Assembly (NCBI GenBank): GCA_007128425.1
Contig: SKXL01000179.1
Location: 1-43,945, forward strand
Direction: 5' to 3'
DNA: 43,945 bases
DNA from: Balneolales bacterium
GTDB taxonomy: Bacteria > Bacteroidota > Rhodothermia > Balneolales > Natronogracilivirgulaceae
Under the pieces are notes generated by a model. It was not told where the DNA came from. It saw only the letters and a list, made by a program, of their open reading frames with translations, and did no database searches. This document shows, one piece after another, positions 1 to 43,945 of this stretch. A program made the position numbers and the translations under genes. Each line of letters starts with the position of its first letter. Position 1 is the stretch's first letter.

Positions 1-662
1 CCAGACTTTAGTAGCTGATCCTGTTCCTCTTTGGAGTCCAGTATGCGCATGGGGTTCGTTTCCAGCCGGTTGCGCGATACCTCACTTAGCTGGTCCGTGA
101 GAGGTTTAAAATATCCATACAGCGCTTTTCGGTATGCTGCACGCGATTCGGGATCGCCAACGGAATTCAGTTTAAGTGTGGTATTCACAATGCCGACCTG
201 GCGGTAGATTTCCGACATGAAGGAGATAATTTCCACATCGGCGACGGCTCCTGTTGCACCGATCAGTTCAGCACCGAACTGATGGAACTGGCGCTGGCGC
301 CCCTTTTGCGGTCGCTCGGCACGGAAGAACGGACCGATATAATACAGGTGCTGGGTTCCACCACGCTGGGCAAGGTGGTGCTGGACAAAAGCCCGGGCGA
401 CTGGTGCCGTTCCCTCCGGTCGAAGCACATAATGGTCCTCGCCCCGGTCAAAAGTAAACATCTCTTTACTGACAATATCTGTCAGCTGTCCGATACCACG
501 AGCGATGAGCTCGGTTTGTTCAAGTACGGGCGTACGGATTTCCTGAAAATGATACAAACGGGCCGTTTCATGTATGAGTGTTTCCAGAGCCTGCCATTGT
601 TCAATTTCGCCGGGCAGGAGATCCGTCATTCCATGATGGGTGGAAAAGGTCGTTTTTGTCAT
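1..662 (-). CDS. hisS: Histidyl-tRNA synthetase, N-terminal part (runs off the window)
   Basis: Charges tRNA-His in the cytoplasm. The minus-strand frame opens with ATG at 662 and stays open to base 1, so about 220 N-terminal residues are present and the rest lies outside the window. Class II HisRS signatures are plain: the early HGMTDLLPGE stretch (residues 10-19), RPEGTAP (about 81-87) and the motif 2 loop FRAERPQKGRQRQFHQ (about 113-128), which contacts ATP and the tRNA acceptor end. Homology begins within a few residues of the chosen ATG. The next upstream gene (flippase, 785-2281) is co-directional with a gap of about 120 bp. The identification is firm; only the C-terminal half cannot be checked. 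Confidence 0.96.
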   Translation of the reverse strand, partial: MTKTTFSTHHGMTDLLPGEIEQWQALETLIHETARLYHFQEIRTPVLEQTELIARGIGQLTDIVSKEMFTFDRGEDHYVLRPEGTAPVARAFVQHHLAQRGGTQHLYYIGPFFRAERPQKGRQRQFHQFGAELIGATGAVADVEIISFMSEIYRQVGIVNTTLKLNSVGDPESRAAYRKALYGYFKPLTDQLSEVSRNRLETNPMRILDSKEEQDQLLKS

Positions 663-784
663 TGGTGTTACACGCGATTGTTTAAAAAAGCTGAAAAGCA
701 AAAAAAATCCAGTAATTATCAGAAGTAGAATGGCTCCAAGATATGTGAATCATAAGAAAATTACCTGATATCAATGGACCCGGA

Positions 785-2281
785 TCAAGATTTGCGGTCC
801 TTGCGCCGGGAAACAGCAGCAACCGTCTGCCGGATGAATACCTGAAGATCTTCAGACAGGTTCATGATAAAGATGCCGCTAATGATGATCACTATGGCTA
901 TTGCGGACCGCAAAATAAGATCGGCTATCCAGTGCGGAATCACGGGCAGACCCCATGAGACCAGCAGTGTTATAACAAGCAAAGCAAGACCCATAATGGT
1001 TTTTTTACTGAAAGGGTGGATTCCAAGTCGAAATAATAAATACAGAGCATAAAGGGAGTTATAAATCAGTACGGAGAGCGCCGTTGCCATGGCTGCTCCG
1101 GTGATTCCGAAAATCGGGATAAAAATGATATTGGTGATAATGGTCAGCAGAACCAGCAAGAGGGTTGCATAGGGATCAAACCGGTACCACTTGGAAGTTT
1201 TGATAATTGCGGCATTTAGCCCCGCAGTCATGTCAATCATTTTGGCAATGCCTATGAACATGAAGACATAGACACCGGCATGATATTCATCCGGCAGAAA
1301 ACGGTAGATATGGTCGAGATTGATTCCGATGATAATAAATACCAGTCCGCCCACCAGCATTTGGTTGATGGAGCTTTTGGAGTGGGTCAGCTCGATCATT
1401 GCGATGTCGTTTTTGTATTGCGCCTCAGCGATCAGCGGCTGTGAAATCTTCGAGAGTGCTTTAGCCGGAATTTTTATCATGGTGGCCAGATAGAGGCTTA
1501 CGGCATAAACAGCCGTTTCAGCGAGATTGGTCATTCCTCCAACCATAAGCAAGTCGATGTTACCGAGTGCCTTGGTCGTGACACCTCCGAGGAAGGAAAA
1601 AGCGGCATATTTGGTCATACTGCGGACACGGGAAGCTGTCAGAATACTGAAATCCGGAATTACAAAAAGCTGTCTTCTGAAACCAATGTAGCACAGCATC
1701 AGGATGGTTTTAAGTCCGAAAGTACCCACAAACATCCACATAAACATACCGAATGGAATCCATCCTAAATAATAAAACAGCACTACGGCGGTTTGAAACA
1801 GCCTGAGAAGGATGTCCTGAAAAAATGTTGCGACAACCGTATCAAACAGGGAGCGGATATAGTTTTCCAGAATGTGGAAATAGAGGATAAAAAACAGCAG
1901 AGGCAAGAGTAGGGTATAATAGTCCCCGAACAGGGTGCTTTCGTCGGAATAGAAACGGATGACCGGTTCCTGAAACAGCCAACCGGCAAGGCTGAGCAGC
2001 AGGAACCCGGCAAGAGGAATGACAGCTGCCAGAAACAGGTAACCAAAATGACGACGTTCGGGATTGCGAAAAAGAGGAAAATAGCGCACCGTTACATTTC
2101 CCATACCAAGACTGGCAATCTGGGCTCCGATGATGCCGATAGAGATCATCACCCGGGTCAGACCGAACTGTTCTGCCTCCAGGACATAAGGAAACAGCCA
2201 GACTACATTGACGAATCCGATGACAGTACCGGAATACGAATAAATATTTTCGGCAAAATTCTTTCGCAGGATGATACCCAT
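785..2281 (-). CDS. Polysaccharide flippase (Wzx/MATE-like, MOP superfamily)
   Basis: A 498-residue, highly hydrophobic protein with about 12-14 predicted membrane segments and almost no soluble domain. It belongs by appearance to the oligosaccharide flippase group of the MOP superfamily, which moves lipid-linked sugar units across the inner membrane. The N-terminus (FAENIYSYSGTVIGFVNVVW) and the C-terminal hydrophobic repeat with GITGAAMATALS are typical of Wzx/lipopolysaccharide-biosynthesis membrane proteins. It is the distal gene of the minus-strand polysaccharide block and lies 61 bp from the methyltransferase. Its base composition is closer to the genome background than that of the 2.3-7.0 kb genes. 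The substrate cannot be told from sequence. A second, unrelated-looking flippase lies at 5611-6969. Confidence 0.85.
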   Translation of the reverse strand: MGIILRKNFAENIYSYSGTVIGFVNVVWLFPYVLEAEQFGLTRVMISIGIIGAQIASLGMGNVTVRYFPLFRNPERRHFGYLFLAAVIPLAGFLLLSLAGWLFQEPVIRFYSDESTLFGDYYTLLLPLLFFILYFHILENYIRSLFDTVVATFFQDILLRLFQTAVVLFYYLGWIPFGMFMWMFVGTFGLKTILMLCYIGFRRQLFVIPDFSILTASRVRSMTKYAAFSFLGGVTTKALGNIDLLMVGGMTNLAETAVYAVSLYLATMIKIPAKALSKISQPLIAEAQYKNDIAMIELTHSKSSINQMLVGGLVFIIIGINLDHIYRFLPDEYHAGVYVFMFIGIAKMIDMTAGLNAAIIKTSKWYRFDPYATLLLVLLTIITNIIFIPIFGITGAAMATALSVLIYNSLYALYLLFRLGIHPFSKKTIMGLALLVITLLVSWGLPVIPHWIADLILRSAIAIVIIISGIFIMNLSEDLQVFIRQTVAAVSRRKDRKS

Positions 2282-2342
2282 ATCGTGATAGTTTTCTCCG
2301 GAGAGTGACTTTTTCTGTCAGTATGAATCTAATTCACCGATA

Positions 2343-3248
2343 TTATTCTTTCCATCCATGCGGATCACCGATAGAACGCCTTCCAACAATAGGCTGCAAA
2401 TCCCAGTATAGAGGTTTCATTTCAGGGTTATCGGATCTCTTTTTCACAATACAGACACCGAGTTCACCAAGATCCATGGCGTGTAAAAATTCATTTCGAT
2501 TACTAAGAATATTCCATGCGTCACGCATATCATGAGACCACGAAATATCGTCAAAAATAACAACGGAGCCGGGGTTAAGAAATGGAAGTATTTTATTGAA
2601 ATAGTGTATGGTTGCAATTTTTTCATGGTGGCCATCGATAAATGCCATGTCAATTTTAGAATCTAATGATGGTAGTTCAAAGTCTATTGCTTCGTCAAAC
2701 AAAGCATTTACCACCTTGACGTTTTGGTTTGACTTCAGGCTTTCCCGGGCGATATTTGCTAAAGCCTCAGACCCCTCCACAGTTATTATTAGTTTGACGT
2801 TTGGAGCTGAAGACAGATACATACTTGAGATACCGGCACATGTACCCAACTCGATTCCCACTGAAGACTCAAATTCTCTTGCAAGCAGATAAAGCACGGT
2901 TCCCCATGTCTGGTTTTTTCCGGTCATTGCAATACGTTTCATTGTAAATTCCAGGACTTTGCCTGGTTGCGGACGTGCATTAATACTGGTATCGCTACCA
3001 GAACTATCGGGCTTTGGGGAGTACCATATAGGTATTTTCTCGTCCCCTTTACCGGCAATTTCTTTTCGCCTGCCTTCCGCAAGTTTTACGACAGCAGCAG
3101 TTTTTTCGTCTGAATGCCCGGTCACCAAATAATTCAGTATAGATTTCATTTGTATCGGCAAACCATTATCAATAAGGATTGAAATTTTTTTCATCCTCGA
3201 TTTTCGTGTTATAGAATTGAATAATTTTCCGGTTACCTTTTTTATCAT
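2343..3248 (-). CDS. Class I SAM-dependent methyltransferase (Methyltransf_24-like)
   Basis: A 301-residue protein with a Rossmann methyltransferase core in its second half. The SAM-binding motif I is ELGTCAG (about 133-139), and an acidic strand end with FIDGHH (about 203-208) is followed by VVIFDDISWS, as in the O-methyltransferase-like families that modify small molecules or sugars. The first 100 or so residues are basic and poorly recognisable. It sits between a flippase and a pyruvyl transferase, 7 bp from the latter, so sugar or glycan modification is likely. The exact substrate is inference. The gene shares the AT-rich composition of the neighbouring polysaccharide genes. Confidence 0.82.
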   Translation of the reverse strand: MIKKVTGKLFNSITRKSRMKKISILIDNGLPIQMKSILNYLVTGHSDEKTAAVVKLAEGRRKEIAGKGDEKIPIWYSPKPDSSGSDTSINARPQPGKVLEFTMKRIAMTGKNQTWGTVLYLLAREFESSVGIELGTCAGISSMYLSSAPNVKLIITVEGSEALANIARESLKSNQNVKVVNALFDEAIDFELPSLDSKIDMAFIDGHHEKIATIHYFNKILPFLNPGSVVIFDDISWSHDMRDAWNILSNRNEFLHAMDLGELGVCIVKKRSDNPEMKPLYWDLQPIVGRRSIGDPHGWKE

Positions 3249-3255
3249 GGGTACT

Positions 3256-4434
3256 TTAACAATTAGTAATTGATTTAATATCCGAATTCCTTTCTTCAGC
3301 TACTTGCCAGACTATTTTCCACATTCTCTCAGTATTGCTTTTTAACTCTTTGATTTGTATGAAAAGATGTTTTCTCAATTTTGAGTGATTGTCCGGATCC
3401 AGCAGTGATTCAATTTTATTTTTTGTATGTTCAGGTTTCTCATTAAGATCTATAATGTGATCCTTTACATTGAAATCTTCAAACAATAACTGATATTTAT
3501 GACTCCAGCTGGTCGCCAGGCAAGGGACACCCTGATTCAATGCACTGGCAATCCCATGATAGCGTGATGAGATGACCATATAGGAAGAACCTATTACACC
3601 TTTTATTTCTTTTGCATCCAGTCCGGTAATGATGGTTAGCCGGTTATCAAACATTCTGTTGATCCCCTTACATATTTTCAAATCTTTATTTCCTTCATGA
3701 TTAAGCAAAAATACCTGCTTGCCAGATTCTTGAATCAGGGAAATTATGGATTCCATTTTGCCAAAATAATCTTGAGGGGAAAAACGGGTATGAGTGATCA
3801 TTTTCCTGTTGGGGATAATACACACGCTCCCTTTAACATGATGATATTTTACTGGAAAAATTCCTTTGGTAGCAATAGTGAAATCGGAGTAATGAAGTAT
3901 TTTCCCAGGGTTGATTCCTGCCTCCTTCAAGTGTTTTTTTGATGTGGGTTCACGTGCAATGATCAAATCGACATAATTATTTAGAATCTCTGTACTTTTT
4001 TTTCCGCTATGGGTTTTAAAAGGTCCAAAGGCTTGAGGAAGTAAAATGATTTTTGCACCTTGAGCCTTTACCGTTTTATAGTAATACTCCAGATTCTCAA
4101 GATACTCTTCAGAGTGATTCCATTGGTCACCCAGTCTGAAACCACTTGCATCTAAAATCAAATCTGGATGTTTGGGAGGATAAAGCTCGGTAAACCACGA
4201 GTATGGCAAATGTAATCGGGATAATATCACCCAGGGGTACGGGCCAAGCATTAACCTGAGAGGTTTTCTAAAGTGGAGATGTGTTTTAATCTTTGGAAAT
4301 TGTATGTTCGGGTTATTATCATTGAAAATCACGGATGATTCAGGATATTTATTTTCTATTTGCTCCAATATGGAATAGAGCATTAATTCTGCACCTTTAT
4401 TAATAGTATTTGTGCCATCAATTATAATTTTCAT
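3256..4434 (-). CDS. Polysaccharide pyruvyl transferase family protein
   Basis: A 392-residue protein of the WcaK/CsaB-like family, which transfers pyruvate from phosphoenolpyruvate to a sugar in cell-surface polymers to form acidic ketals. Visible family marks are the N-terminal DGTNTINKGAE, the central LPQAFGPF, and the C-terminal SSRYHGIASALNQGVPCLA followed by SHKYQLLFEDF. Its length is normal for the family. It is the middle gene of an AT-rich minus-strand run with a methyltransferase downstream and a nitroreductase-like gene upstream. The pairing of pyruvyl transferase and nitroreductase-like protein recurs in polysaccharide loci of the Bacteroidota. The acceptor sugar is not predictable. 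Confidence 0.88.
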   Translation of the reverse strand: MKIIIDGTNTINKGAELMLYSILEQIENKYPESSVIFNDNNPNIQFPKIKTHLHFRKPLRLMLGPYPWVILSRLHLPYSWFTELYPPKHPDLILDASGFRLGDQWNHSEEYLENLEYYYKTVKAQGAKIILLPQAFGPFKTHSGKKSTEILNNYVDLIIAREPTSKKHLKEAGINPGKILHYSDFTIATKGIFPVKYHHVKGSVCIIPNRKMITHTRFSPQDYFGKMESIISLIQESGKQVFLLNHEGNKDLKICKGINRMFDNRLTIITGLDAKEIKGVIGSSYMVISSRYHGIASALNQGVPCLATSWSHKYQLLFEDFNVKDHIIDLNEKPEHTKNKIESLLDPDNHSKLRKHLFIQIKELKSNTERMWKIVWQVAEERNSDIKSITNC

Positions 4435-4500
4435 GGCCGGATATTTTAAATGTAGTTTATGGTTAATATCTATATTACACCATTTATAACATTATGCACT

Positions 4501-5565
4501 TTAAAGGTCCTCTGGGTAGTAAATTCGTATTTTATCCAGCGATTTTTTTTCAGATGATGCAACCAATCCCTTTGGATCCGGATAACCTACCGCCATACAC
4601 ATAATAGGACGTTGATAGTTATTCAAATTCAAAACTTTTTGTAGTTTCATTTCCCGTTTTTCGATGTCCGGCCAGTTTATAGGACAACTGCTCAATCCGG
4701 TTGTTTCCAGGGCGAGCATAAATGACATTGAAGCCAGCGATGCGTCAATATAAATCAAATGTCTGTCTCTCTCATCGAAATAGGCATTCAGGTTCCCCAC
4801 AACCACGATAAACACTGGAATATTATGGGCGTATCCAGTTGTTCCCATAGGAAGATCCACAACTTTATTCAAGATATTTTTATCATCTATTATATAAAAA
4901 GTAAATGGTTGTCGATTACATGCACTCGGAGATTGTGAGGCTACTTCTATACACTTGTCTATCAGCTTTCTGGGAACCTTTTCCTCAGTGAACCAGCGGA
5001 CGGATCTTCGTTGTTTTGAAAGAGCAAAAAAGGAGTCTAAGGATACCAGATTTTTCTCTTTTAGCAACCGATTATAAGGTATGTGTTTTTTTCTATTTTC
5101 TGTATCAGTTTTATATGTATTTTGAAGATTTAAAAATCGTTGTTTTTCCCGGTCAATCACTTCATCATATCCTACAACATTAAAATACATATCCAGAACA
5201 TCATGAAACCATTTAACCTGATCATTTAGATTTTCATGATGGGAAAGAATGATCTTTTCATAGCAGTCAATTGTTTCTTTGATATAATTTTTACCAAATA
5301 TCTCTTTTCTGGGTCTCATAAGTAACCCTTTTTCGATTCTATGAATATTTCGGATTACCAAATAGTAGTTGTTCTTGTTCCAATAAATATCTCGAATATG
5401 TTTGATTTTTCCTTCAAGTACTGCCTGATGTTCTCTGTGGAAAGAACGCGAAAATAAGGCATAATATAAGCTTGACATTATCTTGCTTTTATAAAATAAA
5501 AGAGAGAGATAATAGTTTACCAGCAATCTTATCTTATTTATTGTGAATGGCCGGAAAGAACTCAT
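4501..5565 (-). CDS. Nitroreductase-family protein with N-terminal extension, in polysaccharide locus
   Basis: A 354-residue protein. The C-terminal half is a nitroreductase-fold flavoprotein domain: RRSVRWF (186-192) matches the FMN-phosphate binding arginines, and SPSACNRQP (212-220) is the usual next motif. The first 170 residues form an extension carrying HRIEKGLLMRPR (about 75-86), seen in nitroreductase-like proteins of polysaccharide clusters. Such enzymes use FMN for reduction or oxidation of small molecules; the substrate here is unknown. It is separated by 45 bp from the flippase upstream and 66 bp from the pyruvyl transferase. DNA is strikingly AT-rich (5101-5160 is 17 G/C of 60), which supports horizontal acquisition of the cassette. 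Confidence 0.84.
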   Translation of the reverse strand: MSSFRPFTINKIRLLVNYYLSLLFYKSKIMSSLYYALFSRSFHREHQAVLEGKIKHIRDIYWNKNNYYLVIRNIHRIEKGLLMRPRKEIFGKNYIKETIDCYEKIILSHHENLNDQVKWFHDVLDMYFNVVGYDEVIDREKQRFLNLQNTYKTDTENRKKHIPYNRLLKEKNLVSLDSFFALSKQRRSVRWFTEEKVPRKLIDKCIEVASQSPSACNRQPFTFYIIDDKNILNKVVDLPMGTTGYAHNIPVFIVVVGNLNAYFDERDRHLIYIDASLASMSFMLALETTGLSSCPINWPDIEKREMKLQKVLNLNNYQRPIMCMAVGYPDPKGLVASSEKKSLDKIRIYYPEDL

Positions 5566-5610
5566 ATTGATAATTTATAGATTAGAGGTTTGAAAAGTGA
5601 ATATAAAATG

Positions 5611-6969
5611 TTATTTCAACAATATATATATATATCGTAATGGTGAGAGTATAGCTCTGGTCATCATCCAGAAAATAAGTCTGCTTTTTTTATAAAAAAG
5701 TAGAGAAAAATAGGAAGCAGCAGCATAAGAAATTATCGTTGCCATTGCAGCACCTGTACCTTCATAAATCGGAATCAACATTATATTCAACAAAATATTC
5801 AAAAGAGCACCTATTCCCTGGGTAATCATAGAAAAAGAGATAGCATCTTCCAGCAGTATCCATTTGCTGAACGCAGCCCTCATAAAAATAAATATACCCG
5901 CCCAAATGTGTATTGATAAAATTAATGCTGCTTCTTCAAACTCCACTCCATAAAGGAATAAAATCAGAGGGTCGGAAATAAAAGTGACGACAATCGCCAA
6001 TGATAATGCAATCATAAATAACATGTCAAATAACTGTTGCAAGCGTTTTTGGAAGTGTTGGTTGTCTTTATTTTGGAGTTCTATCAGTTTTGGGAAAATT
6101 GAAGCAACAATAAGAGTAGGAATAAAATACCATGTTTCTGAAAGATTAACGGCAACCGAATAGATACCTACCTCTTCGGTGTTTACCAGCCAACGTATCA
6201 TGACCTGGTCGATTTTCAAATAAACCATTGCAAACAAAGCGCCAAGCATAATCATCCAGCTATGTCCAAGTAATTCTTTTGCTTTTGCAAGTTTGAATCG
6301 TAACTCTTTAAATGTGATGATGGACTTTAGCTTAAAGAAATAAAGAAACAGAAAAGCAATTAACATTGCTTTTATCAAGTAACTAAAGGCAAATGCTAAT
6401 ATGTGGGCACCAATTACCACCAGAAGCACACTTAATATTGTAAAAAAAATGGACACCAATCCGCGAGCTGTTGCAGAGTATTTGGCCATTACCTGTGACT
6501 GAAACCAATAATCGAAAATTTCAAAGGGTTTAAACAATATTATACCGGATGCAACCAGTAAAACCCAAAACTGGGTACTTCCAACACTTTCGGTGCTAAG
6601 TATAATGGTCAGAAAGACCACAATGGCAAACACAGCGCCCATTAACTTGAGATAGAAGATAGTTCCAAGAAGGTCTGTATGACGATCAGGAAACCTGACC
6701 AGCTCTCTTATAGCTAAACCGTGGAGTCCCATATGAGTAGCAATGGTAAAAAGCGAAACTAAAGATATGGCGTAAGATAAAATTCCATAGCCTTCGGCTC
6801 CCAAATGGCGGGCTACAAAAATACTTACTAACATCAGAAGACTCATGGTTATTATCTTTTCTCCCATTAACCAAGAGGTATTAGAAAAGTATTTTTTAAC
6901 TTCTTTTTCTTTTAGGAAGGGTATTATGTGCTTTAAAGCTTTAATAGCCGTTCTTTTATAATTTTTCAA
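5611..6969 (-). CDS. Oligosaccharide flippase family protein (Wzx-like)
   Basis: A 452-residue polytopic membrane protein with about 12-14 hydrophobic segments. The N-terminal NTSWLMGEKIITMSLLMLVS and VARHLGAEGYGILSYA are classic for the RfbX/Wzx polysaccharide flippase family, and a late GTGAAMATIISYA segment matches too. It probably flips the undecaprenyl-linked repeat unit built by the neighbouring enzymes. The last codons run through an (AT)7 dinucleotide tract (5622-5635) just before the stop. The gene is AT-rich, like the nitroreductase and pyruvyl transferase genes. It starts 25 bp after the glycosyltransferase stop, so co-transcription is likely. Confidence 0.88.
   Translation of the reverse strand: MKNYKRTAIKALKHIIPFLKEKEVKKYFSNTSWLMGEKIITMSLLMLVSIFVARHLGAEGYGILSYAISLVSLFTIATHMGLHGLAIRELVRFPDRHTDLLGTIFYLKLMGAVFAIVVFLTIILSTESVGSTQFWVLLVASGIILFKPFEIFDYWFQSQVMAKYSATARGLVSIFFTILSVLLVVIGAHILAFAFSYLIKAMLIAFLFLYFFKLKSIITFKELRFKLAKAKELLGHSWMIMLGALFAMVYLKIDQVMIRWLVNTEEVGIYSVAVNLSETWYFIPTLIVASIFPKLIELQNKDNQHFQKRLQQLFDMLFMIALSLAIVVTFISDPLILFLYGVEFEEAALILSIHIWAGIFIFMRAAFSKWILLEDAISFSMITQGIGALLNILLNIMLIPIYEGTGAAMATIISYAAASYFSLLFYKKSRLIFWMMTRAILSPLRYIYILLK
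5622..5635. repeat. (AT)7 dinucleotide tract at the 3' end of the flippase gene
   Basis: Seven perfect AT units cover the codons for the final Tyr-Ile-Tyr-Ile stretch, a few codons before the flippase stop. A slip would change only the extreme C-terminus and shift the stop, so any functional effect would be mild. Confidence 0.9.
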
Positions 6970-6994
6970 GAGTCATTTTGCCAATCATGGTAAT

Positions 6995-8464
6995 TTATGA
7001 CTCAAGGATATGTTCTGTGCCGGAGTTGAACAGCAACCTGGCAAGACGTTTTGTAAGTGCTGGTCGTGCGTATTGGGCAATTTTATCAATATCAGGGCAT
7101 ATTGTCGGGAATTTCTGCGACATATCGCGTTGCAACGTCGATTGGAAGGGCAAATTAGCTTCAAAATCCCGTTCGGAATCTGGTTTGACTTCGGATCCCG
7201 GTCTACATTCAGACTCCGGCATTGTTCCGTAATCGGGTTTTTTTTTGGTATTTGGTGCCTCGATGAATGTTTGAGAAGCGATATGGCGAATCCAGTCAGC
7301 CGGACCGGAGACATCATTGTAATCGAAAGCTGCTCCGATACGGCAACGCCGGATGATAGCAGCTGCGTCCCCGTCCGTTGGGCCGATCACCAAAATTGGT
7401 TTTCCCGCTTTCAGGTAGTCGTAAAGTTTGCCAGGGATCAGGATACGGCTGTCATCCGACCGGTGCACAACTACCACATTGATATCGGATTGTTGCATCA
7501 GAGAGGTTGCTTCATTGTGCGGTACATAAGAACGGATAGTCACAATTTCACTTAGGCCGAAGGAGTTGATATGGCGATGGATATCGGAGTGTACCGCTCC
7601 GATAAATTCCAGTCTGACCTTTGGTTTGGTTAAATCTGATATTGCTTTTAGCAGATTGTCCGGTATGGAAGTTTCCGTTATGCTTCCAACATGGCGTATC
7701 AGTAATGGGCGATTGGTGTCCGGTGTGCTCTTTTTTACTGCATTGAAATCGTCAGGGTCAAATCCGTTAGGAATAATGTGATAAGTTCGATCAACTTTTC
7801 CGGTTAAATAGCGTGCCGTACCCGGTGTGGTGACGGTCACCTCGTCGGCTTCATTGAGAACGGAAGTTTCCATCCGTTTGTCGCGTTTACGGGTCAGTGC
7901 AGTACGGGGAAGCACGTGATTATAGTGGATATCGGTCCATGGATCCCGGAAGTCGGCAATCCATCGAACGCCGGTTTTTCTCTTCAATCGGCGGCCAACA
8001 AAATGGGCGGAATGGGGTGGGCCGGTAGTGATTACGGTATCAATAGCATATTTAATTATCAGTGATCGGGCTTTGGATTGTGCAAACGGAACCCAGCCGA
8101 CCCGGGCATCAGGTACAAACAGATTGGCCCGCAACCATCGCGCCAAACGTTGTGGCAAGTTCAAATCCTTTGCTCCAAGTATTGTGACAGGATTTGCCAC
8201 TTGTTCGGGAGTCGTACCCGCCATCCAGCTGTAAAATCTGAACGGCTCAATGGTACGCGCATAGTAAACGGGAAGACCGGCAGGAACATCGTTTATAAGC
8301 GAACTATCCTTCATGGGATAAGTCGGATTGGCACAGGTCAGAACCACCGGATCGATCCCATACTTCGGGAAATATTTTACAAATTTGAGAAACCTTTGCA
8401 CACCGGCCCCGCCGCTTGGCGGCCAGTAATAGGTAATGACCAGTACCTTTTTTCGTTGTATCAT
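6995..8464 (-). CDS. Glycosyltransferase family 4 protein with low-complexity insert
   Basis: A 489-residue GT-B fold glycosyltransferase. The N-terminal YYWPPSGGAGVQRFLKF is typical of the GT4 sugar transferases of Bacteroidota-like polysaccharide loci, followed by DFRDPW, HIIPNGFDPDDF at the domain hinge, and LRH/VGS with LIPGKLYDYLKAGKPIL near the donor site. The start overlaps the yfhO stop (ATGA, 8461-8464), so the two genes are translationally coupled. Around residues 407-445, between the last GT domain strand and the C-terminal helix (LTKRLARLL), there is a Pro/Ser/Glu/Asp-rich insert with repeated PxSE-like units, not expected in the family. A nine-base A run sits at its beginning. 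Donor and acceptor are unknown. Confidence 0.9.
   Translation of the reverse strand: MIQRKKVLVITYYWPPSGGAGVQRFLKFVKYFPKYGIDPVVLTCANPTYPMKDSSLINDVPAGLPVYYARTIEPFRFYSWMAGTTPEQVANPVTILGAKDLNLPQRLARWLRANLFVPDARVGWVPFAQSKARSLIIKYAIDTVITTGPPHSAHFVGRRLKRKTGVRWIADFRDPWTDIHYNHVLPRTALTRKRDKRMETSVLNEADEVTVTTPGTARYLTGKVDRTYHIIPNGFDPDDFNAVKKSTPDTNRPLLIRHVGSITETSIPDNLLKAISDLTKPKVRLEFIGAVHSDIHRHINSFGLSEIVTIRSYVPHNEATSLMQQSDINVVVVHRSDDSRILIPGKLYDYLKAGKPILVIGPTDGDAAAIIRRCRIGAAFDYNDVSGPADWIRHIASQTFIEAPNTKKKPDYGTMPESECRPGSEVKPDSERDFEANLPFQSTLQRDMSQKFPTICPDIDKIAQYARPALTKRLARLLFNSGTEHILES
7238..7246. repeat. A9 homopolymer (T9 on + strand) in the glycosyltransferase gene
   Basis: Nine consecutive A residues on the coding strand encode Lys407-409, precisely where the hydrophilic insert starts. 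A one-base slip would frameshift the last 80 or so codons and remove the C-terminal helix region. Tracts of this length in surface-sugar genes can act as phase-variation switches, but that is inference here. Confidence 0.85.
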
Positions 8465-10989
8465 CTCTTCCTGTAATAATTTACCAGCATAAATGCACCG
8501 ATGAGCAGGATAATAATATTAAAAATCCAGGACAGCCTGCTTCCAAGAATGTGTGACCTCGGGTCAAATCGCAATATAAGCTCGTGTTCCCCGGCAGGAA
8601 TCTCAAAACCGCGTAAAATGTAATTGGTTCGATGGATATCTATCGGCTCATTGTTTAGTGTGGCCTGCCAGCCGGCGGGATAATAAATCTCACTCAACAC
8701 AAGAAAAGAGGAAGCGTCAGTTTCAACTGAAATTCTTATTTCGCGCGGGCCGTATTCGGTTACTTCAGTGATTCGGTTATCGGTAGGAGCTATAACCGGT
8801 ATCCGGTCGACCTCCTGCAGGATTGCTGTAGTGGCTGCCTCGAACCGGTTCAATTCATCTATCGCATCATGGGCAGTACCCGCAACGATCAGGGAATCGA
8901 CAAACCAGGTTTTTGGCAAGACCTGCCGGTTCTCCATTACCACTCCACCGTTACCCTGGTAGACTACATCCCAGCCAGGCAGATTAAGGGGTGCTTGATA
9001 AGTCAGAAAACGGGTGTTGAGCATATTGAGAACCTCGTTATTGAGGCCGGATGGACCGTTATATAGGGCATGATCGATAACATCCTGATAATTACTCAAT
9101 TTGGCACCTGCGTAACCACCTATTGAGGGATAGACAAACGCTGCCGGCACAGCATTGTTAAAAGGGTTATCACCAAGCGGGAAGGATCGCCAGGACCAGA
9201 CCTGTCCGTCTCTTTTTTGTTCCTCAATATAGCGGTCGATGGAGCGGATCTGGGCAGCTAAAACTTCATTTGGGGATTGATCTGCATGAATCAGTCCGCT
9301 TTTATCAACATAGCGATTACCGATCTGAACAAGATCGATCGAAGCAAGGAGTACAAGTCCGGCCAGTGCATAATTGGCAGGAATTTTTCTTAGTGCGGCA
9401 CCGGCCAACAAACCACTCCCAAGAAGGATAAAAATCAGAAAGCGCCGACTGTCGGATGTTGCTCTTTCCATACGTTCCGGTCGTAACTGCCCTTCAATAT
9501 AACGCCTTGCAAATTGCTGTACCTGCGGATCATCCACCCGCATGTTCTGTTGACTGGCAATCTGCTGGGCCAGCAATTCGTGTTCACCCTCTTTCTCAAA
9601 GCTCAGAAGTGATCCCGTGAAGACAATGAAAAAGAGCGCGAAGGCCAGGGCGATTCCGCCGGGCAGATAGAGTGCACGAAGCGAGAGTGTTCCGTCTTTC
9701 CAGCTGTCATAGAGCCATTTCATACCCATGGATGCAACGACAGCACAGGAAAAAACGGTAACGATAAGCCACATCTCCGGAGTCCGGAATTTGTTAAAAA
9801 GCGGCATGTATTGAAAAAACAGAATGTTGAAACTGTACAGGTGTTTTCCAAGAGAAAAGAGCAATGCAAGGACACCGGAACCCACAAAAACATATTTCAG
9901 CCGGCCAGGTGCACGGAAAAGGCCAACGAGAAGCATCAGGAAGACGATTGCTCCAAGGTAATGGGGCCCGCTGGTAAAAGTTTTTGGTCCCCAATAGGTT
10001 CCATCGGCCGATGAACCACCGAAACTGTCAGGGATGATCAGGGTGAGCAGTTCGGCTCGTCCCTGTGACCAAGCGAAAGCATAATCGACATCGAGGCCAC
10101 CGCCGGTTTCTTCTTCCTGTAATTCCGATCCACCGCGTATGCTGAAAGGTGTGTATTCATACATACTCCAATAAGGCTGGGTATTGGCGGCCAGAGCCAG
10201 CAGACCGGCCAGGATCATGAGTGCAGCGCGTCGTGACCAGCCGGTTAAAGTTTGATTGCGATAAGCCGTAACTCCGTCATAAACAAACCAGATTGCAAGC
10301 ACGTAAAGGAAATAATAAAGAACCTGGATATGTTCGGCACGGAGCGTGAAATTGAGAGCAATGGCAAAAAGAAAGAGACCGGCCAGGCGTTGTTGGCTGC
10401 GGGAAAGCATCCAGTAGCCTGACATTACCCATGGAATGTAAGAATAGGCGATCAATTTGGAGTTATGGCCTGCACCCACGATGATAGGGATATAGGTGGT
10501 CAGGCATATCGCCAGTGCGGCCAGAGCGGCCGGTAGTGGCCGGTAACCCATCAACCAGAATAAAAAATAGACTCCTCCGATACATATGGTAAGTGGAATG
10601 GCGGGTATAAACATGGTGGAAAATGTCCGGCGGATCAGGGTGTCAATATGAGTAAAGGTCTTGTTTCCGTATACCGTATAAGAGGGCATCCCGCTAAAGA
10701 TATGGGTGGCCCAGAGTGCGTCTTCTCCGGTTTCCTCCTGGTATTCGATGACGGACTGGGCGGTGGCGCGGAACTGCTGGATGTCATGGGCGAAGAATTG
10801 CTGTCCGCTGAAGTAGACTTCGCTGAAGATGAATGAGGGGACCATCAGCAGGAAGACCAGTACGATCAGATGGCGGTATTTCAGAGGAATCTGCTCCCAT
10901 AAATCAGGTATGGATGGTGCGGATGCTGATCTTTTCCGTGTCTTGCGGGATGTTTTTTTTGAGGAGGTTTCTCGCCGATTTTTAGCCAT
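8461..10989 (-). CDS. YfhO family membrane protein (GT-C-like)
   Basis: An 842-residue protein. A basic, Ser/Lys/Arg-rich cytoplasmic N-terminus of about 30 residues is followed by a dozen or so membrane segments and a large C-terminal extracytoplasmic domain (about residues 520-810), ending with one more membrane helix. Segment patterns such as FAHDIQQFRA, ATHIFSGMPSY, GAGHNSKLIAYSYIPW and the C-terminal SEIYYPAGWQATLNNEPI are hallmarks of YfhO proteins, which are GT-C-fold enzymes implicated in glycosylating lipoteichoic acid or other envelope polymers. Here it leads the operon and probably adds sugars outside the membrane. Its ATG overlaps the end of a truncated gatC copy by 8 bases, so translation may be coupled to that remnant. 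Confidence 0.9.
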   Translation of the reverse strand: MAKNRRETSSKKTSRKTRKRSASAPSIPDLWEQIPLKYRHLIVLVFLLMVPSFIFSEVYFSGQQFFAHDIQQFRATAQSVIEYQEETGEDALWATHIFSGMPSYTVYGNKTFTHIDTLIRRTFSTMFIPAIPLTICIGGVYFLFWLMGYRPLPAALAALAICLTTYIPIIVGAGHNSKLIAYSYIPWVMSGYWMLSRSQQRLAGLFLFAIALNFTLRAEHIQVLYYFLYVLAIWFVYDGVTAYRNQTLTGWSRRAALMILAGLLALAANTQPYWSMYEYTPFSIRGGSELQEEETGGGLDVDYAFAWSQGRAELLTLIIPDSFGGSSADGTYWGPKTFTSGPHYLGAIVFLMLLVGLFRAPGRLKYVFVGSGVLALLFSLGKHLYSFNILFFQYMPLFNKFRTPEMWLIVTVFSCAVVASMGMKWLYDSWKDGTLSLRALYLPGGIALAFALFFIVFTGSLLSFEKEGEHELLAQQIASQQNMRVDDPQVQQFARRYIEGQLRPERMERATSDSRRFLIFILLGSGLLAGAALRKIPANYALAGLVLLASIDLVQIGNRYVDKSGLIHADQSPNEVLAAQIRSIDRYIEEQKRDGQVWSWRSFPLGDNPFNNAVPAAFVYPSIGGYAGAKLSNYQDVIDHALYNGPSGLNNEVLNMLNTRFLTYQAPLNLPGWDVVYQGNGGVVMENRQVLPKTWFVDSLIVAGTAHDAIDELNRFEAATTAILQEVDRIPVIAPTDNRITEVTEYGPREIRISVETDASSFLVLSEIYYPAGWQATLNNEPIDIHRTNYILRGFEIPAGEHELILRFDPRSHILGSRLSWIFNIIILLIGAFMLVNYYRKR

Positions 10990-11182
10990 AGACGGATGAA
11001 TGCGTTATTGGATGAAACGGGTAAGGAAGCAGGGGCACACTGGGGGTATTGGCCTGGACGAGCAGTTCCATGTATTCCAGTATGTCATTCATATCTTTGA
11101 CGAGGTATTCTTTTTCCTCATCGGTCAGCTGAAGGCGCGCCAGATTAGCCATGCAGGTTACATCGTCACGGGTTACCGACAT
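10982..11182 (-). pseudogene. Truncated second copy of gatC, now a leader ORF overlapping yfhO
   Basis: A 66-codon frame whose first 49 or so residues match the intact GatC at 11683-11970 closely (shared LARLQL and KDMNDILEYMELL). After the SVP-L position the similarity stops and 14 unrelated residues follow to a TAA inside the yfhO start region (the last 8 bases overlap). The C-terminal half of GatC, which wraps around the GatA subunit, is missing, so it is unlikely to work in the amidotransferase. The nucleotide match over 11041-11182 versus 11829-11970 is 131 of 142 by hand count. It could still be translated and serve only to couple expression of yfhO. Confidence 0.85.
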
Positions 11183-11287
11183 AGTAAAATGGATAAATTG
11201 ATATGAATGTACGAATGGACAGCATTTTGGTAATTTACAAAATGTGTAATCAAAGTGTTATCAAAGGCTGGTCTATTTGCAGCCGGA
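11028..11287. repeat. Direct repeat copy 1 (5' half of gatC plus upstream region)
   Basis: Aligns base for base with 11816-12076, offset 788-789 bp. It contains the first half of the truncated gatC and about 105 bp of upstream DNA, including a well-conserved block with AATTTACAAAATGTGTAATC. The upstream block is conserved in both copies, so it probably carries the gatC promoter or leader. The repeat breaks off inside gatC on one side and inside the methyltransferase remnant on the other. Confidence 0.9.
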
Positions 11288-11584
11288 GGCAAACGGTGGT
11301 AGTATAGCGGATATCGGATGCATGATCGAGGTAATTTTTCCCAGATATACCAGCGAGGTGTGAACAAACGTAGAATCGGCCGGATACCCGGCACGTTTTT
11401 CAGGTTCCCTGTCCAGATCAATATCGGTGTTCAGAACCTTAAATCCCTCGTTTCTTAAAATCTCGGAGAACCGATTCTCAGCGCCAAGATCCAGGATGGT
11501 CTGGTCTTTCCGGATGCGGCCGTTCATGAAATCGAGCGTAAGGCTGTACCGTCGTTTGTGTGGATCGAAAGGGATGATCGGCAT
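11273..11584 (-). pseudogene. Truncated class I SAM methyltransferase remnant
   Basis: A 103-codon frame whose first 55 or so residues look like the N-terminus of a small SAM-dependent methyltransferase: RYSLTLDFMNGRI, then DQTILDLGAENRFSEILR (SAM motif I region) and VLNTDIDLD (the acidic strand-2 end). After about residue 60 the family pattern is lost, and the frame ends inside the upstream part of direct repeat copy 1 (from about 11287 downward). The catalytic C-terminal half is absent, so this is a broken gene created by the duplication junction. Its ATG overlaps the stop of the preceding short fragment (TGATG), which shows that the two were once neighbouring coupled genes. Confidence 0.72.
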
Positions 11585-11673
11585 CAGGAGTCAGGGATTT
11601 CAGCAGCAAGTTCGTGTAATGGTTTCCATTGAAAACGTGTTTTGACTTTTGTTCCTTTCGGAGCCAGTACCAC
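11584..11673 (-). pseudogene. 29-codon C-terminal gene fragment between gatC and the methyltransferase remnant
   Basis: An open frame from GTG at 11673 to TGA at 11584, lying in the same reading frame as the intact gatC and beginning three codons after its stop. It encodes a short basic and amphipathic tail (APKGTKVKTRFQWKPLHEL is part of it). The TGATG overlap with the methyltransferase ATG suggests that it is the natural 3' end of a lost gene. I do not recognise the parent family. It could also be a real small ORF starting at the GTG, but it has no clear ribosome site. Confidence 0.45.
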
Positions 11674-11682
11674 GCCATGGTA

Positions 11683-11970
11683 TCAGTCAATCACCCTTGG
11701 AACACGGAAATAGTCGGCATCGGCATCAGGTGCATTTTTCAGGGCCTGTTCGTGGTCCAGAGGAGCCAGGGCCTTGTCGGGCCGGTAGCCGGCTTCGGTA
11801 TCGGCGACATGTTCCAGCGGAGGCACACTGGAAGTATCGACCTGGCCGAGCAGTTCCATATATTCCAGTATGTCATTCATATCTTTGACGAGGGATTCTT
11901 TCTCCTCATCGGCCAGCTGAAGGCGCGCCAGATTGGCCATGTAGGTTACATCGTCACGGGTTACCGACAT
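11683..11970 (-). CDS. gatC: Asp-tRNA(Asn)/Glu-tRNA(Gln) amidotransferase subunit C
   Basis: A 95-residue full-length GatC, the small subunit that stabilises GatA in the GatCAB complex. GatCAB converts misacylated Glu-tRNA(Gln) or Asp-tRNA(Asn) in the cytoplasm. Recognisable marks are MSVTRDDVTYMANLARLQL at the start, NDILEYMELLGQVDTS in the middle, and the near-universal tail NAPDADADYFRVPRVID with HV-D before it. The first ATG is supported by family length. It reads away from ptsH, with about 209 bp of shared upstream DNA. Its 5' half and upstream region are duplicated 788 bp downstream, where the copy is truncated. Confidence 0.95.
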   Translation of the reverse strand: MSVTRDDVTYMANLARLQLADEEKESLVKDMNDILEYMELLGQVDTSSVPPLEHVADTEAGYRPDKALAPLDHEQALKNAPDADADYFRVPRVID

Positions 11971-12076
11971 AATAAAATTGGATTAAATGGATTGATCATG
12001 CAATTGGACAGCATTGCCGCAATTTACAAAATGTGTAATCAAAGTGTTAGTAAAGGCTGGTCCATTTGAAGCCGGG
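11816..12076. repeat. Direct repeat copy 2 (5' half of intact gatC plus upstream region)
   Basis: Partner of the repeat at 11028-11287. It spans the start-proximal half of the intact gatC and about 105 bp of the gatC-ptsH intergenic region. Synonymous and non-synonymous differences have accumulated (11 of 142 in the aligned coding part), so the duplication is not brand new. Confidence 0.9.
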
Positions 12077-12179
12077 GAATAATTTGTCGCAAAAAACAGA
12101 ATACAGAAAACATGGCGGATGATTATATTTCCCGTGATTCTACTATGAAATTTGCTGATGATATATGTAGATTGCGCGC

Positions 12180-12452
12180 ATGTTAAAGAAGAAAGTCAAA
12201 GTACAGAATTCGGCCGGGATTCATGCACGACCGGCATCACTCATTGTCAAAGAAGCCACCCGTTTTAAAGCGGAGTTCCACATCCATATGTATGGCTACC
12301 GGATCAACGGAAAGAGTATACTGGGTTTGCTGACCCTTGCTGCAGAACAGGGTGCGGAGCTGGAGCTGGAGTGGAATGGTCCGGATGAGGAGGAGGCAAT
12401 GGATCGTATCGTTGCACTTTTTAACAATGGGTTCAAGTTGAATGAAGACTGA
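12180..12452 (+). CDS. ptsH: Phosphocarrier protein HPr
   Basis: A 90-residue HPr. GIHARPAS contains the active-site His15 that receives phosphate from Enzyme I, and NGKSILGLL places a Ser at position 46, the residue phosphorylated by HPr kinase in organisms that have it. Length and fold order fit the family exactly. Enzyme I follows 28 bp downstream, so the pair forms one operon. No sugar-specific EII gene is near, as in FCB bacteria where the PTS is often regulatory rather than a sugar importer. It is transcribed divergently from gatC. No strong Shine-Dalgarno sequence precedes the ATG. Confidence 0.95.
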   Translation: MLKKKVKVQNSAGIHARPASLIVKEATRFKAEFHIHMYGYRINGKSILGLLTLAAEQGAELELEWNGPDEEEAMDRIVALFNNGFKLNED

Positions 12453-12480
12453 ACAAATGCAACCAGAAGCAGGTTAGCTT

Positions 12481-14259
12481 ATGCCAGAAGAACAAACCAA
12501 TACTTCGAATATAACGTTGAAGGGTACTACTGCGGTCACCGGATTGGTCATGGGTGTGGCACGGGTGTATTCCAGGGGCAATATAAATATCAATCCCGAC
12601 CCTGTTGATGAAGCACGCCTTCCGGAAGAAAAGACAAAATTTGAGCAGGCACGCAAGGCGGTTGGTGCAACCATGGAACGTCTCTCTGATTTCGCACATT
12701 CCCGCAATGACTCTGATACCCGTGATATACTGAATGCACAGCATGGCATTTTAAATGATCCGGAACTGGAAATCATGGTTCACCAGGCGATCGATGAACG
12801 GAGTGTCCGTGCCGAAAAGGCAATCTACGATGCATTTCAGCATTATATTGATCTGATCAAGGCTTCTGAAAAGTCGTTTTTAATGTCCAGGCTGTCAGAT
12901 TTGCGGGATGTGCGCGACAGATTGATAAATAATGTTCAACAGCTGGGGATGATTGCGAGTTTTGGAAAAAATGCTGTAATGGTGGCCGAGGATGTTTCTC
13001 CTATCGAGGTGATCACGTTTGCCAGAAATGGGGTCAAGGGGATTGTCTGTACTTCCGGCGGACTCACATCGCATGCCTCGATTATAGCCAATGCTATGGG
13101 TATCCCGATGATTATTGATGCAAAATCGGCTATGCGCACGTTACGCGACGGCGATACGATTATTCTGGATGGATACGGAAACGTAGTGATTGCGTGTCCG
13201 GATGAAGAAATGACCAGTTCTTATACCAGAATGATCAAAAAGTACAAGGAGGAGGAAAAACGGCTTCGCCACGTAATTGACAAGCCGTCTGAAACGGCTT
13301 GCGGTACGAGGATACTGCTTCAGGCCAATATCGATTTCGAAGAGGAGGTGCTCAATATTGAAAAATACCGGGCCGAGGGTATCGGTTTGCTTCGAACCGA
13401 TACGCTGCTTATGAACTCGGGTCCGCTTACCATGGACAGAAAGCGGCAGGAGGAGTTTTGCCAGACAGCTTTTTCGGGAAGCGGATCGTCGCAGGTGACG
13501 ATTCGTCTGCTTGATGTCGGTGGAGACAAGCTGCTGAACATCAAAGCCAAAGAATCCAACCCGTTTCTCGGCTGGCGCGGTGTGCGCATATTACTGGATC
13601 GAAGGGAGCTGTTGTTGAGTCAGTTGGAAGCCATATGCCGGGTTGCGGGTCGCTATCCTGGTCGCACCCGTATTCTCGTACCCATGGTTTCCAATCTTGA
13701 GGAGTTTCTGGAGGTGAAACGAGAGCTTGCCGGGATGCAGAAAAACCTTCAGAAAAAAGGTGTTCCGGTGGATCCGAATATAGTGCTGGGCATTATGGTC
13801 GAAGTGCCTAGCGTTGCCCTGCAGATTCGACTGTATGCCGAGCATGTTGATTTTCTGAGCATTGGTACAAATGACCTCACCCAATACACCCTCGCTGTAG
13901 ACCGGGGTAACAGTTTGATTGCATCCCTTTATCAACCGATGCATCCGGCTGTGCTCACATTTATCGCGATGACGGTAAATGCGGGTGCGGAATTTCATGT
14001 CCCGGTCGCTGTTTGTGGCGAGCTCGCTTCCGAGCCATTTGCCGCCCTTGTTCTTGCCGGTTTAGGGGTCCGTGAGCTGAGCATGACACCCAGGCTGATT
14101 CCCAAAGTGAAACAGGCCTTGCGCCTGTATCATATTCCGGAAATGAAAAAATTGTCTGATGCCGCTATGAACTGTTTGACCACCGATGAACTGAAAAGAA
14201 TAAAGTCGGACTGGCTGGCCGGTTATAAGGAAAAACTTAAAAAACAGCAGGCGGATTAA
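12481..14259 (+). CDS. ptsI: Phosphoenolpyruvate-protein phosphotransferase (Enzyme I)
   Basis: A 592-residue Enzyme I, which takes phosphate from phosphoenolpyruvate and passes it to HPr. The phosphohistidine loop GGLTSHASIIANAMG puts the active-site His at 198. The PEP-binding barrel follows, with LLDVGGDK (about 344-351), NPFLGWRGVRI (360-370), the EVPS metal-site segment (441-444), IGTNDLTQY (461-469) and the acid catalyst Cys512 in VCGE. The length is slightly above the usual 570-580. One small oddity is RTDTLLM at 305-311, where most family members have RTEFLxM. A weak hairpin with nine T follows the stop. The PTS has no EII partner within the window. Confidence 0.95.
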   Translation: MPEEQTNTSNITLKGTTAVTGLVMGVARVYSRGNININPDPVDEARLPEEKTKFEQARKAVGATMERLSDFAHSRNDSDTRDILNAQHGILNDPELEIMVHQAIDERSVRAEKAIYDAFQHYIDLIKASEKSFLMSRLSDLRDVRDRLINNVQQLGMIASFGKNAVMVAEDVSPIEVITFARNGVKGIVCTSGGLTSHASIIANAMGIPMIIDAKSAMRTLRDGDTIILDGYGNVVIACPDEEMTSSYTRMIKKYKEEEKRLRHVIDKPSETACGTRILLQANIDFEEEVLNIEKYRAEGIGLLRTDTLLMNSGPLTMDRKRQEEFCQTAFSGSGSSQVTIRLLDVGGDKLLNIKAKESNPFLGWRGVRILLDRRELLLSQLEAICRVAGRYPGRTRILVPMVSNLEEFLEVKRELAGMQKNLQKKGVPVDPNIVLGIMVEVPSVALQIRLYAEHVDFLSIGTNDLTQYTLAVDRGNSLIASLYQPMHPAVLTFIAMTVNAGAEFHVPVAVCGELASEPFAALVLAGLGVRELSMTPRLIPKVKQALRLYHIPEMKKLSDAAMNCLTTDELKRIKSDWLAGYKEKLKKQQAD

Positions 14260-14263
14260 AAAA

Positions 14264-14289
14264 CTCTATAAAGTAGAGCGTTTTTTTTT
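14264..14289 (+). terminator. Probable rho-independent terminator after ptsI
   Basis: A short CTCTA/TAGAG stem with a 5-base loop (14264-14278), then two bases and nine T residues (14281-14289). The stem is only 5 bp, so strength is doubtful, but the place right after the ptsI stop is sensible. Confidence 0.55.
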
Positions 14290-14458
14290 GAATCTTATTG
14301 AGATAAAGACATAATTTGATTAAAATCTTTATAGAAAAAGCGCTTTCGAAATTACCATATTTATATTAATTTTACTTTTTAGCTAAAAATAATAATATTA
14401 AATACGATAGATTGTAAATAAATAAGGTATTTTCTATTTCGAGCAGAAAAAATAATGG

Positions 14459-14466
14459 TATATTTG
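14459..14466 (+). promoter_or_regulatory. Possible Bacteroidota-type -7 element upstream of the CBM48 gene
   Basis: TATATTTG fits the TAnnTTTG consensus of the -7 box described for Bacteroidota, 45 bp before the ATG of the CBM48 gene in an AT-rich 250-bp intergenic region. I find no convincing TTG at -33, so this is a weak call. Confidence 0.3.
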
Positions 14467-14510
14467 GTTTCGTGTTTTTTTAACCCATAACAGCTAAAAC
14501 CGCAGATGCC

Positions 14511-14810
14511 ATGATCGAAAAAAAATTCACCCCGAAACGCACGATCTGTAAAGTCACTTTCCGTGTACCAGAAGAGTGGGCCGAAAGAGAGGTCTCTGTT
14601 GTAGGCGACTTCAATGAATGGGATACCGAAGCGAACAAACTCGAACAAAAAAACGGCTCCTGGGAGATCACGCTTCGTCTGACTCCACAGACCGAATACC
14701 GTTTCCGATACCTGCTCGATGGTGAGCGCTGGGCAAATGATGATTCAGCCGACGGATACGCCACAAATCCCTACGGTACAGAGGATTCACTGCTCATTAT
14801 TGGTAGCTGA
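14511..14810 (+). CDS. Stand-alone glycogen-binding (CBM48/AMPK-type) protein
   Basis: A 99-residue single-domain protein with the isoamylase N-terminal/AMPK-beta glycogen-binding fold. It has VTFRVPEEWAEREVSVVGDFNEWD, shown here only through its key parts: VxVVGDFNxWD with the sugar-stacking Trp, then LRLTPQTEYRFRYLLDG and a second aromatic W in GERWANDD, and the usual DGYATNPYGTEDS end. It has no signal peptide and no catalytic domain, so it is likely a cytoplasmic glycogen- or starch-binding accessory protein. It lies alone between ptsI and birA, bounded on both sides by terminators. Its partner is unknown. Single-domain CBM48 proteins of this size are common in Bacteroidota-like genomes. 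Confidence 0.88.
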   Translation: MIEKKFTPKRTICKVTFRVPEEWAEREVSVVGDFNEWDTEANKLEQKNGSWEITLRLTPQTEYRFRYLLDGERWANDDSADGYATNPYGTEDSLLIIGS

Positions 14811-14903
14811 TCATAGCATCCGTTTCGGTTAACCAGCCTTTTTGCACAGCTGCTGTTGCTTATTGAAGAGAGTCGGCATATGCCATTGAATTTGTTTACA
14901 GAC

Positions 14904-14929
14904 AAGGCCTCAAAAATGGGGCCTTTTTT
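14904..14929 (+). terminator. Rho-independent terminator after the CBM48 gene
   Basis: AAGGCCTC (14904-14911) pairs with GGGGCCTT (14918-14925) with one G-T wobble across a 6-base A-rich loop, and a run of six T ends at 14929. Confidence 0.85.
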
Positions 14930-14966
14930 ATATATTGATAATTCAACAGAAACATAAGCTGCTGCA

Positions 14967-15758
14967 TTGTTTGACATTTCCTCATTTTACCGTCTTTTGA
15001 AGACCCGGTGGCTAGGCAGAAGATTCTGGTTTTTCCGATCCTTGGATTCCACGAACCGGTACCTTAACGATATACCGGATGCAAGACTATCTCACGGGCT
15101 GGTTTGCCTGGTAGATAATCAGGTAAAAGGCAAAGGGCAATTCGGTCGCACATGGATTACCAGCCCGGGAAAAAATCTTACGTTTTCCATTGTGCTCTTG
15201 CCGAAGAACAACGGCAGGCTTCAACTCATCTCACTGGCAGCCATGCTTGCGTTGAAAGAGACGCTTGATGTTACATTGTCGTGTGACAGTGTCATAAAAT
15301 GGCCCAATGATCTGCTCATATCCGGAAAAAAGGTGTCCGGACTGCTCACCGAATGTCGGTACAACGGAAAAAACCTGGATCGCATGCTTTTGGGGATGGG
15401 GGTAAATGTCAATCAAAAAACGTTTCCTGTCGAACTTGAGCAATCAGCGACATCACTCTGCTGTCATTCGGGCGGTCAATCGGTTGATCGGCCGTTGTTG
15501 CTGGCTGTGTTGCTCAACCGGTTGGAACCGATGCTCGATAAAGCCGAAACAGGGGATATCGGACTCGTCCGCGCAATCAACAGAAACATTGATGGCTACG
15601 GAAATTGGGTATCCCTGCATGTTGACGGACAAAGGATGGAGACTCCGGTGAAAATACTCGGTATCAATGAGCAGGGCTATCTGATGGTATTGACTGCTAA
15701 CGATGATGTTAAGACATTCACTCATGAACAGGTACGCATCGAAACACAATCTGGTTGA
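14967..15758 (+). CDS. birA: Biotin--[acetyl-CoA-carboxylase] ligase (monofunctional BirA)
   Basis: A 263-residue biotin protein ligase that attaches biotin to the carrier protein of acetyl-CoA carboxylase and related enzymes. It shows the catalytic-site elements SLDSTN, GKGQFGRTW (biotinyl-AMP loop), KWPNDLLISGKKVSGLLTE and GMGVNVNQ, then the small C-terminal SH3-like domain. It lacks the N-terminal helix-turn-helix of repressor-type BirA, so it is a group I enzyme without transcriptional role. There is no ATG near the start: a TTG at 14967 follows an in-frame stop at 14955-14957, so TTG initiation is the best reading. Its 3' end overlaps tilS by about 35-56 bases. Confidence 0.93.
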   Translation: MFDISSFYRLLKTRWLGRRFWFFRSLDSTNRYLNDIPDARLSHGLVCLVDNQVKGKGQFGRTWITSPGKNLTFSIVLLPKNNGRLQLISLAAMLALKETLDVTLSCDSVIKWPNDLLISGKKVSGLLTECRYNGKNLDRMLLGMGVNVNQKTFPVELEQSATSLCCHSGGQSVDRPLLLAVLLNRLEPMLDKAETGDIGLVRAINRNIDGYGNWVSLHVDGQRMETPVKILGINEQGYLMVLTANDDVKTFTHEQVRIETQSG

Positions 15759-17193
15759 TTTGGTTTCTACCGGAATGGACGAATGCGAGCTGCCCGTTAA
15801 GGGGGCCAGGTACATCGCAGGGATTAGCGGAGGGGTGGATTCCATGGTCCTGCTGTGGATTCTCGTCCGGTTGCTGAAGGTGCATGTGGTAGCAACTCAT
15901 ATTAATTATGGTAAACGTGGCGCTGAATCCGATGCCGATGAAGAGCTGGTCAGGTTGTTTTGCATGGAGAATAACATCCCGTTTGAGTTGTTGGGGCGTG
16001 CTGATGCGGGCAGTCGGCAGAATGCCGGCAGCGGCAATTTTCAAAACCAGGCCAGAACCCTTCGGCGCGAGTTCCTCCTTTCGGTCATGAACAGGCATGA
16101 TGCCCGCGCCATTTTCCTTGCTCATCACAAGGACGACCAGATCGAAACGATTATTCAGAAGCTGCTTCGCGGTGCCGCACCGGAGAAATGGACCGGCATG
16201 AAGCGTTTTGATCCACCCTGGATGCGACCCTTGCTGGAGGCATCCAAAGATGAGTTGCAACAGTTTGCTCAGGAACAGGAGATTCCCTACCGGACGGACC
16301 GTTCCAATCTGGAATCGAGCTACTCCCGCAACATGCTGCGTAATAAGATTTTTCCACTATTTAACCAGGCGTATCCGGGATGGGACAAACATGTCGTACG
16401 GCTTTCACGGATCGGACATCTCCACACTTCAATGCTGGATTACATAACAGGTGAGGTGACGGTTTCACGGCCGGATATTGGCACCGGTACTTTGTTTGAA
16501 GCGCCATACGCAGGAAATACCGAACAGACGGATACCGGTCACCCTTTTTCAACAGTTCTCAAACGAACGGAATGGTTATCGCTTTCGGAGGAACTGCAGT
16601 TGCCTGTGGCCAGAAACTGGATTGAAAAACAGACCGGATATATCGGTTGGAGCAAAGGAGAAGTACTCCGGCTTGAAGATCTGAAAAAACTGCAGACCGG
16701 GAAACGCGTTCATTTTGATGCAGGATTCTCCGTTCAGCGAGATCGTGAACACTATGTGCTTGTGCAAAATCGCGCATCCGGGGTTAGTCACGAAATATCA
16801 CTTACCCGACTTTCAATTACGCCAATAACAGCTTGCGGTTTTATGTTCACTGAAAATCGCTATGACCCGGCACTCCAAACCGGAGCTTTGCAACTCAACC
16901 GGGAAGCCCTGGACGCTGTGATCTTGTTGCGCAAATGGGAAAAAGGGGACCGATTCCAGCCAATGGGAATGGCCGGCAGGCAGAGTGTTGCCGATCATCT
17001 GACCAACAGAAAAATATCTTCTGCGCAAAAAAGTGAATCTTTGGTCCTTGTTTCTTTTGAAGGAAAAGTTCATGCCGTTATATTTCCTCATTGCCTGGAT
17101 AGTGGAGAAATTGGAACCATCGCTGAGCATACCCGGTGTCACACGGAAGGGCAACGCGTACTTCTAATCAAAAAACCGGACCATTTTTCATGA
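15703..17193 (+). CDS. tilS: tRNA(Ile)-lysidine synthase
   Basis: A 496-residue TilS, which converts the wobble C of the CAU anticodon of tRNA-Ile to lysidine using ATP and lysine. The N-terminal PP-loop SGGVDSMVL (about 42-50) binds ATP, followed by HxNHG-like THINYGKRG and the AHHKDDQIETI motif, then the R-ML-R region (SYSRNMLRNKIFP). The long C-terminal domain with FQPMGM and the final GVxGxL-like stretch matches full-length TilS proteins. The start could be ATG 15703 or ATG 15724; both lie inside birA, so the genes are coupled. The stop overlaps the hpt ATG (ATGA). Confidence 0.93.
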   Translation: MMLRHSLMNRYASKHNLVDLVSTGMDECELPVKGARYIAGISGGVDSMVLLWILVRLLKVHVVATHINYGKRGAESDADEELVRLFCMENNIPFELLGRADAGSRQNAGSGNFQNQARTLRREFLLSVMNRHDARAIFLAHHKDDQIETIIQKLLRGAAPEKWTGMKRFDPPWMRPLLEASKDELQQFAQEQEIPYRTDRSNLESSYSRNMLRNKIFPLFNQAYPGWDKHVVRLSRIGHLHTSMLDYITGEVTVSRPDIGTGTLFEAPYAGNTEQTDTGHPFSTVLKRTEWLSLSEELQLPVARNWIEKQTGYIGWSKGEVLRLEDLKKLQTGKRVHFDAGFSVQRDREHYVLVQNRASGVSHEISLTRLSITPITACGFMFTENRYDPALQTGALQLNREALDAVILLRKWEKGDRFQPMGMAGRQSVADHLTNRKISSAQKSESLVLVSFEGKVHAVIFPHCLDSGEIGTIAEHTRCHTEGQRVLLIKKPDHFS

Positions 17194-17795
17194 CTTTTTA
17201 CGAACCCGACACGATCTTCTGCAACGGCTCACACTTCCGACTCTATATCACAAAAGAGCAGCTGGACAAGCGCATTGAAGAATTGGCTGAGCAAATCAAT
17301 CGTGATTATGAGAACAAAAAACCCATTTTTATCGGTATTCTGAACGGTGCATTTGTTTTTCTTGCAGATCTGATGCGGCATGTTACCATCCCCTGTGAAG
17401 TTGACTTCTTCAAACTTAGCAGTTATGGTGATGAAAAAGTCTCCTCCGGCCACGTAACGGAGCTAAAGGATCTGGATGCCGATGTGGAAGGGCGGCATAT
17501 CATACTTATTGAGGATATTGTCGATACAGGTTTGTCCATGAGGTATATGGTTGGTCGCATCAAGTCCAAGAAGCCGGCATCAGTGGCTGTTGTAACGCTG
17601 CTTCACAAGCCCGATGCCACGAAGCACTATGTCAATGTTGATTATGTCGGGTTTCAGATTCCGACCCTTTTTGTCCTGGGTTACGGAATGGACTATGCAC
17701 AGGAGGGCCGTAATCTCGCTCAAATTTATGTAATAGATGAAGATTCGGAAGATAACGGACCGCCGGTGATCCCCAAGAACACGGAAAAAATATGA
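17190..17795 (+). CDS. hpt: Hypoxanthine phosphoribosyltransferase
   Basis: A 201-residue purine-salvage enzyme that joins hypoxanthine or guanine to PRPP. Its PRPP-binding motif IEDIVDTG lies at about 107-114, the earlier ILNGAFVF loop fits, and the KLSSYGDEKVSSGHV flexible loop and DYVGFQIPTLFVLGYGMDYAQ base-recognition end are typical of bacterial Hpt. I chose ATG 17190 because it overlaps the tilS stop (ATGA) and matches family length; an upstream in-frame ATG at 17136 would add an unrelated 18-residue tail. It is the last gene of the birA-tilS-hpt operon and is followed by tRNA-Ser. Confidence 0.95.
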   Translation: MTFYEPDTIFCNGSHFRLYITKEQLDKRIEELAEQINRDYENKKPIFIGILNGAFVFLADLMRHVTIPCEVDFFKLSSYGDEKVSSGHVTELKDLDADVEGRHIILIEDIVDTGLSMRYMVGRIKSKKPASVAVVTLLHKPDATKHYVNVDYVGFQIPTLFVLGYGMDYAQEGRNLAQIYVIDEDSEDNGPPVIPKNTEKI

Positions 17796-17925
17796 CGAAC
17801 CGATGAGTTCGGGCATTGAAATCAGGTTTTAAATAGGCTATATTTATTATTCTCGAAAAGCACTTTGATACAGATGCTGATGTACCATAGTTCTTTGCGG
17901 CAAGCTTTTACTGAGATTGCTTTTC

Positions 17926-18014
17926 GGAGAGATGGCTGAGTGGTCGAAAGCGGCACCCTGCTAAGGTGTTGAGCCCTTCACGGGGCTCCGTGGGTTCGAA
18001 TCCCACTCTCTCCG
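17926..18014 (+). tRNA. tRNA-Ser (anticodon GCT)
   Basis: A full cloverleaf with acceptor GGAGAGA/TCTCTCC, D arm, anticodon loop CTGCTAA (anticodon GCT at 17960-17962, reading AGC/AGU), a long class II variable arm (GAGCCCTTCACGGGGCTC-like) and a GGTTCGAATCC T arm. The long variable arm confirms serine. Encoded G discriminator precedes CA; the CCA is not fully encoded. Confidence 0.96.
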
Positions 18015-18017
18015 CAT

Positions 18018-18063
18018 AAAGCGGGGTATTGTCAATCTGATGTGATGATATCCCGCTTTTTTT
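18018..18063 (+). terminator. Strong rho-independent terminator after tRNA-Ser
   Basis: A 12-bp stem: AAAGCGGGGTAT (18018-18029) pairs with ATATCCCGCTTT (18048-18059) with one G-T wobble and an 18-base loop, ending in seven T residues. Confidence 0.9.
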
Positions 18064-18306
18064 ATGTGCATACCGGCCTCATTCCTCCGGAAGGGTTGAC
18101 CGCAGCTGATTATGACCCGTATATGATTCAAAATTATGACATTATGTTATGAGGGGGTCGATACCTTGGTTGCATATCCTGAAGAAGTGTATATTATGGA
18201 TGTTACAAGGACTGACCTGCTCAACCAATTTTTTTACACCATGACTCCAGACGATAGGGTCAAAGCCCCGCCAAGCGAAAAAAGGAAGCTGCAGAATCGA
18301 ATTCCA

Positions 18307-18738
18307 ATGAAGGAAAAAAAGCGGATCGTGCTTATTGCACACGACAATAAAAAACAGGATTTGCTTGAATGGGCCAGCTGGAATAAAAAGCTCCTTGCCG
18401 GTCATGAACTTTACGGCACCGGCACAACAGGGGGCATCATTGCAAACGAACTGGGACTTGATGTACACCGGTTTAAAAGCGGGCCTCTGGGAGGAGACCA
18501 GCAGGTTGGTTCGAAAATATCCGATGGTGAAATGGATCTGATGATCTTCTTCTGGGACCCCATGTCCGCCCAGCCTCATGATGTGGACGTGAAGGCGTTG
18601 CTCAGGCTGGCGGTGGTCTACAATATCCCCGTAGCCTGTAACCGCTCATCGGCTGATTTCATGATTTCGTCACCGCTGCTCGACAAGGAGTACGAACGCA
18701 GGATTGACGACTACGCTGCTATTCTGATTGATATCTGA
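18307..18738 (+). CDS. mgsA: Methylglyoxal synthase
   Basis: A 143-residue enzyme that converts dihydroxyacetone phosphate to methylglyoxal, a bypass of lower glycolysis used under phosphate limitation or sugar stress. The whole family pattern is present: IAHDNKK (10-16), LYGTGTTGG (35-43), SGPLGGDQQVG with catalytic Asp64, IFFWDPMSAQPHDVDVKALL (80-99, shown in short) and the ACNRSSADFMISSP end. The ATG at 18307 gives the usual MgsA length; longer in-frame starts exist at 18136 and 18196 but add a non-family extension, so the exact start is uncertain. It ends 6 bp from the convergent iron-transporter ATPase gene. Confidence 0.93.
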   Translation: MKEKKRIVLIAHDNKKQDLLEWASWNKKLLAGHELYGTGTTGGIIANELGLDVHRFKSGPLGGDQQVGSKISDGEMDLMIFFWDPMSAQPHDVDVKALLRLAVVYNIPVACNRSSADFMISSPLLDKEYERRIDDYAAILIDI

Positions 18739-18744
18739 CAGCGG

Positions 18745-19989
18745 TCAGCCGGCGTATGTTTTTCCTGTTTCAAACGGGATATCGGGTTCCTCAAGCACCA
18801 CAGCTGTTTCAAGCGGCCTGACATTGACCTGGTCTCCGGCGCGGAAGTGATTCCGGTTGTCGGTGTGCACCAGGCATTCGCGCGCCCTGATGCGCACCCG
18901 GTAGGTGATATCGTGCCCTTTGAACTCTCGTGAAACCACCTCACCCAGATAGTTGTCGAGATGTCGATTGGGTTTTTCCACAGTGAGGTGCTCCGGTCGA
19001 ATAGAGAGTGTGACGCGGCCTGTTGCCGGACGGTCCAGGTTTACACGTCCGAACTCGGTAAGGGCAGTGGCTCCGATCGCTTCTGCCGTGATGAGATTGG
19101 TAGTACCCAGGAACTGTGCGACAAATCGGGTACGCGGCCGATAGTAGACCTCTTCCGGTGTACCGATTTGTTCGATACGACCATGATTCATCACTGCGAT
19201 CCGATCAGCGAACGAAAGCGCCTCCTCCTGGTCATGGGTAACAAGAAGAGCGGTCATACCGGATTTTTTCAGCAATGTTCGAATTTCATCCCGGGTAGAC
19301 TGGCGGAGAACGGCATCCAGGTTTGAAAAAGGTTCATCAAGAAGGATGAGTTCCGGAGTGGGAGCGATGGCACGCGCCAGGGCAACCCGCTGCTGCTGTC
19401 CGCCGGAAAGTTCAAACGGACTCCGGTCACGAAACTCGCGAAGACCCATCATGCAGAGAATTTCAAGTGCCCGCTCTTCGCGATTCTTGCGGGGCACATT
19501 TCGCAGGCCAAACATTACATTTCGGATCACAGAGAGATGAGGAAACAGAGCATAATCCTGAAAAACAAAGCCAATACCACGGTCTTCCGGTTCAACAACC
19601 GCTTTGCCATTTGATTTTACCGGTGATCCTCCGTCACCTGATCCATCCGGCCGGGGTGATCCTGGTAAAGCTGATTTGGATACTGACTCTGAGCCAGATG
19701 CTGATGCCGAAGAGGATTCTGAAGCTGAAACCGATTCAGATGCATTGTCCCGGGAAAATGTTTCGGTGCCGCCGCTTTTCACGAGAGTGCGACCGTTGAG
19801 TACCACTTTTCCCTCATCGGGATGTTCAAAACCGGCTATCAAGCGCAGTGTGGTAGTTTTTCCACATCCACTCGGTCCGAGCAGGGCAAAAATCTCATGG
19901 CGGTTAATGGCAAAGGACACCTTGTCGACCACTTTTTCCGGTGGTTCGAAAGATTTTGTAAGCCCGGTTGATTTAAGCAGTGTATCCAT
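18745..19989 (-). CDS. Fe(III)-type ABC importer ATP-binding protein with Ser-rich insert
   Basis: A 414-residue FbpC/AfuC-like ATPase that powers the permease at 20001-21593. Walker A GPSGCGKTT (38-46), Q-loop FVFQDYALFPH (Gln144), signature LSGGQQQR (194-201), Walker B LILLDEP (214-220) and a C-terminal TOBE-like domain are all intact. Unusually, residues about 71-129, between Walker A and the Q-loop, hold a low-complexity Ser/Ala/Glu/Gly-rich insert where FbpC proteins normally have a short loop. An alternative start at 20016 overlaps the permease by 16 bp; I chose 19989 because it matches the family N-terminus. The gene lies convergent with mgsA. Confidence 0.93.
   Translation of the reverse strand: MDTLLKSTGLTKSFEPPEKVVDKVSFAINRHEIFALLGPSGCGKTTTLRLIAGFEHPDEGKVVLNGRTLVKSGGTETFSRDNASESVSASESSSASASGSESVSKSALPGSPRPDGSGDGGSPVKSNGKAVVEPEDRGIGFVFQDYALFPHLSVIRNVMFGLRNVPRKNREERALEILCMMGLREFRDRSPFELSGGQQQRVALARAIAPTPELILLDEPFSNLDAVLRQSTRDEIRTLLKKSGMTALLVTHDQEEALSFADRIAVMNHGRIEQIGTPEEVYYRPRTRFVAQFLGTTNLITAEAIGATALTEFGRVNLDRPATGRVTLSIRPEHLTVEKPNRHLDNYLGEVVSREFKGHDITYRVRIRARECLVHTDNRNHFRAGDQVNVRPLETAVVLEEPDIPFETGKTYAG
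19603..19779 (-). other. Low-complexity Ser/Ala/Glu insert within the ABC ATPase
   Basis: About 59 codons (residues 71-129) rich in Ser, Ala, Glu, Gly and Pro, containing runs such as SASESSSASASGSESVS, lying in the surface loop between Walker A and the Q-loop. It is in frame and flanked by perfectly conserved motifs, so it seems a tolerated insertion rather than an assembly error. Confidence 0.8.
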
Positions 19990-20000
19990 GAAATCTTGTG

Positions 20001-21593
20001 TTAGCGGGATGTCCATTCTCGGGCAAATAGCAATCCGACAAATAACGTTGAAAATAATAAAATTACAAGAGCATATGGAGCAGCCTGACTGAACATTGCT
20101 TCGGCAGTATAACTCCATACATTGACGGCCAGGGTTTGAAATCCGACCGGCGCCAACAAGAACGTGATAGGCAGCTCTTTCATTGCCGACATGAATACAA
20201 AAGCGGCAGACACAATCAGGCCGCTGCGCATAACAGGAAATGTGGCAAGGAAGAATGCCATGAGACGTCCGTAGCCCAGTGATCGGGCCGCCTCTTCAAG
20301 ACGCGGAGAGGCCTGGTAGAGTGAACTGCGCACCGGGCCGATCGCCTCAGCCAGGAAGTGCAGCGTGTAGGCCAGAATCAGCAGGGTCAGGGTTTGGTAT
20401 AGCAGCGGAGCGGTATTCAAGGTGAAAAATATGAGGGCAAGGGCAAATGCAAGCGGCGGAGTGGCGTAGCCGAGGTAGGCAATGCGTTCGAGTCCGCGAG
20501 TGAGCCGGGAGGGGTGACGTACCCCAATATAAGCCAGGGGAATCGCCAGTGCAGTTGCCAGCAACGCAGCCGGAGCCGAGGCCATGACGGATGCGGCAAG
20601 CGCCCGCTGCAATCCCGCAAGTTGCTGCGAATCAAATGTCTGCATCATCCAGAAAAGAATGGTACTGACCGGCAGCACAAACGAGAGCAGTACCAGTACC
20701 GTTACAAAAATATAAGCCGGCCATTTCCAGGCCCCGAGAGGTATGGTGACGGCTTTCTTATCGCTACCCGATCCGATCCGGTGAAAGAAGAGTCCGCGAA
20801 GCAGCTTGTATTCCACAACAAGCGCACTGGAAGTAAGCACCAGAAGCATGAGCGCCAGCCAGGCAGCATAAATGCGATCGTAGGAAGCGGCATATTGCAG
20901 ATAAATTGCATAGCTGAATGTCTCGAAGCGCATCAGCGAGACAGCACCAAAATCGCCCAGTACATAAAGAAAAATGATCAGGGCCCCGGCATAGTATGCA
21001 GGACGAAGCTGCGGAAGCGTAACACGGAAAAACACCTCACCCGGACGATATCCAAGAGAGCGGGAGGCTTCCTCAAGAGACGGGTCAAGTCCGGACAGTG
21101 CCGATCGAAAGTTCAGATAAAGATAGGGAAACGTGTACAGGCTGATGGCTGTCAGCGCACCGGTAAACCCGCTGAGGCGCGGCAGTTCAATGCCGAAAAC
21201 AAGCGCAAGAGTGCCGTTTGCCCCCGTAAAACCAAGCAGGGCATAGGCCATCACATATCCGGGTATGGCCAGCGGCAGCACCCCCATCAGGGTCAGTATC
21301 CCGCGCCCGGGTATATCGGTGCGTGTAGTTATCCAGGCCAGCGGCAAGGCAATGAGTGTGCCGACCACCAACGTGCCGAGAGCAAGCAGAACCGTATTGT
21401 ACAGCAGCTCCAGATTGCGATACCGGAATACAAGCTCCATCGACAGTGCGGTATCCGCTTCAAGTGCACGGACGAGCAGGTACATCAGTGGAATAAGCAC
21501 GGACATTCCCACAAGCACCGCAGGAGTTAAAAAATACCACGATGGCAGATTATGTATGCGGAATATGTCAGTCAGTTTCTGCAACAATGACAT
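20001..21593 (-). CDS. Fe(III)-type ABC transporter permease (fused FbpB-like)
   Basis: A 530-residue inner-membrane permease with about 12 membrane segments. It carries two copies of the cytoplasmic EAA loop that docks the ATPase (EEASRSLGYRPGE and EEAARSLGYGR), which shows it is the fused two-half type seen in iron(III) and thiamine importers. A C-terminal FLLAPVGFQTLAVNVWSYT stretch is typical of the FbpB/SfuB group. It probably forms a monomeric channel with two ATPase subunits. The downstream ATPase start lies next to or overlaps its stop, and the binding-protein gene is 113 bp upstream, so the three are one operon. Confidence 0.92.
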   Translation of the reverse strand: MSLLQKLTDIFRIHNLPSWYFLTPAVLVGMSVLIPLMYLLVRALEADTALSMELVFRYRNLELLYNTVLLALGTLVVGTLIALPLAWITTRTDIPGRGILTLMGVLPLAIPGYVMAYALLGFTGANGTLALVFGIELPRLSGFTGALTAISLYTFPYLYLNFRSALSGLDPSLEEASRSLGYRPGEVFFRVTLPQLRPAYYAGALIIFLYVLGDFGAVSLMRFETFSYAIYLQYAASYDRIYAAWLALMLLVLTSSALVVEYKLLRGLFFHRIGSGSDKKAVTIPLGAWKWPAYIFVTVLVLLSFVLPVSTILFWMMQTFDSQQLAGLQRALAASVMASAPAALLATALAIPLAYIGVRHPSRLTRGLERIAYLGYATPPLAFALALIFFTLNTAPLLYQTLTLLILAYTLHFLAEAIGPVRSSLYQASPRLEEAARSLGYGRLMAFFLATFPVMRSGLIVSAAFVFMSAMKELPITFLLAPVGFQTLAVNVWSYTAEAMFSQAAPYALVILLFSTLFVGLLFAREWTSR

Positions 21594-21706
21594 GTAACTT
21601 TTTTCTGATTATTCTCTGTTTCTCTGTACGATAGTGCATACATAGGGCAGCCATCACTACAGGTATTTACCGGTTCACCATCATGCCGCCTGATGCACGC
21701 CTCACC

Positions 21707-22738
21707 TCATAACAGACCGGCCCGCCTGAGCAGATCCAGAGTCCGGTTGAGGTCGCTCAGATCATCCAGATCAAGATCCGGACTCAGTTCCCGGATATCA
21801 CGCAACGATGAATGAACTGACTCTGTGACCACATCTTCCCGAACCGGGTACTCATATACCTCGCGTGTTATCCAGAGCTGGTTCTCCTCTTCAAGCAGAA
21901 ACGCGATGAATGCAAGAGAAGCCTGGCGATTGCGGGCGTTTTTCAGCATGCCGATTCCGGCCACGTTGACCAGGTTGCCGGGATCGCCGGGTGCAAACCA
22001 GGTCTGTTCCACCGGATACCCGGGGTCGGTTTCACGAAATCGCAATAGATAATAGTGATTGGTCAGGGCAACATCAATTTCACCGGCAGCAATAGCCTGA
22101 AGCAGTGCGCTGTTGTTAATATAGCTTTGCGCATTGTTTTCACGCATTTCGCGCAACCATTGAAGAATGACATCATCACCTTCGAGAAGTCGCATGGAAG
22201 TGAGCAGGGACTGGAAGGAGCCGTTGCTGGGTGCCCATCCGACCCGGCCCCGCCATTCGGGGTCGGCCAGGCCGAAAATGGACTCCGGAAGTCGCGTACT
22301 GTCGACACGCGTACGGGAATAGGCCATCACTCTTGCCCTGCCGCTGGTCGCAACCCATGTGCCTTCGGAGTTGTGCAGCCGGACCGGCAGCCGGCCCAGA
22401 AGCTCGTCCGGAAGCGTATCGAACATGTCATTGCGATGCACAGCACCCAGAGCGCCGGCATCCTGAGCCCAGAAGACATCTGCAGGAGTGCGCCGACCTT
22501 CTTCGAGAAGCGCAACGGCCAGTTGTGTTGAACTACCATAACGGACATTCACACGGATGCTATGTTCCTGTTCAAATTTCTGGATAAGCGGTTCCACAAG
22601 CGCCTTGCTTCTGCCGGAATAGACGGTCAGTGATTGTGCCTCCAGATTCAGCGGGACTATCAGCACGCATACCACAAAAGTAGCGATCATTTTACAAGGC
22701 CAATGGTCAAATAAATGACGAAATATTTTGCGTAGCAT
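21707..22738 (-). CDS. Periplasmic Fe(III)-binding protein (FbpA-like)
   Basis: A 343-residue extracellular solute-binding protein. A hydrophobic signal peptide ends near LEAQ (about residue 35), then LTVYSGRSKALVEPLIQKFE, the classic N-terminus of FbpA-type ferric-binding proteins, and PADVFWAQDAGALG. The late TNHYYLLRF places the paired tyrosines that in FbpA coordinate iron. Context with an FbpB-like permease and FbpC-like ATPase makes ferric iron import the best reading; thiamine or another small ligand is less likely given the Tyr pair and order of genes. No lipobox is seen. A candidate DtxR-like palindrome lies about 170 bp upstream. Confidence 0.9.
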   Translation of the reverse strand: MLRKIFRHLFDHWPCKMIATFVVCVLIVPLNLEAQSLTVYSGRSKALVEPLIQKFEQEHSIRVNVRYGSSTQLAVALLEEGRRTPADVFWAQDAGALGAVHRNDMFDTLPDELLGRLPVRLHNSEGTWVATSGRARVMAYSRTRVDSTRLPESIFGLADPEWRGRVGWAPSNGSFQSLLTSMRLLEGDDVILQWLREMRENNAQSYINNSALLQAIAAGEIDVALTNHYYLLRFRETDPGYPVEQTWFAPGDPGNLVNVAGIGMLKNARNRQASLAFIAFLLEEENQLWITREVYEYPVREDVVTESVHSSLRDIRELSPDLDLDDLSDLNRTLDLLRRAGLL

Positions 22739-22908
22739 GAAATTGTATTTTCAGGATATGGGTTGAATGATCAAGGTTGCCCATTCAAGCCGGAGATTCA
22801 TCATGATGCCGCCCTCACATGAGACAATTTCGGCCTCGTATTTTAAGTCCAGTTCCAATAATGTTTTAAGCATCGCAAGCAAAAAATAATGATTGCACTC
22901 AGATTGTA

Positions 22909-22925
22909 TTAAGACTTAATCTAAA
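22909..22925 (-). promoter_or_regulatory. Candidate metal-regulator palindrome upstream of the iron importer
   Basis: The 17-base stretch on the minus strand TTTAGATTAAGTCTTAA is an imperfect palindrome (13 of 17 positions symmetric), containing the perfect ATTAAGACTTAAT core on the plus strand. Its half-sites resemble those of DtxR/MntR-family repressors. It lies in the 264-bp region between yjbQ and the binding-protein gene. No -10/-35 pair is clear around it. Confidence 0.4.
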
Positions 22926-23002
22926 TAAAAATCCGATCATGTTCACCTTTTTTTTTGTTCCGGGCGGATGCGGAACAGGCTGCACTAAGGCTGTATTTTT
23001 AA

Positions 23003-23440
23003 TTAGCCGGACCCACTCAGCGTGACGATCACCGATCTGCTGCCACCATGATTGCGATGTTCGCACAGATAAATGCCCTGCCATGTACCAAGAGCAAGTC
23101 GTCCGTTTCTGATTGGAAGGGTGAGTGAGCTTCCCAGCAGGGATGCCTTGATGTGTGATGTCATGTCATCGGGCCCTTCCAGTGTGTGCCGGTACAGGGA
23201 GGAATCTTCAGGTACGGTCCTTGTAAAATGTGTTTCAAAATCATCCCGCACCGTTGGATCTGCATTTTCGTTAACCGTAAGACTGGCGCTGGTATGCAGA
23301 ATGTGAATATGCGCCAGCCCGATTTTGATATCGTCCAATCTTTCCAGCTGTGACACGATTTCATCGGTCACCAGGTGGAAACCCCGGGATCGGGCTTTGA
23401 GGTTCAGGGTTTGCTGATGCCAGATATGTGACATAACCAC
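23003..23440 (-). CDS. yjbQ: YjbQ family protein (UPF0047, secondary thiamine-phosphate synthase-like)
   Basis: A 145-residue protein of the conserved YjbQ/UPF0047 family. The SHIWHQ start, [24 protein letters not shown]-like His/Asn cluster (HTSASL, NENADP) and the [12 protein letters not shown] signature are unmistakable. The family has weak thiamine-phosphate synthase activity in one E. coli study and a possible metal-bound active site, but its true role is not settled. It sits as a single gene between the SDR and iron-transport operons. The start could be ATG 23440 or ATG 23434. Confidence 0.9.
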
Positions 23441-23504
23441 ATTAATTTATTTTTTGATACTTTTGTTGATGATGAATTTCATTGCCGTTTATGCGGTGTG
23501 ATCA

Positions 23505-24281
23505 TTAACCGAAAAGGCCGCTGACACTGCCGCCGTCATGGCTGATGGTCTGCCCGGTGACATATCCCGAATGCACCGAAAGAAGCCAGGCAGCAAGTCC
23601 CGCGAGCTCCTCTCCCGTACCAAAGCGTCCAACAGGTATCGATTCTTCCATACTATTTCTGACCTCATCGGCAGGCCTGCCGCTCTGATGAGCAATGTAT
23701 GCTATTACCCGCTGAATGGCAGGGGTATCGTGCGAACCCGGTGCCAGAACGTTGACCGTAATGCCCTGCAAACCCACATCCCGGGAGAGCGATTTTGTAA
23801 ATCCGATTACCGCTGCCCGCATGCTGTTGCTCAGGGCCAGCACAGGAATGGGCTGCTTGACGGACTGGCTCTCAATGAAGAGAATTCTACCATATTCTGT
23901 TTCCCGGAATTTTCCAAGCAAGCGCAGCACCAAATCGATTTTCCAACGGAACACCGAAGCATATGCCTCATCCCAATCCTTGATGGAAGTTTCGGCAGCT
24001 TTTTTCGCAGGTGGTCCACCCGCATTCAAAATCAGTCCGTGCAATGGCTTGTCGGAAACATAGTCAACCAGTCGGTCAATGGTTTCAGGTTTAAAAAGAT
24101 CTCCCTGAATAGGGGTGAAGCGATCGGGCCATTGATGATGCAGCCGTGATAGCGGATCCTGTTTTCTGGCCACACCGGTTACGGAAGCACCTTCGCGGCA
24201 CAGGATTTCAGTAATGGCTTTTCCAAAACCGGAACTGCAACCGGTCACAATAAAATGCTGTTGATAAAGACTTAAATCCAT
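23505..24281 (-). CDS. Short-chain dehydrogenase/reductase with degenerate YxxxK motif
   Basis: A 258-residue SDR. The cofactor loop TGCSSGFG (13-20) and NAGG (86-89) are present, and FIESQS (135-140) offers the catalytic Ser. However, the YxxxK site reads SNSMR (151-155): the Tyr is replaced by Ser and the Lys by Arg. Such (S/N)xxxR variants are known in some SDRs annotated as oxidoreductases or 3-oxoacyl-ACP reductase-like, and may have a different chemistry or none. The C-terminal GYVTGQTISHDGG is usual. A GAGG Shine-Dalgarno-like site lies upstream, and two short inverted repeats fall in the 5' region. The substrate is unknown. Confidence 0.85.
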   Translation of the reverse strand: MDLSLYQQHFIVTGCSSGFGKAITEILCREGASVTGVARKQDPLSRLHHQWPDRFTPIQGDLFKPETIDRLVDYVSDKPLHGLILNAGGPPAKKAAETSIKDWDEAYASVFRWKIDLVLRLLGKFRETEYGRILFIESQSVKQPIPVLALSNSMRAAVIGFTKSLSRDVGLQGITVNVLAPGSHDTPAIQRVIAYIAHQSGRPADEVRNSMEESIPVGRFGTGEELAGLAAWLLSVHSGYVTGQTISHDGGSVSGLFG

Positions 24282-24302
24282 AATATCCTCTTTTGGGTTT
24301 TT

Positions 24303-24317
24303 AGTGATAAGATCACT
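24303..24317. repeat. Perfect inverted repeat upstream of the SDR gene
   Basis: AGTGAT-AAG-ATCACT, a 15-base palindrome with a 3-base centre, 22 bp upstream of the SDR ATG. It may be an operator or a 5' UTR hairpin. Confidence 0.5.
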
Positions 24318-24324
24318 CTGAAGG

Positions 24325-24344
24325 AGAACATGTTACCTTGTTCT
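24325..24344. repeat. Second inverted repeat upstream of the SDR gene
   Basis: AGAACA at 24325-24330 pairs with TGTTCT at 24339-24344, with an 8-base spacer. It lies next to the palindrome at 24303-24317. No T run follows, so it is not a terminator. Confidence 0.45.
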
Positions 24345-24482
24345 GCAGATCCGCTGTCGGCACTTAATTCAAATCAAAGACGAAAAATTCGGACTGGATG
24401 TTGATGCTCAAGATACAAAAACATGGCAAACCAGCTTGAACAAGGATCAAATTATCGATTGAAGGTATTCACCATAATGAAG

Positions 24483-25496
24483 CTATCCCATGTGTGATTC
24501 GGCAGCCCGGTCGATGGGTTGGTCCATGGTACGAAAGGTCGCCGGACGATACTGCCATAGCACCAATGCAGGCATAATCATGAACATAATTCTGTTCACC
24601 TGGTCAGGTGCCAAATAATAAACCAGCAAAAAAACCAGCAAAAACCATAGGGATAGTGAGACCGTAACCCGGTTCCATCCGGTTACGAAAATCCGATAGG
24701 CAAAAAACGGGAGTGTAAGTGTAAAGCTTAGCCAGAAAGCATGAAATAATGATGTATTGCGGTCAGAAAACTGTTCTGCCATGTGTGCGAACCAATTTGC
24801 GGGACGATATACGGCATGGACATCGGGAATATGGGTTGCCAGTGGCACGGCGAGATAAAGCAATGCAGCGATACCGAAAGCAGAATAGCCCTGCGGCCAG
24901 GATTTGCCGCGCAGATAGTCGGCCAGCGGCATCAGCAAAAACGACAAAAAAAGCCACTCTGATACCCATATACCGGCCAGTAACACAGCGATGAGCATTA
25001 CCAGCTTTTGTCGCAACACCGCCAGCAAAGTGAGTCCGAACATGCAGAACATAAGCGCGTCAGGGACCGGCAAGAAAATACCCTGCCAGAATGCAGGAAG
25101 TGGTATCAGCAGAAAAGTTGGCAGGGCGACTTCAAAAGCATTGCTGCTTTTTTCTTTCATTGCGAGGTAGTACATCCAGCCAAAGCCCACCAGCAGATAG
25201 ACGAAGTTGAGTGATCCGATCAGAAGCCCAATACTCTCTTGTCCGGTTAGCGAGAATATACCGGCGATTACCCCGCTGATCAGAGGTGCAAGCGCACGAA
25301 AGGTGACGGGGTCAGATTGAAAAAAATCGAATGACTCGGCAAGGGCAATATAGGTGAAGAGATCACCATACCGTCCGTCAGCAGATATCCGGCCCTCGGC
25401 CATCAATACAAAATGGGCAATCATTACGATCGAACATGCCGAGGCCAGTACCGGCATGGAGATGTAGAGCGTCATAGAAAAGCGGGTGGCCTTCAT
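24483..25496 (-). CDS. Polytopic membrane protein of unknown function (possible GT-C-like)
   Basis: A 337-residue protein with about 9-10 hydrophobic segments and short loops. Early residues hold an extracytoplasmic loop with DGRYGDLFTYIALAESFDFF, and DPVTFRALAPLISGVIAGIF; the arrangement of an acidic first loop after the first membrane helix resembles GT-C glycosyltransferase-like or DUF membrane proteins in FCB genomes. I cannot assign a family. It lies between SucD and the SDR gene, in the same direction as both, with gaps of 51 and about 200 bp, so an operon with either is possible but not shown. Confidence 0.7.
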   Translation of the reverse strand: MKATRFSMTLYISMPVLASACSIVMIAHFVLMAEGRISADGRYGDLFTYIALAESFDFFQSDPVTFRALAPLISGVIAGIFSLTGQESIGLLIGSLNFVYLLVGFGWMYYLAMKEKSSNAFEVALPTFLLIPLPAFWQGIFLPVPDALMFCMFGLTLLAVLRQKLVMLIAVLLAGIWVSEWLFLSFLLMPLADYLRGKSWPQGYSAFGIAALLYLAVPLATHIPDVHAVYRPANWFAHMAEQFSDRNTSLFHAFWLSFTLTLPFFAYRIFVTGWNRVTVSLSLWFLLVFLLVYYLAPDQVNRIMFMIMPALVLWQYRPATFRTMDQPIDRAAESHMG

Positions 25497-25547
25497 GAAC
25501 TACCGTTTTTTTAGGAAGTCTGTACAGGCAGATTGGCATTAGGTGGC

Positions 25548-26414
25548 TCAGAGCAGACTTTTTATCGTTTCACCGATCACTGCCGGGCTCTCACACACAG
25601 CTATGCCGGCATCCTTCATCGCTTTGATTTTGTCATCGGCTGTCCCTTTACCGCCTGAAACTATGGCACCGGCATGCCCCATTCTGCGGCCAGGTGGAGC
25701 CGTGCGGCCGGCAATGAAAGCAACAACCGGTTTGGTCACGTTGTCCTTGATCCATGCGGCGGCCTCTTCCTCATCGGATCCCCCGATTTCACCGATCAGG
25801 ACAACAGCCTCGGTCTCCGGATCATTCTGGAAGAGTTCCACAGCCTCACGGTGCTTGGTTCCAATGACCGGGTCGCCACCGATTCCGATGGCTGTGCTCT
25901 GGCCCAGTCCGGCTTTGGTAAGCTGGTCAACGGCTTCGTAGGTAAGCGTTCCTGAACGTGATATCACTCCGACAGGACCCGGTGTGAAAACAGTACCCGG
26001 CATGATGCCAACCTTGGCCTGATTCGGGGTGATGACACCGGGGCAATTGGGTCCGATAAGCCTTGACCCATGCCTTTGTACGATTTCACGTGCTGTTATC
26101 ATGTCTTTGACCGGGATGCCTTCAGTGATGCACACGATGAGTCCGATCCCGTTCATGGCTGCCTCTGCAATGGCATCACCTGCAAATGCCGGCGGTACAA
26201 AGATAACGGATGTGTTGGCCCCTTCCTTTTTCACGGCTTCGGCAACCGTATTGAAAACCGGCCGGTCCAGGTGCCGGGTACCGCCCTTGCCCGGAGTCAC
26301 GCCTCCGACGAGATTGGTTCCGTATGCGATCATCTGCTCTGCATGGAACGTGCCTTCATTTCCGGTGAAACCCTGTACGATCAACCGGGTGTCGTTTCCA
26401 ACTAATACACTCAT
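25548..26414 (-). CDS. sucD: Succinyl-CoA synthetase, alpha subunit
   Basis: A 288-residue SucD, part of the TCA-cycle enzyme that makes ATP or GTP from succinyl-CoA. The CoA-binding domain has [17 protein letters not shown] and [15 protein letters not shown] is at 121-126, and RRMGHAGAI carries the active-site phosphohistidine at 247, matching the known alpha-subunit position. ATG 26414 gives the family start; a longer in-frame extension upstream is not homologous. The beta subunit gene sucC is not adjacent, so the two subunits are encoded at separate loci. It is transcribed divergently from dnaG across 168 bp. Confidence 0.96.
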
Positions 26415-26582
26415 TCCAGTTTTTTTAAGTAAGAAATTTGATTGATTACCACCTATTTTAAACGGTTGGAATATACCCACCCGGGAACACACATATCAAA
26501 CATTTTTCGGTGGCCAATGATTCCACCTTGTATGGCAGTGAACAATGGTGCAATTTGCCGGTGGTTAATACATTAGATAATT

Positions 26583-28625
26583 ATGATCCCGGCTGACAAA
26601 ATTGAAGAGGTAAAACATGCGGCAGACATCGTTGATGTCGTTGCCGACCATGTCAAACTGCGCCGCACGGGTAGCAGCTTTACCGGATTGTGCCCCTTTC
26701 ACAATGAAAAAACCCCGTCGTTCAATGTCTCTCCGTCCCTGGGTATATTCAAATGCTTTGGCTGCGGTGAAGGCGGAGATGTGATCAATTTCGTGATGCA
26801 GATGGATGGCGTCGGTTTCGAGGAGGCGGTACGCACGCTGGCCGAGCGTTACAGCGTGGTGATCCCGGAGAAAACCGAGGATCAGTACGATCCGCAGCAG
26901 CACCTGAAGGACGGCATCTACCACGCCCTGCGGTTTGCAGGCAACTTTTTCCATCAGAACCTGGCAGAGTCCGATGATGCCGAATATGCACGCGAATACC
27001 TTAAAAAGCGAGGCTATCCCTGGAAAACGGTTCGAAAATACGGTCTGGGTTACGCTTCTGACCGGTTTGACAGCTTGCTGAAAAATGCGGAAAGCGCCGG
27101 TATCAATATGCAGTATCTTCACGAATCGGGTCTGGTCAAGGCGCGCGAGGATGATTCCGGCTTTTATGACACCTTTCGCAGCCGTCTGATGTTCCCCATT
27201 TTCAACCCCAGTGGAAAGGTGATCGGCTTCGGCGGGCGTACCCTCTCATCCGACAAAAAGATTCCGAAATACATAAACTCACCGCAGACTCCGGTCTACA
27301 ACAAGAGCGAAGTCCTTTACGGAATACATACAGCCAAAAACGAGATACGCAAGGCCGGCGAGGCAATTCTGGTGGAAGGTTACACCGATGTGATCTCCAT
27401 GCACCAGGGCGGAATCGGCAACGTCGTATCTACCAGTGGTACATCGCTGACTGCCGGCCAGATGCGGGTATTGAAACGCTACGGTGAAATTCTGCTTATG
27501 ATTTTCGATGCCGATGTCGCCGGAGTGAAAGCGGCCGTACGCGGCATCTCAATTGCACTGGAGCAAGGCATGGCGGTCAGGGTGCTGACCTTGCCGGAAG
27601 GCGAGGATCCCGACTCTTATGTGCGGGAGTACGGCGGAGAGGGATTCCAGGAGTACAAAAAGAAGGAGACGGTCGATTTTCTTCATTACCTGGTCGGATT
27701 GGCACAAAAGGAAGGGCGCTGGCAGGATCCCATCGAACGAAGAAAGAGCATCAACGAAATTCTGGAAGCGATTGCGGTGATGCCGGACGGTCTTTCACGC
27801 GCCAACTATGTACAGGAGCTTAGCAGTATCAGCCGTATCGGAGACCGGACATTACTGCAAGAACTCGAAAAGATCCGTAATCGCATTCAGAAAGATGCGC
27901 GCCGAACAGCCGAACGTGCTGCCATGAGAGCCGGACGGGAAGATCAGGACAGCCGGCGACCCACTTCAATGAATCAGGACCTTCAGGGGGGAGCGCGTCA
28001 ACAAGAAATGGAGCGTCATGCGGATGCTTCTTTTCAGGGAGCTGTCGGCAGAATACCGGCGGGTGCCGTCGCGAAGGATGCGGTCTCCGGGGAGGATGCG
28101 GTCGCACCGACACGCCGCCACACGCATCCACCCAAACGTCCCGGATATGAGAAGGAGCTGATCCGTCTGATGCTGACTTTCGGTGATAAAATCATCGAAT
28201 TTATAGGCGGTTATTGCAGTGAAAATGATTTTGAAGACCCCGAACTCCGAAATTGTTACAATGATATCATGACCCGTTTCCAGAAGGGAGATCCGGTTTC
28301 AGTGGAAGTCTACAGCCGAAGAGAACATCCCTATCCCGAGCTGGTTGGGGAGGTCGTGTTGCAGCGACACTGGGTTAGCGAGTTCGGTATGAAAAAGCGT
28401 GGTGTGATTATCCACCGGGACGCCAATCCGGTTAATACAGCGCAGGGGGCTCTGAAATCACTTAAAATTCGTTATCTTGAGCGCACACGTGAAAAATTTC
28501 TGGACAAGTATGCGAGTGCCTCCGAAGACGAAAAAGCCGAGATCCAAAAATGGATCAGAAAAGTGACCGGCGAATGGAATCGTCATCGCCAGGAGCCGGC
28601 AGAAACACTGTTTCCTGATATATAG
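26583..28625 (+). CDS. dnaG: DNA primase
   Basis: A 680-residue primase that makes RNA primers at the replication fork. The CHC2 zinc finger (C37, H40, C58, C61, in CPFH and CFGC) is followed by the primase core with RLMFPIFNPSGKVIGFGGR, the TOPRIM motif EGYTDV (265-270) and the DAD metal site (309-311). After about residue 430 there is a basic, Arg/Gln/Ala-rich linker, and the C-terminal helicase-binding domain starts near KRPGYEKELIRLM. The linker (about 440-520) is longer and more hydrophilic than usual. Gene order continues with suhB and the sigma-factor module on the same strand. Confidence 0.96.
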   Translation: MIPADKIEEVKHAADIVDVVADHVKLRRTGSSFTGLCPFHNEKTPSFNVSPSLGIFKCFGCGEGGDVINFVMQMDGVGFEEAVRTLAERYSVVIPEKTEDQYDPQQHLKDGIYHALRFAGNFFHQNLAESDDAEYAREYLKKRGYPWKTVRKYGLGYASDRFDSLLKNAESAGINMQYLHESGLVKAREDDSGFYDTFRSRLMFPIFNPSGKVIGFGGRTLSSDKKIPKYINSPQTPVYNKSEVLYGIHTAKNEIRKAGEAILVEGYTDVISMHQGGIGNVVSTSGTSLTAGQMRVLKRYGEILLMIFDADVAGVKAAVRGISIALEQGMAVRVLTLPEGEDPDSYVREYGGEGFQEYKKKETVDFLHYLVGLAQKEGRWQDPIERRKSINEILEAIAVMPDGLSRANYVQELSSISRIGDRTLLQELEKIRNRIQKDARRTAERAAMRAGREDQDSRRPTSMNQDLQGGARQQEMERHADASFQGAVGRIPAGAVAKDAVSGEDAVAPTRRHTHPPKRPGYEKELIRLMLTFGDKIIEFIGGYCSENDFEDPELRNCYNDIMTRFQKGDPVSVEVYSRREHPYPELVGEVVLQRHWVSEFGMKKRGVIIHRDANPVNTAQGALKSLKIRYLERTREKFLDKYASASEDEKAEIQKWIRKVTGEWNRHRQEPAETLFPDI

Positions 28626-28663
28626 CAATGATACAGGTATTTTGAAGCGTAACCATTTCCTGC

Positions 28664-29491
28664 ATGAACCTTAACTTTTTTATGGAATCCCAAACCCTTC
28701 AAACAGCACGCAAAGCAGCAGAAAAAGCAAAAGAAGTTATTGGCTACTATGATGAAAACCGATCCGGACTGACTATCGGGCTCAAGGGAAAACACGATCT
28801 TGTCACACAGGCAGACGAAGCCGCGGAGCAGGAGATCATCCGGGTCATAAAGGAGGCCTTTCCCGAGGATGAAATCCTGGCAGAAGAGTCGGCCGGCGAT
28901 ACGGCCCTCACGGATCGCCGGACCTGGATCATCGATCCCATTGATGGCACCACCAATTTCGCCCACGGCTTGCCGATTTATTGTGTTTCCATTGCGATGT
29001 GGGAGCACCGAAAACCGCAGACGGCACTCGTGCTGGAGGTCAACCGGGATGAATGGTTTACCGCCGAAGCGGGCAAAGGCGCATGGCTGAACGGTCAGAA
29101 AATGTCGGTTTCCACCATTGAAAAGCCGGAGCAATCGCTGCTTGCCACCGGATTTCCATACAGGGATCTGGGTCTGGTGGACTCCTACCTGGAACTGTTC
29201 AAGACGTTCATGCACGAAACCCAGGGGGTCAGGCGGCCCGGAAGTGCGGCTTTCGATCTTTGTCTGGTTGCCGCCGGCCGCTGCGACGGCTTTTTTGAAT
29301 ACGGACTTTCTGCCTGGGATGTCGCAGCCGGAAGCCTGCTGATTCGCGAGGCGGGTGGCGTGGTCAGCGACTGGACCGGAGGCGAGGATTGGTTGTTTGG
29401 CAAGCGTATTGTCACCGGTAATTCCAAAATTCACAAATACCAGTTGAGAAAAGTCATGGAAACAATACCCGAAAAGTATCTTAAAGCATAG
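28664..29491 (+). CDS. Inositol monophosphatase family protein (SuhB-like)
   Basis: A 275-residue magnesium-dependent phosphatase. The metal-binding signature EESAGD and WIIDPIDGTTNFAHGLP are clear, and SAWDVAAG with LIREAGG near the C-terminus completes the family pattern. It could dephosphorylate inositol phosphate, another sugar phosphate or 3'-phosphoadenosine phosphate; the exact substrate cannot be told. The first ATG is at 28664, and a second at 28682 (MESQTL) would also give a family-like start. It is 38 bp from dnaG, so they are probably co-transcribed. A 335-bp gap without genes follows. Confidence 0.9.
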   Translation: MNLNFFMESQTLQTARKAAEKAKEVIGYYDENRSGLTIGLKGKHDLVTQADEAAEQEIIRVIKEAFPEDEILAEESAGDTALTDRRTWIIDPIDGTTNFAHGLPIYCVSIAMWEHRKPQTALVLEVNRDEWFTAEAGKGAWLNGQKMSVSTIEKPEQSLLATGFPYRDLGLVDSYLELFKTFMHETQGVRRPGSAAFDLCLVAAGRCDGFFEYGLSAWDVAAGSLLIREAGGVVSDWTGGEDWLFGKRIVTGNSKIHKYQLRKVMETIPEKYLKA

Positions 29492-29826
29492 TGATTTTTA
29501 AAAGTCTTATTCCCAGGCATACAGAATGCTGGAATGGACATGTGTTGCGTATCATAAAATAGCAGCGAATAATAAAAGGATACCATTTCAATATCGGCCA
29601 ATACAGCGCGGACATCCCAAAAAAGCAGGGATGTAAAAAGCGTAAATGGCATGAGCAGGTGGATCCGCGATTTTATTTGAGCGTACGAATGAACCGATTA
29701 CTGTAACAATCGTATAACAGATTGTAGGCAAACAATGGTAATCCGGCAGCGTTCGGGCAGATAATTAAGCGGTAACTCTTCAGAAATGGAACATCCTGCG
29801 ATGACATACTCCGATTCAACCGACCG
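29492..29826 (+). promoter_or_regulatory. 335-bp gene-free region upstream of the ECF sigma gene
   Basis: I find no credible gene here on either strand; a short minus-strand frame across 29431-29652 has no family pattern. An imperfect hairpin around 29515-29534 follows suhB but has no T run. Near 29690 there is a possible ECF-type promoter, and a perfect 6-bp inverted repeat (ACAATC at 29706-29711, GATTGT at 29720-29725) overlaps its -10 box. Confidence 0.55.
29690..29714 (+). promoter_or_regulatory. Candidate ECF sigma promoter (TGAACC-N15-CGTA)
   Basis: TGAACC at 29690-29695, a 15-base spacer and CGTA at 29711-29714 resemble ECF promoters of the SigW type (TGAAAC-N16-CGTA), about 112 bp before the ATG of the ECF sigma gene. 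Autoregulation is typical of such genes. The match is one base off with a one-base-short spacer, so it is suggestive only. Confidence 0.4.
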
Positions 29827-30375
29827 ATGCGGCCTACTCCACTTACCGAGCACGATCTTGACCGGCAACTTCCGGAATTCTATCCGCGAATCTACCGGAT
29901 GGTCCGTGCCATGGTATACGGTAGCGGCCTTGACCCGGAAGACCTTACACAGGACAGCTTCCTCAAGGTCTATAAGAAACGTCATATGTATAACGGCACC
30001 AGCAGCTTGTACACCTGGACCTACCAGATTGCCCGAAATACCGTGCTTGATGCATTGCGGCGCAACAAACTGCAGCGCCGTATTTTTTTCTGGACCGAGT
30101 CCGAAACCCAACCGGATGAGTTCTCTGCTAACGAAACGGGCGACCAGACGCTGGACCGGCGCGAGCAGCAGCAGATGCTTCGCAAAGCCCTGGCACGTTT
30201 GTCGGAAAAGGACAAATTGATTATTACCATGCGTGACCTTGAAGGCATGTCCTATGATGAAATCGCAGAAATTGAAAACCTGGCTCCCGGCACAGTGAAA
30301 AGCAGGCTCTTCACCGCCCGGCAGCGCCTTAAAGAAGAACTTGTTCGTATGGGAATGGATCCCGGTTCTGATTGA
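29827..30375 (+). CDS. ECF-type RNA polymerase sigma factor
   Basis: A 182-residue sigma-70 family protein of the extracytoplasmic-function group. Region 2 is seen in the DPEDLTQDSFLKVYKK and TWTYQIARNTVLDALRR stretches (about residues 37-79), and region 4 in ARLSEKDKLIITMRDLEGMSYDEIAE with PGTVKSRLFTARQRLK (about 121-170, including the helix-turn-helix). It redirects RNA polymerase to stress promoters. An unidentified single-pass protein follows 40 bp downstream, then a Spy-like periplasmic protein, so the three form a signalling module. It is not identical to a classical RpoE, so no symbol is given. Confidence 0.9.
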   Translation: MRPTPLTEHDLDRQLPEFYPRIYRMVRAMVYGSGLDPEDLTQDSFLKVYKKRHMYNGTSSLYTWTYQIARNTVLDALRRNKLQRRIFFWTESETQPDEFSANETGDQTLDRREQQQMLRKALARLSEKDKLIITMRDLEGMSYDEIAEIENLAPGTVKSRLFTARQRLKEELVRMGMDPGSD

Positions 30376-30415
30376 AAATGAGAGTTTGAATGAAAGCACA
30401 AATGAAGAATAACGT

Positions 30416-30886
30416 ATGATACCGAACAGTAAAAAGACCAGCAAACGATTGCGCGAGAGACTTGTAGATGCAAGAGACGGTTTTCTCACAGGCGACGAAC
30501 TGGCACAACTTGAACGGGATGTAAAGGCACATAATCCGCGGCTTTGGGAGGATCATCTGTGGATGGTAAAGCAGGCCCAGAAGGGTATCTTCAGCCGGTT
30601 TTCCGATTTGCGTGAAGAGCAGCCGGCCGAAGGAGCCATCAGCCGTTTTCATGCGCGGCGCCAGGCCGAAGGCGGGACCCAGGCAGACCTGGAGTTCCTG
30701 GTTTGGAGCTGGTTCCGCCGTTACGTTTTAACAGTCGGAATCTTGTTGATCGTCCTGTTTACCGGTTTGCAGATGGGTTCAACAGAAGAAACAGCGGGGG
30801 ATACCCGCGATCAGATGGCCCGGATCCTGGGAGGTGAACAGGAATCGATCCCCGAACTAAATCACTGGCTTTATGAGGACTTGTAA
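30416..30886 (+). CDS. Single-pass membrane protein, probable anti-sigma factor
   Basis: A 156-residue protein with about 100 soluble N-terminal residues, one membrane helix (YVLTVGILLIVLFTGLQMG, about 103-121) and a short outer tail. I see no zinc-finger or RseA-like motif, so the anti-sigma role rests on its place directly after an ECF sigma gene and on topology. Charged, amphipathic helices in the N-terminal part (LAQLERDVKAHNPRLWEDHL) would suit binding of sigma on the cytoplasmic side. It may instead be an unrelated membrane protein. The next gene starts about 117 bp downstream. Confidence 0.6.
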   Translation: MIPNSKKTSKRLRERLVDARDGFLTGDELAQLERDVKAHNPRLWEDHLWMVKQAQKGIFSRFSDLREEQPAEGAISRFHARRQAEGGTQADLEFLVWSWFRRYVLTVGILLIVLFTGLQMGSTEETAGDTRDQMARILGGEQESIPELNHWLYEDL

Positions 30887-31003
30887 CGATACCGTAACAT
30901 AATAATTACCGTTTTTATGCGTGCATGGCTTGCACGTTCCGACAGTCAGGAGTCAGGCAAATTCTGGTTTTTCAGGTCCAAGCGGTTTCAAACAGATAAG
31001 ATT

Positions 31004-31927
31004 ATGAGTAAAAATCCAAAAATAACCATCGCCCTTGCATTCGTGCTGACATTCCTGATCGGGTTTGGTGGCGGATATATGTTGTGTGGAAATCTGAATC
31101 CCCATGCGGGTTCACCGGATTACTATCCCGCATTAGGCCAGGCAGAAGAAGATAGGATAGCCCCGGAACCAGCACGGGAACCTGCACCGGAATCGCCAAC
31201 AAATGAAGACGTTATTCCTTCAGATGAGGAGGAGATCACAGCTCCGCAACGAACTCAGCGCCGAGCCGAAGAGAGGGCTGTTGAAACGGACCAATCGGCA
31301 GAAGCTGTGGGCGTAACGGAAACCGAAGATACACAACGGCAGGCAATGCGTGGCAATGGACAGCATCGTGTCGGAGACGGGCGTCGTGCAATGACAGCAC
31401 CAGAAGCCGGGGATCCTGTGCCTGCTGCCACTGACACACCGTACAGAGAGGAGTTGCCAAGGGATGATGAGCGCGAACGGGATTATCGAACGCGGGCAGA
31501 TGAGCGGATGCAAGAGGGTGTTGAAGTGCGGACGGATGAGCGACGGTTCCGCAGAATGGACCCGGATGCGGACACATCAGTGGAGCAATCATCAGATTAC
31601 CGCTTCAGGGATCGCCAGGGGCGTCCGGACCCGGAACGGTCACCCTTCAACCGGTACAGAATCAGGCTTATTCGCGATCTGAGCCTAACCGAAGAGAATG
31701 CGGAAGCATTTTTCTCCATATTGGAAGAACATCGCAGGCTGGTTCGGGAAGAGATTGTAATCCCCCAGAGAGCGCTTCGCGAAAGGCACCGCGAGCTGAG
31801 TGAACAGCTTGAGGCGGAACTTTCCGGTTTGTTGTCGGATGAGCAGTTGGAAGTGTGGAGGGAGCGCTATTCCCCACGCATGGACCGCTCACAGTCCAGA
31901 CCTGCATCCCGGGAAGATGATGAGTAA
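31004..31927 (+). CDS. Membrane-anchored periplasmic protein with Spy/CpxP-like C-terminal domain
   Basis: A 307-residue protein. An N-terminal anchor (ITIALAFVLTFLIGFGGGY, about 6-24) is followed by a very long, Pro/Glu/Arg-rich, low-complexity stretch (about 40-220) and a helical C-terminal domain with LTEENAEAFFSILEEHRRLVREE and LSGLLSDEQLEVWRERY, similar in pattern to Spy/CpxP/zinc-resistance-associated proteins that sense misfolded envelope proteins or metals. I chose ATG 31004 because hydrophobic sequence starts there; an upstream ATG at 30917 would place 29 hydrophilic residues before the anchor. It is probably an output or sensor of the sigma module. It ends 15 bp from the convergent bshB1. 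Confidence 0.65.
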   Translation: MSKNPKITIALAFVLTFLIGFGGGYMLCGNLNPHAGSPDYYPALGQAEEDRIAPEPAREPAPESPTNEDVIPSDEEEITAPQRTQRRAEERAVETDQSAEAVGVTETEDTQRQAMRGNGQHRVGDGRRAMTAPEAGDPVPAATDTPYREELPRDDERERDYRTRADERMQEGVEVRTDERRFRRMDPDADTSVEQSSDYRFRDRQGRPDPERSPFNRYRIRLIRDLSLTEENAEAFFSILEEHRRLVREEIVIPQRALRERHRELSEQLEAELSGLLSDEQLEVWRERYSPRMDRSQSRPASREDDE

Positions 31928-31942
31928 ATCACCTCACGTCTC

Positions 31943-32692
31943 CTAACGCCTGGGTTTTGAAGATAACAGAACATCCAGACTGTTAAGTGGCATGGGTCCA
32001 CCAGAATAGAGGAACGGTTCTCCGAATGTAACGCCGATCTGCTGCCCGTATTCACGCGCCCGTCCCCGAAGCGCTTTGAAGAAACGTTTGCTCGAAACAT
32101 AGGTCTGCGGTTCGGTGTCGTTCTCGTTGGCATCGAACTGGCTGGCAAATGCGCGGATCGCTTTTTCCTTGATGTCAATAGTTGCACTGATATCGAAGAC
32201 AAAGGTCGGGTCAAAAGGCCAGTGCTGCATGAAATGCAGGATGTGGTGTGGCCTCCACGGCTCTTGCCGTTTGGCATCATCCGTATCATCCCTTGTCTCA
32301 AGTTTACTGAGACCGCTGTAGAAAAGGGCATCGAGCGAAAGCCGGGCGGCATTGCTGTGGTCCGGATGACGATCCTCCGGAGCATTGATAATGCAGACAT
32401 CCGGTCGCAAGCGCCTGACATGACGAATAATCACTTCCCGCTGCGAGGATGTGTTTTCGAGTCCGCAATCCGGTAATCCGGCATTCATCCTGACGGCAAG
32501 TCCGAGGATTTCGGCGGCCCTTTGCGCCTCCTTAAGACGTATTTCCGGTGTGCCGCGGGTACCCATTTCGCCACGGGTAAGATCCAGCACGCCCACATTT
32601 CTGCCGCTTCGTACCAGTGATGCCAGAGTACCCGCACAGCAAAGTTCCACATCGTCGGGATGAGCGGCAATGGCAAGGACATCAAGTTTCAT
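31943..32692 (-). CDS. bshB1: Bacillithiol biosynthesis deacetylase BshB1
   Basis: A 249-residue zinc-dependent LmbE-family deacetylase that removes the acetyl group from GlcNAc-malate during bacillithiol synthesis. The AHPDD zinc motif (10-14), DLTRGEMGTRGT, NAGLPDCGLENT and DRHPDHSNAAR zinc ligands, and GEPFLYSGGPM near the end are characteristic. Bacillithiol is the main low-molecular-weight thiol in Bacteroidota and Firmicutes, which fits the FCB placement. The other bsh genes are not nearby. The gene is convergent with the Spy-like gene and divergent from the first MacB-like permease. Confidence 0.93.
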   Translation of the reverse strand: MKLDVLAIAAHPDDVELCCAGTLASLVRSGRNVGVLDLTRGEMGTRGTPEIRLKEAQRAAEILGLAVRMNAGLPDCGLENTSSQREVIIRHVRRLRPDVCIINAPEDRHPDHSNAARLSLDALFYSGLSKLETRDDTDDAKRQEPWRPHHILHFMQHWPFDPTFVFDISATIDIKEKAIRAFASQFDANENDTEPQTYVSSKRFFKALRGRAREYGQQIGVTFGEPFLYSGGPMPLNSLDVLLSSKPRR

Positions 32693-32886
32693 GATTTATA
32701 TGAGTTTGTTTGAAGCTTACGAGTTCCAGACCCGGAACATCCATCCAAAAATAGCAGGTTCAAAAGGATATAGCTAAAAAGCGACACAAAACGCTTTATC
32801 CGTAAAATATCCGGTTTTTATTGCAACGAAAATAAAAAATCTGCGTACACATTGAGATACATTGCGTTATTCAATTATTTCTGAAC

Positions 32887-34116
32887 ATGATTATTCGCAG
32901 CATCATCGAAGGAATTCGGCTGTCGCTTTTTGCAATCTGGAGCAACAAGATGCGGTCGGCGCTCACCACATTTGGCATTGTGATCGGCATTGTGATGGTG
33001 ACGACCATGGTCACGGTCATAGACGGCATCAACCGGTCCTTCGAGTCGAGCATGTCCATGCTGGGTCAGGATGTCATCTTCATTCAGAAATGGCCGTGGG
33101 GGTTTGGAGGCGAATATCGTTGGTGGGACTACGTCAACCGACGCGAAATGGATGTGGCCTATGCCGGTGAAATCGCCCGGCGCAGCCAACTTGCAAAAGC
33201 CGTATCCGCCGAAGCCTCCCGCTGGAACCAGAACGTCTCTTTTGAGGACAGGGTGGCGGAAGGAGTTCAGCTTGAAGGGGTGACTCAAAGCTATGAGGTC
33301 ACTTCATCGGTGGAAATTGCTGATGGACGTTTTTTCACTGAGGAGGAGGACCACGCCGCCCGCAATGTGGTTGTTCTGGGGTATGATGTGACCCAGGCGC
33401 TGTTTGACTGGCGCGACCCGATCGGGCAGCGGGTGCGTATCGGTGGCCGGCGTTTCGAGGTGATCGGTGTGCTGGAACAGCAGGGCAACTTTCTGGGGTT
33501 GCAGAGCTTTGACAACATCGCCATTATCCCTATCGGGACCTATCGCTACATGCACAGTCTGAGGCGCGGAATCGCCTTGCGAGTCAAGTTTGAAAATGAT
33601 GAGACCCTGCAGGAGGGGCAGTACGAAATTGAAGGTATCATGCGCCAGATCCGGCAACTCGAACCCGGCCAGGATAACGACTTTGCCATTAACCGGCTCG
33701 AAATGTTCGAACAGCAATACCGGGCCATGACCGGCGCCATCTACGGCGTGGGTATCTTTCTCACAGCGCTCTCTCTTTTTGTCGGCGGTATCGGTGTGAT
33801 GAACATCATGTACGTATCGGTGAAGGAGCGGACCGGTGAAATTGGTATCCGAAAGGCGGTGGGCGCCCGTTACCGTGAGGTGTTGCTGCAGTTTCTGGTT
33901 GAATCGGTGGTGATCTGCGCCATCGGCGGGATTATCGGCGTGATGCTGTCGGGGTTGGCTGTATTCATTATCAACCAGTACTTTGTGGCGCATCTGGGAC
34001 TTCAGACCGTTGTTCTGGCCTTTCTGATCACCACCGTTACCGGACTGATTTTCGGATTTCTTCCTGCTAATCGTGCGGCAAAATCCGATCCCATAGAATC
34101 ATTGCGATATTTTTAA
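32887..34116 (+). CDS. MacB-like ABC transporter permease (1)
   Basis: A 409-residue permease with the MacB fold: one N-terminal membrane helix, a large periplasmic domain (about 45-275) and three C-terminal helices. The IWSNKMRSALTTFGIVIGI start and the VGGIGVMNIMYVSVKERTGE / IGIRKAVGAR loop are hallmarks. Unlike MacB of E. coli it has no ATPase domain, so it needs a separate ATPase, probably the one at 39782-40513. It lies 9 bp before a paralogous permease with the same layout; they likely form a heterodimer. The substrate, perhaps an antimicrobial peptide, lipoprotein or envelope lipid, cannot be inferred. Confidence 0.9.
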   Translation: MIIRSIIEGIRLSLFAIWSNKMRSALTTFGIVIGIVMVTTMVTVIDGINRSFESSMSMLGQDVIFIQKWPWGFGGEYRWWDYVNRREMDVAYAGEIARRSQLAKAVSAEASRWNQNVSFEDRVAEGVQLEGVTQSYEVTSSVEIADGRFFTEEEDHAARNVVVLGYDVTQALFDWRDPIGQRVRIGGRRFEVIGVLEQQGNFLGLQSFDNIAIIPIGTYRYMHSLRRGIALRVKFENDETLQEGQYEIEGIMRQIRQLEPGQDNDFAINRLEMFEQQYRAMTGAIYGVGIFLTALSLFVGGIGVMNIMYVSVKERTGEIGIRKAVGARYREVLLQFLVESVVICAIGGIIGVMLSGLAVFIINQYFVAHLGLQTVVLAFLITTVTGLIFGFLPANRAAKSDPIESLRYF

Positions 34117-34125
34117 GGAGTCGGC

Positions 34126-35346
34126 ATGCATATTTGGCAAACCATAAAAATGGCTTTCGGAGGCCTCGGTTCCAACAAAACCAGAGCGGCGCTGACATTG
34201 CTGGCGATCGTAGTCGGGGTGTTTGCCGTCATTAGCGCGTCCACGGCGGTCAAGGTCATAGAGAATTATTTCCGTAATACCATGACCCTGATGGGGAGCG
34301 ATGTGATCAATGTGACGACACGGCCCAGTGTGGTCGTTGGTTCGCACCATGGTTTTGCAGCACGGGCACCCATCACTATCCGGCAGTTTGAGCGCTTTCG
34401 GGATATGGCCGAGTTGTCACGTGCCATATCGCCGGATGTCGTGTTTCGCAATGCACGGGTATTTTTTGAAGAGGAGTCAACCGAACCCAATGTACGAGTA
34501 CGAGGCGGAAATGAATTCTGGCTAACGAATAATGCCTACAGTATAGAAGAGGGACGCGATCTGACGCGTGATGATGTTGCGGATGCACGGTCGTTTGTGG
34601 TCATAGGAGCGGATATCAACGACAAACTCTTCCGGAACCGAAATGCGCTGGGACAGAGAATCCGTATTGGCGGTCATTACTATACGGTTGTCGGTATCAT
34701 GGAGAGAAAGGGTTCGGCATTTGGCGAGACCCTGGACAATCTCGTGCTGATCCCGTACACCCGGCTGGCTTCGATTTATGGAAGAGAACGCAACATCAAC
34801 CTGCAAATCCGTGCACCGTCTGTAATGCTGATTAATGAAACCGTGGATGAGGCTACCGGTCTGCTGCGCATCATCCGGCAGGTTCCGCCCGATCGTGAAA
34901 ACGACTTCGAGATTGAAACAAATGAGTCGCTGCGGGGTGTTTTTGATGATTTTACCGGTGTCCTCTACCTGTTCGGTTTTGTGGTCGGAGGGATCGCACT
35001 GCTGGGCGCAGGAATTGGTGTCATGAATATCATGCTGGTTTCGGTTACCGAGAGAACACGGGAGATCGGCATTAGAAAGGCGGTTGGGGCCAACCGTAAA
35101 AGCATTGTTATACAATTTCTTACAGAGGCGGTAGTTGTCTGCCAGCTGGGCGGGGTTATAGGCATGTTTCTTGGCATTCTGGCAGGCAATATTTTGGTCG
35201 TCCTGATGGATACCACTTTTGTGCTTCCGGTACTCGCCATAGCCGCCGGTATCATCGGTATGACCATCATCGGCGTCGTTTTTGGTGTATATCCCGCCTG
35301 GAAAGCTGCCCGTCTGGATCCCATAGAGAGTCTGCGCTTTGAATAG
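34126..35346 (+). CDS. MacB-like ABC transporter permease (2)
   Basis: A 406-residue paralogue of the preceding gene, with the same layout (N-terminal helix, periplasmic domain, three C-terminal helices) and the GIGVMNIMLVSVTERTREIG / RKAVGANRKS loop. It is preceded by an AAGGAG ribosome site, one of the few good ones in this window. The pair begins a MacAB-TolC-like set whose adaptor, TolC and ATPase genes come later (36875-40513), after three small envelope genes. It ends in the typical SLRFE tail. Confidence 0.9.
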   Translation: MHIWQTIKMAFGGLGSNKTRAALTLLAIVVGVFAVISASTAVKVIENYFRNTMTLMGSDVINVTTRPSVVVGSHHGFAARAPITIRQFERFRDMAELSRAISPDVVFRNARVFFEEESTEPNVRVRGGNEFWLTNNAYSIEEGRDLTRDDVADARSFVVIGADINDKLFRNRNALGQRIRIGGHYYTVVGIMERKGSAFGETLDNLVLIPYTRLASIYGRERNINLQIRAPSVMLINETVDEATGLLRIIRQVPPDRENDFEIETNESLRGVFDDFTGVLYLFGFVVGGIALLGAGIGVMNIMLVSVTERTREIGIRKAVGANRKSIVIQFLTEAVVVCQLGGVIGMFLGILAGNILVVLMDTTFVLPVLAIAAGIIGMTIIGVVFGVYPAWKAARLDPIESLRFE

Positions 35347-35491
35347 CAGTACGATTTACAGGTCACATCAATGCTTAGCATTTAGCGCTGAATTCTTTAT
35401 TTTCTACTTATCAAGTGCGTGCTATGAGTAAAAGCAGCATTTGTACGCGCCTATTTCGGGCAAAGTACGGTACAAAATCAAATTCGACTTT

Positions 35492-35695
35492 ATGAATCCC
35501 ATTATTGATACTCTCGAAAAACTGGTACATCAAGCACAGGATACATGGGAAGACGAGGCTTTCCAGAAGCGACTTCAGGAAATAAAATCAAAACTTGCTG
35601 AGATGGTGCGAAAAAATCCTGCAGGTTCTGTGGGTGTCGCCTTGCTGGCCGGTTTTCTCCTTGGAAAAATCACAAAAAGGAGCGGAAAAGAATGA
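35492..35695 (+). CDS. Small YqjD/ElaB-like membrane-tethered protein
   Basis: A 67-residue protein with an amphipathic N-terminal helix, a KNPAGSVGVALLAGFLLGKI segment (shown in part) that may form a short membrane anchor, and a basic tail. The pattern of VxKNPxxxVGVALxxGFLLG is that of the DUF883/YqjD type proteins, which tether to the inner membrane in stationary phase. ATG 35492 was preferred to an upstream one at 35441 because the family start is short. The next gene overlaps by one codon (ATGA). It is the first of a YqjD-YqjE-YqjK-like trio. Confidence 0.65.
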   Translation: MNPIIDTLEKLVHQAQDTWEDEAFQKRLQEIKSKLAEMVRKNPAGSVGVALLAGFLLGKITKRSGKE

Positions 35696-36162
35696 GTCCT
35701 GAAGATTACGATTCTTTGATCAGCAACCTCAGGAAACTCCCGGGGGAGTTCAAAGCGCTCATTGAAAAGCGAATTGAGCTGTTCACTATCGAAGTGGGCG
35801 AACGCATTGCAAGTGTTGTTGCGCACGCCATTTATCGTATCATCGGCATTGTGTTTCTGGCCCTGGGGTTGATCCTGGTGCTGTTTGCAGCTGCAAATTT
35901 CGTAGGAGATTTGCTTGAAAATGAAGGCCTGGGTTTTATCATTGTAGCTGCACCGGTGCTGATTTTAGGACTGCTGTTCTTCCTGCGTCGACCCAGATCC
36001 ATGGTTATAGCCGCTCGAGACAAAATGCTTCAGCAGTTCTTGCAGGACATGTCCGATCAGATCAGTCATCTTGACAACGAAAATAATCCCGGGAACGACA
36101 ATCCTGACCCGGCAAAACCGGATGAGCAAAACAGCAGCGAATCCAAAAAGCCAAATCTTTGA
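35692..36162 (+). CDS. YqjE-like holin-superfamily membrane protein
   Basis: A 156-residue protein with an N-terminal helical segment and two membrane helices around residues 50-70 and 83-101, separated by a short acidic loop. It resembles the Actinobacterial Holin-X / YqjE group in order and composition. The C-terminal 50 residues are charged and Asn/Asp/Glu/Lys-rich. Its ATG overlaps the stop of the small YqjD-like gene, and the next gene starts 6 bp downstream. A role in envelope or cell-size control is possible but unproven. Confidence 0.65.
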   Translation: MSPEDYDSLISNLRKLPGEFKALIEKRIELFTIEVGERIASVVAHAIYRIIGIVFLALGLILVLFAAANFVGDLLENEGLGFIIVAAPVLILGLLFFLRRPRSMVIAARDKMLQQFLQDMSDQISHLDNENNPGNDNPDPAKPDEQNSSESKKPNL

Positions 36163-36168
36163 CGAAGG

Positions 36169-36582
36169 ATGAAAATGAATAACCAAAAATCCGGGGATAT
36201 CAAGGAGCTCAAAGCACGCAAAATTGCCCTTAAACAGGAAATGGAGCAAATTCAGTCAGAAATTGAGTCCTCCCTGAAGGAAGTCCGCCATAGCGTTGTT
36301 GACAGAACCCGGGTCCGATACTGGGTTGAGAAATATCCGTTGCAACTCATTGGCAGTGTGCTGGTAGCCGGCTTTGTACTGGCAAGAAAAAGCGGCGGCA
36401 AGGGCAGCACCGTCAGAAATAACAGTGCACCAGCAGCGACTGTGACACCCGAATCCTCCCGCAACTCTTTTTCAACCATGCTTTTGGATGAACTGAAAAA
36501 AATGATTACCCAGCGTGCCGTCAGGTTCCTGATGCAGCGGGTTGAAGAAGCCATCGACGAGCGCAAGAATCAGGAAGAGTGA
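36169..36582 (+). CDS. YqjK-like small membrane-associated protein
   Basis: A 137-residue protein with a charged coiled N-terminal part (KELKARKIALKQEMEQIQ), a short hydrophobic stretch (YPLQLIGSVLVAGFVLARK) and a basic tail. Its position as third gene after YqjD-like and YqjE-like products supports a YqjK/DUF3618-type identity. The first 40 residues probably form a helix. No catalytic motif is present. Confidence 0.55.
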   Translation: MKMNNQKSGDIKELKARKIALKQEMEQIQSEIESSLKEVRHSVVDRTRVRYWVEKYPLQLIGSVLVAGFVLARKSGGKGSTVRNNSAPAATVTPESSRNSFSTMLLDELKKMITQRAVRFLMQRVEEAIDERKNQEE

Positions 36583-36874
36583 AACCCGGCGTATCTTTTT
36601 TTGCAACCTATCGTGTTTTTGATCGTCTAAGCAGAGAAGATTTTGCCGGAATCAAGGTTCGTGTGGACTGTCCGGCCTGAAAAATAGCAGCAAGATTTTA
36701 CGTTACGATTTACTTGACATAACATTCAACATAGCATTCACTATTACTCCACATCAGCTTGCAGGATTTTTTCATGAAATGCCCATCACAGAGCAGAAGC
36801 TCCGACACACAGACAGATGATTAAAACCTGTCATGGCATGACATTTGACCTCTTAAACAAAGATTATAAAAAAT

Positions 36875-38242
36875 ATGAAACTCCATTTTTACTTTGTCGT
36901 TTTGCTTTTGATCGGCATGGTCGCACAGGCAGCCGCTCAACAACCCAGGTCCATCACACTGGATGAAGCGATCGAAATCGCACTGGAAAACAACTTTGAA
37001 ATTGAACTCAGCAGGAGTAATATTGATCGCTCCGAGAGTCAGTTCAGGCGGCAGCGGGCCGAGTTTCTGCCCAATCTAAACGCCTCGTTTGGAGGTACGC
37101 GCACCATCGGCAGGCAGTTTGATCCTGCAGCTGTGGCATTTGACGATTTCACCACGAACAACCTGAGCGCCAGTATCTCCACAAGTGTCGTGATTTTCAA
37201 CGGATTCCGGAATATCAACGAGCTGCGCAGTGCACGGCTTGGTATAGAAAGTGCCGAAGAGCGTTATCAGCGTACGCGCGAGTCCATAATTTTTGAAGCT
37301 GCGGCCCGGTTTCTGGATGTGTTGCTTGCTGCCGAACTGCTTGAGATCAACCAGGAAAACCTGGAGGCCAGCAACAAGCAGCTTGAACAGGTTATAGCCC
37401 AGGTTGAAGTTGGAATGAGGCCCATAGTGGATCAGTACAGCCAGGAGTCCGTGGTGGCCAATAACGAGCTGAGTGTGATACAAAGCGAGAATGTACTGAA
37501 TCTGAACAAGCTTCGGCTTGCCAGGCTGCTTCAGCTGGATCCCCTGGCCGAATTTGAATTTGTGGCTCCCGGGATTCGGGAGGAAGAACTGGTCGTCAAG
37601 GACTATAATCTTCGTGAAATGATTGATATTGCCCTTGTAAATAGAAGGGACTATCTCGCATCGGAAATGGAGGTGGAGCGCGCCAGGTATGATTTGAGCA
37701 TCAGTCAGGCAGGCGGCATGCCGCAGGTCAGCCTCTCGGCCGGAGTCTCGACAGCATACCGTGACCAGCAGCGCGTTGAGGGTGCCGTTCTCCCGTTCTC
37801 TGATCAGTTTTTTGATGTTAACATCAACAGGTCGATGGGATTCAATATCAGTGTTCCGATATTCAATCGCCGGCAAACCCGCAACCAGGTGGAGCAGCGC
37901 AGGATTGATTTCAAAGATGCCGAGCTTCGACTTGAGGATTTTCGACAGGAGGTGTTCCTTGAGTTGCAGCAGGCCTACAATGACTACATGGGCTATGCCA
38001 AAGAGCTTGAAGCAACAGAGAAAGCCGTCATCGCTGCTGAAAAAGCCTACGAGACCGAGCAGGAGCGATATAACGTTGGCAGTGCAACGTTGATTGAGTT
38101 AACTAATGCCAACAACGAGTTCATTCGGGCCAGCTCCAACCGTATTCAGGCGATGTATCAGTTTATCTTTCAGGAAAAGGTTCTCGACTTCTTCCTTGGC
38201 AGACTTACCGAAGACCTGGAAATTGATGCCTTTGCAGATTAA
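36875..38242 (+). CDS. TolC-family outer-membrane efflux protein
   Basis: A 455-residue outer-membrane factor. A cleavable signal peptide with AQAAAQ ends near residue 22, followed by the SITLDEAIEIALENNFEIEL repeat that starts TolC proteins. The internal duplication of coiled-coil hairpins is seen in two long helical stretches (ESAEERYQRTRESI-like, and ATEKAVIAAEKAYETEQERY with the conserved NVGSATLIELTNA). It forms the outer-membrane channel for the adaptor at 38395 and the permease-ATPase set. A 292-bp region lies upstream, with a TTGACA box at 36714-36719 whose -10 partner is unclear. Confidence 0.92.
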   Translation: MKLHFYFVVLLLIGMVAQAAAQQPRSITLDEAIEIALENNFEIELSRSNIDRSESQFRRQRAEFLPNLNASFGGTRTIGRQFDPAAVAFDDFTTNNLSASISTSVVIFNGFRNINELRSARLGIESAEERYQRTRESIIFEAAARFLDVLLAAELLEINQENLEASNKQLEQVIAQVEVGMRPIVDQYSQESVVANNELSVIQSENVLNLNKLRLARLLQLDPLAEFEFVAPGIREEELVVKDYNLREMIDIALVNRRDYLASEMEVERARYDLSISQAGGMPQVSLSAGVSTAYRDQQRVEGAVLPFSDQFFDVNINRSMGFNISVPIFNRRQTRNQVEQRRIDFKDAELRLEDFRQEVFLELQQAYNDYMGYAKELEATEKAVIAAEKAYETEQERYNVGSATLIELTNANNEFIRASSNRIQAMYQFIFQEKVLDFFLGRLTEDLEIDAFAD

Positions 38243-38394
38243 ACAACCGCAGGGCAACTAACAAACATATCTGACCGGACACGCCGCAGGGAATACGGAC
38301 CATCTATTGTCACATACCCTGTAACCTTCCGCCCACTCGTGCGTAAGATAAGAGAGTTATTTACCTGGGATAATCATATCGTGATATTTGTGAC

Positions 38395-39726
38395 ATGGCA
38401 TCAAAAAAGAGATCTAAAAAACGACTTTGGTTCATTATTGCCGCAGTTATTCTTGCATTCACAATTCTGGCTGTTATTGGACGGGCAGCCGGCTGGATTG
38501 GAGGGGATGCCGGTGGACACCCGGTAGAGACTTCGATCGTAAGCGAGCGTACCATCACACGAATTGTTACCGCAACCGGACGCATTCAACCCGAAGTGGA
38601 AGTCAAGATTGCGCCCGACGTGTCCGGTGAGATTGTGGAACTGAATGTCCGCGAAGGGGATTTTATTTACGAAGGCGATGTGCTGGTACGCATACGTCCC
38701 GATATCATTCAGGCCCGGCGTGATGAAGCCAATGCCACACTTCTGGGCCAAAAAGCACGGATGGAGCAGAATCGCGCTTCCAAGCTGCGGGCAAAAAACG
38801 AATTTGAACAGAAACGGACGCTGTTTGAGCGGGAGATGATCTCGCAGCTGGAATTTGAAAATGCAAGCAGGTCCTACGAAGCCGAAATGGCCAGTTTCAA
38901 CGCCAGCTCGTACCAGGTCGAAAACGCCAGGGCACAATTGCGGCGGATTGAAGAAGAGCTGCGCCAGACTACAATTCGGGCACCAATGACCGGAACCGTA
39001 AGCCGTCTTGATGTGGAGCGCGGTGAGCGGGTGGTTGGGAGCATCCAGATGGCAGGTACAGAAATGCTCCGGATCGCACAAATGGAGCAGATGGAGGTGC
39101 GGGTGAATGTGAACGAAAATGACATCGTCTATGTCTCTGAAAATGACACGGCACGAATTGATGTCGATGCCTATCCCGGGAGACAGTTTGTAGGCGTGGT
39201 GACCGAAATTGCCAATTCTGCGATCACACGTGGTGACGGTACCGCAGAACAAATCACCGAATATCCGGTTAAAATACGGGTGCTGAGTGCGCATAACATC
39301 AGCGGATCACCGGGGGACATGGATATACCTGAAGAGAAGATTCAACTGAATAACACCGAAGTAACCATCCCGCAACCGATTGCACAATTCAAACCGGGCA
39401 TGACCGCCACAGTGGATATCGAGACTGTCCGTGAGGAAAACGTCATCTCGGTTCCGCTTCAGGCCGTAACCATGCGTGATTTCAACAAAAACAATCCCGA
39501 TACAGTCGAAGTGAGCCGGGAGGATATGCGCAGGGTGGTTTTCCGGGTTACCAATGGCAAGGCGGAGATGCTCCAGGTGGAAACCGGCCTGAGTGATGAC
39601 CGGTATATTCGTGTGATTTCCGGTGTCCAAATTGGTGATGAAATCGTATCCGGCAACTACCGCGTACTTTCAAGAGTGCTGGAAGATGGGGATGATGTTC
39701 GGGTGACAACTTCGCGTGATTCATGA
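38395..39726 (+). CDS. MacA-like periplasmic adaptor protein
   Basis: A 443-residue HlyD/MacA-type membrane fusion protein. An N-terminal membrane helix (WFIIAAVILAFTILAVIG, about 11-28) anchors it; then a lipoyl-like pair with VKIAPDVSGEIVELNVREGD and APMTGTVSRLDVERGERV, separated by a coiled-coil hairpin rich in Ala, Glu and Arg (about 115-190), and a C-terminal beta-barrel/MP domain. It connects TolC to the MacB-like permeases. It follows tolC by 152 bp and precedes the ATPase by 55 bp. Confidence 0.92.
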   Translation: MASKKRSKKRLWFIIAAVILAFTILAVIGRAAGWIGGDAGGHPVETSIVSERTITRIVTATGRIQPEVEVKIAPDVSGEIVELNVREGDFIYEGDVLVRIRPDIIQARRDEANATLLGQKARMEQNRASKLRAKNEFEQKRTLFEREMISQLEFENASRSYEAEMASFNASSYQVENARAQLRRIEEELRQTTIRAPMTGTVSRLDVERGERVVGSIQMAGTEMLRIAQMEQMEVRVNVNENDIVYVSENDTARIDVDAYPGRQFVGVVTEIANSAITRGDGTAEQITEYPVKIRVLSAHNISGSPGDMDIPEEKIQLNNTEVTIPQPIAQFKPGMTATVDIETVREENVISVPLQAVTMRDFNKNNPDTVEVSREDMRRVVFRVTNGKAEMLQVETGLSDDRYIRVISGVQIGDEIVSGNYRVLSRVLEDGDDVRVTTSRDS

Positions 39727-39781
39727 AGCCGGCAGTGACCAAACAAAAATTTCATTTATTTAACACAACAGACCAGAAACC

Positions 39782-40513
39782 ATGAAAGACCAGCCAATCA
39801 TATCAATACGGGAACTGAAAAAAGAGTACACGATGGGAACCCAGAAAGTGCATGCACTTCGTGGTGTCGATTTCGACATTAACAAAAACGAATATGTTGC
39901 CATCATGGGCCCCTCGGGTTCCGGCAAGTCCACGCTCATGAATATTATTGGCTGTCTGGATACGCCAAGCGCGGGATTCTACCATCTTAACAGTCAGGAT
40001 GTGAGTCACCTGACCGACAATGAACTGGCCGAGGTCCGGAATCGCGAGATCGGGTTTGTTTTCCAGACGTTCAACCTGCTTCCCCGCTCCGACTGCCTCG
40101 CCAATGTCGAACTGCCGCTGATCTATGCCGGTATCCGATCCTCGGTACGCAAGGCACGCGCCCTGGAAGTACTGGAACGGGTGGGACTCACCGATCGTGT
40201 TGATCACAAGCCCAACGAGCTTTCCGGGGGACAACGCCAGCGCGTGGCCATCGCCCGCGCCCTCGTGAATAATCCATCCATCCTGCTGGCAGATGAGCCA
40301 ACCGGCAACCTTGACTCAAAAACCGGTGAGGAGATCATGCGGCTGTTTGAGGATCTTCATGAAGCCGGTCACACCATTATTGTGGTGACACACGAACAGG
40401 ATGTAGCGCGTCACAGCCGAAGAATCATCAACCTTCGCGACGGTATGATCGAAACCGACACACGTGTTGAGGAGCCCGTGCTGGTCGGCGAACGCAATGC
40501 CGCCGCTGTTTGA
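39782..40513 (+). CDS. ABC transporter ATP-binding protein of MacB/LolD type
   Basis: A 243-residue ATPase. Walker [10 protein letters not shown] (43-51), Gln95 in the Q-loop FQTFNLLPR, signature LSGGQ (147-151), Walker B ILLADEP (167-173) and the switch VTHEQD are complete. It is the likely energy source of the two MacB-like permeases (32887-35346) and, with the adaptor and TolC, completes a tripartite exporter or lipoprotein-release system. That the ATPase and permeases are split by about 4.4 kb is uncommon and leaves some doubt about pairing. Confidence 0.92.
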
Positions 40514-40559
40514 TCGGGTTTGCCCGAACGGGAACATCCGTTGAGATGTTTACTCCTGC

Positions 40560-42098
40560 ATGAGCACGCAGAGTTATCCAGTTTATGATGTCATTGTTGT
40601 GGGGGCCGGTATGGGCGGTCTCACTGCGGCATCGCTGCTTTCCCGTGACGGCTTCCGTGTTCTTGTGCTCGAAGCATCCCATCTTCCGGGAGGATGCAGC
40701 TCTTCCTACTCCAGAAAAGGTTTTGTCTTCGAGTCGGGTGCAACCACACTCATCGGATTTGATGAGCACCAGCCGCTGGCCCGGCTGGAATCCATGCTGG
40801 GCATCGAACTGCCGAAAGAGGCCATTGACCCGCCTATGACGGTCAGAATGAACGGCGAATCGATACTGCGTCATACCGACCGCAAATTGTGGGTGGATGA
40901 GGCCGTTAAGGCATTCGGCAACGAACCGGGACAGCGCAGGTTCTGGGATAAGGCATTTCATGTAAGCGATGTGGTCTGGAGGCTGTCGGAAAAAAATATC
41001 TGCTTCCCGCCGCAGAGTCTGCGCGAGTGGATGGATCTGGTCCTACGAAACCGTATTACTGATATTTCGGTCCTGCGCTATGCCTATCAGTCGGTCGGAT
41101 CCGTGATGCGGACCTGTGGCGTTGACACACCCGCTTTCCGCAAGTTTATAGATGAACAACTTTTGATCACCGCTCAGAGCAAATGCGAGGAGACGCCCTT
41201 TCTGTTTGGAGCGACCGGACTCACCTATACCAGCAGTACCAACTACTATGTACCCGGGGGCTTGCTAAAGATGGTGGAAGTACTGCAGGATTATATCCGC
41301 TCCCGGGGAGGTGACATTCGTTGCAAAAGCAAGGTGGTGCGCATCCAGCCGGCACATGAGTGTGAAGAGGCCGGCGAGCGGTCCGATATTCCATGGGTGG
41401 TCAGTACGCCGTCTTCGCGGTTCTACTGCAGGCGCGTGGTCACAAATCTTCCGGTCTGGAACCTGCCGGCGATCACTACAGGCGAAAGGAAAGCGTGGTT
41501 TGAACAGCAGGCTGCCAGGTTCAGGCACGCCTGGGGTGCATATGTGATGGGTATCGCGGTCAAAGATGAGTTTCCTGCCGATCTTACCATGCACCATCAG
41601 ATCCACCTGGACCAGCCCATGGCGCACACCGGCGCAGAATCCCTGTTTGTGAGCATATCGGCCAGGGAAGACACCGCCAGGGCGCCCGAAGGCTACCGGG
41701 TGCTCAACATCTCCTGCCACACCGAAACCGACACCTGGTTCGGAAAGCCGGATGAATACGATCAGGCGAAGAGCGAAACAGGAGAAGCCATACTGCAGAT
41801 ACTGGAGCATTCGCTGCCGGGTTTTCGCCGCGAAAACGTACAGGTTCAGTTTGAAGGTACACCAGTGACCTGGCAAAACTGGGTAAACAGGCACAGAGGC
41901 AGAGTGGGTGGCATCCCGCAAAGCATGAAACGATCGCTTTTGGACTGGCCGCCGGCGCAAACACCATTTGAGGGCTGGTATCTCACCGGAGACACGGTCT
42001 ATCCCGGGCAGGGCATCCCGGGCGTCACCCTGAGCGGGATCAATGCCTACTGGAGAATTATTTACCGCCAGTCACTCACGGGCATTTCCCGCGAATAA
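40560..42098 (+). CDS. FAD-dependent oxidoreductase, CrtI/carotenoid-isomerase-like
   Basis: A 512-residue flavoprotein. The Rossmann motif VVGAGMGGLTAA (14-25) binds FAD, and LPGGCSSSYSRKGFVFESGA with GATTLIG follow, as in phytoene desaturases and CrtISO-like carotenoid isomerases or saturases. The C-terminal GDTVYPGQGIPGV is the usual FAD-adenine end motif of this group. The substrate may be a carotenoid or another polyprenoid. No other crt genes are near, so the specific reaction cannot be named. It is 46 bp from the ABC ATPase and may be independent of it. Confidence 0.88.
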   Translation: MSTQSYPVYDVIVVGAGMGGLTAASLLSRDGFRVLVLEASHLPGGCSSSYSRKGFVFESGATTLIGFDEHQPLARLESMLGIELPKEAIDPPMTVRMNGESILRHTDRKLWVDEAVKAFGNEPGQRRFWDKAFHVSDVVWRLSEKNICFPPQSLREWMDLVLRNRITDISVLRYAYQSVGSVMRTCGVDTPAFRKFIDEQLLITAQSKCEETPFLFGATGLTYTSSTNYYVPGGLLKMVEVLQDYIRSRGGDIRCKSKVVRIQPAHECEEAGERSDIPWVVSTPSSRFYCRRVVTNLPVWNLPAITTGERKAWFEQQAARFRHAWGAYVMGIAVKDEFPADLTMHHQIHLDQPMAHTGAESLFVSISAREDTARAPEGYRVLNISCHTETDTWFGKPDEYDQAKSETGEAILQILEHSLPGFRRENVQVQFEGTPVTWQNWVNRHRGRVGGIPQSMKRSLLDWPPAQTPFEGWYLTGDTVYPGQGIPGVTLSGINAYWRIIYRQSLTGISRE

Positions 42099-42156
42099 GT
42101 CCTATATTTATATTTCTGCCTTATTATTTTCCACAACGTAATAAAACAATCCCGAT

Positions 42157-42780
42157 TTGAGCTATCAAGGCAATCCATACCATACTTCCACCAGTTTTTC
42201 CATGTTTCCACCAGCCGTCAAGCACCTTTTGATCATCAATCTGCTGGTATTTCTGGCGCTGATGACTCCCGGTATTGGACAGTACGTGTTCGGTCTGGGT
42301 GCGCTCTGGCCTCTGGACCATTCCAATTTCATGCCGTGGCAATTCGTCACCTATATGTTCCTTCACGGCGGATTCGCACATATTTTTTTCAACCTTTTTG
42401 CTTTGTGGATGTTCGGACAAAGCATCGAAAACTTGTGGGGAACCCGACGCTTTGTGACCTACTATTTTCTCACCGGTATCGGCGCGGCACTGATCCACAT
42501 ACTGGTTACCGGAGCCAATGTTCCGATGGTGGGCGCATCGGGCGGTGTGTATGGCATTCTGCTGGCTTTTGCGATGATGTTCCCGAACCGTCCCATTTTC
42601 CTCATTTTTCTGCCGATTCCGATTAAAGCAAAATATTTTGTGATTATCTTTGGCGCTCTCGAGCTGTTTAATGGTGTCAGCAGTCTGCAAACGGGAATCG
42701 CACACTTTGCACACCTTGGCGGCATGGTTGTCGGGTACATACTGATCAGGTTGTGGCGTATCAAAGGCAATTACGAATGA
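42157..42780 (+). CDS. Rhomboid-family intramembrane serine protease (1)
   Basis: A 207-residue, six-helix rhomboid core. Catalytic Ser128 in GASGG and His186 in FAHLGG are both present, and the HGGFAHIFFN motif (70-79) gives the oxyanion-hole Asn. It cleaves membrane proteins within the bilayer. The start is probably TTG at 42157: an in-frame stop precedes it, and the peptide thereafter (SYQGNPYHTSTSFSMFPPA) matches typical homologues; ATG 42202 is the alternative. A second rhomboid follows 30 bp downstream. Confidence 0.9.
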   Translation: MSYQGNPYHTSTSFSMFPPAVKHLLIINLLVFLALMTPGIGQYVFGLGALWPLDHSNFMPWQFVTYMFLHGGFAHIFFNLFALWMFGQSIENLWGTRRFVTYYFLTGIGAALIHILVTGANVPMVGASGGVYGILLAFAMMFPNRPIFLIFLPIPIKAKYFVIIFGALELFNGVSSLQTGIAHFAHLGGMVVGYILIRLWRIKGNYE

Positions 42781-42810
42781 CAAAAAGCGGAGAGTATCCC
42801 AAACTCAGAC

Positions 42811-43692
42811 ATGTCCATATACGGTGACAGCTTCGGAAGCGCACTTAAAAGAGGTTATCTCGGCCTGCCGTCGGCTCTGCGCGTAATTCTGCTACTTAAT
42901 GTGGCGATATTCGTATTGCAGGCCATAGTCGTTGCATTCGGCGGCGGAGCCCTGGTCTCCGGTTTGTTCAATGTGTTCGGGTTTATTCCGGAATGGCAGA
43001 TTGCCCTGCTGCAACCCTGGAGACTGGTAACCTATATGTTTCTGCACGGGTCGGTCCTGCATGTGGCATTCAACATGCTCTGGTTATGGTGGATGGGGCG
43101 TCCGGTCGAACAGCAGCTTGGTCCGCGCAATTTTCTGGTGATCTACTTTGGATCGGGTATCGGAGGCGCACTTATCAATCTGGTACTCAGTCCATTCTTT
43201 GCAGCCAATGTGACCATCGGGGCATCCGGTGCTGTTTTCGGGATGATGGTCGCATTTGCCATGCTCTTTCCGCGGATTCCCATCATGCTGCTATTCCTTC
43301 CACCGATCGAAGCGCGGTTTCTGGTGGCCGGTCTTATCGCCATCGACCTGCTGTTCATCTCCTCGGCGGATAATGTAGCGAGGATTGTCCACCTCGGCGG
43401 TGCGTTCTGGGGCTATATTCTGGTGAAATTATACTGGCAGGGGTACAATTATGACCTCTGGTTTGAACTGTTCAGGCAGCGATTCAAAAAGAAAAAGGTG
43501 CCCGGGAAATCGGGTCCGGTATCCTCCGGAGCCCGGAACCCGCGCATGAAGAAAGTTGCCGATGCGGAAATTGTTGAGGAGTACAGCCAGGATGACCTGG
43601 ATCGCATTCTTGATAAAATTTCAAAATCGGGATATGAGGCGCTGAGTGCGGAAGAAAAACGACTTTTGTTTGAACTAAGCAAGAAGAATTGA
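42811..43692 (+). CDS. Rhomboid-family intramembrane serine protease (2) with C-terminal extension
   Basis: A 293-residue protein with the six-helix core, Ser139 in GASGA, His194 in HLGGA and HGSVLHVAFN (79-88). After the core comes a basic, Lys/Arg/Pro-rich linker and a C-terminal 45-residue helical region (DDLDRILDKISKSGYEALS) that resembles the DUF6576-type tail found after rhomboids in Bacteroidota. The tail could bind a regulator or the substrate. It is not closely similar to its neighbour, so the two were probably not recently duplicated. A 69-bp gap follows before ispG. Confidence 0.9.
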   Translation: MSIYGDSFGSALKRGYLGLPSALRVILLLNVAIFVLQAIVVAFGGGALVSGLFNVFGFIPEWQIALLQPWRLVTYMFLHGSVLHVAFNMLWLWWMGRPVEQQLGPRNFLVIYFGSGIGGALINLVLSPFFAANVTIGASGAVFGMMVAFAMLFPRIPIMLLFLPPIEARFLVAGLIAIDLLFISSADNVARIVHLGGAFWGYILVKLYWQGYNYDLWFELFRQRFKKKKVPGKSGPVSSGARNPRMKKVADAEIVEEYSQDDLDRILDKISKSGYEALSAEEKRLLFELSKKN

Positions 43693-43761
43693 GGTTTCGT
43701 ACAGTGCTGTTGTACACACTCAAAAAAGTTGCAGACAAATCCTAATCGATTACGCTCGTGA

Positions 43762-43945
43762 TGAATCGCAGAAAATCCATTGCCGTTGATGTCGGCGGTG
43801 TACGCGTCGGTGGAGATGCCCCGGTGGTGGTCCAGTCCATGACCAATACCGATACCGCCGATATCCCCGAAACCATTGAACAGGTGCACCGTCTGGCTGC
43901 GGCCGGTTCGGAGCTGGTGCGCATCACGGTCAACAACAAGGAAGC
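43762..43945 (+). CDS. ispG: 4-hydroxy-3-methylbut-2-enyl diphosphate synthase, N-terminus (runs off the window)
   Basis: The frame opens with ATG 43762 and is still open at the window edge, giving about 61 residues. The [19 protein letters not shown] motif, then [20 protein letters not shown] and NN, is the unmistakable start of IspG/GcpE, the iron-sulfur enzyme of the MEP pathway to isoprenoids. Thus this organism probably makes isoprenoids by the MEP route. The C-terminal [4Fe-4S] domain is outside the window, so the cysteine ligands cannot be checked. Confidence 0.95.

Follow-up and report, generated by a model that had tools for sequence, protein, structure and literature searches.

A gatC locus in a Balneolales bacterium that reads as a tandem duplication cut down by deletions

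Tandem duplication followed by decay leaves head-to-tail copies that meet at a novel junction; redundant sequence is then lost, one copy stays functional and the other drifts. Large tandem duplications in bacterial chromosomes have been described, for example in PMC7661048. The gatC locus analysed here, which lies in a 43,945-nucleotide stretch of DNA from an uncultured Balneolales bacterium (the window), resembles bacterial tandem duplication with pseudogenisation in its head-to-tail copies, one of them working and the other drifting. It differs in that the supposed unit is represented by its two ends only, the middle having been lost, so that we infer the extent of the unit. Among the results listed by a literature search, no publication deals with this gatC duplication. 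The window genome (G000) is a metagenome-type draft in 263 contigs, approximately 91% complete, and was compared with 60 related genomes. All genes concerned lie on the minus strand, and coordinates are window positions.

6995-8464, minus strand: glycosyltransferase (GT, GT4-like), which follows yfhO in relatives too
8461-10989, minus strand: yfhO-like membrane protein, the sole copy in the genome, ancestrally next to gatC
11028-11182, minus strand: gatC copy 2, a truncated pseudogene, with homology to about codon 50 and an ORF that runs on to 10982
11183-11286, minus strand: duplicated gatC upstream region, copy 2 (repeat search, blastn)
11235-11260, minus strand: conserved gatC-upstream motif, copy 2 (motif scan)
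11287-11344, minus strand: junction zone from the methyltransferase 3' end to the duplicated gatC upstream region (anchored alignment, p = 0.018)
11345-11584, minus strand: class I methyltransferase (MT) pseudogene, 210 nt of the 5' part plus 48 nt of the 3' part (blastn against relatives)
11585-11682, minus strand: stretch X, about 98 bp with an open frame of about 31 codons, no homologue found
11683-11970, minus strand: gatC copy 1, complete, 95 aa (TIGR00135, PF02686)
11971-12076, minus strand: DNA upstream of copy 1, as far as it is shared with copy 2 (repeat search, blastn)
12024-12049, minus strand: conserved gatC-upstream motif, copy 1 (TAACACTTTGATTACACATTTTGTAA; motif scan)

A repeat search of the window finds direct repeats at 11028-11190 and 11816-11978 (91%, spacing 788) and at 11186-11286 and 11975-12075 (80%, spacing 789). 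Blastn merges these segments into a single match of 261 nt at 87.7%, with an E value of 2e-88 that far exceeds chance. Each copy comprises the 5' half of gatC together with about 105 bp of the DNA upstream of it, which bears out the description in the first-pass annotation of two such repeats 788 bp apart; its figure of 131 of 142 matches for the coding part becomes 138 of 149, with 11 differing sites. The longest exact match between the copies is 33 nt. The repeat gives no Rfam match to a structured RNA up to E = 1.

Only one of the two genes is complete, as had been claimed. GatC is subunit C of the Asp-tRNA(Asn)/Glu-tRNA(Gln) amidotransferase (TIGR00135, PF02686), and copy 1 encodes a normal full-length member of this family: it scores 86.2 bits against TIGR00135 (cutoff 47.1) over positions 1-93 of 93, covers PF02686 in full (positions 1-66), and its product is 87% identical to GatC of genome G001. 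Copy 2 lacks the C-terminal half. It stays below the TIGR00135 cutoff with 35.8 bits, aligns only to positions 1-48 of 93 and thus falls short of full length, and matches only positions 1-37 of the 66 in PF02686. It also departs from the family in a Tyr10-to-Cys change, at a base identical in all 12 related genes compared. The ORF of copy 2 comprises 66 aa (10982-11182), and its stop falls 8 nt inside yfhO. This 8-nt overlap with the yfhO start (10982-10989, ATGGCTAA) is a layout that suits translational coupling.

When the differences in the 149 coding nucleotides are polarised with 12 relatives, six nonsynonymous and two synonymous changes fall on the copy-2 branch and zero to one nonsynonymous and one synonymous change on the copy-1 branch, with two of the 11 sites placed on neither. 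The ratio of 6:2 on the copy-2 branch compares with 6:20 between copy 1 and G001 (Fisher p = 0.013), although the counts are small and some intact gatC pairs have near-equal ratios in the same stretch (4:4). This statistic by itself is modest; combined with the truncation, it supports the reading of copy 2 as a pseudogene.

Among the 60 relatives, gatC is present in 56, with a single match in each, and two copies occur in the window genome only. No second intact gatC, yfhO or MT was found elsewhere in that genome. The two copies are each other's nearest relatives: they are 7.4% apart, against 17.4% between copy 1 and G001 and 20.8% between copy 2 and G001, which dates the duplication after the divergence from the nearest genome. 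In the public contig collection, the nearest GatC sequences belong to Balneolales metagenome-assembled genomes, where four gatC loci are listed; the gene-order comparison below was made without these four.

Gene order in the relatives is informative about the ancestral state. In the same-genus genomes G001, G004 and G009, ptsI-ptsH is divergent from a gatC-yfhO-GT-MT series, with a homologue of window 785-2281 further on. G005 has an asparagine-synthase-like gene between GT and MT. gatC and yfhO adjoin in every relative examined whose contig extends that far. In none of the relatives examined does an MT lie between gatC and yfhO; the MT lies downstream of GT or on another contig. The window copies of yfhO, ptsI and ptsH each have their closest match in G001 and therefore belong to the native locus and backbone. 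The gatC-X-methyltransferase order that had been proposed as ancestral is thus absent from all relatives examined.

Between the two gatC copies lies the broken methyltransferase that the first-pass annotation had recognised, and our comparison resolves it into two pieces. Positions 11584-11375 match the 5' 210 nt of the 174-aa MT of G004 at 76% DNA identity, and positions 11392-11345 match the 3' region (6481-6528 of contig L041) at 92%. The pieces overlap by 18 nt (11375-11392) at a short GCCGG-TA-C repeat. Approximately 245 bp have been lost internally and the frame is shifted, a lesion consistent with a deletion between short repeats. At 11345-11287 the MT 3' end meets gatC upstream DNA, which makes this zone the candidate novel junction, its exact breakpoint blurred. 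An anchored alignment of 11287-11344 as further gatC upstream DNA, which would take the duplication out to about 12140, is weak (p = 0.018), and the zone is possibly a diverged continuation of that DNA.

The open frame of X ends at the MT start, with a stop that overlaps the MT start codon (TGATG). X had been labelled a gene fragment, a label that is unproven: there is no credible homologue in the 60 relatives (best E = 0.046) or in Pfam. A remnant of yfhO, of GT or of a gene present in a relative was considered as its source and found no match by blastn, tblastn or Pfam.

A 26-nt motif, TTACACTTTGNNNNCACATTTTGTAA, occurs about 55 bp upstream of gatC, once per genome, in 12 relatives. It was sought in the 60 relatives with up to three mismatches. 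Eight carriers belong to the genus of the window genome and the other four to genera g4, g5 and g9, all in one Balneolales family; G015 has a weaker match, on a different contig from its gatC and not upstream of it, and the motif was not found in the remaining genomes of the 60 tested. Two occurrences lie in the window genome, one ahead of each gatC copy. A genome-wide element was considered and rejected, since in the window genome the motif is present only at the two gatC copies. Both window copies read TAACAC where relatives read TTACAC, and this T-to-A change is absent from all relatives. At its two ends the motif shows a partial inverted repeat (TTAC...GTAA), and we regard it as a candidate promoter or operator.

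A tandem duplication followed by deletion, as the first-pass annotation had proposed, is well supported: the copies are mutually closest, they share the unique T-to-A change in the motif, and copy 2 decays. The best explanation as a whole, to which we give a probability of about 0.6, is a large tandem duplication from gatC to MT that was subsequently trimmed. The duplication would have arisen in this lineage, started about 105 bp, or possibly about 170 bp, ahead of gatC and extended through yfhO, GT and MT, with its join at the MT 3' end. The duplicated unit was probably the entire segment from gatC to MT, at least about 4.6 kb long, which was hollowed out afterwards; such a unit is economical because the ancestral order is gatC-yfhO-GT-MT and none of the relatives examined has the MT between gatC and yfhO. 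The copy 1 unit would have kept gatC, X and the internally deleted MT and lost yfhO-GT. In the copy 2 unit, the upstream region, gatC up to codon 50 and yfhO-GT would remain, the 3' half of gatC having gone; the MT expected 3' of GT would have disappeared or given way to another glycan cassette. Copy 1 would now supply GatC, copy 2 being a pseudogene. The earlier idea that a deletion joined the truncated gatC to yfhO holds insofar as gatC was shortened, and fails insofar as it invoked loss of X and MT, since gatC and yfhO were ancestrally adjacent. More likely, copy 2 suffered a small deletion within that adjacent pair, and the large deletion took place in the other copy, where yfhO-GT is missing between gatC and X-MT. 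Counting against the large unit, a search of the window genome for leftovers of another yfhO or GT found none, so its size is deduced from synteny alone, and X is left without a source.

The missing yfhO remnant is what a smaller event would predict. If X-MT had initially been inserted between gatC and yfhO, a tandem duplication of gatC-X-MT, only about 0.8 kb, and one deletion that removed the second gatC 3' half with X and MT would suffice to join the truncated gatC to yfhO. Such a history, however, calls for an extra, unobserved transposition, and the relatives lack both MT and X in the interval from gatC to yfhO, their MT lying beyond GT or on another contig; we consider it unlikely.

The DNA beyond GT raises a different possibility. 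Here the window has wzx, a nitroreductase-like gene, a pyruvyltransferase and a methyltransferase-24 gene, and its glycan genes in 785-6969 (GT to the gene at 785-2281) are unlike the MT-GT2 arrangement of same-genus genomes; wzx has a good match only in G014, of another genus. This segment is probably an exchanged polysaccharide cassette. Conspecific DNA carrying gatC-yfhO-GT-wzx and the glycan cassette could thus have recombined in, its upstream end joined illegitimately to the MT of the old locus, with deletion of the old yfhO-GT leaving gatC-X-MT as debris. A merodiploid of this kind is a serious rival to simple tandem duplication given the different cassette and the wzx match, and it would account for the absence of MT from copy 2 with no separate loss. 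It would nevertheless require a nearly identical donor gatC, about three sites differing once copy-2-specific changes are removed, and yfhO shows a species-like pattern; on balance it appears quite improbable. Tandem duplication and merodiploid formation are both ordinary events. An assembly artefact, a chimera of strains or species, might be feared in a 263-contig draft compared with metagenome-assembled relatives. With a longest exact match of 33 nt, usual assembly k-mers should resolve the copies, and separate lesions (the MT deletion, the gatC truncation, drift) are not expected from chimerism, which makes this explanation highly improbable.

Under the large duplication with later trimming, the likely reason for the retention of copy 2 is that yfhO is transcribed from the element upstream of it and that its short ORF extends into the start of yfhO. 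The stretch at the motif is identical at 28 of 28 positions between the copies (12021-12048 on the copy-1 side), against 56 of 77 across the remainder of the shared upstream DNA (p = 0.0008), which suggests selection on the copy-2 element; its simplest role would be that of a predicted yfhO promoter. The dead copy 2 thus probably persists as promoter or leader of yfhO. A fuller version, in which the locus was rewired so that one copy of the same upstream regulatory element now serves gatC copy 1 and a separate copy serves the glycan operon of yfhO, and the half-gatC is a translated leader coupled to yfhO through the overlapping stop, is tentative and rather doubtful.

The locus is best read as a lineage-specific tandem duplication cut down by deletions, a case of ordinary genome remodelling, and the gatC duplicate overturns nothing established. 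With both unit ends remaining, it allows an intermediate stage of duplication, deletion and decay to be read, in which the coding part drifts but an element of regulatory appearance has been kept. The comparison also brings to light a gatC-upstream motif that, among the genomes tested, is confined to one Balneolales family.
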